NCBI GenBank assembly: GCA_012845835.1
Contig: JABAKD010000010.1
Span: 13,052,973 to 13,116,972 of the forward strand
DNA length: 64,000 bases
Reading direction: 5' to 3'
From: Undaria pinnatifida
Taxonomy: Eukaryota; Sar; Phaeophyceae; Laminariales; Alariaceae
A program made the translations under genes and the position numbers. The number at the start of each line of letters is the position of its first letter. Within the stretch, counting starts at the first letter, position 1. Below, piece after piece: positions 1 through 64,000 of this stretch. Below the pieces are notes generated by a model that was not told where the DNA came from, searched no databases, and saw nothing but the letters and a program-made list of their open reading frames with translations.

Positions 1-914
1 GGTGGTCCGCACATTTTTCGCGGATTTTCCAAAACGCGCCGCGAAGTTGCCCTCGAGTCAGAGCCTTAGGGTCGTTTCTAACGAAGCCATCATTTCGTTT
101 TTTACCGAAAGCTTCGGATTTTCACGAAATAATTTCGGGAAAAACCTACATTTTTCATCCCCCGCCAAAACTGGCGTTCAAGTTTTTCAGTTCTTTCAAG
201 GGAAAAAACTACAATTTAGGTACAAGGGCGTAGAGGATTGGGCAGCGACACCGCTCGAGTTGTGCCACCACTCGCGAGCGCACGAGACTCAGCAGGGTCG
301 TTCCCGAGGTCATTGGCAGGTCATGGCTGATTGCAGAAGGCGCAGTGAGCTTCTGAGCTCGCGTCGTCGACTTGACAAAGTGATCGCACCGAGGCGGCCA
401 ACCGAACGAGCTCGCTGACGGCAATAACTGAAACTTTTATCTCGTCGGCGTGGTAGTGCGAAGAGTTGGGGATGGATTTCACTCCCCAAGGCACCGACAC
501 GTGCCTACGAGTAAGGCCAACTCCACTGGGACAACCACGCGGGTGTCTTCCGCGAGCGTTGCTGCTATGGTGACAGTTCTGTGCCGGGTGGACGATTGTT
601 TTGCGAACCAATTGAGGTTCGTACTCGTGAAGATTTACCTTTCGCAGATTTCGGTAAAACGCCGAAATTCCATCAAAAACTGAAGCGCTGTACGTATCGT
701 TAGGACCGACCCTTAGCGTGGGCTAGTGTTGTTTTTCTTTTCTTTCTTTTCTTCCCTTTCCTTTTTCGTTTCTCGCTTTCTTCATCTTTTCTTTGTTTCA
801 ATTTTTCCAATTGACTTGCGTCTGTCGTGCGTTTGCGTAGTGATAGGTACTACGTGCAATATATACGTGGTAGTCTTTCTTGGGTCGCAAGCGGTGTAAG
901 TCGGTTTTTCCAGG
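1..914. other. No gene seen
   Basis: Unique-looking sequence with a T/C-rich tract at 728-800. Open frames are short and lack splice support. Confidence 0.5.
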
Positions 915-975
915 CGCGAGCAGTGACTTGATTATGCGAGTTAATGTGAGAACAACAACAACAACAAGGGCTACA
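915..975 (+). mobile_element. LINE-family 3' end with (AAC)n tail
   Basis: TTGATTATGCGAGTTAATGT is followed by GAG and (AAC)5 at about 951-969. The same end occurs inverted at 6518-6600 and 8137-8190. Only the 3' end is recognisable. Confidence 0.5.
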
Positions 976-1734
976 TTTGGGCTGGTTGAACGCCCTCTCG
1001 AGCTACGCCCTCTCGAGATTTGTAAAACAAAAGCACAAGAGCACAGAAAACAGCCCAACGCCGTCTACAAAGTTAAATGTGTTCGGTGTTTTATCTGGTA
1101 CCTGCGTATTACTTTTGTGGGTGGAGGTCGGTGAAGGCATCATCCACCTGTCCACCTGGCATGGTTTGGGGTTGAGACCGGCAAAGGTACCTCCAGTACC
1201 ACGGTATCTTTCATACGTGCAATGAATGCATGCATACAGAAAACCACACCGGTGATGCTGGTACGCTTAATCAAATCCCAAAACAATCACCCACTTTATC
1301 ACCGGGGTATGTTATATATCCTGCCCCGGATTAAAATAAACCAGGGGAGGAAGTTTTCGGATGCACCAACATTATCACCGGGGGTGTGGTATACCTCATC
1401 ATATACGGTAGTTCTACGTGCAACAGAACAGCAACAATCAGCACGTAATAATATATTATCCTATTAATACAAGTAGTGGTATTGATAGCATAGAGCACAC
1501 ATCACAACACTGACCGTATTTTTTATTCATGCTTTTTCGCTTTTATTGTTTCCTGCGTAGCTCTTCTTCCCCCCCGCCTGTGTTCCTTTGCCCTCTTTTT
1601 TTCCATTTTCCCTTTTTGTTTCTTCCATTTTATTCGTTTCTTTCTTCTTTGCGTAGTTTGGTGTGCTGGCTTGCTTGCGTTTCGCCCTCGTACTCATTGC
1701 GTTTGTTTGGCGCTGCACGGCCACTACATAGCAT
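976..1734. other. No gene seen
   Basis: A pyrimidine-rich stretch lies at 1540-1660. CACCGGGG-type motifs at about 1301 and 1377 hint at weak internal repetition. Confidence 0.4.
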
Positions 1735-3175
1735 GTTTTCATGAACACCACTAACACGAGCACCAGAAATGGACGCGACCTCTACAGGACTACAACATCT
1801 TCGACGACAGTGGGGAGAAAACAGGACGTATAAGTGTACACTATATATAGTCTATAATAATGTGGAAAGTAAGTACAGACAGGGATGTTAACACTGCGGT
1901 AAACCACACGACCAACCTATTACGCAGGGTATTTCGTGCCTCCATCCGCTTACATGATTGCCTGACAACCTCTACTATTCCAAACGCAGTGGAATGTGCC
2001 TAACGAAGTAAAGTCACCCTCGCGTCCAATAGTGGTGACATCGCATGTCCACGTGAGACAACCTTCACGAAACGCAGTAGCATATGCCTGACGAAGTGAA
2101 GTCACCCTCGCCTTCAATAGTAGTGACATCGCATATATATGACGTTGCATGCCCACCTCAACTGCTGTATTTGTAAGATGTATCTCTGTCTTAGAATTGG
2201 CGACCTCAGAGCCCCACAGCGGCACGGTAAAAATCATGGACGTGAAATCGCACATTTGAGACAATAATAAGTTGAAAAGGAAGCACAAGCAGACGTGATA
2301 CACTGCCGACCCATCGCATACCCTCCTGAGACGACCTCTACGAAACACAGTACCATTTACCTCACGAAGTAAAATCACCCTCGCGATCAATAGTGATGAC
2401 ATCGCATATATATGACATCACATACCCACCTCGCCTGATGTATTTGTAGGACGTATCTCTGACTTAAAATTGACGACCGCAGAGCCCCACATCGACAAGG
2501 TAAAATTATAGGCGTGAAATCGTACATTTATTTGAGACAAAAATAATTTGGAAAAGGAAGCACAGGCAGATGTGTTAAAATTGCGGTAAACAACCTTACC
2601 AACCCATTACGTAGGGTATTTCGTACATACCGTCTGCATGATCGCCTCCCCACCTATGCCAAGCGAAGTATTACTAACGAGGTAACGTGATTGACCGCGT
2701 GTATACCAAGTATGACTAATGAGGTAACGTAATTGAGCACATGTATACCAAGCGTTCCTTTAAAACTGACGATTCGCATCCCTCCCTCTAATGCTCAATG
2801 ACGGAGACAGCACATGGCCACATACATCACCTCGCATGCTGTATTTGGCAATACGTATCTCTTGCGTATAATTAGCGATGTCGATAATAATGGTAACTGT
2901 ATGATGATGGTGACAAACAGTGCATGACTACATCACCTCGCCTGTTGCATTTGACAATACGTATCTCTTTCTTATAATTAGCGATGTCAGAAAATAATGG
3001 TACCTACAAATAGTCTATAAAATATTCTAGCTTTCGATCGATGTATCATACAACAACAAACTATGAAGATTTAACACGTTATGTACTACACTTAAACACT
3101 GGGTTGCATGCTGCATCTAACATCAAACCTTCTAGAATAGTAAACATTACAAGCCAGATGGTATAAAGGGATGTC
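1735..3175 (+). repeat. Family B repeat, copy 1
   Basis: It shares long stretches with 22030-22925, e.g. CATCTTCGACGACAGTGGGG, GTCACCCTCGCGTCCAATAG and the GATCGCCTCCCA region. It contains internal duplications of a GAAGTAAAGTCACCCTCGCG module at about 2000, 2090 and 2360. It is directly followed by a family A copy, as at 22.9 kb. There is no coding potential. Confidence 0.75.
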
Positions 3176-4815
3176 TTATTGCTTCATCGTCAGGTTTGTC
3201 CCCTTTGAGAATTTATAGTTTCCGCGCACATATTGAAATGTCTCGCCCCCCGCCCCCCCCCCCCCCCCTCCCCTCCCCCTCCACTGACCTCTTTTTCATA
3301 ACAAACCCCAACACTTCCCCCCCCCGCCCCTCCGTCCCCCGATCCCCCCCCCCCTTCCGCCTAGTCTGTCCAAACGCCCCACTCAAAATCAAAATCGGCC
3401 TGAGTAATAAACACCTATACGCAGTTGATATCACGTCATTATCTTTCTGACCATCCATGACGTAGTTTTCAATTATATCCCCCCCCCCCCCTTCCAACGC
3501 CCCCTCTTTTCCGACCACCTACACGATCGCCTAGACCTAGCACCACGCGCATAACAAGCTGCTACATATCATTGATCTCACAGCCGAAGTGTATTTGAAT
3601 ATTATTTGTGACCTAAACCCCCCCCCCCCCCTCTTGCTCTCCCTTACTCAAACGCCCCACCAAATATCGAAATCCGCCACATTAATAAACACTTCACGCA
3701 CAAGATATCACCTCATTATCTTTTGAGAGCCACCCATGCCGCTGTGTTCCCCCCCCCCCCCCCCCCCCTTCCCCCCCCCCCCCCCCCCCCCCCGCTCCAA
3801 CGCCCCCTCTTTCCCGACCACCTGCACGATCGCCTAGACCTTGCACCACGCGTATAACAAGCTGATACATATCTTTGATCTCACAGCCGAAGTGTATTTG
3901 AATATTATTTGTGACCTAAACCTCCTGAAAATCCCCCCCCCCCCCTCCCCCCCCCCTCTTGCTCTCCCTTACTCAAACGCCCCACCAAATATCGAAATCC
4001 ACCACATTAATAAACACTTCACGCACAGGATATCACCTCATTATCTTTCAAGAGCCATCCATGCCGCTGTGTCCCCCCCCCCCCCCGCCTCGAACGCCCC
4101 CTTCTTCCCCATCACCCGCACCTTCGCCTAGACCTAGCACCACACGTAAAACAAACCCCTCACCTAAAGCCGCCCCCCCCCCCCCCCGCCCCCCCCCCCC
4201 CCGCCCCCACCTCCCACCCTCCCCCCCCAACCCATCCCAACCCCACCCCCTCGAACACTCCACCCTCTCTTTACTCACTGATTGTACGAATTACCCCAGG
4301 ATATACATGATATACTGATGTATTATTTCCAAAAATGTCACATTTATCCCCTCAAAATAATGTATAGTTTCCAGGCACATATTGAGCTGCCCCCCCCCCC
4401 CCCCCCCCCCCCTCCCGCCCCCAATAATATACTGGTGCCAAAACCGTCAGATTTATCCCCTCGAAAGGATTTATAGCTTACATGCACAAATTGCCCCTTC
4501 CCCCCCCCCCCCCCGCCCCCCTCCAAACCCGCTCGCTTTTGATCAAAACCAGGCCCCCCTTTCCCTTCACAGCTGTCAGATTTTGTCCCCCTCAGAAACG
4601 GGTTTTATAGTTTCCGCGCACAGACTGACTAAAATCATCCTGTTGACCCTGATAGCTACACTGTAGTTGTAAGGGGAGTCGCCGACCTATATCCTTAATG
4701 AGGACACACAACTCGTAATGCGCGCGATCGGAGTATCACACACAGCTTGCAAAAATGAGTTTCGACGAAATCTTCGATCTCACAGCTGGAGTGTATTTTA
4801 ATTTTTATAATATTA
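3176..4815 (+). repeat. Family A C-tract repeat, copy 1 (longest)
   Basis: It contains several internal sub-repeats, each with TTTATAGTTTCCGCGCACA followed by a long C tract. The common 3' end reads GGGGAGTCGCCGACCTATAT, ACGCGATCGGAG-like sequence, CACACACAGCTTGCAAA, ATGAGTTTCGACGAAAT, CACAGCTGGAGTGTATTTTA and ATTTTTATAATAT. C runs reach 20 and 23 nt at 3749-3768 and 3771-3793. Proline-rich ORFs here are artefacts. Confidence 0.85.
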
Positions 4816-5131
4816 GTCTGGTAATCATAGTAGAATATAGTCTGCGGGTATTGACGCGTTGATACCGTACGTAGGAGGGCGTTGAGTTTTGTGTTCAAGG
4901 CTCACCTCTCGCGGCAGTATGTACGTACGCACGTTGTTGAGTTAATGATAAAAACCGTTGCAGCTCTGTTTTTTTTCCCTCGCTCGCTCTCTCTCGCCCC
5001 CTCCACTCTCATCTCTCCTCTCTCTCTGTACACAAGCGGAACAGCGATTCGGTTGCTGCAGCTTCATACCAATAGACTATGCATTTAGCGCTCTAGATCG
5101 CACCAAAAACATCACAAAGTAGTAGTGGTAG

Positions 5132-5369
5132 CTATTACGGAGATCCATTGTTAACAGGATGAAATTTCACAAAAAAAAGGGAAGCATCGCCACATTGTAG
5201 GCGAGCTCTCCTGCGCTACAACTGCTGTGTTCGATCGAGGCTCTGTACACTTGGCAAGACCAGCCAACGAAATAAGCTGTAGCGAAGCGCTTTTACACAA
5301 GGCCGGGTGCTTTTTTGCCCCCTTTGCTGTTTGATAGTTCATCCGGATAACAATGGATCTCCGTAATAG
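5132..5369. mobile_element. 238-bp MITE with 22-bp terminal inverted repeats
   Basis: The left end CTATTACGGAGATCCATTG (continuing TTA) is matched by its exact complement at the right end (TAACAATGGATCTCCGTAATAG). TAG flanks both sides, giving a 3-bp target duplication. There is no transposase inside, so it is non-autonomous. A 3-bp duplication suggests a PIF/Harbinger-like source, though TAG is not the usual TWA. Confidence 0.8.
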
Positions 5370-5394
5370 TAGATTGTGCAGAGCTCGTAATGGG

Positions 5395-5665
5395 CAGACG
5401 CTGCTGGGCCGGCCCCGGGCCACGACCCGGCCCGGCACATCAATTTTTAGTTGGTGAGTCGCGGCCCGGCCCAGCCCGGCCCATCAAAACTTCAGAGGAT
5501 CAGCCGCGGCCCGGCCCGACCCATCAAGTCGTCAGCGGAAGGGTCGCGGCCCGGCCCGGCCCGGCAATTTTTCAGAGGAGATGGGCCGCGACCCGGCCTG
5601 GTCCATCGAATTTCAATATTTATTTTCCGGCCCGACCCGGCCCGGCCCGGCCCTGCCCTACCCAT
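5395..5665. repeat. GGCCC-rich minisatellite
   Basis: About five units of roughly 55-60 bp each carry CGCGGCCCGGCCCGGCCC-type cores separated by ATCAA/TTCAGAGGA spacers. All frames look Arg/Gly/Pro-rich and are not credible proteins. Confidence 0.8.
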
Positions 5666-5784
5666 GACTTCGTCGCATGGTCCATGTGACACGGGATCTA
5701 TATGGGCCGCGGCCCGCCATCTCCTCAACCACAGCACGAGACTTTACTACGTATCTGATATGCATTCGCGGCAATAGTTCTTGT

Positions 5785-5925
5785 ACTAGTCGGGTATTAG
5801 TCCGTTTGACCACTTGCAAAAGGTGAACCAATTGCCTACCCAAACTAAGCCTTATAACACTCTTCCCCCCCACTGAAACGTGAAACGGCGGGATAGCAGG
5901 TCGGGCGGATATACGGGCGGACGCG
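5785..5925 (+). repeat. Family D tRNA-like repeat, partial
   Basis: GGGTATTAGTCCGTTTGACC through CTTACCCAAACTAAGCC-like sequence and GAAACGGCGGGATAGCAGGT are shared with the copies at 11.9, 13.9 and 23.9 kb. The tRNA-like part is missing. Confidence 0.75.
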
Positions 5926-6443
5926 TCAATATTAACACGGATACGACGACCCGTCTTACATGTGCTCGAGTAAAAACACTCCTCAATCGATGTTAATCGA
6001 CTGGTACAGCACGAGCTGCAAGCTCCTCGGGGCTGATAGATAGACGAGATGGTCCCAGTTTTTGTATTTGGTATTGGCGGTCTCGAAGAGAGGAGACGGA
6101 GGAGGAGGAGAAGAAGAAGTGAGAGAGCGTGCGCGGTGCACACGATCATCGATCACTCGACTCGAAATAAGAAAACGAAACAAGAGGCAAGGAGACCCTG
6201 TACCCCTGCATGCTCTGTACCCGGTACCCCGAGAAACTATTCGTGAAAAACCGGGCATACCACGTAGACGCCGTAGAACCTGGATTCCTTCTACAAACTA
6301 TTAGTCTAGACTATACCGTTACGAATTGCTACAACCTCATTCTCAATATATCTCCTAATGTTCTATCGCGATCCATGCAAGAACAGCACACCCCCGAAGC
6401 TTTAACATACATTGTATACCGCAGCAAGCAGTTCTCGTGCATG

Positions 6444-6523
6444 TTTGTGTTCCAAATGTGGTCGTCTTGTATTTCATGGTGTTCTGTGTTCCAAATGTGG
6501 TCGTCTTGTATTTCATGGTGTTG
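6444..6523. repeat. 40-bp perfect tandem duplication
   Basis: GTGTTCCAAATGTGGTCGTC occurs twice, 40 bp apart, ending in TTTCATGGTGTT that runs into the (GTT)n tract. Confidence 0.9.
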
Positions 6524-6720
6524 TTGTTGTTGCTGTTGTTGTTGTTGTTGTTGTTGTAACATTAACTCGCATAATCATGTCCGTGGTCACAGGACAGGCT
6601 CCAGTCACTTTGGAGCTGAGGAATAATACCCCAGGGCCCTGGGGCGCAAACGCAAACAAACCAAATGTAATTCACATAAATAGCCAGGCCTGGTTATTGG
6701 ATTATACGGGAAATTCCTAA
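6518..6720 (-). mobile_element. LINE-family 3' end with (AAC)n tail, inverted
   Basis: On the + strand, (GTT)n at 6520-6558 is followed by AACATTAACTCGCATAATCA, then GTCCGTGGTCACAGGACAGG. Reverse-complemented, this is a 3' end that finishes in (AAC)n. Weak similarity to the 8.2-kb copy continues to about 6690. Confidence 0.5.
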
Positions 6721-8005
6721 AAGGCCTTTGTCTCCCTGACACACACGCAAAAAACAGCCTCCCCCCCCTCCTCCCTCGCCGTCCCACCTAAAATCAAATA
6801 TGCTAGCATAATAAACACTACCCCGGGCAGGTGATATCACTTCATTACCTATCCAACCAGCCATGCTGTAGCTCCAATTGTCCCCCCCCCCCGCGCGCTC
6901 GCCCCCTCCTTCCCCACTACCCGCACCATCTCCTAAACCTAGCACGTATCTAGTAAAGTTCCTCCAAGGTATACATTCATGCGACCTAAAGGGGTTGCAA
7001 TCCCCCCCCCCCCCCCCCCCCCTCGTTTTGTTCTCTCCCGCCGGGCGCCCAACCCAATTAATAAAATCAAAATATGCCAGAGTAATAAACACTCGTACCA
7101 CGCAGTTGATATCACCTCACTACCTTTCTAGCCATCCATGCCGTAGCTCCAATTCATATCCCCCCCCCCCCCCCCCCCCCCCCCCGCACTGACCCCTCCT
7201 TCCCACCACCCGCACCATCGCCTAGAAGACCTAGCACCACGCGTATAGCAAGCTCCTATAACATATATACATTTATGCGACCTAAAGCTGTTGGAAATCC
7301 CTTCCCCCCCCCCCCTCCCTTGGAGCACTCCGCTCTCTCCTCACAGGTTGTGCGACTTACCAGGTACAGTGATATACATGATCAACTGCTTTATTCCTTC
7401 CACAACCGTCAGATTTGTCCTCGTAAAGGATTCATAGCTTCCGCGCACAGATTGAGTTGCCTCTCCCCCCTCCCAACCCCCCCGCTCCCTCTTGTTCAAA
7501 CCCCGGCCACCAGGTCCTCAAAAATCTTCGCTTTCCCCTCACCGGTTATGCGACTTATAGGATATATTTGATAAAATGCACCCCCTGACGTAAATGATTT
7601 ATAGTTTCCGCGCACAGATTGAGTTGCCCCCCCCCCCCCCCCCGCCTCCCTCTCTCTTGTTCACACCCCGGCCCCCGCGCCTTTAAAATCTCCGCCCTCC
7701 CCCTCACCGGTTATACGACTCTTACAGGATGTACTTGATAAACTGATGCATTTCCTTCCACAGCTGTCAAGATGTTGTCCCCCTCAAAAACGAGTATTAT
7801 CTTGTTTCCGCGCACAGACTGACTGACACCACCCTGTTGACCCTGGTACAAGCTACAAACGTAGTTCCAAGGGGAGTCGCCGACCTATATTTTTAATGAG
7901 GACACACACCGAGTAATACGCGCGATCCGAGTATTACGCACAACAGCTTGCAAATATGAGTTTCGACGAAACCTAATATTTGATCCCACAGCTGGAGTGT
8001 ATTCT
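6720..8005 (+). repeat. Family A C-tract repeat, copy 2
   Basis: It has the same sub-repeats and 3' end as copy 1, with C tracts at about 7002-7022, 7159-7185 and 7627-7643. It ends near GCTGGAGTGTATTC at about 8003. Confidence 0.85.
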
Positions 8006-8136
8006 TTTTGTCAAAACATATATTTCTTAGCCAAATGATCCTTCATTACTGGTATTCGCACATATTACAGCTAGTTGCTGCCGTGCTCTATGATACAAAC
8101 TACCTCAATCAGATCACTGTGTCCCGATACAGCGCA

Positions 8137-8330
8137 CTGATTGTTGTTGTTGTTGTTGTTGTTCTCACATTAACTCTTGTCAAAAATCTAGAGTCTGTGG
8201 TGACACAAAAAGGTGCTGGAGCCCTAGGAAGATCCGAAAGACCAAATTTAATCAAAATTCGTCCGGGAAATACAACGCTTTCCCGCCTAAAACGCACGAT
8301 GCGAAGAAGGGCGCACAACAAGTGAAAAGG
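8137..8330 (-). mobile_element. LINE-family 3' end with (AAC)n tail, inverted
   Basis: (GTT)n at 8141-8162 is followed by CTCACATTAACTC and then a diverged match to the 6.6-kb copy (GTGGTGACAC..., GCTGGAGCCC, GACCAAATTTAAT). Reverse-complemented it ends in (AAC)n. Confidence 0.45.
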
Positions 8331-8514
8331 TCCAATGTGCAAACTGAACTCACATGGCCGCGGGTATCCACTCAACTACAGCATAGAGTTCCCCCGTTCC
8401 CACAACTCACCAGCTCGCGGCTACAAACTACAGCTTCGGCTGATATGCTACCGTGGCTGCTGCTGTGTATAGGAACTGACTCTGCTGTTGTTGCGTAGCA
8501 ACGTAGCTATCTTA

Positions 8515-8636
8515 AATAAATATATCCAAGCGGTCTCATTTCCTGGATATACCGGGGAGAATATCTTTCAAGTTCGACATGGGGAAACTCGTAAAGGTTA
8601 ACCACTTGCTTACCCAAACTAAGCCTTCTATAACCC
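8515..8636 (+). repeat. Family D repeat, rearranged fragment
   Basis: GGTCTCATTTCCTGGATATA, GGGGAGAATATCTTTCAAG and AAACTAAGCCTTCTATAAC are present in an order unlike the full copies, indicating internal deletion. The SINE at 8637 begins exactly here. Confidence 0.65.
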
Positions 8637-8950
8637 GGTCGCCCCGGTGGCGTATCAGGTTATCCTCGAGCCTGGTAAAGGTCAGTTTCGTGAGTTCGAG
8701 CCCCGCCGAGTGCATACTCGTATAAATTCGTTGGGACTTTTTCTTGTGGACAAATTGACTTGCGGAAAGCGCGAGAGCGTGAGCCAGCAACACTCGACGA
8801 ACAATCGACAAGCAGTGGGATTGCTGAACCCTATGCGCGATAAAAATTGAAGGCAAGAACCGGGGAGGAGAAGGGATGAAACCTGTGACCACGGCTTGTC
8901 CAGAAGCTGGAAAGTGATAGTGTGCAAAAAAAAGAAGAAAAAAAAAACGT
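8637..8950 (+). mobile_element. tRNA-derived SINE with poly(A) tail, copy 1
   Basis: The head has an A-box-like TGGCGTATCAGG (8648-8659) and a B-box-like AGTTCGAGCCC (about 8693-8703), at tRNA-like spacing. A body of about 220 bp follows, ending in an A-rich tail (AAAAAAAAGAAG then nine or more A) at 8926-8948. The inverted copy at 48.3 kb matches along the whole length, including the tail. No clear target duplication was seen. Confidence 0.75.
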
Positions 8951-9325
8951 ACTGCTGCCAGTCCACTCGGACGCCTGTCTGTGTGTTTTCAACTCAAAAA
9001 ATGCCTTTTAGAGGCTAACGAGCTACAACTATCACTCTGCCGTCTATTGCCCAACCTGAAAAACGTGCGAGTTCTCTCGCCAACGATATTTTTTATCAAC
9101 GTTGAACTTCGGCAATTTTGCCTATTATTAATAGATCACTGGCATCCCAACCGGCGTCAGCCTCTGACGGAATTCCGCGTTCCTTACAGCACGAACGAAA
9201 GCTGCAATGCATTTATCAGATATTTTCATCGTTGAACGGGTTAGGGGTTGCAGAATCATCAAGATCCAGACACAACGTACATACATTTATTGACCGAATG
9301 CAAGCACATTACGTTAGGGCACGCG
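8951..9325. other. No gene seen
   Basis: Short open frames only, with no family match. Confidence 0.4.
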
Positions 9326-9715
9326 TTTTCGTGATAAATAAAAGCTGTCAGTTCAAAAAAGATTGGAAGGCTGAACGTACGCTTTCTTTGCGTGTCATAA
9401 AGCGGACGTGTAGCGGCTGTGGTTCAAGAGGTGTGACGCTTTTCGTGAGGCGTCTTTTTGCGTTTTCGTGATAAATAAAAGCTGAAAAAGATGGGAAGGC
9501 TAAACGTACGCTTTCTTCGCGTGTCATAAAAAAGCGGACGTAGCGGCTGTGGTTCGAGAGGTGTGACGCTTTTCGTGAGGCGTCTTTTTGCGTTTTCGTG
9601 ATAAATAAAAGCTGTCAGTTCAAAAAAGATGGGAAGGCTAAACGTACGCTTTCTTTGCGTGTCATAAAAAAGCGGACGTAGCGGCTGTGGTTCAAGACGT
9701 GCGACGCTTTTCGTA
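9326..9715. repeat. Three tandem units of 130-137 bp
   Basis: CGTGATAAATAAAAGCTG starts units at 9330, 9467 and 9597. Each continues with GGCTAAACGTACGCTTTCTT, GCGGACGTAGCGGCTGTGGT and GTGACGCTTTTCGTGAGGCG. Confidence 0.9.
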
Positions 9716-10257
9716 GTGGCCGCCGGAGGCCGATGCCCGTGCAGTATGTGATATGAAGAAGCGTGATGATATTCTCCCCAATCCACATCGGAATACATGT
9801 TTCGACAGCTGGTAGTAGCTGCTTTGAACCCTATCGGTACGCCAAGTAAGTAGTATAAGTATTTTATTGCCATGATGCCATACTTGAGCGAGATATATAG
9901 TTTCGACCAAGAAGAGTGTTGAGAACATGACGGAACGGTTACCGTACATAGTGTTTCTATGAAAAGAGCTTTCAGTTTTTGAACGTCCGCCTGTAACCGT
10001 AGAATGTATTATCCATACTTCTACGTGTATATACATGCCTCGCGTTGAAGCGCGGCTTCGTCGTCTCCAGATCTAGATGTTATCTTCCGATTATCTCCAG
10101 CATAATATTATATATGTCCAAATGCAATACTAGAACAGGCACCTAGGTAGGGCTACTGCATAACATCTACCTCAACGTTACCGAGCGTTGTGTAAAGCAT
10201 CTATCTGTCGGCACACGAATCACGATCCTGCTATATGACACCGCTCCTATACAATGC

Positions 10258-10376
10258 ATATATGAGGACACACAACCCGTAATACGCGCGATCGGAGCAT
10301 CACACACAGCTTGCAAATATGAGTTTCGACAAAATATTCGATCTCACAGCTGGAGTGTATTTTAGTTTTTATAATA
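10258..10376 (+). repeat. Family A 3'-end fragment
   Basis: Only the terminal 120 bp are present: GAGGACACACAACCCGTAAT through GAGTTTCGACAAAATATTCG to TTTTTATAATA. It is strongly 5'-truncated. Confidence 0.85.
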
Positions 10377-10529
10377 CCTGGTATAGATCTACACCCCACA
10401 CTCCGGAGGTTTGTGCCCTAGATTTGTGGCGAAATATGAAAAATGTGCATGACATGTGTTGTTGTTTTTGCCTGCTGCCAAAATTTAATGGTATTGGGAC
10501 AGTAAGGACCTAGGGATCGGCCGCTGCTA

Positions 10530-11275
10530 TATGCAGGGGGGTGCCTCTAGCTTCTGTAATGATCACTCACGCGAGGATTGCTTGTGTGTTACACATCTCT
10601 GGCATTATTACTTACTTGCTGTGCGCCTGGTACCTTCTGGCAGAAGGGGGGGCGGAGCCATTCGTTCAGGCAGGCGATGACGCCTGCCAGCTATAGGACA
10701 AGCAAGTGCTATAAATCAATACGCCCTAACGCGGGGTAGAGGGGATACCATACATAACACTAGCCCACCCTGAAGGGCCGTATATGTGCAGATGCATAGA
10801 AATATCAGGTGGAACTAAATCTATCCGGAGAATTCGGAGAACGGATCGAAGATGCGGCGCTTCACAACCCATTCCCACACCCTCTAGCTCGCACGGCAAA
10901 TTGTGGACGGGTGCAAAAGCAAAGCGTGCGCCAAAACGTCCCACATATATGTACCAGTACGTGAAAGCCAATATAACGCGAAAATGATGCGCCTTGCCGA
11001 CGACGCCGTTGTTGTAGTATTGGGGCTATGATACAGACCGAGGCACCGACTGTTCTACTACTACTCTGCAGGGGTGCCTCTGGCTCTGTGATGGTCACTC
11101 ACACGAGAGGGTTGCTTGGATGTTGCATTTCTGGTATTAGTTGCTTGCTGTCCTGCCGGATACCTTTTTGACAGAAGCGGGGCGCGGAGCCGTTCGTTGT
11201 AGCGGGTGACGACGCCTGCAGTCGCCTGCCAGCCACCAAGGGGACAAGTAAGTGCTATGAATCATAACGCTCCAA
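10530..11275 (+). repeat. Pair of about 200-bp direct repeats, 535 bp apart
   Basis: The block 10538-10735 (GGGGTGCCTCTAGC through GGACAAGCAAGTGCTAT) recurs diverged at 11072-11275 (GGGGTGCCTCTGGC through GGACAAGTAAGTGCTAT). The 11-bp core GATGACGCCTG is near the end of both. Confidence 0.7.
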
Positions 11276-11573
11276 CGGAGTCGTTCTACGGCAGTAGTCC
11301 TCCCAGCTTTTATTTAACGCAATCGCCGGTTTTGAAACCAGCTCCTATGATACCGGCGGTATCTCCTGAAACACGGTTAGAACGTTTTTTTGGGAATTAT
11401 GTGTATATCTACACAATTATTGTATTATTGCGGCGCCCAACTTCGGTGTCAGGGCAAGTTGATACACGCCTCCGGCAGGCGTTGCCCTGCCCGCACTTCC
11501 GCCTATTGTTTATGCGCCTTTTCCTAACAGCGCAGCACCTATCATAATGCCTACGTATCGTCTGGCCCAGATG

Positions 11574-12115
11574 TTATAAGGCTTAGTTTGGCTAAGCTAT
11601 TGGTTAACCAGTTGCAAGTGGTCAAAAGGACTAATACCCCACTAATTTCCTTAACAAATGGCGTCGTCGGCAGGACCATGGGTTTTTTGGGTCGTGGGTT
11701 CGAGCCCCACATCCACCATAATAAACTTTTTCAGATTTTCCCCATGGGTGAGCTTGAAAAATACTCTCCCTGGTATCCCCAGGAAATGAAACGGCTTGGA
11801 TGTTGACAGAGGTCCGCCGTATATCCGGCCGACCTGGTATCCCGCCGTTTCAGGGGGGGAGAGTGTTATAATGTTAAGGTATTAGTGGGGTATTAGTCCG
11901 TTTGACCACTTGCAAAAAGTTAACCAATAGCTTACCCAAACTAAGCCTTATAACACTCTCCCCCCCTGAAACGGCGGGATAGCAGGTCGGCCGGATATAC
12001 GGCGGACCTCTGTCAACATCCAAGCCGTTTCATTTCCTGGGTATACCGGGGAGAGTATTTTTCAAGTTCGCCATGGGAAAATCTGAAAAAGTTTATTATG
12101 GTGGATGTGGGGATC
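11574..12115. repeat. Two family D copies head to head, forming a large inverted repeat
   Basis: A minus-oriented copy (11574-11865) meets a plus-oriented copy (11868-12115). Sequence from about 11700 to 11865 is the near-perfect complement of about 11945 to 12112, with an 80-bp spacer. In the first copy the tRNA-like T-arm GGGTTCGAGCCCCAC reads on the + strand near 11697-11711. Confidence 0.8.
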
Positions 12116-12319
12116 GAGGTGTGGGACGGTCGACCCTCGAAACACTTTTTCTGACCACGAGGTGGCGGTCGATTTGAGGTGTGGGAAGGCCAACACTAAA
12201 ACACCGAGATCTTTTGCGAGGCTCGATCCGGTGTTTTAGTGTTGGCCTTCCCACACCTCAAATCGACCGCCACCTCGTGGTCAGAAAAAGTGTTTCGAGG
12301 GTCGACCGTCCCACACCTC
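12116..12319. repeat. Perfect 91-bp inverted repeat with 22-bp loop
   Basis: The left arm 12116-12206 starts GAGGTGTGGGACGGTCGACC. The right arm 12229-12319 is its exact complement and ends GGTCGACCGTCCCACACCTC. The loop is 12207-12228. Confidence 0.95.
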
Positions 12320-12436
12320 TCCACCCCTACACTACACCTAGGGTAAATGCTGCCTGTTTTGGTGCGATGAGCGACGGCGGTACGACGCCACCCACGACCC
12401 AAAAACCCATGGTCCTGCCGAAGACGCCACTTGTTG

Positions 12437-12571
12437 AGGTGGGGTATTAGTCCGTTTGACCACTTGCAAAAGGTTAACCAATAGCTTACCCAAACTAAGC
12501 CCATAAGGCTTAGTTTGGGTAAGCTATTGGTTAACCTTTTGCAAGTGGTCAAACGGACTAATACCCCACCT
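12437..12571. repeat. 65-bp inverted repeat with 5-bp loop, from family D ends
   Basis: Left arm 12437-12501, loop CATAA at 12502-12506, right arm 12507-12571. The arm is the family D end module containing GTTAACCAATAGCTTACCC. Confidence 0.95.
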
Positions 12572-12586
12572 TAACAAATGGCGTAG

Positions 12587-12654
12587 GGTTAACCAATAGC
12601 TTACCCAAACTAAGCCTTATATAAAGCTTAGTTTGGGTAAGCTATTGGTTAACC
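12587..12654. repeat. 29-bp inverted repeat with 10-bp loop, from family D ends
   Basis: Arms are 12587-12615 and 12626-12654, each the GGTTAACCAATAGCTTACCC module or its complement. The family D end continues to about 12712. Confidence 0.9.
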
Positions 12655-13007
12655 TTTTGCAAGTGGTCAAACGGACTAATACCCCACTAAAACCTTAACA
12701 CAGAGTCTAACATGATACCTGGTAGCTACGAGTACGAGTACGTTGTGGCGTTCTAGCGGTAACAATCAGGCTCAAATAACCAAGGGGTCAACTGCGCATG
12801 CCCGGCGAGCATATATTATGCGAACACACTTCTGCCAACGCTAAAAGTTGACTGTCTCTATTAATATATACGGTGCTACAACAGCTGGTATATCGTACAT
12901 ACATTGTATTAATATGATAATATGCGCAAACAACAAAACTAAGGGACGGCTTTGAAAACTACGACCAAGTGATGACCCTTTGACCAGAAAACAAGACCCC
13001 GTACACT

Positions 13008-13176
13008 TGTAAGTCATCTAATCATATTTTCGAGCCGGTTCCTCTTCTCAGATGTACGAAGTATATATAATTATAAGTCACATAGCATATTTTCCAACCA
13101 GTGTTCCTCTTCTCAGATGTATATAGTTAGAAGTCACTCCGGCATATTTTCGAGCCAGTTCCTCTTCTCACATGTA
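13008..13176. repeat. Three tandem units of about 60-70 bp
   Basis: AAGTCA...CATATTTTCGAGCC...GTTCCTCTTCTCAGATGTA occurs three times, spaced 60-70 bp apart. Confidence 0.8.
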
Positions 13177-13887
13177 GTGTGGGGGGAAACAGTTGCATCA
13201 ATACATCCCCCCTTAGAGTCGGTGCAGCCCTGCAGCCCACCCGCCTCGACCAGGAAGGATCGATCAATCAATGCCTCGAAGCAACACCGAACGTCGAACG
13301 GGGAAATATTCAGTACTTAGTGCATGCCCGAGATCTTGCCCGAGATGCGCACACATACGTCATGATGAATGAACACAATAATAACCTGAATAATAGAGCA
13401 TCATCTCATCATCAGCTGTGCCGACGACAAAAGCCAATGATTCGAACCGAGGTAAGCGATGGATCCATCATGTGAGGGGGGTTGATACAAGCTCTGGTCG
13501 CGCGGATCTCTTGGCACGCGGCAGTCTGTTCGCGCTTGCGAGCTATTAGGCAGCAGCAAGCAGCAGCAGCAGCAGCCACAGAGTGCAATGAAAGGCGTCC
13601 CGCAAAAATTATTTTGCACAAGAATTCAACACCCCTCTCACCGCTATAATAATAATAGCTACTCACCACACATAACGCGTCGGGTGTTCCGCGAAAACGT
13701 TCAGCGTCCGACGGGTGTCCTACATTGAAATTGCCGTTTTCTGGACCATGCTAACGAAGTTAACCCTAACCCGTACCAAATACCGGTCGAAGTGACCCTC
13801 CCCTGAAATGACATCATCACCGGGATGGAATGGTTAGAAAAACGTCAAATAATGCACTGCTGCGTCGAACCGTCGGTTTTTTGTAGC
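13177..13887. other. No gene seen
   Basis: A GCAGCA-rich stretch lies at 13550-13575. No other structure was recognised. Confidence 0.4.
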
Positions 13888-14200
13888 TGTTGTTAAGGAA
13901 ATTAGTGAGGTATTAGCCCGTTTGACCGTCGGCAGAAGGTTAACCGATAGCTTACCCAAACTAAGCCTTATAACAGTCTTCCCCCCTGAAACGGCGGGAT
14001 AGCAGGTCGGCCGGATACACGGGTCCGCCTGTCAATATCCAAGCGGTTTCATCTCCTGGGTATACCCGGGAGAGTGTTTTAAGTTCGACACGCGGGGAAA
14101 GTCTGAAAAAGTTTATTATGTGGATGGTGGGATTTGAACCCACGACCCCCAAAAACCCATGGTCTGTCGACGACGCCATTTGTCAAGGTATTAGTGGGGG
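13888..14200 (+). repeat. Family D tRNA-like repeat, near full length
   Basis: It starts TTAAGGAAATTAGTGAGGTA and ends TCAAGGTATTAGTGGGG, so a short direct repeat sits at both ends. On the minus strand GGGTTCAAATCCCACC, near 14128-14143, is a clean tRNA T-arm/B-box. Confidence 0.8.
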
Positions 14201-14611
14201 ACTCTCAGGACACTGTACGAACAACCCAAAGACAGAGACTCAAACCTCGTAAACCCCAGAAGTGGTGAACTATCGAGGATCGGTGGCGGCTTGAAAGTCA
14301 ACTGGCCACGGCCGCGCCTCGAGATTCGTCGACGTTACGTTGGATTCCCGGAGTAAACTCACTGGCGATGTGAACTTGCAGGCACCAAGAGCCTCGTGCG
14401 GCTCCCGTTGAAGTCGTGTAGCGCGCCGGGGGAAGAGGAAGTTTAATCGGTCCCGGGTCGTCCAGAAAGCGGACCAGGTATACCTTGTACTCGGTAGTGC
14501 TCGCGCTTATTTTTCCAAGCCACTATAACTCATCGTCTCCCTTGTACCAGAAGTGGGCTCGCTTAGGAAGTGCTGTGCCGTGGTAGCGACGGAGCCAATC
14601 GGCGGGGGGAC

Positions 14612-14690
14612 CACATTATTAGTCCGTTTGACCACTTGCAAAAGGTTAACCAATAGCTTGAAAACTGAGCCTTATAACACTGTTCATCCC
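14612..14690 (+). repeat. Family D end fragment
   Basis: TATTAGTCCGTTTGACCACT through AACCAATAGCTTG and CCTTATAACACT. The rest of the element is absent. Confidence 0.75.
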
Positions 14691-15147
14691 ACAGGATGCG
14701 GGCTGAAGTTGATCGCCGTCCGTCCATCCGTCGATTTTTTGTAGTATGGCTGCTCATTCCACGAGGGTACCTTACTTACCACTTGATATTCGAGAAAATG
14801 GGTGGCATACTCGTTAAATTATATGTATACCCGAAAGCCCTAGCCGAATGGAACGCAACCAAGCGATGTAGGGTGACCCCGCACCTTCGTCTCGTCCACA
14901 GTGTGCGTCAACCATTTTCTCGTCTAATCGAATAAGTGGTAAGCTCTACTGCATTCCACAGAATGCCGCGACGTGTGTTTACGACAGAGAGAGGTGCACC
15001 AATTTTTTTTTCAAGTTTCCTCAATTTGGGAGCTTTAAGGCCTCTCCCGCAAAAACTTATTTGGGGGAAAAAATAACACTGCCACCGGACGGCCAAATGC
15101 CATGTGGCCTAGGTAAAAAACGAGAATCATGCAAAAAAAAAAGGCCT
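14691..15147. other. No gene seen
   Basis: Short frames and A/T homopolymers only, before the ATT microsatellite. Confidence 0.4.
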
Positions 15148-15490
<343 letters not shown>

Positions 15491-15771
15491 TTTCCGGCGA
15501 TTTTGGGTTAAGAAGCCCCGTCGTTCAGAAAAAAAAATAGCAAAAAAAAAGGTATACCTCTATCGTAGCATGCATACCGGGCTCGAGATGCTCGCCGTCT
15601 TCTTCCGGCGTGTTGATGACTCTGTGTCCCGTACCTTAATCAGCGTACATCGGGTGTTGTTGAGGGTTTTGAAGCATCGGCTGTGCGTCCACAGTAACAG
15701 ATATCAAGAGTCTGTCATCAGACAATTTTGGGCAATTCATCCAAAAACTTGGTTTAGAGCCATGTTATGTT

Positions 15772-15900
15772 ATGCATACACACCCCGTAACGCGCGCGAT
15801 TGAAGTATCACACCCAGCTTCACACCCAGCTTGCAAAGCTGGGTTTGGATCAAAATCTTTTCTTGTTCGATCTCAACAGCTGAATTTCAGAAGTATTTTT
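15772..15900 (+). repeat. Diverged family A 3'-end fragment
   Basis: CACCCCGTAACGCGCGCGAT, a duplicated CACACCCAGCTT module, and then a degenerate TTCGATCTCAACAGCTG show a decayed copy. Confidence 0.6.
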
Positions 15901-16639
15901 CAAATATGCAGTCTATAGGAAAAAAAACGTTTTTTCCAAATTTTTTGGTGCCAATTACCAAAACCAACAATATAATAGTAAGTTCCTCCCCCGTCTATCC
16001 CTCCAACCGCCACAATCCCCCTCCCCACCTCTCTGCCATTTTCCCACTCGTCTCGACCCTCCTGTGTGGTGGTGCTTGACGTCACATGCATGCATGCATA
16101 CACGATTCGCGTCACCTCCCATGGGAAATATAACGTACCCAAACAAACCAAAACCTTGAAAACCACGCGTCGTGCAGCCGAAGCTGTGGCTTTTACCTTG
16201 TGTCCAGCAGTACCTACTACTGTAACAGAGAAAAAGGTTCTAGCCCCGTTACAACTTCAACGTCGTTTTCGGAAACACCCTCTACCTGCATGATGGGGTG
16301 TGCTAGGACGGAAATTGTTTTTCGAAGCGGGTAAAAGGGATAAACCCATGCATGACACAGACAGCTCGCTGCCTCTTCCGCCTATTATTACTGTATACAG
16401 CAGTGAGTGTGATACACATTATTATTTGACGTTTGCAACCATTTTACCCAGTGATGTCATCAGGAGGGACTTCGACCGGTATTTCGTATGGGTTATATAG
16501 GGTTAGGGTTAGTTAACGTTGTTGAAAAAACACAATAATCTATGTAGGACACCCGTGTTTTACAAGAAAGAACTAAGACCCCCTCCGCGTCAGCAATAAT
16601 ACCACACATATCTCTGGTACGAGGTCTACATATTATATC
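15901..16639. other. No gene seen
   Basis: A pyrimidine-rich run lies at 15984-16065; no convincing exon was found. Confidence 0.4.
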
Positions 16640-17345
16640 GCTTTAAGCTAAAACCTGAAATGCGCGAAACTGCTCATTGCAAAATAATAACAGGTTTATC
16701 GAAAGCAAGAACAAACAAACCGAGACACAGTGTAATCGAAGGCAGCGCATTTCATTACAGCATTCGCCCATTACACCACACCTCCTTCAGATTGGTTTTG
16801 GGCATCAGCAAAGTGGGCCCAACGCATGCCCGTAGTGTCTTAGGTGGAGTGCGCAGCGGTGGTAGTAAAAACCAAGTGCTCTGCTCGATAACCTGTGATC
16901 CTGGCCGTTGGTATATTGAGCAATCTCCGGGCCGCGTCTCCTCTTTATCAGGTGTGTGAACGGGAGATTCGTATGTGCCATTTTCAAAAGAGCTGTATGT
17001 AGTAACATGTTGCGTTGTCATATACTCTACCTGGTGTTATATAGAGGAAAGGAACATCTACTACTGCATGCTAGGGCAACGTTTCTGTGAGCACTACTAA
17101 CACGAGCATCAGACCTGGACGCGACATCTACAGGCCCACAACATCTTCGACTCCAATAGGAAAAGCAGGGTGCATAATCCAGCTAGCACAATCGCATGTT
17201 ATCTAACGTGAAAAAAGGAAACCACATGCAGAAACAACGAAAACCAACCTATATACAGTCAGTGCTCAGGGTACTACGTACGTACAGCCATCATGGTCGC
17301 CTCCCAATGTATGCCGAACCATTGGAACGAAGTAACCTAGCTGAG
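16640..17345 (+). repeat. Family B repeat, copy 2 (no family A downstream)
   Basis: It matches 21637-22110, e.g. TTGGTTTTGGGCATCAGC, CAACGCATGCCCGTAGTGTC, TTAGGTGGAGTG and CGACATCTACAGG. It ends in (AT)n at about 17356-17377, where a family C copy begins. Confidence 0.7.
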
Positions 17346-17377
17346 CGTGCATACATATATATATATATATATATATA

Positions 17378-17590
17378 GAATGATTCTTTTTTTGAGGGGA
17401 CAGAAATTTGTTCAGGAGTTTTTTCGTCTCGGCCTCAGTATGGGATTCTCGGAACTGGAAGTTATCGGTCAAATCGCTTCGTTCGAGCGCCGTCTTCGGG
17501 GAAAGGCTCCAACGCCCCTCGCCCTGCCTTATCCGTTCTGCACCTCGACGTGAACGTGGATAGATGCTGAGCGAGACAAGCGAGAAGTAA
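17378..17590 (-). repeat. Family C repeat, copy 1
   Basis: TTGAGGGGACAGAAATTTG, GGGATTCTCGGAACTGGAAG, CGCTTCGTTCGAGCGCCGTC and AGGTGCAGAACG-like sequence form a block that recurs inverted at 25008-25245. Confidence 0.8.
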
Positions 17591-17804
17591 GTGCGTTTTT
17601 TTTTTTTCGTATTTTGGGCGGTATACGCGCCCAAGCTATTGTTGGATCTTGGCATATATATGCAGAGCTTCAACGAATAAATTAAGGGATAACATTTTCC
17701 AAATTGGCATCATTTCCAAATTCGCGTCTAAATTTCTTCCCGACGACGCCTTTTTCATGGCCGCCTTGAAGCGCTTGCCCTATTGTACCTACTACTACTG
17801 TCGT

Positions 17805-18335
17805 GTGTCGTTGCCTTTCGGCTCAGTCGGTATAGTGCTATGTAACCAACGAAGGATGTGTAGTGAGTACGAGTCTCACCCAGATCATATTTGGTATTCA
17901 GGAGCGTGCGCGTTGGAGACGTGATGAATGGTCATCATAGTTGTTAGTGTTCAGGAGTTCTACTAACTGTAGTAGTACGTGGAGAGGAGATCGCCCCGGA
18001 GACCCCTCTTAGGAAGCCGGTGAGGATAAATTAACGAACTCGAAAACACATTTGGTCGCTTTTTTAGCACAACGCACTGAGTTACTGAGCCACGTGACAG
18101 CCGTGGGTAGTGCTATGTGTCGTGACTTTGATTATCACGGACTTTACATTTGTCTTTTTCAAGCATGCGCGCTGACGACATTATGAATGGCTATTTTGGT
18201 AGTTTGCTCCTGACTACTGCACGTACAACTACTACTGCTGCTGCTGTATGAAATAGTAGTTAGTGGCGAGGGGAGAGCCCCGGACATACCTGTTACAAAA
18301 GTCGGTGAGAATCAGTTAACGAAGTCGACAACATA
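17805..18335. repeat. Diverged tandem duplication of about 245 bp
   Basis: Paired landmarks are ATAGTGCTATGT / GTAGTGCTATGT, GATGAATGGTCAT / TATGAATGGCTAT, AGGAGATCGCCCCGGA / GGGGAGAGCCCCGGAC and GGTGAGGATAAATTAACGAA / GGTGAGAATCAGTTAACGAA. Confidence 0.65.
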
Positions 18336-18339
18336 TATA

Positions 18340-19265
18340 TAGGGTTTATAGTTTCCGCGCACATATTGAAATGCCCGCCCCCCCTACCCCCCCCGATCCC
18401 TATTGTTCAAACGCCCCACCTAAAATCAAAATTTACCAGAGTAGTAAACACTACCAGCCAACTGATATCATCTCATTATCCTTCTAGCCATCCATGCCGT
18501 AGCTTCAACTCATCTCCGCCCTCCTCCCCCCCCCGCGCACCCCATTTTTTTTTTTTTTCTCGCTCTCTCTTGCTCAAACGCCCCACCCAATATGGAAATC
18601 CGCCAGAGTAACAAACACTTCCACGCCCTGGATATCGCCTCATTATCTTTTTAGAGCCGTCCATGCCGCTGCGGCAATTCCCACCCCCCCCTCGCCCCCA
18701 ACGCCCCCTCCTTCCCCACCACCCGCACCATCACCATCGCCTAGACCTAGCACCACGCGTATAGCAAACCCCTACATCTATGCGACCTAAAGCCCCCCCC
18801 CCCCCCCCCCCCCCTGCCACATTCTCCCCCCTCCCCCACACGAAGGATTTATAGTTTCCACGCACAACATAAGCTTCCCCACCTGTCCCTCCCCCCCTCC
18901 CCCCCTCCCGCCCCTCTTTTGATCAAAACCAGGCCCCCACGTCCTTCAAACCTCCGCCCTCCCCTCGCCGGTTATTCGACTTACAGCATTCACTTGATAA
19001 ACTGATGCATTTCCTTCCACAGCTGTCAGATTTCGTCCCCCTGAGAAGCGGGTTGTATAGTTTCCGCGCACAGACTGCCGAACATCACCCTGTTGACCCT
19101 GATAGCTACACTGTAGTTGCAAGGGGAGTCGCCGACCTATATCCTTAATAAGGACACACAACCCGTAATACGCGCGATCGAAGTATCACACACAGCTTGC
19201 AAAGATGAGGTTCGACGAAATATTCGATCTCACAGCTGGAGTGTACTTTAATTTTTATAATATAC
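18340..19265 (+). repeat. Family A C-tract repeat, copy 5
   Basis: It is nearly identical to the copy at 22926-23880, including TACCAGCCAACTGATATCAT and the T run after GCGCACCCCA. The full shared 3' end is present, with a C run at about 18791-18814. Confidence 0.85.
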
Positions 19266-19599
19266 CAAGCGCTCAGAGAGGGCCCCACGTGGTAGCCTGA
19301 GTGACCCGAGAAATTTGGGTTGTTGACGGCAACTTACGCACGTAGGCTCGTCTGAACACGTTGGCTCTCAGGAGATTTCGGCCCACCCGGGTATGCTTTA
19401 TTATGCCCCCCTTGAAATTTGTTCGAGTCCCATACGGATACTATCGTGACGTATGAAGAGTGGTTTTATATATTATACAAATTGAAATGCTACAAAGGCT
19501 GAAAAAGTCAACAAATTGTGAGACGTTTCGGAACTAGTAGATAAAAACGATAAAGGCAAGCAACCCCAAAAGGGGGGCGGGGGGAAACCCGCTTCCAAC

Positions 19600-20350
19600 C
19601 CCCCCCCTCTCCCCCCCTCCCCCCCCCCCCCCCCCCCCCTTCCCCCCCCCTCCCCCCCCTTTGTCCCCTTTGTCCCCTCCCCTTTCGTCCCCTCCTCCCC
19701 CTTTCGTTTTCACCTCCTTACCCAATAAACAGAAACATGCAACATGCGTCCACACACACAAGAAGTATTGCATAATGCTGCGACCCACTATACCCTCACC
19801 ACAGACTCACTTTACCCCCCCCCCCACCCACGTTAGGTTTAAAAGATGTTATCAAACTTCACATGCTACAAAAGGCTAATGTAGCCGTCCAATTGGTAGG
19901 AAATTTGGAACCAGTAGATAGACAAGAAATAAAGCACCGGATTTCCCCCCCCCCCCGCACCCCTCCCTCCCTTCCTAGCCGATTAAACATATCTATGCCC
20001 CTTCCCCCCCCCTCCCCCCCTTTTCCTCCCTTTGTCCCCTCCCCCTTCGTCCCCTCCTCTCCCTTTCGTTTTCACCTCCTTACCCAATAAACAGAAACAT
20101 GCAACATGCGTCCACACACACAAGAAGTATTGCATAATGCTGCGACCCACTATACCCTCACCACAGACTCACTTTACCCCCCCCCCCACCCACGTTAGGT
20201 TTAAAAGATGTTATCAAACTTCACATGCTACGAAAGGCTAACGTATCCGTCCAATTGGTAGGAAATTCGGAACCAGTAGATAGACAAGAAATAAAGCACC
20301 GGATTCCCCCCCCCCCGCACCCCTCCCTCCCTTCCTAGCCGATTAAACAT
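19600..20350. repeat. 362-bp tandem duplication
   Basis: CACCTCCTTACCCAATAAAC at 19711 recurs at 20073. The copies stay almost identical through GGTTTAAAAGATGTTATCAA and AGAAATAAAGCACCGGATT. Confidence 0.95.
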
Positions 20351-20889
20351 ATCTATGCCACAGGTTTAAACTCATTTTCTCCCCCCCCACTACCCCACCG
20401 CCCCCCTCCCTGGCCGCCGCAAAGAAACATGCCACAGTTTTAAACACATGAAAAGTATCATATAACACTGCAATATCTGTCGCGTTAAACCGCCCACTAC
20501 TTCGTCCACACCAAAGTATTCAATAAGCAGGCTAATCACATATACAAAACCTTGTAAATTTTCATTTTAAGGCTTCAACCCTAGCCTCGCGAAGTACTTC
20601 TATTCAACCCACACAGCGTAGCAAAATAATAAATACAGCCATAGTCAAACTATGAACAGTAACGGTATTATAAGTGTACTATGATACCTCTACAACCCAT
20701 AGTTGTCATGGTTGGTTGTTGCATGTTTATCTTCAGGGATAAATATGCATTTAACCATACTTAACAAAAGCCGCGAGGGGGAACGTTGAAATGACCAAAC
20801 GTCCCTCGCAACTTCGTTTTTAGCACCCTTGGAAAGCAATTTTTTCGACGTACATCAATACGTTTTGCAGATATGCACAACGGGCCACC
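20351..20889. other. No gene seen
   Basis: C-rich to 20410, then unremarkable A/T-rich sequence. Confidence 0.4.
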
Positions 20890-21470
20890 TCCCCCAACCA
20901 CCGTAAACTAACATTATTTGAAAACACCACTCTGAAACAACACAATAACGAAGTCTAGAACATCACCCAAAACATACACGTATAGCAACAACCACGCGAA
21001 CACAAAATATTACGTGTTCAAAAACACCACTATGAAACAAAACAACAACGAAGCCTAAGAACATCAACCAAAGCATACACGTGTAGCAACATCCACGCGG
21101 ACACAAATAGTATGTATTTGAGAACACCATTATGAAACAACACGATAGCGAAGTCTAGAACATCAACCAAAACATACGCGTATAGCAACAACCACGCAAA
21201 CACAAAATATTACGTGTTCAAAACACCACTCTGAAACAACACGATAACGAAGCCTAAGAACATCAACCAAAACATACACGTGTAGCAACATCCACGCGGA
21301 CACGCAAAATATGTATTTGAGAACACCATTATGAAACAACACAAAAACGGAGTCTAGAACACCAACCAAACCATACACGTGTAGCAACAACCACGCGGAC
21401 ACAAAATAATACTCCGGAGTATGTATTTGAAAACACCACTTTGAAACAACACGATATCGAAATCTAGAAC
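20890..21470. repeat. Tandem array of about 100-bp units with a 200-bp higher-order period
   Basis: Unit starts lie near 20947, 21048, 21149, 21248, 21347 and 21448. They alternate between CGAAGTCTAGAACATCA and CGAAGCCTAAGAACATC in the first four, giving a dimeric period. Shared cores are AAAACATACACGTGTAGCAAC and AACACCACTATGAAACAA. Confidence 0.9.
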
Positions 21471-21634
21471 ATCAACCAAGAATGCCCACACACTAAAACC
21501 ACATACACGTCTACATTCGAAACTCAGCCAAAAGATGGAACCCATGTACCCTGGATTCCAAATTGAGGTCCCTACGACTCAGAAACATCGCATAGTCTAT
21601 GTACAGTCTTTACACACACCTAAAAAAAAATACG

Positions 21635-22925
21635 TCAAAACTGCTCTTGCCAAATAACAGGTTCATCAAGAACGCAAGAACTAACAGAACAAGAGACGTG
21701 ATAATCGTAGCAGCGCTTATCATTATAGCATTCGCCCACCACATCACCTCCTTTGAAATTGGTTTTGGGCATCAGCGAACTGGGTCCAACGCATGCCCGT
21801 AGTGTCTTAGGTGGAGTGAGGAGCGGTAGTAAAAATGAAGTGCGCTGCTCGATAACCTGTTCCTGACCGTCGGTATACTGAACAATCTTCGGCCCGCATC
21901 TCCTCTGTATCAGGTGTGTGAGGAATATTATTTGTCGTTTTCAAGCAAGCGCTTGCGTTCACACATACTACCTGGCTTGATATAAAGGAAAGGAACACCA
22001 CTCGGCGATCATCTACAACACGCTAGGGCATGTTTTCATGAGCACCACTAACAAGAGCATCAGACATGGACGCGACATCTACAGGACCACAACATCTTCG
22101 ACGACAGTGGGGAGAAAACAGGGCGTATAATCGTACACTAGATAATAACAATGTGACAAAGAAGTACAAACAGATATGTTAACACTGCGGTAGACCACAC
22201 TACCAACTTATTACACAGGGTATTTCGTGCCTCCGGCCGTTTGTATGATCGCCTGACAACCTCTACCAAACGCAGTAGCATATGCCTAACGAAATAAAGT
22301 CACCCTCGCGTTCAATAGTGGTGACATCGCATGCCCACGTCACCTCGCTTGGTGTATTTGTAAGATGTATCTCTGTCTTAGAGTTGGCGACCTCAGAGCC
22401 CCACATCGGCACGGTAAAAACCATACGCGTAAAATCTTATTTGTGTGAGACAATAATAATGTGAAAAGGAGGTACAGACAGATATATATGTTAAAATTGT
22501 GGTAAACCGCACTGCCAACTTATTACGTAGGGTATTCCGTACATACCGTCTGCATGATCGCCTCCCAACCTATGCCAACGGAAGTATGACTAACGAAGTA
22601 ACGTAATTGAGCGCGTGTACACTAAGCGTTCCTTTCAAAGCACTAACGATTCGCATTTCCCCCTTTCGTTTTCAATGGTGGTGACATTTCATGACCACAT
22701 CACCTCGCCTGTTGTATTTGGCAATATGTATCACTTTCTTATAATTAGCGATGTCAGAAAATAATGGTATCTACATGATCGTACCTATCGATTAAATTTT
22801 TTGATCCATGTACAATAACAAATTATGAAGCTTTTAACACGTTGTTTACTACAACTAAGAACTGGGTTACATACTACATGTAACATCAAACCTTCTAGAA
22901 GAATACACATTACCAGGCGGGTGAT
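21635..22925 (+). repeat. Family B repeat, copy 3
   Basis: It extends from the same upstream module as 16640 through the module shared with 1735-3175. It runs straight into a family A copy at 22926. The order B then A matches that at 1.7-4.8 kb, so B and A may be one compound element. Confidence 0.75.
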
Positions 22926-23880
22926 ATAAACTGTCAGATTCGTCCCCTTCAAGGGTTTATAATTTCCGCGCACATATTGAAATGCCCGCCCCCCCCACCC
23001 CCCCGATCCCTATTGTTCAAACGCCCCACCTAAAATCAAAATTTATCAGAGTAGTAAACACTACCAGCCAACTGATATCATCTCATTATCCTTCTAGCCA
23101 TCCATGCCGTAGCTTCAACTCATCTCCGCCCTCCTCCCCCCCCCCCCCTCCCCTCCCCGCGCACCCCATTTTTTTTTTTTTTCTCGCTCTCTCTTGCTCA
23201 AACGCCCCACCCAATATGGAAATCCGCCAGAGTAACAAACACTTCCACGCCCTGGATATCACCTCATTATCTTTTTAGAGCCGTCCATGCCGCTGTGGCA
23301 ATTCCCACCCCCCCTCGCCCCCAACGCCCCCTCCTTCCCCACCACCCGCACCATCACCATCGCCTAGACCTAGCACCACGCGTGTAGCAAACCCCTACAT
23401 CTATGCGACCTAAAGCCCCCCCCCACCCCGCGCCACATTGCCCCCCCTCCCCCACACGAAGGATTTATAGTTTCCACGCACAACTTGAGCTGCCCCACCT
23501 GTCCCTCCCCCCCCCCCCCTCCTCCCGCCCCCCTTTTGATCAAAACCAGGCCCCCACGTCCTTCAAAACTCCGCCCTCCCCTCGCCGGTTATTCGACTTA
23601 CAGCATTCACTTGATAAACTGATGCATTTCCTTCCACAGCTGTCAGATTTCGTCCCCCTGAGAAGCGGGTTGTATAGTTTCCGGGCACAGACTGCCGAAC
23701 ATCACCCTGTTGACCCTGATAGCTACACTGTAGTTACAAAGGGAGTCGCCGACCTATATCCTTAATGAGGACGCACAACCCGCAATACGCGCGATCGGAG
23801 TATCACACACAGCTTGCAAAGATGAGTTTCGACAAATATTCGATCTCACAGCTGGAGTGCATTTTAATTTTATAACATAT
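22926..23880 (+). repeat. Family A C-tract repeat, copy 6
   Basis: It has the same structure as copy 5 with few differences, implying recent duplication or recent co-mobilisation. It follows family B directly. Confidence 0.85.
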
Positions 23881-23882
23881 GT

Positions 23883-24262
23883 ACATGTTAAGGTATTAGT
23901 GGGGTATTAGTCCGTTTGACCACTTGCAAAGATTAACCAATAGCTTACCCAAACTAAGCCTTATAACACTCTCCCCCCCTGAAACGGCGGGATAGCAGGT
24001 CGGCCGGATATACGGGCGCACCTGCCAAATATCCAAGCCGTTTCATTTCCTGGGTATATCGGGGAGAGTATTTTTCAAGGTCGACATGGGGGGGAAAGTC
24101 TGAAAAAGTTTATTATGTGTATGGTGGGATTTGAACCCACGTCCCCAAAAAAATCCATGATCTGTCGACGGCGCCATTTTTTAAGGTATTAGTGGGGTAT
24201 TAGTCCGTTTGACCACTTGCAAAAGGTTAACCAATAGCTCACCCAAACTAAGCCTTGTAACA
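23883..24262 (+). repeat. Family D tRNA-like repeat, full copy plus a second end
   Basis: TTAAGGTATTAGTGGGGTAT and the following 80-bp end module occur at both 23887 and 24181, flanking the body and the minus-strand tRNA-like T-arm (GGGTTCAAATCCCACC near 24125-24140). Confidence 0.8.
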
Positions 24263-25007
24263 ATAATCAGAGGGTACGAGGGCACAACCCGCACGGCAGA
24301 ACACAGCAGACACTGCTCGCTGTGCGCTGTGCTTAGCAGCGGCAGGCACAACCCAACATCGATGCGGAGGCACCAAAGGGTAGCTGGGGAAGCGTGGCAC
24401 GTACGCGCAACCTAAGGGGTAGGTGCTAGTGAGCCAGCGCTCGAAGCCTCCACCGCCGCCCACGCCGCACGGCCACCGCCGCCGCTAATGCTGCTGCTGC
24501 TGCTGCTGTGCTGCTGTTTGTCTGATCGTGTTGTGCTGGGCCTGCCCCTGTCGGTGAGTCTAGGTGCTACCGCACCATGTATGTCTAAATTCAAAGTTTG
24601 ATGTCGCCTCCCCGCTCCCCGCCTGTGATATGGAAGCCGTGTACGCCTTTTTCTGCGATTCGTTGACCGCAAACACAACCAAAAGCATGCCGGAGTGAAT
24701 ATGACCTGTTTCTAGCATGATAGAAGATTTTTTAGTGATTTACTTTAACGCAAACACTCGAATACCTCCTCGTTTTAGTCATGCGTGCGCTTTTCACGTC
24801 CATATCCATGTACATACACGTACCTACCAAAATTCAATAAATAACTGCACTACAATAGTACCTGCCGCGGTACCATGGGGATTTGTTTTTACAGTAAATA
24901 TTATTTGTTTTGGGACAAAATGTTACGCCAATTTGGAAATAACGTTTTGCCAATTTTTTATTTATCAACCTCTCCAGGCATCAAGATCCGAAGAATAACT
25001 GGAGAGT
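24263..25007. other. No gene seen
   Basis: (GCT)7 lies near 24489-24510. An inexact GCACAACCCGCACGGCA / GGCAGGCACAACCC pair flanks 24290-24350. Confidence 0.4.
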
Positions 25008-25330
25008 ACCGTTCACAATACAAAATTTTGCGCTCTTCTCGCTTGTCGCGCTCAGCATCCATCCGCGTTCACGTCGAGATGCGGAACGGATAAGGCAGGG
25101 CGAGGGGCGTTGGAGCCGCCCCCCGAAGACGGCGCGCTCAAACGAAGCGATTGGACCGAGAAATTCCAGTTCCGAGAATCCCATACTGAGGCTGAGACGA
25201 AAAAACTCCTGACCAAATCCCTGTCCCCTCGAAAAAAGAATAAATATATATACATGTATGCGACCGAATCAAAATCCCTGTCCCCTCAAAAAGGGAATCA
25301 TTATATACTTCAGTATATACATACATGTAT
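25008..25330 (+). repeat. Family C repeat, copy 2, with an extra partial end
   Basis: It is the reverse complement of 17378-17590, ending AAATCCCTGTCCCCTCGAAA. The end CCCTGTCCCCTC and the spacer TATACATGTATGCGACCGAAT repeat again at 25250-25330. Confidence 0.8.
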
Positions 25331-25339
25331 GCGACCGAA

Positions 25340-25400
25340 TCAAGTCCGTGGTCACAGGACAGGTGTCATGCTAGCAGACTCTAGGACCTGACTAAAGACG
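25340..25400 (-). mobile_element. 3' segment of the LINE family next to the RT fragment
   Basis: On the minus strand this reads CCTGTCCTGTGACCACGGAC, the same 20 bases seen before the (AAC)n tails at 6590 and, more loosely, 8200. It lies on the 3' side of the RT fragment in the same orientation, linking those tails to this LINE. Confidence 0.5.
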
Positions 25401-25488
25401 GCATTGGGCTCATAGAGGGTATCAAGTGCATCATCAATGGCACTGGGGAGAGAACGCAACATGGTAAAGAAGCCAGGGCGGTCTTACG

Positions 25489-26240
25489 CTATCTTGTGAC
25501 GGCCATTGGAAGGCCCACAAATTGCAAGACGATGATGGCCAGACCCAGACTTCGGTCTCTTGGGCATGACGCCCGCCCTTCCCCCTCCCCCCCCCCTCCC
25601 CCTTCCCTCCCCCCTCCCCCCCTCCCCGCTCCCCCCCTTCCCGCTCCCCCCCTCCCCCCTTCCCCCCTACCCCCTCGCCCTCTCCCCCCTCCCCCCCCTC
25701 CCCCTCCCCCCGGCCGCTTAGAGATGCCGACGGTGGATGGCGCTGCCGCAGCCTTTGCGCGTCGCTCTGCAGCTTTGCGTCTCTCCTTCTCATGCCAAGT
25801 CCGCATGAACAACTCGGCTCCCTCCTCTACTCGTCGAAACCATCTGCCGGCCTTCTGAGCAGTCTTTCGCCACCCTTCGAATTTCATTCCAAAGACCGAC
25901 ATATCCCCCTTCAGTTGAGCCATCCAGTCCTTCTCTTGCCTCCCTGAGTAGCCCTTATCCTCAACAAGCTCCCCAAACATCATCCTCTGTGGCAGACGCT
26001 CCTCCCCCATACGTGCTACGAATCCCGCAAACAATATTCTACGTTTGTGTACTAGCGCCTCCATGCTCTCGGAAGCTGTCTTGGCAAGCGCGTCGGCGTA
26101 CGATAGGGTGTGGCCGTCGCGCTTCTGTTTCTGCCATCCGAGGCATCGGAGGAGCATGGAATGGTGAACCCGTCATAGCCTGTCATAGTCAGGCTTGTTC
26201 GGGCTCTATACCTGAGTTTGGCTATCGCTAATAATGAGTT
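25489..26240 (-). pseudogene. Non-LTR retrotransposon (LINE) ORF2 C-terminal fragment
   Basis: The minus-strand frame 26157-25489 encodes LRCLGWQKQKRDGHTLSYAD, then RRILFAGFVARMGEERLPQR, MMFGEL, and a Trp/Lys/Glu-rich tail. The R-x-L-x-x-x-G-x-V-A-R-M-x-x-x-R-L-P motif is typical of the region downstream of LINE reverse transcriptase. Upstream residues (R-Y-R-A-R-T-S-L-T-M-T-G-Y) appear in another frame, indicating a frameshift. The frame degenerates into a poly-Gly stretch from a C-rich tract at 25570-25710. The RT core is absent, so it is a 5'-truncated dead copy. Confidence 0.7.
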
Positions 26241-27528
26241 ATATATCCATGAATTCTACCCATGGTTCCACTCTGCCCAAAACAAAATACTTGGCCTGGT
26301 CGAGACTCGCGTGCATGCTGCGCTCGCGATGCCTGCCACCCTCGCCGCGCTCGGCGCCATCTTCCAAGCTTTCCCCGCTCTATGTCCCTGTGAGCCCCGT
26401 CTCCCGCGCGGAGAGATGCAAGCCGTGCCCTGAGGCGCTCGTTCCAACACTCGGCTGCTCCCGGCTTCTACCTCCCAGCCTCCTCCTGCTGGCATCCGCT
26501 CTGTCCTGAAATATAATACCGGTATATGTATTTTTGTTCAAGTAAAAACTGCCCATACATTCGGACACGTCTAGTTACCCCACAAGAGAAAAATAAACAC
26601 GCCGGGTCAACCACGCCAACAGACGCTTTCGTTCCTGCCTCGACGAGCGGCCGCCCGCGCGGCGGGAGAGCGCAGACCGGTTTATCCTTGTCTGTACTCA
26701 TGCCGCCGCACCCATGTCGGGCCGAAACGGCCCAGGGCGGCGCGACCCCAAACCCCACACTAATCCGATCCGTATGTGTACAGCTGTTACTACTGAACTG
26801 CTGTATGTTGCTGCTACTGCTGTTGTTGTGCTGCCGCTGAGGTTAATTCAGTCCAGGCGGTTGCTGCTAAATGCTGCTGTACTGCTGCTGAGGTTAGTTG
26901 ATTAGCGGGGCATTTTTCTACGAACCAAACAGCAAAGAACAAGAAATTAACCCGAACGATCCCAAACCGCAACACAGGGGGTTATACCTCCTGCGAGGGG
27001 GGCTCTTTGGTTAGTTTATCCTTAATCCTGCAAGCAGCAAGCCAGTTTTCAATGATTGCCTCACACACCCCACCCGCCCCACACAACGATACCACCTCCC
27101 CCTCCAAACGCTCTTCTACATCATCAATCACCACCCAGCCCTGTAGGGCACGGACACGAGGTAGATGCGGCTGCGCCACCATAGCTAGGCTGGGAGGGCC
27201 CTCTCTCGGCTGTGCTGTGGTGGGCTACTACTACTACAACAGCTGCTGCTGCTGTGTCTTCTTCGCGTTTGCCGCCATGCACATCCGTGCTCCTGTTTTC
27301 GGTTGTGTGTGTCGCCACACGCCCGCCCTTGTTTTTTTACTCATCATGTATGTGTCTCGCGTTTTCCGTAACAATCGTGCGCTGCCGCGTCCTAGGCGGC
27401 AGATGGCAACCACGTGTGAAAGGCTGCCGGACAGCAGCACGGGTGAAGCTCTGTGAGGGGGCGCGCACGTGCGTGCGCACACGGTGACACTACTCCAATG
27501 AATCTCGAGGATTGCCCACACAAGATGA
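26241..27528. other. No gene seen
   Basis: CTG/GCT-rich stretches lie at 26800-26895 and 27230-27255. Several open frames exist on both strands but none has recognisable domains. Confidence 0.4.
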
Positions 27529-27996
27529 ATGCCGTCTGTCCCCCAGTTTTTAGGAAACAACATCCCGATCTACGAAGAAGGCGCATTGATTTCTACTGTC
27601 ACAGCAGTTATGCAAGAATATTGCCGGAACTTTCCGCCAAGAATTTTCCTAGAAATTGGTGGTGGGCATACTTTTATAGTGATGGAACCAAAAAGTTTCC
27701 AATACATCGCAGGCATTATTCCTATCGGACCTGGAAGGCGTCATACACTCTCGATTTACTCTACAACCACCCCCTTATCATGTCATTGTAAAAGTTTATC
27801 GAAAAAATATCGAGAAACAACTGGGGGTGTTCCAAGTGACTTGCTCGTCTCAGGGAGGCGGAACGCAATCCTTTGCCAAATAGAGCCAGCAAAGCGACGT
27901 TTAATGCGCCGAGCGCCGCCACGGAGCTCGGCCGAGATCCAGATATGCTTCATCATGTACCCATGTCAGGCTAGCTTGCCCCGCGGCCGAAAATGA
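27529..27996 (+). CDS. Hypothetical ORF, 155 aa
   Basis: An uninterrupted ATG-to-stop frame has a globular-looking composition, including IFLEIGGGHTFIVMEPKSFQ and then a Gly-Pro-Gly-Arg loop. I do not recognise the family. It lies between a CTG/GCT-rich tract and a family A copy, so it may be a fragment of a mobile element or chance. Confidence 0.25.
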   Translation: MPSVPQFLGNNIPIYEEGALISTVTAVMQEYCRNFPPRIFLEIGGGHTFIVMEPKSFQYIAGIIPIGPGRRHTLSIYSTTTPLSCHCKSLSKKYRETTGGVPSDLLVSGRRNAILCQIEPAKRRLMRRAPPRSSAEIQICFIMYPCQASLPRGRK

Positions 27997-28054
27997 GAGA
28001 AGAAACACTCGGCCGCCGGAGAGCAGCGAGCCAAAAAAAAGCGAAAATATCATA

Positions 28055-28660
28055 TTTAACATAGTCTATACATGTATGTACCCGACAGGTGATGCCACCT
28101 CTTTATTCACTGTTCGAGCCATGTTTTAGCTCCAATTAATTCATGTTTATGGTCTTCGAGTTCAAATACCCCCTCCCCCCCCCCCCCCCGCCCTACCCTT
28201 CTCCGCCATCCCCAGCATCGCCCAGACATAATAGCATGACGCGTACAGTAAGATTTTCCACATCATGCGACCTAAAATGTTGGAAATCCCCCCCCCCCCC
28301 CCGCCCGCACACGCTTAAAAACCCACATCAGTAGAGTTGCACGACTTAGAGGGTATATCTCTCGGTACATGATAAAGTGATGCATTCTACAGCCGTCAGA
28401 TTTTGTCTTCCTCAAAAAACGGGTTATACGGTTTTCGTGCACGGGGTGAACACCACCCTGTTGACCCTGGTACAAGCTATATACCATAGTTCTAAGGGGA
28501 GTCGCCGGCCTCTATATCCACACAACAACCCAGTAATACGCGCGATCGGAGTATCACACACAGCTTGCTTGCAAAGATGATGAGTTTCGACGAAATATTA
28601 ATCTTCGATCTCACAGTTGGAGGAGTGAGTGTGTGTGTGTTTTAATTTTTTATAGTATAT
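28055..28660 (+). repeat. Family A C-tract repeat, copy 7, upstream of aprataxin
   Basis: It carries C tracts at about 28177-28188 and 28289-28302 and the standard 3' end (ACGCGCGATCGGAGTATCAC, GAGTTTCGACGAAATATT), interrupted by a short (GT)n. The gene's ATG lies about 60 bp after it. Confidence 0.8.
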
Positions 28661-28666
28661 AAAGAG
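28652..28666 (+). promoter_or_regulatory. TATA-like box 60 bp before the aprataxin ATG
   Basis: TAGTATATAAAGAG lies about 60 bp upstream of the ATG at 28724, at the 3' edge of a family A repeat copy. TATATAAA fits a TATA element. No transcript evidence is available, so the promoter role is inference. Confidence 0.35.
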
Positions 28667-28723
28667 TGTGTGTGAACATCGCTTCCGTCGGAATCTTCTA
28701 CCCTGGTACTTTTTTAGGGTATT

Positions 28724-30543
28724 ATGGCGTCGTCGGGAGCTGCACACAGCAAGAGCGGTGGAGCCGACGCCGTCGCTAGCACAAAAGGAGGAGGTGTTGG
28801 TTCGAAAATCGAGGGAGTGGGGGTCCGGCCAATGGCCGCTCTTACCGACAAGTTCAAGTCCATGATGAGTGCGAACAGAAAACAAAAAGGGCAAGCTGCT
28901 GCTACTAGGCAACAAGGGGACACCATGATGGCTTCCAGCAAGGAGGGTAGAAGCGAACAAGAGGCCAGGTACGCGCGTGATGCATGCATGGGTGTCCAGA
29001 TAAGTGGCACGGAGTGGATCTACTGTTAAAAAGCTTTCTAGTGGCTCTTCGCTTGAAAACATATTATATAGACTACACCTTGCCAAAATAACACTGACTT
29101 TGAGAAAAGAAGGAAAGTAAAACTGCATCCCGTTTTGCAGTTACAGCCAACAGGGGTCACGGTTGTTACGGGATCCCCTCCCCTCCCCGCTGAGGCGTTA
29201 TGGGTTGTAACAAGGGTCCCTTCATTATACCTTGCCCATTGGCCTTGGTGGGGGTGAATCGGAACCCTTCGTTTAGATGGTATCCGGTAAGCAAGAATGC
29301 AAAACAAGAGATGCTATACTGTACATGTCCAAGCAGCACATCAGGTACCCTTGTGTGCGAGTGACCAGAGAACAGAGGCAGAGGCACTCTGCATAGCTGT
29401 GGTCGGTCGCTATTATCAATAGGACCACACTGTCTTGCACAATTACACAATACATTACAACTCGAATTTCTCGCTGCCAAAAAAAGGCGCGGATGTCGTA
29501 CTAGATGTTTCGACCCGGTTTCCTGACTTACAGGGCGTGTATAACCCAGCCTTTCTAAACATCTTACTGCAGCATTAGTGATCTCCCCATATATAGCGCT
29601 GGTATGTGCCAGCCAGAAGTACCGGCATTATAGCGGCAACCGGCACTACTCCGCGTACTGCCACTGCTGTTTGTTCCCACCTGTGTCAAGTGATTTCAAA
29701 GGCACTGTAGCGGGCAACCGGCACTACTCCACCGGTGCTATTATATATAGAGGAACCTCTGATGTGCCCCTGTCCGTTTGTTTGTTTTCTCTTCTGGATC
29801 GTCGCCGGAGAACCAGAAGAAAGAGACCAACCCGGAACGAGAACAAAGAGACCCCGTCATCATCATCACCATCAGCCCCTCCCCCGGCGACCCCCACTTC
29901 CTCCGCCGCTGCGGCCTCAACAACGAAGAAACGTAGCCGCCGTAGAAAGCCGAAGGACATCAACACCCCTCCAGCTGCGAGGAGCGCCAACATCCCTGCA
30001 ACTGCAAGCAGCGCCAACCCCCCTTCAACTGCAAGGAGTGCCAGAAGAAAGAGACCAACCCGGAACGAGAACAAGGAGACCCCGTCATCATCATCACCAT
30101 CAGCCCCTCCCCCAGCGACCCCCACTTCCTCCGCCGCTGCGGCCTCAACAACGAAGAAACGTAGCCGCCGTAGAAAGCCGAAGGACATCAGCACCCCTCC
30201 AACTGCGAGGAGCGCCAACACCCCTGCAACTGCAAGGAGCGCCAACCCCCCTTCAACTGCAAGGAGTGCCAAAGGCTCTTCAGCCGCAAAGAGCGCCACC
30301 CGCTCTTCAACCGCGAGGAGCGCCAGCAGCCCATCAATGGCGACGAAAGTGAACGACCCTGCCAGGCGCTTCCCTGAGTACAAGTTGGTGAGCAAAGACG
30401 CACCCCTTCGCAGCCGGGGCGGTTTGAGCAGGGGCGGGGGCTGGGGAACGACCGGGCCTAAGAATCAGTGGCTCTTGGATTACCTCGCAGAGCCTAGGCG
30501 ACCTGAGCTGGAGGTAATGGATGGTGTGACCAAAAAGCCCAGA

Positions 30544-30576
<33 letters not shown>

Positions 30577-33500
30577 TGCGATTTAGGCGGTGTGGGCAGA
30601 GCTTTGTAGTAAGACTCGGTGTGGTTCGCCTTTAGAGACATACATGGTACGTAGTACCCTGGTAGTTTGCTTCCGTTGGGGGTTGTCGTACGGGTGTGAA
30701 TGTCTCGGGTCCGCGTGCTCTGATGGAACGCTTAGTTTCAGTTCAGGAGACGCGGATATAAAGATAGCAATTTGGAGACATTAACGGTAGGTAGTCTATT
30801 TTTGTTGTGTGGATTATTATTGTGATTACAGCCCGCAATCCTCCTGTTACCGACCACCTGTTTGTTTTACAGTATCAACTTTCTTGGTATCTGGTACACC
30901 ATTGACGTTTTTAACTGAATCGGGGGGTGGGTATCTTGGGCGGTTTCATTCGTGCGGGCTAGGGCTTGTATCTGATACACATCTGGGTCGACAAGATCGT
31001 GCTGCGAATCCTCTGCAGCTGGTATGTATGGCAGAAGGAGGTTGCGCGCATCTATCAGATGGCGCCCCGCCCCTCGCGAATCCCTGAAGATCACCGTCAG
31101 CCGAACGTCGGAATGCGTGCCCCGACTTTTACCGCCCCTTTAGAAAATGCGCCCGCGTCATTTGGGGAGAAAGCTGCTCCTAGCTAACGAGCAAAAATTG
31201 TTGCGGTGGCAAAGCGGGTACCAACCACTTGCATTTAGCATGGGATTCATTTTTTTTGCGACGGAGCAAAGGGTAAACTCTTGCGTCTCCGCTTTGTCTT
31301 CGTAGATCTCCCCAAAACCGAGCATACCCCGCGACGAATGTGATTATCTAGAGTCAAACGAGAGAAACGGTGAAACAAAAGTATTCGGCGAAGCTGTTGT
31401 ATGCGCGTCGTCCGCTGATTCGCCCTTCTGCTTGGTTTGCTTGGGGTTGGGGGATACACCCTTATTCTGTTGCAATAAAAATCTGCGTGTTCCCCTTTCC
31501 CGCACGCTGTACCTTGCTGCGATGGGTTTACACCACCGCGGTTGCCTGCGTCGCAGAAAGTTATCTACTACGAAGACGAGCTGTGCGTCGTTATCTACGA
31601 CGGCTTCCCCAAGGCCAAGTATCATCTGCTGCTCATCGGCAAGGTAAAGAACGCCTCGACCCGGTTTTCCCGTCCGCTCCACCCTGCTACTGACCCTTAT
31701 TCATGCCGCAACTCGTGATTTTGGGGCGTGATTTGTTTTCTTCTTGTTTTTTTTCTCCTTTGTGCTGTTTGTTTTTTTGTTGACAACGCTGATATGGGGT
31801 AGTCGCTGTTGCGCTCGAACTACAAAAAGTCTTAGGTTTCGCCGACCGATGCCAACACGAGAGTAGCCTCATCTCCACGACCTCGTGCCACCTGCCCGTG
31901 GCTCCTCAATAACACCATGAAACGACACGACGAGGCGGTGTGCTTGTCTTGCTGTTGGGTTTCTATTTTTGTAACCCCCCTCTGCCCCTTTTCGTCGCCG
32001 TTATGTTTTGCACGAGAAACTTAGTCCAGAGAACGGGTTATCTGCACATACATGCAAGATGTATCCACCAGAGGTTTGTCATTCAACGTCGGTCAACCTT
32101 TATTGGCAGCAGGTTGTTGCATGTTTTTTTTTTCGTCGAGTTCGCGACCGTCACTAGTTATGTTGTTGTTTCAGCAAGTCTAGCCAAGCCCTACACCACA
32201 AGCGTTATGCGATTCCCCGTCACCCCGGTTCCCCCCCACAGTACGTGTTTGAAGGGGATAAGGCACGCAAAAAAATTGATGCCGCGTTCGAAACACGTAG
32301 TGAGCTCCCCAAAATGTTGGAGGTGTCCCTGCCATAATATGTAGGAACGGTTCTGCGCTTCGGAAGGAGTGCGTGATTAGTGGTCAAGCGACTAAGGTGA
32401 GCAACAAGTGAGTACCTCCCCTACCCGCCTCCGTTCCTCCCCCCGTTTCACCGTCTCACCCCGATTTTGTCACCCCGCCCGCCCCTCCATCGCCGAACAC
32501 CTCACGGCGGTTCGCGCTTGGCGCACGCGATGTCTGCCTGGTTGGTGAAAACCCAACGTACTCCATTCCGGCATTATAGGTCCGTGGTCATACGACTAGT
32601 GTTATGTATGAAATAAGTACCCCCCCGCGCGCGCGCCCGCTCCTCCCATCCCATCCCATCCTATCCCACCCCACCCCGCTTTTACGACCATTCGTGGCCG
32701 AAAAAAAGGATAACCCGGTGAATACACCGGCTGATCTTAGCAAGGAACACCTCCCGTGCCAGCACCGGCTTTACGGCGTGGGAAAGGCGATAGCAGACGA
32801 ACTATGCCGGCAGGGCGCCGGACAAGTCAGGTGACAGAGTAGACGCGCTTTTGCATCTCAAACGTGCACGTGGGGCACAAGCCTCGGGGTGGGGGCTGGT
32901 TTAGGAGAGAGTCCTGATCTCCCCAGCGAGCCACCGGAAGAAATAAGCTGTTGCCGACTTACCCGGACGCCTGCTTGCTCGCTGTGTGGCAACCTCATCT
33001 AGCCCAAATGCCCTTTTTTTGGTAGATTGAGGAAGGCCATACTGTACGCTGCATACTCTTTAGCATGGTAGGGGTACCTTAGGTCCTCCTTTTCAGTGGC
33101 TCCGAGCCACTCGCGCCATTGGCTACCTGTGTGGCTTTGGGCTCCGCGAAATCTCTCGCGTCATGGCTTTTTTGTGGCGTCGCGGCAACATCACGTTTCT
33201 AAGTCCGTGATTGGTGAGGCACTGAGCCACGAGCGCGACTGGTCTGAATTAGGTATCTATCTAATAAAAAGGGCTGCGTAGTGCTGTGTATAATTTTATA
33301 ATAGCGTAGGTTTCGTTAGGTCTCGCTGACGGATTGTTTGGCGGCTCGTACTCTCTACGACTGCGCCGACGAGCAGGCTCGGCTACCATGCTATACCGTC
33401 GGTGGCGCCGCTGCACATGCACATCGTCAGCCAGGACTTCGACTCCCCGGACCTATTCACTAAAAAACAATGGAACGGCTTCACCACAGGCAGGTTGAGC

Positions 33501-36500
33501 AGAGAACCAACCAAGCACAACAACAGCTTCAACAGAACAATCGGCTTAGGTTCAATTCGCTCATCCAGCAACCGGTTAAGGCTCATTTATTTAGCAATCA
33601 GCTCAGGTTCATTTAGCAGCTTGGTCTAGTAGTTTCGTTTTCGTTCAGCAATCAGGTTTGGGTTCATCCAGCAATCAATCGATGACTTAGGCTCATATCG
33701 TCAATCAGCTCAGGTTCACATCTAGCAATCGGCTTACTACAATAGGTTCATTTAGAAATCAGCTTAGGGTCGTTTATTAACCAGAAAATCGATTTCGTCG
33801 CAGGGGGGGGTGTTATACACTGCCGCCACACGCCGTACACCATGCGCGAGGTGGGTGGGACGGTGCAAGAGGTGTGTAGGTTGCCACGGCGACGTCAACG
33901 GCACACGTTTAGATTCTGTCTGCTCTTTGGCGGTTGCGCTGGTACCAGCTCCTCTTTTGGTTTGTTACTCTGACCGTGCGTGCCGCGTTGTTGGCTGTAC
34001 TGCCAGACTTTTTCCTGGACTGCTCCTGGGTCAAAGCCCAACTAGAGGAGCGGGGAATGCTCGAGCTCGACGATGAAAAGTGAGTGTGGGTAGCAAATAC
34101 TGTGAAGCGCCCGTAGGCAGTAGATGTCCCAGTAATGGAGTACAAACCAGTCCCCACGCACACAGACGATTATTTTTCGGTGCACCACGGCTGCGGTTAG
34201 TTGTGAACGCCGTCGTACCCCAAAACAAAATGCAGGGATCTATGGTCTTGCAGACTACGGCCGTGCTTGACACTGATTACACTCTCCCCCAGCAAGCAAA
34301 CAACCAAGCGAATAAACGAATAGTACGCCTATAAGTTGCGAGGCCAGCTCTCATTCCAACGCGTGTGTCGATAGCCTCCAGCCGGGCCGTGACATATTGC
34401 ACATACAAAAAGCACATCGCTATCGATTGATGCTGTCGTCACGTCACAAGGTTCCCTTCCCCCCCGTCTGTTTCCACCGCCTCACCGTTGCAGCGAGATT
34501 ATGAAGGTGTGCTCCTATAGGGGGAAGAACATATATTTCCCTCCTCAGTTGAGGAGAGCTCAATACCCGACCCAAATAGTGTTTTTGACGAACATTGCAC
34601 ACTTAATCCGATGGACATTATCATGGCTTGCTGGATATTGTCAACTCTCTGCTAGGATTCCAACGATATCGACTAGTTATTCGGTTGTTGATGTTGGCTG
34701 CTACTACTATGTGGCCGACTGTGATGACAGTCGAGCGGTGAGCGCTTGGACTGTTGTTAGGCATGTTTTGATTTCGAGCTTCAGATCTCAGCAGCAACAA
34801 AGAAGAAAGAAAGGGATGTTGAATATTAGCAGTATTAGACCACTCCATGGTCGGGCGGAAATATGTGGCATGGTCGAGAGCGGGCTGACCGTCACCTGAT
34901 CCTCACAGCACGCAACGTACGCTACGATATAGGTATAATAGCACTCATTCGGCCAAACAATTTTCTGTATAACGGGTCTCCTTAGCCCTTTTTAGCGCCT
35001 TAGGCCCGACATGGGTACAAAACACTTGGAGTTAGAATATAATAATTTTAGGAGTTGGGAAGGGGTTAACCCCAAATCGTCTGAATTTTCTTCTTGTTTT
35101 TTCGACACATTTTTTCGGTGTATACCAGCCTAGGCTAGCTGGGATTTTCATCATATATAGGGTATCGTACGAAGCGTGTTCGCTTTTATCCACAAACCAG
35201 TTGTTGGAAGAGGTACAGAGATTCCCAAACGGTTAGGAGCCTCAGGAAAAAAAAAGCGCACCTCTCTGCCGTGTAGGTATAGCACATGCGTCACGGAACA
35301 ATGCCCAGGCTACGAAGATATGTACTCTACGAGGGCGCCTGTTGCACTGGCCGACAGAATCCCCGACCGACCTACAGCAGTAAGTAGTAGCGCTCCCCTG
35401 CTGCAGCTCGTTCCCTCGACGTGCTACGTACCGTTCTCGAGAAAGTTACCCATCGAGACGACGCGCGTGCTACGGTAGAGGTATTAAGGTATACCTTTTT
35501 TTGGCGAAATTGTTTCTGAAATGATCAATGGGGCTCCTTAATCCAAAATCGTCGGAAATCCGCCATTTTTTTCGCATGGGGTTTCTGAAATGACGGGGCT
35601 CTCTCTTAGGTCCAAAATCGTCGGACTTTATCGTTTTTTTTTTTTTTGCATGGTTCTCGTTGTCAATACCTAGGCGATGGGATTCTTCATCCTCGACTCA
35701 TTGTATACACCTCGTAGCAGTTTTATTTTTCATCCAAATCAGTTTTTGGGCTTACTTAGAAGGAGATCAAAGCTACGGTAGGGGGGGTACCCCCGTTCTC
35801 ACTGGTGTGTTTGAGCCACTCGCACGAGTGACTCTGAACCTCACAAATGAAGATGTTTTAGGCGGTTGTTGTGGAGTAGCTTAGATTACCTTTGCGTTGC
35901 GGGTTGATTTCGTCCATTAAAGACATTCACAAAACGTAAGGTCGCAAAATGACAAAGGGGTTACTCGCGCGAGTGACCTCTAGCCACTGAAATTCAAGGC
36001 CCCAAAAGGGAACCCCCTACCTCAGCCTGAGTCAGGACACGGCTTAACCTCCGAAAGTGAGGGGTAGTATTAAGAAAAAAAAGCGGTGCACCTCTATTGT
36101 AGCTTGGGTCGGACGTTCTTACGTTCGTGCCTCGCGCGTACTCCTAGACCTGCCTCACATTTCTCTCAGAACGTTTCGTAACTCGTGATTCCGCTATATT
36201 TATGGGTGTTTCTGTCTACAGCAGATAGACCGCAATGCCATGCCTATGCTTGAGTAGCACTACGTTTTACGCGGAGCACATTGGGTATAAGCGACTACCA
36301 ATACTTTAGTGACAGCGACTCGATAGGCTACTAGATGCCCAGCTACGTGCGCTGCTGCGGCCGAGTACATATATCACTAACACAGACGCTATCGAGTCAG
36401 AAATCATTTTGACACATAACGCCATCCCTACCTTGCATGTAGCACTCGTCTGTGTTTGTTTATGCATCCAATGTGTTTCATTGCTCCTGCTGCTTTTCTG

Positions 36501-36680
36501 TTTGCTGGTTACCTGGGCACTAGGTACTTGACTCTGCGCTACCAGTCGCCGCGATGCTTTCGGTGCGGATTGGAAGCAGACATTGAGTCCCTCAAGACGC
36601 ACCACCATGAATGCGCTGCACCCCTGCCTGCGGATGCCACCGGGGATGCCGCAGAGAACAGTGGCGGCGTGAGCACGTAG
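28724..36680 (+). CDS. APTX: Aprataxin-like HIT-domain DNA repair protein, 7 exons, 499 aa
   Basis: Proposed exons are 28724-28968, 29811-30513, 31557-31643, 32709-32830, 33377-33489, 34007-34079 and 36524-36680. They sum to 1500 nt with every junction in phase, ending in TAG. Residues 1 to about 295 are low-complexity and basic, including a 76-residue unit repeated in tandem. The HIT domain runs from about residue 297 to 447. It contains [11 protein letters not shown] (family consensus D-x-x-PKA-x-x-H-L-L), GYHAIPS, then [13 protein letters not shown] with the paired catalytic histidines H399 and H401, and [11 protein letters not shown]2HC zinc finger follows: C459, C462, H474 or H475, C478. 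Aprataxins remove 5'-AMP from abortive DNA ligation intermediates in the nucleus; this role is inferred from the family. There is no FHA domain. The histidine triad starts with Pro (P-L-H-M-H). The intron after exon 5 is modelled GC-AG because only that keeps frame and family residues. The start ATG is the least certain part. Confidence 0.9.
29823..30290 (+). repeat. 228-bp in-frame tandem duplication in aprataxin exon 2
   Basis: The segment beginning GAGACCAACCCGGAACGAG at 29823 recurs at 30051, a spacing of 228 bp or exactly 76 codons. The two copies differ by only a few bases. Each encodes an Arg/Lys patch, a Ser/Pro/Ala stretch, a second basic patch and short A-R-S-A motifs. The second copy trails into extra degenerate A-R-S-A repeats. 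The frame is preserved, consistent with translation. Confidence 0.9.
34985..35070 (+). repeat. Family I fragment inside aprataxin intron 6
   Basis: CCCGACATGGGTACAAAACA, CTTGGAGTTAGA and TTTAGGAGTTGGGAAGGGGT match the second half of the 54.3-kb copy. Confidence 0.7.
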
Positions 36681-36699
36681 GAGCTGGACGAGTTGCCCG

Positions 36700-37420
36700 G
36701 GCATACAGTAGTATGGTAGTGGGTAAGGCGTGGGAACGGAAGGACCAGCCCCTTGTGGCGCAACCATGGGCAGCCGCGGGAAGAGCACACAGTGATTAGA
36801 CGATGAGACCGAGCATGCTCTGACACAGTTAGGGGGAAAGACGGAGACAGGGCGTAAGATTATACAGTATTGAGGCAGAGGGGTAAGGAGACGGGGCATG
36901 GTATATGGTACGTATATACGGTAGTAGGACCGGAGGCAAAGAAGCCCCGGGGACTATACAATCGAGGAGAAGGCACGGGAAGCCGGCTTGGATCAGGCGT
37001 GGGACCGCGCGCACATGTGTCGGAAGGAAGAAAGGACCCCAGGCATAATGTTGTGCGGTAAGTAGCGGAAAAGGAGGCAAAGAGGCCGGGCATTCTATTT
37101 GACGTTATAGGCGAAGATCGGGGGAAGGAGGGAAGGAGACGGGGTTTAACGTTGTGCCATACGGCAATGGGAAAGGAACCGAGGAGACGGGGCGTAGAGC
37201 TATATGATAGTGGCGCAGGGAGCAAGGAGACGGGAGATATTGCATGTTAGCGGGGAGGCAGGGAAGGAGACGGGGCGCAATGTTATACGGTGGTGGGAAA
37301 AGCGTGGGAAGCCGGTTTTGAGCACTCTCCTGTGATACAATAGGAGGCAGCCGCGGAAAAAACATGTGGGAAGGAACCAAGGAGATTAGACACGACATGA
37401 TCGTGGAGATCGAGGCAGAT
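36700..37420. repeat. Degenerate purine-rich minisatellite after aprataxin
   Basis: A core like GGAAGGAGACGGGGC followed by a TTATACGGTAGTGGG-type segment recurs at irregular 50-65 bp spacing. The minus strand is open over long stretches, but this follows from the repeat composition. Confidence 0.7.
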
Positions 37421-38782
37421 ATACGGGGAACACCGTTCGTTCTTGATGAGGAGTGATCGTTGTATTTGTATAAAGATACAGCTAGCAGTGACAACGAACG
37501 GTTGTTTGATGATATTACGGGCCCGTCTAAACCAGGGAAAAAAAACAAACAAAAAAACGGAAAGCAGAATTAAGAAATAATAGCCGAGTTTCATTGGTCA
37601 GATCCAGCAGAAACTAGCAGTAGTAGTAGAAGTCCCGACAAACCCGTTTTGCTTGTTCATTTTTCTTAATCCCAAAACCATTTAAAAAAAAAACGAAAAT
37701 GGGGTAAAAAAAAACGGAAAATGGGATAAAAGCAGCGCCAAGAGGAACCTAGGGTGACCGGTTCGCAGGCGCACGGTGGGTGGGGAAGTGCGTGAGGCCG
37801 CCACGGTGTTTGTCCACCGTCGAAGTCAGCACATATGGGAAGGTCAAGTACCAAGGGGTGGCTATGCAAGAAACCAAGGGGTCAGAACGTGACTGTGGCG
37901 ATATATTTTTCGATGCGAGGGTGCCACCCAGTAGTCCAACGGCTGCCGAGAAGCAACCATGACCAGTACACAACTTATAGAGCACTCCTGGGGGAGCGAG
38001 TTGGACCGCGAGCACCGCCTACGCTCACAGGGGTGCCTCGGGTGGGCGAGTTGGGTGGGTTCGGCTGCGTCGTTGGGTGCATTCGCCGCGAATCGGTGTG
38101 CTGTAGCGGTTGAATTATTCTGTCAAGTTGCACCGCGAGTTTTTTAGCGTGGAAGATCAACAATTTCTGGATGTTTTTTTCTTCATTCAGTTTTTCTTTT
38201 ATGTCGTTCGGAATGAACATGCTTTTTTTTTCACCAAAAAACAAAAGGATCTTCCTTTTTTCGTTTTTTTCGTTCTTGGTGTTTTCCTCGTTTGGACGGG
38301 CCCTTAGGGGGGGGCTCAATGATAGGATGGCTACATCGTAGTGGGACATCGGGGTGGCGGGATTTGTTCCGGTCTATTTGACCGCGCCTACTTTCTCCCC
38401 GAGCGCACTCGTTGCCTCGTTGCACCCGGGAGGAGCTTAATGTATATATCATGCATTTGTTTTGCTACTTGTAACTCCACTACTCCACTACTGTTCGCCC
38501 AACGGGTAAGCCTGCTACGCTTCGAGGTACAAGAAACACGCTCAATCGTGTTTTTGCTTCATATCAGCGCACCAATTGATCAGAGCACAAACGGCTCGCA
38601 ACACGTCACGAGGCTGTTCAGTCTAGGATCAAGATATTCTAGATATTCCTTCCTGGAAGAGTGACACCTGGTACCATAGTGCTTTCAGGGGTTTCAATCA
38701 TGGTGCTTTTTGAAAAAGATGCCGCAAAAAATATTTTTAACGATCTTCTGAACAGTTTGATAACTTAATTTCACGTCTGTAT
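37421..38782. other. No confident gene
   Basis: Short open frames only. One (37780-37962 +) has an acidic, exon-like composition but no splice or family support. Confidence 0.35.
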
Positions 38783-39560
38783 ATATTATAAAAACAAAAA
38801 TACACTCCAGCTGTGAGATTGGAGATTTTGTCGAAACTCATGTTTGCAAGCTGTGTGTGATACTTCGATCGCGCGTATTACTGGGTGTGTGTCCTCATCA
38901 AGAATATAGGACGGCCACTCCCCTTGGAACTACAGTGTAGCTCGTACCAGGGTCAACAGGGTGATGATAGTCAGTCTGTGCGCGGAAACGATAAAACCCG
39001 TTTTTGAGGGGGACACAATCTGACAACTGTGGAAGGAAATGCATCGGTTTATCAAGTGTATCCTGTAAGTCGTATAACCGGTGAGGGGAGGGCGGAGTTT
39101 TTAAGAGCGTGGGGGCCTGGGTTTGAACAAGAGGGAGCGGGGGGGGGGAGGGGGGACGGGCGGGGCAACTCAATCCGTGCGTGGAAACTATAATCCTTTA
39201 AGGGGATAAATCTGACGGTCTTGGAAGGAATGCTATGCACCAGTTTATTATGAGTATCCTGTAAGTCATACAACCAGTGAGGAGAGAGCGGCGTGTTCGA
39301 GGGGGTGGGTGGGTGGGGGGGGGCAAAGGGTTTTTAACAGCTTTAGGTCGCATAGATGTAGGGGTTTGCTATACGCGTCGTGCTAGGTCTAGGCGATGGT
39401 GCAGGTGGTGGGGAAAGAGGGGGCGTTGGGGGGGGGGGGTTGAATTGGAGCAGCGGCGGAGGGGGGGGGTTTCAACAGGTTTAGGACGGATTTATGTAGG
39501 GGCTTGCTATACGTGTGGTGCTAGGTCAAGGCGATGGCCGAATTTGCAGGATGAAATGTC
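38783..39560 (-). repeat. Family A C-tract repeat, copy 8 (inverted)
   Basis: The + strand reads ACACTCCAGCTGTGAGATTG, then the complement of the 3' module, then G tracts at about 39141-39150, 39316-39322 and 39430-39439. Gly-rich ORFs here are artefacts. Confidence 0.85.
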
Positions 39561-40271
39561 TGATGATGTAGTGCGGTAGAATCGCTGTTTCTGCAGTTTG
39601 ATGTAATGCCTCGGGTTACAATGACCTGGAGCCTGGCATGATGAACTGGTTTTGAATAGAAAGAAGATCCTCGCTATGCGTAGCGTCTGATCGAGCCGGG
39701 GCCGCTTTGCGCACCACGAGCCGAAGGCTCTCGGTGCGGCTCCCCGAGGGCCGCCGGAGGGTAAAATCTGGTCATTACATGCGTAGTAAATTATATTGGG
39801 TAAAAGATACTCGCGATGTGCGTCTTACACGCTCCTTTCACCCTCTCGCAGTAGGCGGGCATCAGGGGTCATTTTGGCGCACATAAACACTACAACATAC
39901 TGGCACGAAGTAAAAGCGGCACAAAGGCAAATATGAAAACGGAAACGAAAACAAAACAACCGAATCGCCTATAATGATCAAGTGATCGTGGACGAACAGT
40001 TGGCTCAGGGTGAGCATCGCTCAGACTCCCAAGCTTCCCCATCCACTTGGCATACTCATGAAAGAAAACATAGCTGTATTAGAGCACGTTGGGACAGAGT
40101 CCCGCGCCGTCAGAGTCGGACCAAGAACAAGACTGACAGGCTGTGTGCGATGTTCTACCGCAGCAGTGCACCAGCAATTCGATATACCCCGGAAGCATCT
40201 ACCCTAAGTTTGAGAATGACAATGTGATCTACCTGATTGAATGATGACTGTTTCGAGAGTCTTGAGCCGGT
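39561..40271. other. No gene seen
   Basis: An imperfect hairpin (CACGAGCC / GGCTCTCGGTG) lies at about 39713-39738. Confidence 0.4.
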
Positions 40272-40775
40272 GTGCCGAATGTCGAGCATTTATATGGGAG
40301 AAGGGGGGTCTTAAAAACATTGATACACCTAATGCGAAAAAGACGTTACAATGTGCAATTCAAAAAAATAGAAATCGCCTGCGTCGAAAAACAACCTAAA
40401 CAAAAAGTGGCCGATGGCGAGACAGGCCCAAAAAAGAATTCGGCTACGTACAGTATACGGCGAAACGAAGCCAAAAAAGCATTCCCCTACGGCAAAGTGA
40501 CGAGAACAAAAAAGTCGATGACGGCTAAACAGGACAGACAGGGAAGCCGAGACTATCGACCACTCTACAAAACATCCCAGAATTTTCGGGACAGCGGAGC
40601 GCGAGAAGAACCTCAGCGGGCCCTCGATCTTGACGCTTGGACCGTTAGGGCAGACTCCGGACGACTGAAAAGCCGTTCAAATATATATGGGGAAAATGGC
40701 GACAAGTTCGAACACACCGGGACGCGCCTCATTGGAAGGACGCATCGACCTGGGAATGGGAGCCTGAAGCAGTAG
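40272..40775 (+). CDS. Doubtful basic ORF, 167 aa
   Basis: This is an open frame rich in Lys and Arg with no recognisable motif. It lies upstream of the copia RT fragment, where gag or integrase would be expected, but shows no CCHC knuckle and no integrase motif. It could be chance. Confidence 0.12.
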   Translation: MPNVEHLYGRRGVLKTLIHLMRKRRYNVQFKKIEIACVEKQPKQKVADGETGPKKNSATYSIRRNEAKKAFPYGKVTRTKKSMTAKQDRQGSRDYRPLYKTSQNFRDSGAREEPQRALDLDAWTVRADSGRLKSRSNIYGENGDKFEHTGTRLIGRTHRPGNGSLKQ

Positions 40776-41237
40776 CAACGTCTGCAGCTTAGCTACGTTG
40801 TCTCCGACGGAAGCCACCTCTGAGACTACCACAGGTACTTCGTGTTCAACGTATTATACTAGTACTCGTTCATTGTCTCATCAGCTACGCGTACATCCCT
40901 GCGACCTCACCATCACGCCCGTCAACTTGTCAACGATTACCTCTCCCGTCAGCTGCCCATCATCCACCACAGTGCCGCCGTCATCACCACGATCATCAAG
41001 GTATTAACGGCAAACGAAAATGGCACGTTGAGCAGATCAGGATGCGGAACCTTCTGCGGATCAAGACATGGATCAAACGTCTTCAACAGCACTACCATCA
41101 CTATCAACATCATCGTCAGCAAACCTGGCGGCAGCCACATCAGCCTCATTACTACTACATACAGCAAAGGCGGCTTCAGCACGGCTAGCGGCAGCCACTG
41201 CATCAGTTTCAGCAGCTCCGTTTGCTTCATCACAAGC

Positions 41238-41335
41238 GTAACCCCTTTAGAGCCCCCAAACCCCTCCCTATATTATTTCCAAGCAGTTTTGTCCCCCAAA
41301 ACGGGTTTCCAATCGTAACGGCGTTAAGCTTCATC
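41238..41335 (+). repeat. Family I fragment
   Basis: AACCCCTTTAGAGCCCCCAA through AAAACGGGTTTCCAATCG matches 54256-54345. Confidence 0.7.
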
Positions 41336-41369
41336 GGCTGCTTCAGTTGTAACATCTTCCATAAATACA

Positions 41370-43260
41370 ACAACTTCATGGTATACGTCTACTACGCGGA
41401 CGACAACTCCATCAAAAACAAGAAGCCGGACGCAATCCTCACCCCCTACGTCGACGGCCTGGTGCTTGCTGGAGGCGACAAGGCCGTGCTCAAGATATTA
41501 AAGGTGAAGCTAATTAGCCGCTTTGCTACAACGGACATGGGAAACATCTCGCTGATACTCGGCATGTAAGTCACCCGTAACCGCGAAATCGGGACACTCA
41601 CCATCTCTCAGACAGACTACATCAGGTCCGTGCTCGAAAAGTACGGAATGGGAGGGGGCCGTGAGCACGCCCGGAGCAGAAGAGGAACTGTCACTCGACC
41701 AGCCAGAGGCAGTTTTCTTGACGACTCAGAAAATCAACGGTATCAAGCAATCACAGACTTGTTAACGTGCCTGGCTCAAGTCTCACTACGACATTCTCGA
41801 TGGCGTCAACCAACTTGCGAGGACCATGCCAAAGCCATCAAAAACACACATGTGGGCGGCCAAGCACGCTCTTTTATTACCTTGCCGACACGATCAACTT
41901 CGACCTCACGCACAAGAAAGGGGGCTTACCCTAGCCGCGTTTTCGGACGCTCACTGGGGAAACAACTCAGACAACGGCAAGTCTATCATCGTATATTCAG
42001 ATGATGCCCAACGACTGAGTGATCTTTAAGGCCACGGGGAATCGCACAAGAATATTTGGAGTAGGAACTCATATGGAGGCATTTCGCGTACACGTATAAA
42101 ACCACTTGAAAGTAAACTATGGCATCTGCAAATAAGATCTTTGTTTCGATATTTTAGAAAAAATGCAGCAAAGATCCAATAGTGTACAGAGCTTTTCAGG
42201 TGCTTTTTAGCCATTTTTTGGACTCCATAATTAACCACCCCTTTTTCGAGTGTCCCTCTCCTTTTCTCCAAAGACCTACGCCAGAAAAAAAAAGAGAGCT
42301 ATATCATCCGCCTGGTGAGCAGCGAGTTTTTGGCGAAAATCGTTTTTTCATCGGTGACGTACCCATTGAGTTAGGCTCCCGCGCATGAATCAAAGTATTT
42401 CAGCGATTTCGGTAGCTTTTTTTTATGTTGCTGGCTTGCAAGTTCGAACTCACAAAAACATATCGTGAGTCGCTTCTGCCTGCCTACGACTACTGTCTGG
42501 CGCACCCAACGTCGTCATACACCCCATCAGGAGCCTCCCTCAATTTCGCGGGTCGTAGTTGCTTGTGGGGAGCTGTAACTGCCCGCTAGTGAAGTGCATA
42601 CGTTCTGTTGGGGGTCGTTTTTTGTCTCGTTTTGTGTACCTCAAATTTCGACCACTACAGTACCTCAAAGTCGAGGTGTGGACCTTTGAGCAAGAGGGAC
42701 ACCGATCTGAAGAGACTCACAGCATCTGTGGATTAAGCCCTTTTTTCGTAGGTTTCCGGGTCGTCTGTGTTTCTACGAACCAGCCGAAGCTCTATAAACG
42801 CAGCGTGTTAAGCTATCCATGTGTTTTACTGTTCCGGTAAAAAATCTAGATATTAGAGTTACCGAAAAACCGGGGACCAGGGGATGCTTCGCCCCCCCCG
42901 TGGCCTTAAGGTGGGTCTTCAAGCAATCGCGGCCCAGTCAACAATGGAAGCAGAACTTGTCGCAGCAGCACTAGCGATGAAATAGGCAATCTATTGCGCT
43001 AACATGATGAAAGAGCTCGGATTCGAAAATGCACTCAAGCACGTTCTCCTGAACATCGACAACACGTCAGCTCTGCATGTGCCGGGGACCACCCACTCAG
43101 TTTTTTTTGCGTGCAAAGCACGTGTGGCTCTACGACATTTTACGTCCGGGAAATCGTGCAGGAACGCAAGGTTATTATCCACTACGTGCCGACCGAGGAC
43201 AACATCTCTCGGCTCGACCCCCATAGTCTTACCTGCCTACCCATAGTACAGGCCAATCAG
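41370..43260 (+). pseudogene. Ty1/copia retrotransposon remnant: RT end and RNase H
   Basis: The C-terminal part of a copia reverse transcriptase starts near 41380. ILTPYVDGLVLAGG sits where active elements have Y-V-D-D, so the second catalytic Asp is Gly. TTDMGNISLILGM then meets a stop at 41567, followed by readable IGTLTISQTDYIRSVLEKYG. After a frameshift, YLADTINFDLTHKKGG and AFSDAHWGNNSDNGKS (RNase H) follow. The match resumes at about 42911 with LQAIAAQSTMEAELVAAALA, an in-frame stop, ANMMKELGF, LLNIDNTSALHV and, in another frame, REIVQERKVIIHYVPTEDN. About 0.9 kb of unrelated DNA interrupts RNase H. The element is dead. Confidence 0.85.
42015..42900. other. Insertion interrupting copia RNase H
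   Basis: The copia frame is lost after the G-K-S segment near 41990-42010 and resumes near 42905, with about 0.9 kb of unrelated sequence between. No terminal inverted repeat or ORF of note was seen inside. It may be a nested element or replacement DNA. Confidence 0.5.
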
Positions 43261-43533
43261 AAGGCTCCATTTAGGCCTTTTTTTTTCTACACAGTCCCTC
43301 CCCATAGTACACCATAGTACAGGCCAATCAGCGAGCGACACGGGGGTTGTGCTCGGCGCAACTCTGGTAAACCCCCATGTCTTACCTGCCTACCCATAGT
43401 ACAGGCCAATCAGAAGGCTACATTTAGGCCTTTTTTTTTCTACACAGTCCCTCCCCATAGTACACCATAGTACAGGCCAATCAGCGAGCGACACGGGGGT
43501 TGTGCTCGGCGCAACTCTGGTAGTACAAGTATT
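43228..43533. repeat. 153-bp tandem duplication after the copia RNase H
   Basis: CTTACCTGCCTACCCATAGT at 43228 recurs at 43381 and the copies are almost identical through GCGCAACTCTGGTA. Each copy includes TACAGGCCAATCAG twice. It begins within the decayed C-terminal coding part of the copia element. Confidence 0.9.
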
Positions 43534-43875
43534 AATAGTAGTGCTGCTGTAGTACTGCTGTGGTCGGCTCTGCCCAAGCGGCGCCCCAGCGGCGGCGGCG
43601 TACCTCAAACGCACAAAAACATGAGGCAAATACATGTTGTCCACGCCTGCCGTAGGGCGGTCTTTGTGGCGCTGCCAAGCGCTGCTGCTATTCGCCCGGG
43701 ATGGAATTCAGCGTGTGGTCGCTCCTCCTGCTCCTGTCGGAAGGCCAGCAGGGAAGCAGAATCGAGCGGGTGCGGGCAAGCCAGGACCTCCATCCCAGGC
43801 CGACAAGAGACGCAAGATCATGGAGACGAAACGGCATGATAGCCGGTCAGATATGGCTTTTCGTTTCCTGCGCAG

Positions 43876-44193
43876 ATGGCGGAGGTAGGAGGAGCCAGCA
43901 TTTCATCGCAAGCTGCCGGAGCTGCTGGTGCTGATGTGTCAGGCGCTTCTTCGGCGGCGGGTGCTAAGCGGCGGAACCAGCACTGCCGTACGTGCGGGCA
44001 CAAGATGCGAGTCGGAGCCTTCAAATGTCACCACAACCAGTTCTTGTCATCTCCAGGTCCCATTTGCACCGTGCCAGAGAGTCGACGCCGCGTCAAAGTC
44101 AACCCGATTGCCACCAGGCCCATCCGGATGTTCGATAGCGCGTGTCACTGCGTCGGGGATGATGCTTACCCGGGGGGATGCAGCTCGAAGTAG
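43876..44193 (+). CDS. Cys/His-rich ORF, 105 aa
   Basis: The ATG directly follows a strong acceptor-like CCTGCGCAG. After a Ser/Ala/Gly-rich start it encodes HCRTCGHKMRVGAFKCHHNQ, resembling a zinc knuckle or ribbon, then further Cys residues. It could be the N-terminal part of the C2H2 ORF at 44688. It lies just after the copia remnant. Confidence 0.3.
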   Translation: MAEVGGASISSQAAGAAGADVSGASSAAGAKRRNQHCRTCGHKMRVGAFKCHHNQFLSSPGPICTVPESRRRVKVNPIATRPIRMFDSACHCVGDDAYPGGCSSK

Positions 44194-44509
44194 GTGGACC
44201 ATAAGTCTACGTCAATGAAAGGGTTCGCGTTTGTTAGCGAGAGCACGTACCTCGAGGACATGGTTGTCTCGGGCAGCTCATTTTCGTGGCCACAGGGTAG
44301 GCGCGTTGTGCAGGCATGCGTTTATGGATGTAGCTTGAGGGAGCATGTAGTGGCATGATCTCGGTTGTACTCGGGGCTCTACTTTTTTGTGATTCTTGAA
44401 CAAAATAAATAAATACATTGACACAAGGGCACTCCAAAAAAAAATCCGTAACCCTATGTCCCTTTTTTTCATTTTGGACCGGCCGGGGGGGGGGGGGGCT
44501 CTCAGTACA

Positions 44510-44690
44510 CTAATTCCTACATAAAATCCAAGCAACACTAATTCCCATACTAAAAAATTGATTTGATATTAGACTGTGGGTGCTGGCGGATCTGGCGGCA
44601 GAGAAGATCTAGGGTCAGCTAAGAGTCCGGATATAGGTAAACGCAGGTGGGAGTCCAGTGACACTACCATGGTCCAATCGCCTCAGTAAC
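44510..44690. other. Non-coding spacer before the C2H2 ORF
   Basis: A G12 tract at about 44486-44498 precedes it. No promoter, repeat or ORF is visible apart from the possible acceptor at 44680-44687. Confidence 0.5.
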
Positions 44691-45152
44691 TCTGAAATCG
44701 GCACTTGAGGGTACGACGAGTTCACCGTGTACCAATGCGCCGCTGAAGTGCATACTCTGCGACGACCACTGGGAGTGGAAATACTCTATGAAAAGCCATG
44801 TGGACGCACTGCACGCCGGAGACATCATGATGAGGAAGGAAGACGCGGCTGGCCGAGCGTTTCTCGAAAGCATCATCGTCAGCGAAGATGAGAAGAAAGC
44901 TGTGAGCGCAAGCCTACAAAAGGATCTGAAACGAACGGCTAGAGCACGTGGCGGTGCTGGAACAACCACGGTGGTAATTCGTGGGAAAGGCGAGGGGAGA
45001 GCCAAAGGAGGGAAGGGCAGCAAAAGTCCCGTCGACGACTCCAGCGATACGAGCGAAGGTAGCGACGGTGATAGCGACAACGAGGACGGAGACGAGGATG
45101 AGGGCGAGGGAGAGGACGAGGAGGACGAAGACGACGAGGAGGGAAACGAATA
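44688..45152 (+). CDS. C2H2 zinc-finger ORF with acidic tail
   Basis: Reading from a possible acceptor (CGCCTCAG at 44680-44687), the frame encodes CILCDDHWEWKYSMKSHVDA followed by L-H, a C-x2-C-x12-H-x4-H finger. A Lys/Arg/Ala/Gly linker and a long Asp/Glu/Gly-rich tail follow, then TAG at 45150. Such fingers bind DNA or RNA. The setting next to a copia remnant suggests a transposon-derived or domesticated gene. An acidic second ORF follows at 45223. Confidence 0.45.
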
Positions 45153-45222
45153 GGAGGGGGCGGCCGGTGGGGCCGCCGGGGGGGCGGCCGGGGGGGCTGC
45201 CCTTTCGGTACCCAGTCGGTTT

Positions 45223-45453
45223 ATGAAAAGGAAAAAACGGAGGAACGGGCAAGGAGAATCGGAGGAGGAAGAAGAGGAGGAGGAGGAGGAGGAGGAGGAG
45301 GAGGAAGAGGAGGAGGAGGAGGAGGACATAGAACAAGAGGGAGGGGGGGCAGCCGGGGAGACGACCGGGGGGGTTGCCTCTAACGTAATTTCGGGAGTAA
45401 GTAGGGCCGGTCGGGTTAGGATTCAAAAAAGGCGTTTCGAACAAGTAGAGTGA
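45223..45453 (+). CDS. Glu-rich ORF ending in a basic S-R-A-G-R-V motif
   Basis: The ORF encodes KRKKRRNGQGESEEE, then a poly-Glu run from a (GAG/GAA)n microsatellite at about 45257-45330, and ends SRAGRVRIQKRRFEQVE. It follows the zinc-finger ORF in another frame after a G-rich stretch. It may be the same gene, separated by an intron or a G-run frameshift. Confidence 0.3.
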   Translation: MKRKKRRNGQGESEEEEEEEEEEEEEEEEEEEEEDIEQEGGGAAGETTGGVASNVISGVSRAGRVRIQKRRFEQVE

Positions 45454-46214
45454 GACGCGGAATAATAGTGCAGCCCTGCCGGGGGCGGGGAGAGGGAAGG
45501 TCACTTGCGGCGAAACGCCGGAATGTTTCCGCGTCTGCACGCAGCGACTGTATGTAACGGCCGAACTTGGCAAGGGAGGGTTGCAAGCTTGAGGCCGGAG
45601 GCGGGGAGCAAGGGGATGAAGTACTACTAGTCTACAGCAATCATCATCGCAATTGTCTGTGGCTCAAGTTACTTGCAAGTCGGGCATTCTAAACTCATGC
45701 TGGGTGTAGCGTTGTGTGACGAGGATTTCTAGGTAAATTAATGTGGAAAGCAAGCGACAAAGTATCGACAACACTTGACAACACCGAACAATATTTGACA
45801 AAACAGGGCAACAACCAACGACAACAGCCCAAAAGCACGATGTACTTTGTTTAATCGCTCTGGACATGTCGTTGCGACAATGCATGGGTGCTATCTTGCT
45901 GACCAACCATCGACAACAAGCCTAAAACCAAAGTTACTTTCCGAAAAAAAAAACTTTTTTTTCAGACGGCTGACCCGGGGGGGGGGACATAGGGTCCGGA
46001 TTTTTTTTTTCGGAGTGCCCTTGATTGACACAGATTTTATTTTCGTTCGTTCTTGGCTCTCCTCTTGGCCACTGCTGTATTCCACGTCGATCGTTCTACG
46101 TGGCATCTCATGGGGTAGACGACATCAAGCGCTTCAATCCGATACCCTGTTTGCCGACGTACTCCCATTTGATCAAAAAAAGTTATACAACATTTACTGC
46201 CTGTAGTTGTGACC
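45454..46214. other. No gene seen
   Basis: Poly(A)/poly(T) and G9 runs at 45945-46010. ACAACA-rich sequence lies at 45755-45835. Confidence 0.4.
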
Positions 46215-46325
46215 TTTTACACGTTCATTTTTTGTTTTTATTTTTATTTTTATCTTTGTTTTTATTTGTTTTCTTATTTTGTTTTTGTTTTTTGTTTTTG
46301 TTTTTGTTTTTGTTTATTTCGTATT
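46215..46325. repeat. (TTTTTR)n tract
   Basis: Hexamer-like TTTTTG/TTTTTA repeats span about 100 bp. A (CA)9 run follows at about 46541-46558. Confidence 0.9.
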
Positions 46326-46869
46326 TCTCTCTTCCAATGTATTTCTGTTGCTGACGTATGTATGTTGTGCCTGTCGTACCCAGTACTAGGGCATGACATT
46401 GCGTTGTCGAATGCATTACGATGCATTATCTCTGTGTCGTGGCTTGTGACCACAGAGCTGATCTTTCTAGGGTGAAGAATCAGTACGGACAATGGGTGTG
46501 CTGGATGTCGACGAGTAGAAAAACGGTTTAATGTGAAGAACACACACACACACACACACGTACGTGCCGTTGACCAAAAAATTCGGTCAAAGAAAAATAT
46601 CGCGCTTCGCGCGAAAATAATTCAAATATCAGGCCAGGTAAGACCATGGGGGGCGAGCCGCGGTGGCGGTAGAGCTTTCGGAAACATTGTCCGTTTTTAT
46701 CGCTGATCCAGCTCGTACGTACTAGACTATAGTCTACAGCTTATATATGTAGCATAATAATTAAGTATTATTGCTGTATCGTAGCTAACAAGCTTAGATT
46801 AGATTAGATACAGATTAGGTACGGAGGGTACGCCCGGTACTATATTGTGAGGAAGTAATAAAGTTGTCG

Positions 46870-47400
46870 AGCTCTCGAAATCCATCGGGTACATTCCAGC
46901 GCGAAATAAAGCAGGACAGAGCACGGCATAATATTATGGTGGCGGCCTCTTGCTAACATTGCTGCTTGCTGATTGCTGACAGGGGTCTCTGAGTCCAACC
47001 CGAATGAAAAACACTAGCCAATCTGATCCCAGTAGGTACCTCTAGCGCGCCTGAGGAGGGCGCGATCGAGGTGAAAGAGCAGTGAAGTCTGCTGGATAAT
47101 ACACGAAGGGCGCTGTACTTCGAAGAAGTGGTGAAGTTAGGGGGCTCTCGAAATCCGTCGGGTATATCTTCCGCGCGAAATAGAGCAGGACACAAACTAT
47201 AACAAGAGAAGGGCATGTGGTATTAATAGTGGCTTCTTGCCATCATTGCTGCTTGCTGGTCTATGAATCCAACCCGAACGAAAAAACACTAAAGAATCGG
47301 ATCCCAGGAGGCACCCAGGGCGCCCGAAGAGGGCGTGATCAAGGTGAAAGATTAGTGAAATCTGCTGGATCATACACACGAACGCTGCTGCACGTGCACA
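46870..47400 (+). repeat. Diverged tandem duplication, 283-bp offset
   Basis: GCTCTCGAAATCCATCGGGT at 46871 pairs with GCTCTCGAAATCCGTCGGGT at 47154. CATTGCTGCTTGCTG, TCCAACCCGAATGAAAAA and AAATCTGCTGGATCATACAC-type blocks follow in both. Confidence 0.85.
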
Positions 47401-47687
47401 AAGTTTGTTTGCAGGCACTACTCTGTGGCTGTTCGATACGGAGTGCCACTTTAAACCAAAGTACAGTTTACGTTTACTCATTAATATTGATACAAAAGTA
47501 TTCTTATATTTACGTCAAAATAGGTAAGCCAAGGGAGTTCGACAGGTTCTCGTTGCGTTATGGTTGGTTCTATTACCACTGCTCCTGTGCTCTGTGCGCC
47601 GTGTCCTGCTGCTGCTGCTGGCCGCTGCTGCTCGTGCTGCTACTGCTTGTAGTGCAGTTGTTCAAGAGCGACGGTAAGCCATTCTAG

Positions 47688-47824
47688 TCCCCGAGGAGGC
47701 CACGCTGTGCCAGGCCAGGCCAGCAGAGAGGCATGCCTTCGAGCCCTCGCATGAAGAACAAGACCAGTTCTTCCTCGCCCGAGAGCTACTTCCGAGCGCA
47801 GTACGAGAGCGTTTGCAAGGAGAG
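47688..47824 (+). CDS. Candidate internal exon, unknown protein
   Basis: CATTCTAG precedes and GAG|GTACGA follows an open 137-nt segment encoding PEEATLCQARPAERHAFEPS and then HEEQDQFFLARELLPSAVRE. The amphipathic helix-like composition looks protein-like. A second possible donor is AG|GTGACC at about 47847. No homologous family is recognised. Confidence 0.4.
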
Positions 47825-47874
47825 GTACGAGTACAAGTACAAGTAGGTGACCGCCAATCCAATGGCATTGTCGA

Positions 47875-47975
47875 ATGAATCGCAAACTTCCTCCCTTCCT
47901 CCCTTCTTCCCTCCCTCCCTCCCTCCCTCTCTCCCTCCCTCCCTCCCTTCGTTCGTTCCTTCCTTCCTTCCCCTC
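47875..47975. repeat. (CCCT)n/(TTCC)n tract
   Basis: CTCCCTCCCTCCCTCCCTC gives way to TTCGTTCGTTCCTTCCTTCC. The minus-strand Arg/Glu/Gly-rich ORFs are artefacts. Confidence 0.95.
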
Positions 47976-48077
47976 ACGAGCACATACGTGAATACCTGGT
48001 ACATATGGTGCACCGATACAGCAGTACCTCTGGTATGCAGACTGCTGTCGTACATATAATGGCTTCTGCTGCTGTTG

Positions 48078-48152
48078 AGGTGATGACGAGGATGGATGAT
48101 GATGATTATGATGATGATTATGATGGTGATGATGATGGTGATGATGCTGCTG
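48078..48152. repeat. (GATGAT)n trinucleotide tract
   Basis: It is an imperfect GAT/TAT repeat; a related one lies at 48934-48972. Confidence 0.9.
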
Positions 48153-48329
48153 GTGTTTGTGTGCGGGCGTGTGGCTGGTGGGTTGGCTTCTTCTGCCTGC
48201 CACCGTTTCGTCTCACGGCAAACCTGGGTTGCTTCTACCGAGCGATATCCTAATACCTTAGCTCGTGAACAAGACTGGTAGTCGTTTGCTACCTGGCACG
48301 TCGTTTCCTTCCTTCCTTCCTTCCTACCT

Positions 48330-48645
48330 GGTACTTTTTTTTTTTTCACACACATGTACTTTCCACCCTCTGGACAAAACGTGGTCCCAGGTGTCGTCCC
48401 TTCTCCCCCGGTTCTTGCCTTCAATTTTTATCGCGCATATGGGTTCAGCAATCCCACTGCTCGTCGATTTTGCATCGAGTGTTGCTAACTCATGCTCTCG
48501 TGCTTTTCGCAAGTCGTTTTGTGCACAAGAAAAAGTCCCCGCGAATTTATGCGAGTATGCACTCGGCGGGATTCGAACTCACGACACTGACCTATACCAC
48601 GCTCGAGGATAACCTGATACGCCACCGGGGCGACCGACAGAACAC
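48330..48645 (-). mobile_element. tRNA-derived SINE with poly(A) tail, copy 2 (inverted)
   Basis: Reverse complement: TGGCGTATCAGG is the A-box and GAGTTCGAATCCCGCC includes a good B-box. The body matches the copy at 8637 (GCAGTGGGATTGCTGAACCC, GGCAAGAACCGGGG). The A tail is the T run at 48337-48348 on the + strand. A (TTCC)n tract flanks the tail. Confidence 0.75.
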
Positions 48646-48689
48646 TAAGAGATACCAGGTATATGCAGCAAACTACTCTCGTACCTGCC

Positions 48690-48905
48690 AGGCATATTAT
48701 AAAAACAAAAATATACTCCAGCTGTGAGATCGAAGATATCGTCGAAACTCATCATCTTTCCAAGCTGTGTGTGACACTCCGATCGCGCGTATTCCTGGGT
48801 GTGTGTCCTCATTAAGGGTATAGGTCGACGACTTCCCTTGGAACTACAATGTAGCTTGTACCAGGGTCAACAGGGTGATGTTAATCAATCTGTGCGCGGA
48901 ATAGC
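48690..48905 (-). repeat. Family A 3'-end copy 9 (inverted, 5'-truncated)
   Basis: The match starts at ATTATAAAAACAAAAATATACTCCAG and stops after CTGTGCGCGGAATA at about 48905, where (GATGAT)n sequence takes over. Confidence 0.85.
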
Positions 48906-50366
48906 GTATATATGTCAACCTGTGACTGCTGCTGATGATGATGATGATGACGATGATGTTGGTGATGATGATTGTATGCGAGCGTGCGTGCTCACGATGG
49001 GTGTGCCTGCCACGGTGCCGGGCCACTGCGGCAGACCTGTTGCTTGCACGGAGTGATATTATAGCTCGTGAACACGCCTAGTATTCGGTTGCTGCATCGT
49101 AGCCTTCTTTCCTTCCTTCCTTCCTCTCACAGAGGTATACGCGTACTCTATTAGACTACCCTTCTGCATAGCTGCAACTACTGCTGCTGCTGCTAATTGA
49201 TGGCGAGTTGACGCACGGTGAAGTGTGCTCGCGATGGGTGTAGGGCTTTCCTCCTGCCACCGTTCCGGGAAGTGGTATTACAGAGTAAGCTCGTGAGCAC
49301 GAAGGCACATATACCGGTAGGCATTGCCGTGCTGGCTCTAGCTCCTCAATCAGCTTCAGCTTCGCGGCAGTTCTTTGCGCTTCGCAGTGCCTCCGCTCTT
49401 GAATAAGTCGGTGCGCATAGTGTAGCTGTTGTACGAGTAAGAATGTAGTGGTGCTGTACAGAACAGGACACCCAATAAGAAACGAGACGATAAGAAAGCC
49501 AGGCTGATATTATACCAGGTACAGGAATGTAAGAAACGGAGATGTTATACTTACGTTAACGTAACGCGCCCTTTCGCCAAAAAGAAGACCGACCTGGATC
49601 AGTGGTGCTGTTTCTTATTATTTATAGGTGTGCTGTACTGCTGCAGTTGTATGCATGGTACGTACTACTGTACGTACTTCGTGTTTACCTGTTTCGCGCC
49701 TGCCGTGCCATATTGTTAACAGCAGTGTAACAAGCTACAGGTCTGCACACTGAGGATAGCAACAAAGGATAGCACAGAATAACAGCGATGGGCGTGTATC
49801 CTGTCCAATACTCGTAGACTGGACGCACGAATACAGCTTCTCCTCTCATGTTATCCTAGTGTTGTACGCATAATGGTCCGCTCTTCGAGGAGCTATTGGA
49901 TGCGGCGTTAGGTCTTGTGGCACCGTTCGAGGCAGCCCTCTGTTAATTGCTCCATTCAAAACCTTGTGTCTCTGCCGCCGCTGCTATGATGTGCTGCCCG
50001 TCACCCTGATGTATCGTACCCGACTGCTTATCTATACAGTATGCAACAGTATACTCACTAACTACTACCCTGATACCCACCAGTCCCCTGGTATTTCACC
50101 TGTACAGTATGCAACAGTATACCCACTACCTACTAGCTAGCACCCGCTAAATGCCCTGGTGTTTCATCGATCAACAGGGCTGGGCAGGGTAGACTTTAAC
50201 ACTACTAGACTACTGATTCAAATAAATATTACTGTTAACATGATCATGTCTGTCCTGTGCTCTCAGTCATCCTCAAATTTTCATTTTTCAAGTATTAGTA
50301 TGATGAGGCTTGGTGCTGTGCCCTCAGCCATCCTCTGGTTTTCGCTTTCTTCATATTTCGGTCCAG
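48906..50366. other. No confident gene
   Basis: Short GAT and TTCC repeats and a GTATGCAACAGTATAC palindromic repeat seen twice, near 50039 and 50106. Confidence 0.4.
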
Positions 50367-50412
50367 GAACGCTCTGGTATCCCGGGAGTCCTCCCTCTCC
50401 GACGACTTCGAA
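50367..50412 (+). CDS. Possible 46-nt microexon
   Basis: A strong pyrimidine tract ends in GGTCCAG, and 46 nt later lies GAA|GTGAGC. One frame reads NALVSRESSLSDDFE. In another frame its leftover bases fit the coiled-coil exon at 52607. The evidence is splice signals only. Confidence 0.2.
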
Positions 50413-51384
50413 GTGAGCCTGCGCTGCGGTGTCACAGCTCGCACTACAGTAATCGGGCTTTTTGTGTAGTGCTCTTGTTAGGATTTTAAGCCTGTGAGAT
50501 ACCTGAATAGATTTGTGGTCGATCAGTCGTTTCGGTTTTCTACGTGCTGTTAGATCAATTTGTGGCTTGGTCTAAAATTAGTGTCAGGGATTGGTCGATC
50601 TGCTTTTACGGGCCCTTGGCATGGGAAACTGACGTTTTCAGTACAAACTGCCGTTTTCAGTACATGATGGCTAGGGTTAAGTCTGCGGGTCTTAGGTCCG
50701 TCGGCAGCCCCGACTAGGCCGCCGGCGAAGCCCCCTTGTGGTCTACTATGGTATGTTCCAGCAGCCTACCGATACATCGTTGATACCTCGCTTGTATGAT
50801 ATGTGTGTGCTTGTTTTTGCTGTTATTGCTGGAGCTGTGAGTCGGCAGGGTTTCTCGACTTATGACTAACCGGTGGGTACCGTTGGCCAACTATTATTTT
50901 CTGACTTCAGTCGTCACGTCGGCTGGCGGAACGAGCCATATCACCCCCCCCCCCCCCCCCCTCCCCCCCCCCCCGCCCCGCGACCATTAAAGGAAAAACA
51001 CATCCCGCATCGAAGAGCCGTTCATGTAAGTATGGAAACCCAACAAGTCGAATAGTCGGCACCTCCGGGAAACGACTATTATTCAAATTCATAACTAGTC
51101 GGTGGCCTAAGTCGTGCCGACTCACAGCTCTATTTAACGCTGTTGCGTGCTTTCCAATAAACTGCGTCCAAGGAAAAACGTCCCGTAATGTAGACCCGTC
51201 GGAACTGCTCGTCGAAAGGTATGATGGCGCCACGCTTGCCTGCACATACAGTAACCTATTTTTTGTACCTGGTATCAATCGAACATACCAGGTATACGAG
51301 TATGTGCGACGAGTGGAGGCGAGAACTATGAGCTTCATAAAAGGCTTTCGATTTCCGAATGTCGACGCGTCGGATAGGCCACCG

Positions 51385-51512
51385 ATCCCCGCTTGGTGAT
51401 CTAGGTCTTTTCAGGGAAGATCTGTATAGTCTAGCTCATGTTACCGGGTGAGAGCCGTACGATCTGCTGCATGATCTAGCGCACGTTTGCAGGTTTGGAT
51501 CTGTACTCTATT
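51385..51512 (+). repeat. Family G repeat, copy 1
   Basis: CCGATCCCCGCTTGGTGATC, GGGAAGATCTGTATAGTCTA and ACGATCTGCTGCATGATCTA match 63430-63560. A family A copy begins immediately after it. Confidence 0.75.
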
Positions 51513-51830
51513 ATATATTATAAAATAAAAATACACTCCAGCTGTGAGATCGAAGATTTTGTCGAAACTCATCTTTGCAAGCTGTGTGTGATACTCCGAT
51601 TGCGCGCATTACGAGTTGTGTGTCCTCATTAACGATATTGGTCGGCGACTCCCCTTGGAACTACAGTGTAGCTATCAGGGTCAACAGGGTGATGTTAGTC
51701 AGTCTGTGCGCGGAAACTATAAATCCCGTTTTTGAGGCGGACAAAATCTGACTGCTGTGGAAGGAAATGCATCAGTTTATCAAGTGAATCCTGTAAGTCG
51801 AATAACCGGTGAGGGGATTATATATATACC
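51513..51830 (-). repeat. Family A 3'-end copy 10 (inverted, 5'-truncated)
   Basis: This runs from TAAAAATACACTCCAGCTG to AATAACCGGTGAGGGGAT. It abuts a family G repeat on its left and (TATA)n on its right. Confidence 0.85.
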
Positions 51831-51884
51831 CTGCGCAACATCTCTCATCTGCAGATACAGGGTCCACTGTAGATTTGTCTACAT

Positions 51885-51965
51885 TATAGATCTATATGAT
51901 CTACCAGGTATATGATCTGTATGATCTATGTGATCTATATGATCTATGTGATCTGTATTTTCTGT
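51885..51965. repeat. TATGATCTA short tandem repeat
   Basis: ATGATCTATGTGATCTATAT-type units of about 9-10 bp repeat seven or so times. Confidence 0.85.
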
Positions 51966-52606
51966 CCGAGACGTGCAAAGGTTCAACTACTAGCACGGTA
52001 CCATGGAACCATCCCACGCTAGGGGTGCAGCATATTATAAGAATTTTCTGAGCTCGTAACATGAGGAGCTCAACACCTCACCCGACCTAAACATGCCTTC
52101 GAAGACAGACATTCGTTCACGCAACCCGACTGGCCTTTCCATGCGCTAGTCCTAAAAAACAATTCTGGTAAAAATTCGAGTCATAGCCGATAGTTCCCGA
52201 CTGGAGGACCTCAACCGGTCAGGAACGGTGGGCCCCAACTGTGGAGCCCCCGCCGTGGGATGACTCCGATGGATAGCTATGTGCGTGTAGACACACCCCG
52301 TGAGCTTCGCAAAGCGTTTCAACTCCCACGTGTTGAACTACAGCAAGCTCATTAGTTCCGATAGCTGATGTGGCATGTACTGCCGTATTTTCGCTTTTTT
52401 TGTAGCAACCACCCGGCAAAGAGCAGGCGAAGAATCGTTGAATGGCGGGCAAGCAACCCATGCCATGCCTGGTATCACACAACGGCAACATCGCACACAC
52501 ACGCAAAGACAGCAACACTACCATGGCGGCGGCAGCAGCAGCAGCAGCAGCAGCAGCATTGATTGGCGCGCTAACGCTGCCATGGGCTTTCGATCTGTTC
52601 TTGCAG

Positions 52607-52700
52607 GGATGCACTCCAGGGGACGGTCGAGGCCCAAGAAAGGGACATCGACGAGCTCAAGAAGAGCGTCTACGAGCTGTCCTACATGGTCTCCATGCAG
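52607..52700 (+). CDS. Candidate coiled-coil exon
   Basis: The segment is bounded by GATCTGTTCTTGCAG before it and CAG|GTGCAT after it. In the frame with one leading base it encodes DALQGTVEAQERDIDELKKS followed by VYELSYMVSMQ, a clear heptad-like coiled coil. It is 94 nt with start phase 1 and end phase 0. The upstream CAG/GCA run at 52533-52557 is in the presumed intron or an earlier exon. The parent gene is not identified; the + strand WD40 gene downstream is one candidate. Confidence 0.45.
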
Positions 52701-54244
52701 GTGCATTTCTCCCCACACCCACTCTCTTTGCGTATGAATGCGATGTGTTTGGTAGGTTGCAGTAGTGGTCACTCTGTGTGGTGCCGACGACCCGCTACAG
52801 TGCCTGTGAACCATCAGTAGTGGTATTATTAGCCTGTGGATTAGTGCCGGTTTCCTCTATAATGCCGGTGTTTCCGGCCGGGGTCATACCGGCTCTATTG
52901 ACGAACCGCTACTGGTACACTCGGGACATACACGGATGTCACACCGGCCCCGTTTTGTGACCCGCACAGCAAGTAAATTCAGTTGGGTTTGGGCCCGCCA
53001 CCAACTAATGTCTAGCCGTGAACTCCAGCCATCTCACATCGCCGGCTTCATTATTATTATAATAGTAGAGCTGTGAGTCGGCACGACTTTAGTCACCAAC
53101 TAGTCTATAGTCGGAATAGTAGCTAGTGGTTTCCCGCGCGAATCGACTATCCGACTTATGTTTGAGTTTCCATACTTGCGGGAAGGATTTCCTAACATGG
53201 GAGGCATTTGTTTCCCCTTTTGGAGCAGCCCCCCCTCGCCCGGTGGGCCCGGATTTGGGCTCGCTTCGCTCGGCTGACTTACGTCGGTGAGCCGGCTGGC
53301 CATCAGTTGGCTCCATCAGCAGACTTTACCAACGAAAGTCAGTTAGTTGGCTAACAAAAGCTACCGATTAGTTGCTGGTCGTGAAATCCAGCCGTCTTAC
53401 AGGCCTAGTTAGTGTATATCCTTCGATTGTTGGTCCTGCAGCATTTGTTACTAGCAAGGTAGACTACATAAACTAGTTTGTTGTAAAACTATCGTTGTAT
53501 TGTGGGATGAAGCCAGTTTTGATGTAAAATTTAGCTTTCGTTTGTGCATATTATATCTATATCCAGTGCGTTCATGCGGTAGAGCTATACCTGCTGTAGT
53601 GCGGAAGCCCTATCCACCATATCCCCACTACTGTAGAGCTATCATTTGAATGTTAGCATGGCCACGATCCCTCCGCCCCAATTCCCCCCCCGCCCCCCTT
53701 CCACTCTCCCTCCGTCCCTCTAACAACCCCTTTCAAAACCGCGCCCCCCCTTCCCCCGCCCCCCCCTCACTCCCAATTCCTCTCCCCCCCCCCTGAAAAT
53801 AAACAAACGTCTCCTGCTGGTGAACGTATCCCGTCGCCATGGCACTGAAGGGGAGCGCGGGGTTGGCTCCTGTGTCGGCGAGCCTCGCCCCTGAACCAGC
53901 GGGGCCGGGATTAACCCGCAACGGCGTCGGTGAGAAGAAACATTAAAAAAACAAATAAAGGCGAAACGAAGACAGTGGACACCCGATTTGAAGAGATTGG
54001 ATAACGCCTCGGAGCAGCCCGGATAGTTGGTCGCTGTTATCTCCGTCCCGCTCTTTTTTTTCTCCTATTGTTGGGGTATCTTTTCATCTAGATTGTTGTG
54101 TAGGAGATGCAAGGCGTGACAGATTTGGCCGCTCTTGATTCCGTTTTCTCTTTGTTCCGGACGCTCTTAACTCGTTTCCAAACTCCTGAAATCATCCTGT
54201 TCTAAGTTCAAGTGTTTTATCCCCGTGTCGGGAGTGCGGTGCTA
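52701..54244. other. No confident gene
   Basis: Includes C-rich 53670-53800 and a segment at 53065-53400 with AGTCGGC/GACTTA repeats resembling 50830-51125. Confidence 0.4.
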
Positions 54245-54455
54245 AATGGGTCAACCCCTTCAGAGCCCCAAACCCCCTCCCTATAGTAATTCCAAGTATA
54301 TTGTCGAAAAAAACGGGTTTCTAGTTGCCAAGGCGTTGAATCGGGCACCCCGCTGAAGTCAGTTTAATTAACCGTTTTAACACCGCAGTCCCGACATGGG
54401 AGCAAAACACTTGGAGTTAGACTAGGATCATTTCAGGAGTTGGAAATGGGTTAAT
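54245..54455 (+). repeat. Family I repeat, longest copy
   Basis: It joins the segment shared with 41238-41335 (GAGCCCCAAACCCCCTCCCT) to that shared with 34985-35070 (ACAAAACACTTGG-like sequence). Two separate fragments elsewhere thus belong to one element. Confidence 0.7.
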
Positions 54456-54963
54456 GCCGAGGACAAGCTGTATCATATATGCTCTGCACGATTTTGGTTG
54501 TAGTTGTGTGTGTCTTGTGTTTTTTCCTGATGGTTCAGTTACCATCCTTGCTCTGTACCGTCTTCATGGGTGTTTTTTTTTTTGTGTGTTACGTTGATCC
54601 TGTGATTCCTTGTTTGTTTTAGTATCCCCCGTCCAGAACTGCTGGAGCCTGTCCGGTGACCGTAGACTAGGTCATACGGCGGTTATCTAATGAGATAACT
54701 GCAGAGAATAAGAAGAAGAGATTCCAGAAAACAACTCGTAGAGTGTGCTTTTCACGACGAGTTTTATGTTTATTTTTTCTTGTTTTTAGCGTTGTTAATT
54801 TTCCCTGCGGCACGGATTGATATCAGGACATTGTTGTTGTTGATTGCAGTATCGGTAGTTGGCACTACACCTCTGATGTGTACAACAGAGTGTTGGTCTA
54901 CGGGCACCGCTGCCGCCAACACCACCCCAAACATCACTACCCCAACCACTCCCACCGTCTACT

Positions 54964-55137
54964 ATGGATGCTGTTGCAGGGGTGCAACCGCCGAGCCGAG
55001 CGGTGTTCGACCCTCGCGTGGGCCCCACCGCGCAGCAGGTGGACTCGCTGGGTCTTATCGGCGGCGAAGCGGGCATGGGGGTAGGATCCAGCAGCGGCGT
55101 GGCGGCGGACCGTGTGCTTGTTGCTGAGGCGAAGCTG
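54964..55137 (+). CDS. Candidate coding exon, possible start of the WD40 or a neighbouring gene
   Basis: An open stretch from ATG at 54964 ends exactly at CTG|GTGAGG (55137). It encodes MDAVAGVQPPSRAVFDPRVG and then a Gly/Ala/Val-rich tail. A pyrimidine-rich run and TGTTGCAG at 54972-54979 offer an alternative reading as an internal exon starting at 54980. Nothing in it identifies a family. It lies on the same strand as the WD40 exons 5.2 kb away; membership in one gene is unproven. Confidence 0.4.
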
Positions 55138-56212
55138 GTGAGGAATAAACAGATACCGGGTACCCGATGTGTCCAGAAATATAGGGACCACATAATGTTG
55201 ATGTTAATAAAAATACCAATGGTTACGTTGCCGGACATAATGGTATGTCGCGAGCGAGGGGCGAAGGGGGGTGGAGGAAGCGCGTAGTACTTGTGATGCA
55301 TGACCGTAGTCTTGAGTTAAAGGTCATAGGTCCTCACGTCCCTACCATGCCGGGGGGGAGGGGGGCCTGTGGTTGCTGCCTTGCATGGCCGTTGGCTTTC
55401 AGGGCATAGACTCCCTCGCACCTCATACCTATGATGCCGGGGGAAGGGGGGTGGGGGGTGGGGAGGTAGAGGCGAGCATCGATAAGAGCGACTGCTGCTG
55501 CTGCAGTGCTCAGCGGGGGACGCTCCGTACAGAGAAAGAAAGAGACAGCAGCCAGTGTATGCCTGTAAAGTATTAACAAGACAACACCAATACGGGGAAA
55601 CATAGATTTTAGGACCAAATGTGGTTATTAAAAAACGGGGAAGTATGTATGTTTTTTTTTTTTTTTTGTCGTTATCTCGTATGTCCTGATTGATTGCTGT
55701 GGTGCCCTGGAAATGGTATCTGGCGTGCAGGGCAAACACCCCTATGTGGAAACGAGCGAGGGTCGTCCAAGATAGAACTAGTAGCCAGGGAGGGGGACGA
55801 AAGCTGGGGAGAGATTGCACGCACCACGCTCCGCGCCAACGTAACCACCCAGCCTTCGCTTGCGCTCATGCCCCCCCGTATACCGCAAGTTGAAGTTGTT
55901 TGATATGTATATATATATATTCCGGAGTAATAATATACACCGTTCGGCTGCGACATCGAGGATTTTGATTTGTCCGTTTCGCTTTTCTCTGAGCCACACA
56001 TCGTTTGATACGCTTGTTTTTCCCTTTGGTGTTGTTGTGTTTTTTTTTTTCCGGGTTTGTTTGTCCGGTGCTCTCTTGTTTCCTTTTTTTTTCTAGATAC
56101 AGTGCAGGTCTCTCTATAGAGCCGGTTGAGCCTTGCGGGCTTCCTGCTATACGAGTAGTACTTGTGAAATCGCTTGGCACAGGTGGAAATAACCAGTAGT
56201 GGCAGTACACGG
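55138..56212. other. No confident gene
   Basis: Open frames on both strands but no domains. CTGCTG and poly(T) tracts are present. Confidence 0.35.
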
Positions 56213-56283
56213 AGTAGTGCCGGTTGCCGCAATAGTGCCGGTATTTCCGGCAGTCGGCAGTGTAGCGGCAACCGGCACTATCG
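56213..56283. repeat. Hairpin with 16-bp stem, GCCGGTTGCCGC type
   Basis: TAGTGCCGGTTGCCGC is followed about 39 bp later by its complement GCGGCAACCGGCACTA. Related CCGGCACTACTCC / AGCGGCAACCGG segments occur at 29628-29740 and 52835-52880, pointing to a small dispersed element. Confidence 0.8.
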
Positions 56284-56364
56284 AGGGACCACTACTAGGG
56301 GGTTGGAGTCTGTTTTGCGACCACGGACTAGGTCATGGATACGACATGAGTTGCTGCCGGACGT

Positions 56365-56480
56365 TTGAACAGTTCGTACCGAACGCCAACAGTTCATCCG
56401 ACGCACCAACAGTTCACCCGAAACACCCAACAGTTTGTGCGGGACGCCAACATTTCTTCGTCCGACGCACCAACAACCTG
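56365..56480. repeat. Short tandem repeats of CGACGCCAACAGTTC type
   Basis: CGNACGCCAACAGTTCATCC-like units of about 20-24 bp occur about five times, followed by a CAACAGCAACAA-rich tract. Confidence 0.75.
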
Positions 56481-56984
56481 TAACACCAACAGCAACAAGA
56501 GCAACAACCTCTACCTCTAAAAACGCCAACGACCACTACCAGCAACAACAACCGCAACGAAGACCAACGCTCGAATGGGTAAGGTGGACCGTAACCGGAC
56601 CAAGTCCGGCGGAAGGCTGTTTGTTGTCTCATGGCTGGGGGTTTTGTTAGTGGGTGAGCTTGCGCAAGTCCCACACTACCCGGAGGGATGATTTTCCGGG
56701 TGGGTGGTTATCTCCACCCCGCATCTGATCCCCATGGATCAAGTCGTGTCAACATACTCACGCATCCGTATACAACGGCAGCTTGCGCTCCTGAAATAGC
56801 AACGGTGACCGCCGGTAGGGACAGCTCGCGCTATCGCTAAGGCGGGAACCGAAGGACAACACGCCAGAAAACCAGCTGGATTGCGAATAATATAGATTTA
56901 AATTGACACACAGCGTGTGTGAACTTACGTGGAGTATGGTGAGCTCATGCTTTGTGTTACCCCATCCGACGGAGAACAAAATAA

Positions 56985-57198
56985 ACGCACAACACAACAC
57001 AACACTACACAACACTACACAACACAACACAACACAACACAACACAACACAACACAACACAACACAACACAACACAACACAACACAACACAACACAACAC
57101 AACACAACACAACACAACACAACACCGCACAGCACGACACAACACAACACAACACAGCACAACACAACACAACACAACACAACACAACACAACACAAC
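56985..57198. repeat. (AACAC)n pentanucleotide satellite, about 210 bp
   Basis: About 40 units of AACAC, with a few AACACTAC, CCGC and GCAC interruptions near 57003 and 57125-57160. The Thr/Gln/His ORFs on + and Val/Leu/Cys ORFs on - are artefacts. Confidence 0.98.
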
Positions 57199-57639
57199 AA
57201 CGACAACTACTGCTACGAGCTGGTTCCAGCGACCCATACAATTTTCCAAGGTAATATCGTCAATCAACTTCAGGTTCCCACGGTTGGCACAAAAGTTGGA
57301 ACCATATGTTTGCTACCGATTACTAGGACTGTCTATGAAGCGAGCTCACTCGTGTTATAGTCCCCGAAATCCTCGACGAGATACCAGCGAGGAGCGGAAA
57401 AAGTCAAGACCATCCCACCCACCCTACACTGGGTATTCTTTCAACAGTTGTGTTCATTTCCCTTAGGAAATACTGCTGCGCTGAGGGCACTTCGACCGAA
57501 GGCACCCTCAGCGCGGGTGGTGTATCCACAGGTGAGGACCTTCTGCGGGAGCAGGAGGCCTCATCCAATCCAATACTGAAATGAAATGATCGGTAACAGA
57601 GTTAAAGAATACCGCAGTTATGTTCTGTAGGGTTTGTGG

Positions 57640-57985
57640 ATTCCGGGTAAGGGTGTGGGAGTCTTACAGAACTTCCAGAAGTTTCGGGTACGGGTATGAA
57701 AGTGTTACAGAACTTCCAAAAGTTCCGTGTATTGTGGCACAGGCGTACAGAACTCACAGAAGTTCCGGGGGGGTACGAAAAGGTGCTGTACCCGTACCCC
57801 GGGTATTGTGGCACGGCGTGTACAAAACTCACAGAAATTCCGGGTGCGGATATGAAAATCTTACAGAACTTCCAGAAGTTCCGGGTATTGTGGCACGGGC
57901 GTACAAAACTTACAGAAGTTCCAGGTACGGGTATGAATGTCCTACATAACTTACAGAAGTTCCGGGTACGGGTAATACCCGGGTA
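57640..57985. repeat. Minisatellite F, array 1
   Basis: About seven units carry ACAGAACTTCCAGAAGTTCC, then GGGTACGGGTATGAA or GGGTATTGTGGCACGGGCGT. GAACTTC-CA-GAAGTTC forms a 7-bp palindromic stem. Unit length is about 50-60 bp. Confidence 0.9.
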
Positions 57986-58789
57986 AATGCACACCCCCTC
58001 GGGGGGGAGTTCGATTTGAAGTGGAGGATTTAATCCAACTTGCTTGGATGGCATGTTCTCACCGGGCCAATGTCCCCGAGGCAATCTGTCGTAGCTTTAA
58101 GGGGATTATGAATTATCGACAAAACCATCACCGAGAGAGGCGATAAATCGTGAACCTCGATGATTGGCGACGGGGCAGCAGCCGCGCTCACGGCTTTACT
58201 GCACTGTAACAGATCATACCGTACCATAGCGTACCCGGCTGTGGCGCTTTAAATTAGATAAAAGGCGGTCGCGATAAAAGCCAAGTGCCGTAACAAAGAA
58301 GCGAAACTACCGAAACCACAGAGGATAGTGCAAGACGTCGATGGTAGCTGCATCGCCGTCACGGCAGATCTATGTATTATTGTTCCGATCGGAGATCACA
58401 TTGACAATACGCAACACGTCGTTTCCCGATAGGAGCTAAATTTTTCGTATGATATGTTTCCGCCAAATCGAATCGTTCGAATTCGATTCATAAACAATGA
58501 ATATTTTTCGATTCAAAAGTGTCCTTCGTTAATATAATACGTGCCCACGGGTTAAAAACGAAAGAAACAAGAACAGGACCTACAGCAGCAGTAGTAGTAG
58601 TAGTAGTAGGTGCTACTATTAGTATCATCACTATCATCATATGCGATAGGTACTGCTACATACAGCTGTACTTTTTCGGTGTTCGATTGGTGTCACTGAC
58701 AAGATATGACATCATAATAAAATGCATACGTAGTACACACTTTGGGTTGTTAAACCTGAATGAATGCATGTAATGTGGGCTCCCCGGGT

Positions 58790-59165
58790 ATTGTAACAAA
58801 GGTATACCCGTACCCCGGGTATTGTGCTGATCTTACAGAAGTCCCAGAAGTTCCGGGTTAGGGTATGGGGGTCTTACAGAACTTACAGAAGTTCCGGGTA
58901 CGGTACGGAAGTGTTAAAGAACTCACAGAAGTTCCGGGTATTGTGGCACGGGCGTACAGAACTCACATTTTACTAAGTTATAAAAATGATATACCCGTAC
59001 CCCGGGTATTTGTGGCACTGGCGTACAGAACTTCCAGAAGTTCCGGGTACGGGTATGCCTATGGTACAGAACTTCCAGAAGTTCCGGGTACGGGTATGAA
59101 TGTCCTACAGAACTCACAGAAGTTCTTTGTAGGGTAAAACTCGAGGGGTAAATACCCCGGGTATG
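58790..59165. repeat. Minisatellite F, array 2
   Basis: It has the same unit as 57640-57985, with the same TACCCGTACCCCGGGTATTG variant. About 800 bp of non-repeat DNA separates the two arrays. Confidence 0.9.
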
Positions 59166-60359
59166 GTTTGTGCGTACCCTACAGAACACGACCTTGCAAT
59201 TTTCCGTCTTCGGGCTTTACAACGATAGATACCTGAAAATCACGACACTAAACGTATTCACGTGGCGGCATCGACGAGGAGATCATATCGGTGAAGCGAG
59301 TTTTGGCGTGGGAGCTGTGGTTCGCAGGATGTGGGAAATGCTCATATCACTTGGACAGGCGTTGTTGCATGGGGATATTCGCGGTGTATAGTACAATCCA
59401 TACCTGGTACCAGGCATACTACTATAGTCTTTCTTCACGCCATAAATCGATCAGGACGTCGGATAACTCGACGCTATGATAGTCCAAGGAGAAGGACGTC
59501 TGCAAAATGCCTGTTTGTTTTGTTCTGCGAGCTGTAAAAGGCCGCAATAAAAAATGCCAACGAAAGTGCTATAACAATATGTTGAGCTCTTGGAAACCAT
59601 CCAGGGGAACAAAATCGTTTCACGGGAATCAAGAAAGCGCGCTGTTTTTTTTGTTTTTTTTTTCTTGTATGTGGAGGATGACGCTTGTCAGAGTTATCTG
59701 TCATGACAAGAAAAGAAAAAAAGTAGATGATGACCTTTTTTGTTTAAAAAAAAAAACTCATGACATCATTCGGTGACAACGTTGCGAAAGCATTACCAAG
59801 AAAATGATAAAAAAAGCTATCTACGGCGCAATGCCGACAAAATAATCGGAAAAGACCCACGCATTCGCTTGTGTTGTCTTCTTGCTATGATGGACAACCC
59901 TGCCCAATTTTCGTTCTCCAGTTCCTAAAAAACCAGCGCGCTTTCTTGCGGAGATCGATTTGACTGGATGTCGCTCGAAGCAGCTCGTAACAGCGACAAA
60001 ACATGCGAGCCGCCCCTCTACAGTGCGGTAGGTGTCGCAGTTTTTGGGGCGAACGGTTTCTGACCTTCTGATCATGTTTCGGTTGAGATGCTCAGGTAGG
60101 GAAACTATCAGATATCGTGATGAAGCTTACGAACATGTCTGTTTCAGGGCTATGGTGGCGCATCGAAATCTTGGTGGTCGGGTTGCGCGAGAACGAATGT
60201 CTTCGAGATCGTCGTGCTTCGGGCGAGATTTTTTGTGCTTATCTCCGGAGCTCAGAAATTTCTTAGAATCTGCTACACCTCTAGCGTGGGATGACTCGCA
60301 CACAAAAACTTCCCCCTACCCCTCCCTCCCCCTTCCCCTTCCCCCCCCCCCACCCCCAG
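59166..60359. other. Probable upstream intron and flank of the WD40 gene
   Basis: No exon could be defined. The last 50 bp before 60360 are a strong pyrimidine tract. Confidence 0.4.
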
Positions 60360-60897
60360 TCGGGACACACCGCCGCAGTATACGTGGCGAAGTTCTCCCC
60401 TCGCGATAGCCTAGTAGCGTCAGCCGGATTCGATCGCACCCTTCGATTATGGGAAGGTGCTTACCCGTACAGCCAGGTAGCGTGTCTGGAGGGGCATCGT
60501 CAGCTCATCAGCGACCTGTGCTGGGCCCCTGATGGGAGGTCGCTTATCAGCGCTTCGTTCGACCAGGTGGGGGGAGGAGGGGGGAGGGGGGGGGAGGAGG
60601 GAGGGAGAGACTTGGGTGGAGGGGGAGGGCGAGGGGGTGGTGGGCGGAGGGGAGGGGGGGGGGAGGACGCGCCTTGCGCTTGGCGGTGATTGTCTTGTCT
60701 CGCCGCTCCTCTCCCATCTTGACAGTACGCATCTTACCGGGGCACAGCATTGTGACCCCCCCCTTGTTGGCACAAACGCGCTACATTGAATTGCCGACGT
60801 AACAACCAGAAGAAACGGAGAGGGCGTCGGTCGCGAAGATTTAGCTGGGGTGCGCGTGCCCGGACCGGGGCTCGTATTAAAGAAAAATCGCGTTACC

Positions 60898-60968
<71 letters not shown>

Positions 60969-62919
60969 TGCTCCTGCCGCTCCTACTCCTGCGTTGGTGT
61001 TTTGTGTACTTAGTATATATTTAACGTCCGGTGAACAGGCCACAATGAGCGTCATGCTCACCGCGCCTCAAAATATATGCGGAGTATATATAATACCCGT
61101 CGTGTTGACATTTTGACTCGGCCGCCTCCATATGCCGCTGCTGCTGCTGCTGCTGCCGGCGCCGCCGCTGCTGCTTCTACTGCTGCTGCTGCTGCCCCCT
61201 GCCTGCCCTCTCTGTCCCGAAGACCGTCGCGAAATGGGACACCGAAACAGGGCAGAGAGTCGGGAGCATGCTCGGGCTGGAAGGACTTATTCAGTGCGTA
61301 CAGGTCGCGGCAGAAGGGGGGGTTGATGGCATCGAAGGCGTTATCGGGGTCGGAGCCGGCGTCGCCGGAGGCGGGGGTGGGGGCGGGGTTGGGGGTGGGG
61401 GGATGGGAGGGGGGGGGTGGGGGGGGAAGGGTGGCGTATGCGGGCTCTACCAGCAAGCGTATTTATACGGTGGATACGAGGGACTCAATGTCGGTGGTGG
61501 CTAACTGGAATTGCGGGTCGTTCGTTAACTCTCTGCACGTGTACTCCGACGGGAGTAAGGTGAGCTAGGCGGAGGGGGGAGGGTAGAGGTATGGAAGGCC
61601 GGGGGGTGGGGGGGGGGGTACTCTGACGAGAGTAAAGTGAGCTAGGCGCGGGGGGGAGGGTAGAGGTATGGAAGGCCAGGGGGGGGGGGGAGGATACTCT
61701 GACGGAAGTAAGGTGAGCTGGGCGCCGAGGGGGGGTAGAAGAGGTATAGAAGGCGGGAGTGGGCGGGGGGGGGGGGGGTTGAGGTGTGGGAGGAGGGGGA
61801 AAGGGGACGGGGGAGCGTGGGGTCGCTATGGTTATGGTTTGTATGATTTGTTACATCAACCGTGGATTCAACCCTCAAGGAATTTAACCTCTCTGCTGCC
61901 CCCTTCCCCTCCCATATACCGTAACTCTCACACACACCCCTCCTCCTCATCTATCCTCTCTGGCCGTGCCTGTGCTCTCCGGGCACAACGATAACCTTTT
62001 TGCGGCTGCGTAAGTTGTCCCACTAATCCTCCCCTCCCCCCCTCCTTCCTTACCTCCGTGATATACTAGCAAAATTTTGTTTTTTGTCCCGAAAAAGACG
62101 GGTGCAGCGCATAAGAGCTTTACTGAACTGGGCAACTGTGTCGTGTTACTCGACAATCGACCGATGACGGCAGGTTGTGTCAGAGGACGCGAAAGGGAAG
62201 ATTGTGACTGCCTCCTCCCCGCCCCCTTAGCCCTCAACTGCCCCCCCCCCCCCCGCATGATACGATCATTACGCACTTCTCCTGTTGTGCCCTCTGACCC
62301 CATGCCTGTGCGCTCCGGGCATAACCTTGCTCTTAGCTGGACTTTAACGCCGTGTCGTATTGCGCGACAATCGATCGATCGTTGGTGGCAGGATATCTCA
62401 GCAGACGCGAGCAGATAGATTATTACTGCCCCCCCTCCTCCCTCCCTCCCTCCCTCTCTCCCTTCCTTGACCCCAAATTTCCCCCCTCCCCCGCCTCCTC
62501 GTCCATATCCTCTCTGGCCGTGCCTGTGCGCTCCGGACCGAACTTCAACCCCATTTTTAGCTCTGCTTCCTACGTTTTGAGGACAAACTGCTGGGGGGCA
62601 GGTTTAGGTACCGGGTAGCTTTTTTGTTTCGCTGCATCAACCCACCCACCCACCCACCCTACCCTACCCTACCCTCGTGTTTGGTGACAAGTTACTTGAA
62701 TTTAGAATGGGATATTGGTTGCTGTGCTCAAAACAAAAATGGGGGTTAACTGGATTTGGACTGGACCATTGTCCCGTGTCGCTCGACTTTCGATCGGATC
62801 GATGGCGGCAGGTTGTCTCGGCGGACGCGAGCGGGAAGATTTTGACGTGGGATGCGAGAACGGGAGGCATCGTGGACTCTTACAGCCTCGAAGACCCCAT
62901 CCACATCTCGCACATACAA
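60360..62919 (+). CDS. WD40-repeat protein, partial multi-exon gene
   Basis: Exon 60360-60566 follows a long pyrimidine tract and ACCCCCAG and ends at CAG|GTGGGG. Its 69 codons encode almost two WD40 blades: SGHTAAVYVAKFSP, then ASAGFDRTLRLWE, then LEGHRQLISDLCWAPDG, then SASFDQ. A second exon ends at 61559 (SDGSK|GTGAGC) and carries VAYAGSTSKRIYTVDTRD; its 5' end is unclear, between about 61200 and 61432. A third exon, 62812-62919, starts VVSADASGKILTWDARTGG and ends at CAA|GTGAGT. Exons two and three join in phase 0 to give DGSKVVSADASGKILTWD, a textbook blade. WD40 proteins are beta-propeller scaffolds. Some lines resemble the U5-40K/SMU1 group, but I cannot assign a subfamily. Further exons must lie upstream and probably beyond 62919. 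Confidence 0.75.
60895..60990. repeat. (GCT)n tract in the WD40 gene region
   Basis: About 25 GCT units with GTT interruptions; a second GCT-rich tract lies at 61136-61195. Both fall between WD40 exons. Confidence 0.95.
61546..61720 (+). repeat. Triplicated exon end plus 5' splice site in the WD40 gene
   Basis: The last codons of the WD40 exon and its donor (TACTCCGACGGGAGTAAGGT followed by GAGCTAGG) recur with donors at 61560, 61637 and 61713, a period of 76-77 bp. All three keep Y-S-D-x-S-K and a GTGAGC donor. G-rich sequence separates them. Confidence 0.85.
61955..62850 (+). repeat. Degenerate triplicated acceptor/exon modules inside a WD40 intron
   Basis: The real acceptor-exon start at 62800-62850 (GGCGGCAG|GTTGTCTCGGCGG) has two decayed upstream copies: at about 62155-62205 (GACGGCAG|GTTGTGTCAGAGG) and at about 62385-62430 (GGTGGCAG|GATATCTCAGCAG, with an in-frame TAG). 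A companion motif, GCCTGTG(C)GCTCCGG, precedes each at about 61970, 62306 and 62525. The intron therefore holds three copies of a module that includes its own 3' boundary. Confidence 0.75.
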
Positions 62920-62942
62920 GTGAGTCAGTCACACAGCTGGAT

Positions 62943-62984
62943 GCCCCCCCCCCCCTCCCCCCCCCCCCCCCCCCCCCCCCCCGC
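62943..62984. repeat. C-homopolymer tract in a WD40 intron
   Basis: C10 T C23-type run just after the donor at 62920. It could act as part of a pyrimidine tract for the next, unseen acceptor. Confidence 0.9.
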
Positions 62985-63424
62985 CTTCCCCCGACTGTGT
63001 CATGCCTCCTTAAGAGCGACAACCAAACCAATTGAGGTTAGTGTGAATTAATCCGAGTCTCAACTCTGGTGTAGATCTGCCCCCCCCCTTGTTTCAATGG
63101 GGAAGAATCTTGTTTTCTTTAGTTAGACTCTGTATACTGCAGTAAGTCTGATTTTGTACGGTGCAGTTATGAAGGAGTTCCATTTTTTTTTTTTTTTCGG
63201 GGGGGGGGGGAGGCGACAAACTATGTGGGAATTTGTGTGTGAGATGAAATGGGATGATTTTTGCCTTAACTCCAATAGACCTGTACATACTTTTTGAACT
63301 CAAAATAATATTTTTGGGGGATGAAAAGTTGTTGATTAAAAGTCTCACCTGTTGGGCTACTCCATCCACGGGACGGTACTGGGAGTTCAAGAACCCTTGG
63401 AGCGTTTTCCACACGTACGACTAA

Positions 63425-63570
63425 TCACCGATCCCCACTTGACGATCTAGATCTTTCAAGGAAGATCTATCTTGCATGGTCTATAGCTCATGTTTTCGGG
63501 GTGGGAGCAGTACGATCTGCATGATCTACGTATCATTTTTTTTCTCTTCCAGGTTTGGATATATGTGCTC
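63425..63570 (+). repeat. Family G repeat, copy 2
   Basis: CACCGATCCCCACTTGACGA, GGAAGATCTATCTTG and ACGATCTGCATGATCTACG match 51385-51512. Confidence 0.75.
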
Positions 63571-63636
63571 TTTCTGTGCAGATCCTGCAAGTAGCTCTTA
63601 ACAGCATGTATAGGATGTATTACTATTATTAGTGTA

Positions 63637-64000
63637 GATGACCTAGAGCGTGGTGTGCTCGAGGTGAGAGCCTTTTTCTCAGCTTCGGAAGGAAAGTCGC
63701 GGTCATGCCGGGAAAAATTCGAAACCGCGCACGTGATGCTATCGCTGGAAGTCCAGCCTGTTGGGCTGCTTGAGTCACACTAGATGATCTAGAGCGTGGT
63801 GTGTTCGAGGTATGAGCCTTTTTTTTTTTCAACTCAGAAAAGAAGAGTCGGTCATGCCGGGAAATTGAGCCCGCGCACGTCATGCTATCGTTGGAAGTCC
63901 AGCCTGTTGGGCTGCTTGAGTCACACTAGATGATCTAGAGCGTGGTGTGTTCGAGGTATGAGCCTTTTTTTTTTTCAACTCAGAAAAGAAAAGTCGATCA
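63637..64000. repeat. 146-bp tandem array running off the window
   Basis: TAGAGCGTGGTGTG occurs at 63644, 63790 and 63936. Units share GGTCATGCCGGGAAA, CATGCTATCG and CCAGCCTGTTGGGCTGCTTG. The array continues past the window end. Confidence 0.95.

Follow-up and report, generated by a model that had tools for sequence, protein, structure and literature searches.

The window analysed here is a 64,000-nucleotide stretch (C2:13052973-13116972) of a kelp genome of 511,146,479 bases in 68 contigs, which was also searched as a whole. A nest of inverted repeats occupies 11568-12704 of the window, and re-examination of the sequence confirmed all four inverted structures listed in the sequence-only reading. 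Two hairpins have long perfect arms: 12116-12206 is identical to the inverse of 12229-12319 at 91/91 positions, and 12437-12501 to that of 12507-12571 at 65/65, a match that reaches 78 nt at 97% identity. A smaller hairpin joins 12587-12615 to 12626-12654 (29/29), and a long inverted pair, 11700-11871 with 11948-12117, extends over approximately 172 nt, its gapped alignment containing 6 mismatches and 2 gaps. The loops of the 91-, 65- and 29-bp hairpins measure 22, 5 and 10 nt, respectively. Such a cluster is far beyond chance. The longest exact inverted repeat with arms up to 1.2 kb apart was 91 in the window and 12-15 in 20 dinucleotide shuffles, in a test whose script registers repeats of 12 and longer; with 11.5-12.8 kb removed from the window, the longest was 22. 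Outside the window, a scan of 22 genomic stretches (about 220 kb in total, about 5.5 kb of it N) with a low-complexity filter and a distance limit of 1.3 kb gave exact inverted repeats no longer than 47.

The repeat unit from which part of the nest is built is about 380 bp long, with direct terminal repeats of about 84 bp and the ends TGTTA..TAACA. It consists of the 84-bp terminal repeat (TGTTATAAGG...TTAACA), two bases, TGGCGTCGTCG..., the T-arm-like GTGGGTTCRAATCCCAC and the body, followed in the 3' part by a G-rich polypurine tract and a second terminal repeat in the same direction. Because it combines direct long terminal repeats (LTRs), a primer site, a polypurine tract and 4-bp target duplications, the unit is, judged by its sequence, a TRIM, a miniature non-autonomous LTR retrotransposon. 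A complete, un-nested copy (X, Table 1) served as a yardstick, and BLAST of the region against the window indicated related copies at 5783-5922, 8524-8645, 13890-14199 and 14617-14681. In 20 stretches beside the window (200 kb) there were four more near-full copies (L005, L013 and two in L014), as well as fragments in L004 and L005; none was found in two distant stretches, L021 (half N) and L022. The primer site and the polypurine tract were present in all seven aligned copies and both LTRs in five of the seven, one of these five having no 5' end; L014b has no 5' end. Direct terminal repeats with TG..CA ends, some of them mutated, were seen in X, L013, L014a, L005a and L045, the LTR pair of the last being 98.8% identical. 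Perfect 4-bp target duplications flank three of the six testable insertions, namely the window composite (CAGA), L014a (TCGG) and L045 (AACG, within a CAA-type simple repeat), while that of L005a agrees at 3/4 positions (CAAG/TAAG) and X and L013 have none. At this size the TRIM is too short for gag or pol; two open reading frames, of 89 and 118 aa, overlap the nest.

The unit had earlier been described as a tRNA-like repeat. This holds in so far as it carries a T-arm-like motif and a tRNA-Ser primer site, but not in the sense of a gene: no tRNA gene was found in the nest by ARAGORN or by Rfam at the gathering threshold, and the possibility that the unit is a tRNA gene or a SINE was discarded for want of a tRNA model match at the gathering score. 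The T-arm/B-box motif is internal in the TRIM rather than in the LTR, and it matches part of the tmRNA model weakly, below the gathering score. Phage, plasmid and viral sequence collections gave no match to the region.

Table 1. Features of the hairpin nest and of the un-nested reference copy X (window positions)
Feature	Position	Strand	Basis
Left target-site duplication CAGA of the outer element	11568-11571	.	sequence
Element 1 5' LTR (A), TGTTATAAGG...CTTAACA	11572-11656	+	aligned with 12 other full or partial LTR copies of the window
Element 1 internal region, with T-arm/B-box-like GTGGGTTCGAGCCCCAC	11657-11863	+	alignment
Element 1 primer binding site TGGCGTCGTCGGCAGGAC	11659-11676	+	complementarity to tRNA-Ser + CCA
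Polypurine tract AGGGGGGGAGAG, abutting the 3' LTR of element 1	11852-11863	+	sequence
First 8 nt of element 1 3' LTR (TGTTATAA), broken by element 2	11864-11871	+	
Element 2 LTR B, antisense, starting at the exact TG end	11872-11955	-	
Element 2 internal region, first part; pairs with element 1 as the long inverted pair	11956-12115	-	
Captured 121-bp fragment of the abundant repeat R; left arm and loop of the 91-bp hairpin	12116-12236	+	121/121 to L023 301-421
Right arm: fold-back copy of the R fragment	12229-12319	-	missing from 12/12 fetched R copies
Patch Q	12324-12363	-	36/40 identical to a stretch inside TRIM L045
Element 2 internal region, resumed; primer-site complement at 12412-12429, one mismatch	12390-12431	-	
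Element 2 LTR C, without 8 nt at the right end and 6 bp near the left end	12432-12501	-	
D: C in inverted form, likewise without the 6 bp and extending 8 nt past the LTR; 65-bp hairpin with C	12507-12584	+	
E: part of C copied in direct orientation; 29-bp hairpin with F	12587-12620	-	
F: remainder of element 1 3' LTR, opening with the insertion-site ATAA	12621-12700	+	
Right target-site duplication CAGA	12701-12704	.	sequence
X: complete, un-nested TRIM copy	23884-24264	-	BLAST against the window

The long inverted pair results from the position of a second TRIM copy (element 2), which lies antisense 8 nt inside the 3' LTR of the first (element 1). The primer site of element 1, 2 nt past its LTR, is complementary to tRNA-Ser + CCA at 18/18 positions; an antisense-tRNA origin of the internal region beyond this site was considered and rejected, as the alignment ends at 18 nt. 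The right end of element 2 lacks its last 4-8 nt, and recognising ATAA as the duplication of this element therefore means allowing for a small deletion. Between the host LTRs (A and F) there are differences at 9/82 sites and between the nested LTRs (B and C) at 2/70, which is the order that nesting demands but not a significant difference (Fisher p = 0.065). The two internal regions differ from each other at 6/162 sites and each from copies X and Y by 6-10%; being closer to one another than to X and Y, they would also be compatible with a single composite insertion.

The 91-bp hairpin is, by sequence comparison, foreign to the TRIM: 121 bp of R interrupt element 2, with their inverted duplicate immediately behind. 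A genome search with 12110-12400 yielded 1146 candidates, 40 of which were scored, and among these 40 only the window itself matches as a palindrome. The remaining 39 match 12116-12236 at 98-100%, that is, the left arm and loop only, with no fold-back (one of the matches starts from 12111 and two from 12117). The 12 R copies that were fetched (L023-L034) are all non-palindromic and colinear over 720 bp, with other sequence at the point where the window folds back, and a diverged relative in L007 likewise runs on without a fold-back. In the window the fragment turns at a natural stem, CACCG..CGGTG; its left junction, TCGA, is present in the TRIM and in one of the 12 R copies (L031). R is unclassified, because none of 8 open reading frames from 6 kb around one R copy had a Pfam match reaching the cut-off. 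A filler at 12364-12389, between Q and the resumed interior of element 2, falls outside the explanation given below. Both foreign pieces recur elsewhere in a young TRIM, L045:72-662 (C20:5445321-5445911), whose interior holds a piece of R (63/64) and patch Q (36/40) as well as a tRNA-Ser 3' half with CCA directly before the LTR; a further LTR end and a further primer site are present in this copy.

The 65- and 29-bp hairpins are formed by LTR copies. D is 97% identical to C over 78 nt, and its 8 nt beyond the LTR are internal sequence; C, D and E follow one another in direct, inverted and direct order, placed between LTRs already inverted by the nesting. The perfect arms of the nest look like the outcome of fold-back copying, by either reverse transcriptase or DNA repair. 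The earlier proposal that every hairpin was made from one tRNA-like repeat was not borne out, as two of them (65 and 29 bp) consist of LTRs and the largest perfect one (91 bp) of an unrelated repeat. Three sources account for the inverted structures: TRIMs nested in antisense, a piece captured from an unrelated abundant repeat, and LTR copies in direct-inverted-direct order.

We consider it probable that the nest is a product of LTR retrotransposition, combining antisense nested TRIMs, a fold-back of R and a double template switch at the LTRs. A TRIM with a tRNA-Ser primer site sits between the CAGA duplications, and element 2 would be a later insertion into it. A DNA strand ending in the stem CACCG..CGGTG may have folded back and primed its own copying of the R fragment, the likeliest setting being reverse transcription in which the template switched between packaged RNAs; the C-D-E arrangement would stem from a double template switch at the inverted LTRs. 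The recurrence of R together with Q in two TRIM copies, the nest and L045, argues for template switching before insertion, and for this reason self-primed fold-back in reverse transcription is preferred as the source of the 91-bp hairpin. For the fold-backs of the window, no step tells reverse transcriptase apart from DNA repair, as element 2 holds no tRNA copy.

A rather unlikely explanation, though the likeliest of the alternatives, accepts the nesting as described and has the perfect hairpins arise later by DNA repair or replication, as a fold-back inversion or an inverted triplication: the inverted LTRs would have broken, a hairpin would have primed synthesis and the template would have switched, with R captured at TCGA microhomology. 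The shared TCGA at the left junction agrees with it, and so do two precedents, here taken from the available parts of the reports: inverted triplications, which resemble the direct-inverted-direct order of C-D-E (PMC4689423), and fold-back inversions in yeast from hairpin-forming sequences, including short stems near a break (PMC7467729). Repair does not readily explain why the R fold-back ends at the limit of the fragment itself, with no run-on into the TRIM, and the presence of both R and Q in L045 points to events that preceded insertion. The sequence-only reading had offered three explanations for the hairpins: recent origin, protection or artefact. The arms, being 100% identical, are probably young or homogenised. 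An assembly or sequencing artefact, such as a fold-back chimera or misjoined repeats, is very unlikely: the nest is bounded by intact biological features, namely a target duplication, LTR ends and a primer site, and the window contains no N, the nearest in the fetched flanks being 500 N in L003, about 29 kb to the left of the window start; the unequal loops also speak against it. Chimeras caused by missing adapters invert whole reads and not 91-bp inserts. The stacking of multiple copies of a common repeat at the nest would nevertheless favour misassembly, as would the reads, provided that the sequence belongs to the published Undaria assembly, which was made from PacBio Sequel reads whose N50 is 11.5 kb (PMC7058681, as given in the portion consulted).

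An inverted-repeat DNA transposon, or a MITE/foldback element, would share the long inverted arms and short loops of the nest; this identity was rejected and is hardly credible, since the terminal repeats of simple TRIM copies are direct rather than inverted and the 91-bp palindrome is unique among the 40 scored of the 1146 candidate matches. It is also very improbable that the nest is a small-RNA or hairpin-RNA locus selected for silencing of the TRIM family. A hypothetical transcript of 11572-12702, which might yield the long double-stranded RNA suggested in the sequence-only reading, folds at -862 kcal/mol, Ectocarpus small RNAs are associated with intact transposable elements according to the accessible part of PMC12477816, and miRNA-precursor models match the nest, at scores below gathering that are usual for long hairpins; the origin of the structure can, however, be explained without selection. 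The nest has no likely function of its own. If it is transcribed, one may speculate that it could feed small-RNA silencing of the TRIM family.

A pattern search of the genome identified the primer tRNA with tRNA-Ser(AGA) genes. The first tRNA-Ser 3'-end pattern was abandoned, as its single match, L035:110-180 (C27:14408509-14408579), was no tRNA but a diverged TRIM; here the region of the primer site pairs with its complement over about 21 bp, another quasi-palindromic hairpin. The pattern GTTCRANNCNNNNCGACGACG is matched at 85 places in the genome. From these, 7 loci were picked by hand and 40 taken in listing order, most places with a T-stem other than CCTGCC being passed over among the latter, which gave 47 loci with 48 sites; L035, a TRIM copy without CCA, was left out of the 48-site counts. 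Seven of the 48 sites (L037, L060, L067-L071) are tRNA-Ser genes: the tRNA is complete, CCA is not encoded, and T-rich sequence comes next. ARAGORN typed six of the seven as tRNA-Ser(AGA) and left L068 untyped, and L037 is an Rfam tRNA at the gathering score. Five tRNA-Ser-type genes (L037 and L067-L070, L068 being degenerate) are clustered at C24:6754056-6759621.

At 38 of the 48 sites (loci within L038-L043 and L050-L089; not all independent, as L040 is counted twice and L080 and L081 are neighbours) the tRNA-Ser end is followed by an encoded CCA. Since CCA is added post-transcriptionally to most eukaryotic tRNAs, these sites look like copies of mature tRNAs; the four near-full copies at which ARAGORN calls a tRNA (L038, L041, L059 and L066) may, however, be genes. 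In eight of the 38 (L039, L050, L057, L066, L077, L086, L088 and L089) the next 60 bases align with the TRIM LTR at a score of at least 51, and a ninth such site, L042, was seen with longer flanks (L047). The other 29 continue into different sequences, several of them recurring between sites, which look like the ends of other, putative LTR families. Three of the 48 sites are neither gene nor CCA copy, and one of these, L079, runs into the TRIM LTR.

Position 34 is A in six of the seven genes, whereas among the 23 CCA copies that cover it G was found in 16, C in 6 and A in 1 (A versus not A, Fisher p = 8e-5); 10 of the 16 copies with G are partial, their alignment beginning at position 21 or later. 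The G would fit inosine read as G, with a tRNA-Ser(GGA) gene as another possible source, and the C fits another isoacceptor. The 5' limits of the copies, taken as local-alignment starts, lie at positions 24-38 in 25/38 CCA copies (p = 1e-7 in a binomial test that assumes uniform spacing); 10/38 begin at 34-38 (p = 8e-4), and five copies reach position 1 or 2; the search pattern is blind to copies ending at base 58. At L044:68-864 (C1:447767-448563) there is a palindrome with arms identical at 394/397 positions, centred on the anticodon loop of tRNA-Ser. It reads arm, primer site, antisense tRNA half, sense tRNA half, CCA, arm, and the tRNA halves are flanked by sequence shared with L048, a presumed LTR. 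The fold-backs of the window are perhaps the same kind of copying error as these apparently reverse-copied tRNAs. We put forward as a tentative proposal, for which the chances seem to us somewhat short of even, that tRNA-Ser-primed LTR elements, the TRIM family at least, repeatedly overran the 18-nt plus-strand stop and went on to copy the mature, CCA-bearing and inosine-edited tRNA up to its anticodon arm, where a fold-back or a switch of template followed. Perfect palindromes and patchwork elements would result, the window nest and L044 being two such outcomes, and the genome would keep a standing record of reverse-transcription errors.

Such over-extension has a counterpart in HIV-1, for which the available section of a review (PMC13191261) distinguishes the same plus-strand classes, one reaching the 5' end of the tRNA and the other stopping at base 37, which is bulky. 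The over-extended plus-strand strong-stop DNA, like the kelp copies, passes the 18-nt primer site into the tRNA; that report concerns HIV-1 replication, whereas the kelp provides genomic copies only, among them L044 with its palindrome around the anticodon. The kelp TRIM itself is most readily set beside FRetro129, a TRIM/SMART element that, as described in the part of PMC3281118 consulted, is also tiny, with 85-bp LTRs, TGT..ACA ends, a primer site, a polypurine tract and short target duplications, and that occurs in sorghum as one FRetro129-type copy nested inside another. FRetro129 measures 292 bp and makes 5-bp duplications, as compared to about 380 bp, 4-bp duplications and a tRNA-Ser primer in the kelp, and that part of the report describes no palindrome in the sorghum nest. 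Helenus/TRIMp3 (PMC10886601, in part) shares with the kelp TRIM a tRNA-like sequence, a box-B-like GGTTC and duplications of 4-5 bp; its tRNA-like part is in the LTR, while that of the kelp is internal, beside the primer site. The tRNA-derived Pol III promoter in the LTR that defines TRIMp3 is absent from the kelp element, which has no tRNA at the gathering score, and the text of PMC10886601 uses none of the terms stramenopile, brown alga or Ectocarpus. Insertion into an older copy of the same family is known for nested LTR retrotransposons (PMC6911290); the portion of that study consulted finds LTRs not to be common targets, whereas the kelp insertion is in an LTR, antisense and 8 nt from its start. 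TRIM/LARD elements, also non-autonomous LTR elements of a brown alga, are mentioned for Ectocarpus in the accessible part of PMC3145265, a likeness of description. No account of the kelp TRIM family or of algal tRNA-CCA-LTR copies was found in literature that covered few subscription journals, which makes this weak evidence of novelty.

What had appeared as a suspicious cluster of hairpins can now be read as a history of two mini-retrotransposon copies and fold-back copying. The genome-wide lead of the tRNA copies is more valuable than the history of the nest: should the copies, with their CCA and inosine-like base 34, be genuine, the stops and errors of reverse transcription could be counted from sequence alone in an unstudied lineage, and natural palindromes would have a source in reverse transcription.

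Several other features of the window were recorded. ARAGORN calls a tRNA with a stop anticodon at 27843-27936, which has no Rfam support at the gathering score and is probably spurious, and a weak RVT_2 (reverse transcriptase) match, under the curated cut-off, lies at 41222-41569. The clearest host gene in a search of six frames is represented by one or more WD40-repeat exons at 60291-60689 (Pfam WD40, E = 6.9e-15). Three recent tandem duplications were also seen, at 19636-20359 (about 364 bp, 96.7% identical), 29807-30271 (about 237 bp, 96.6%) and 43217-43522 (about 153 bp, 98.7%).
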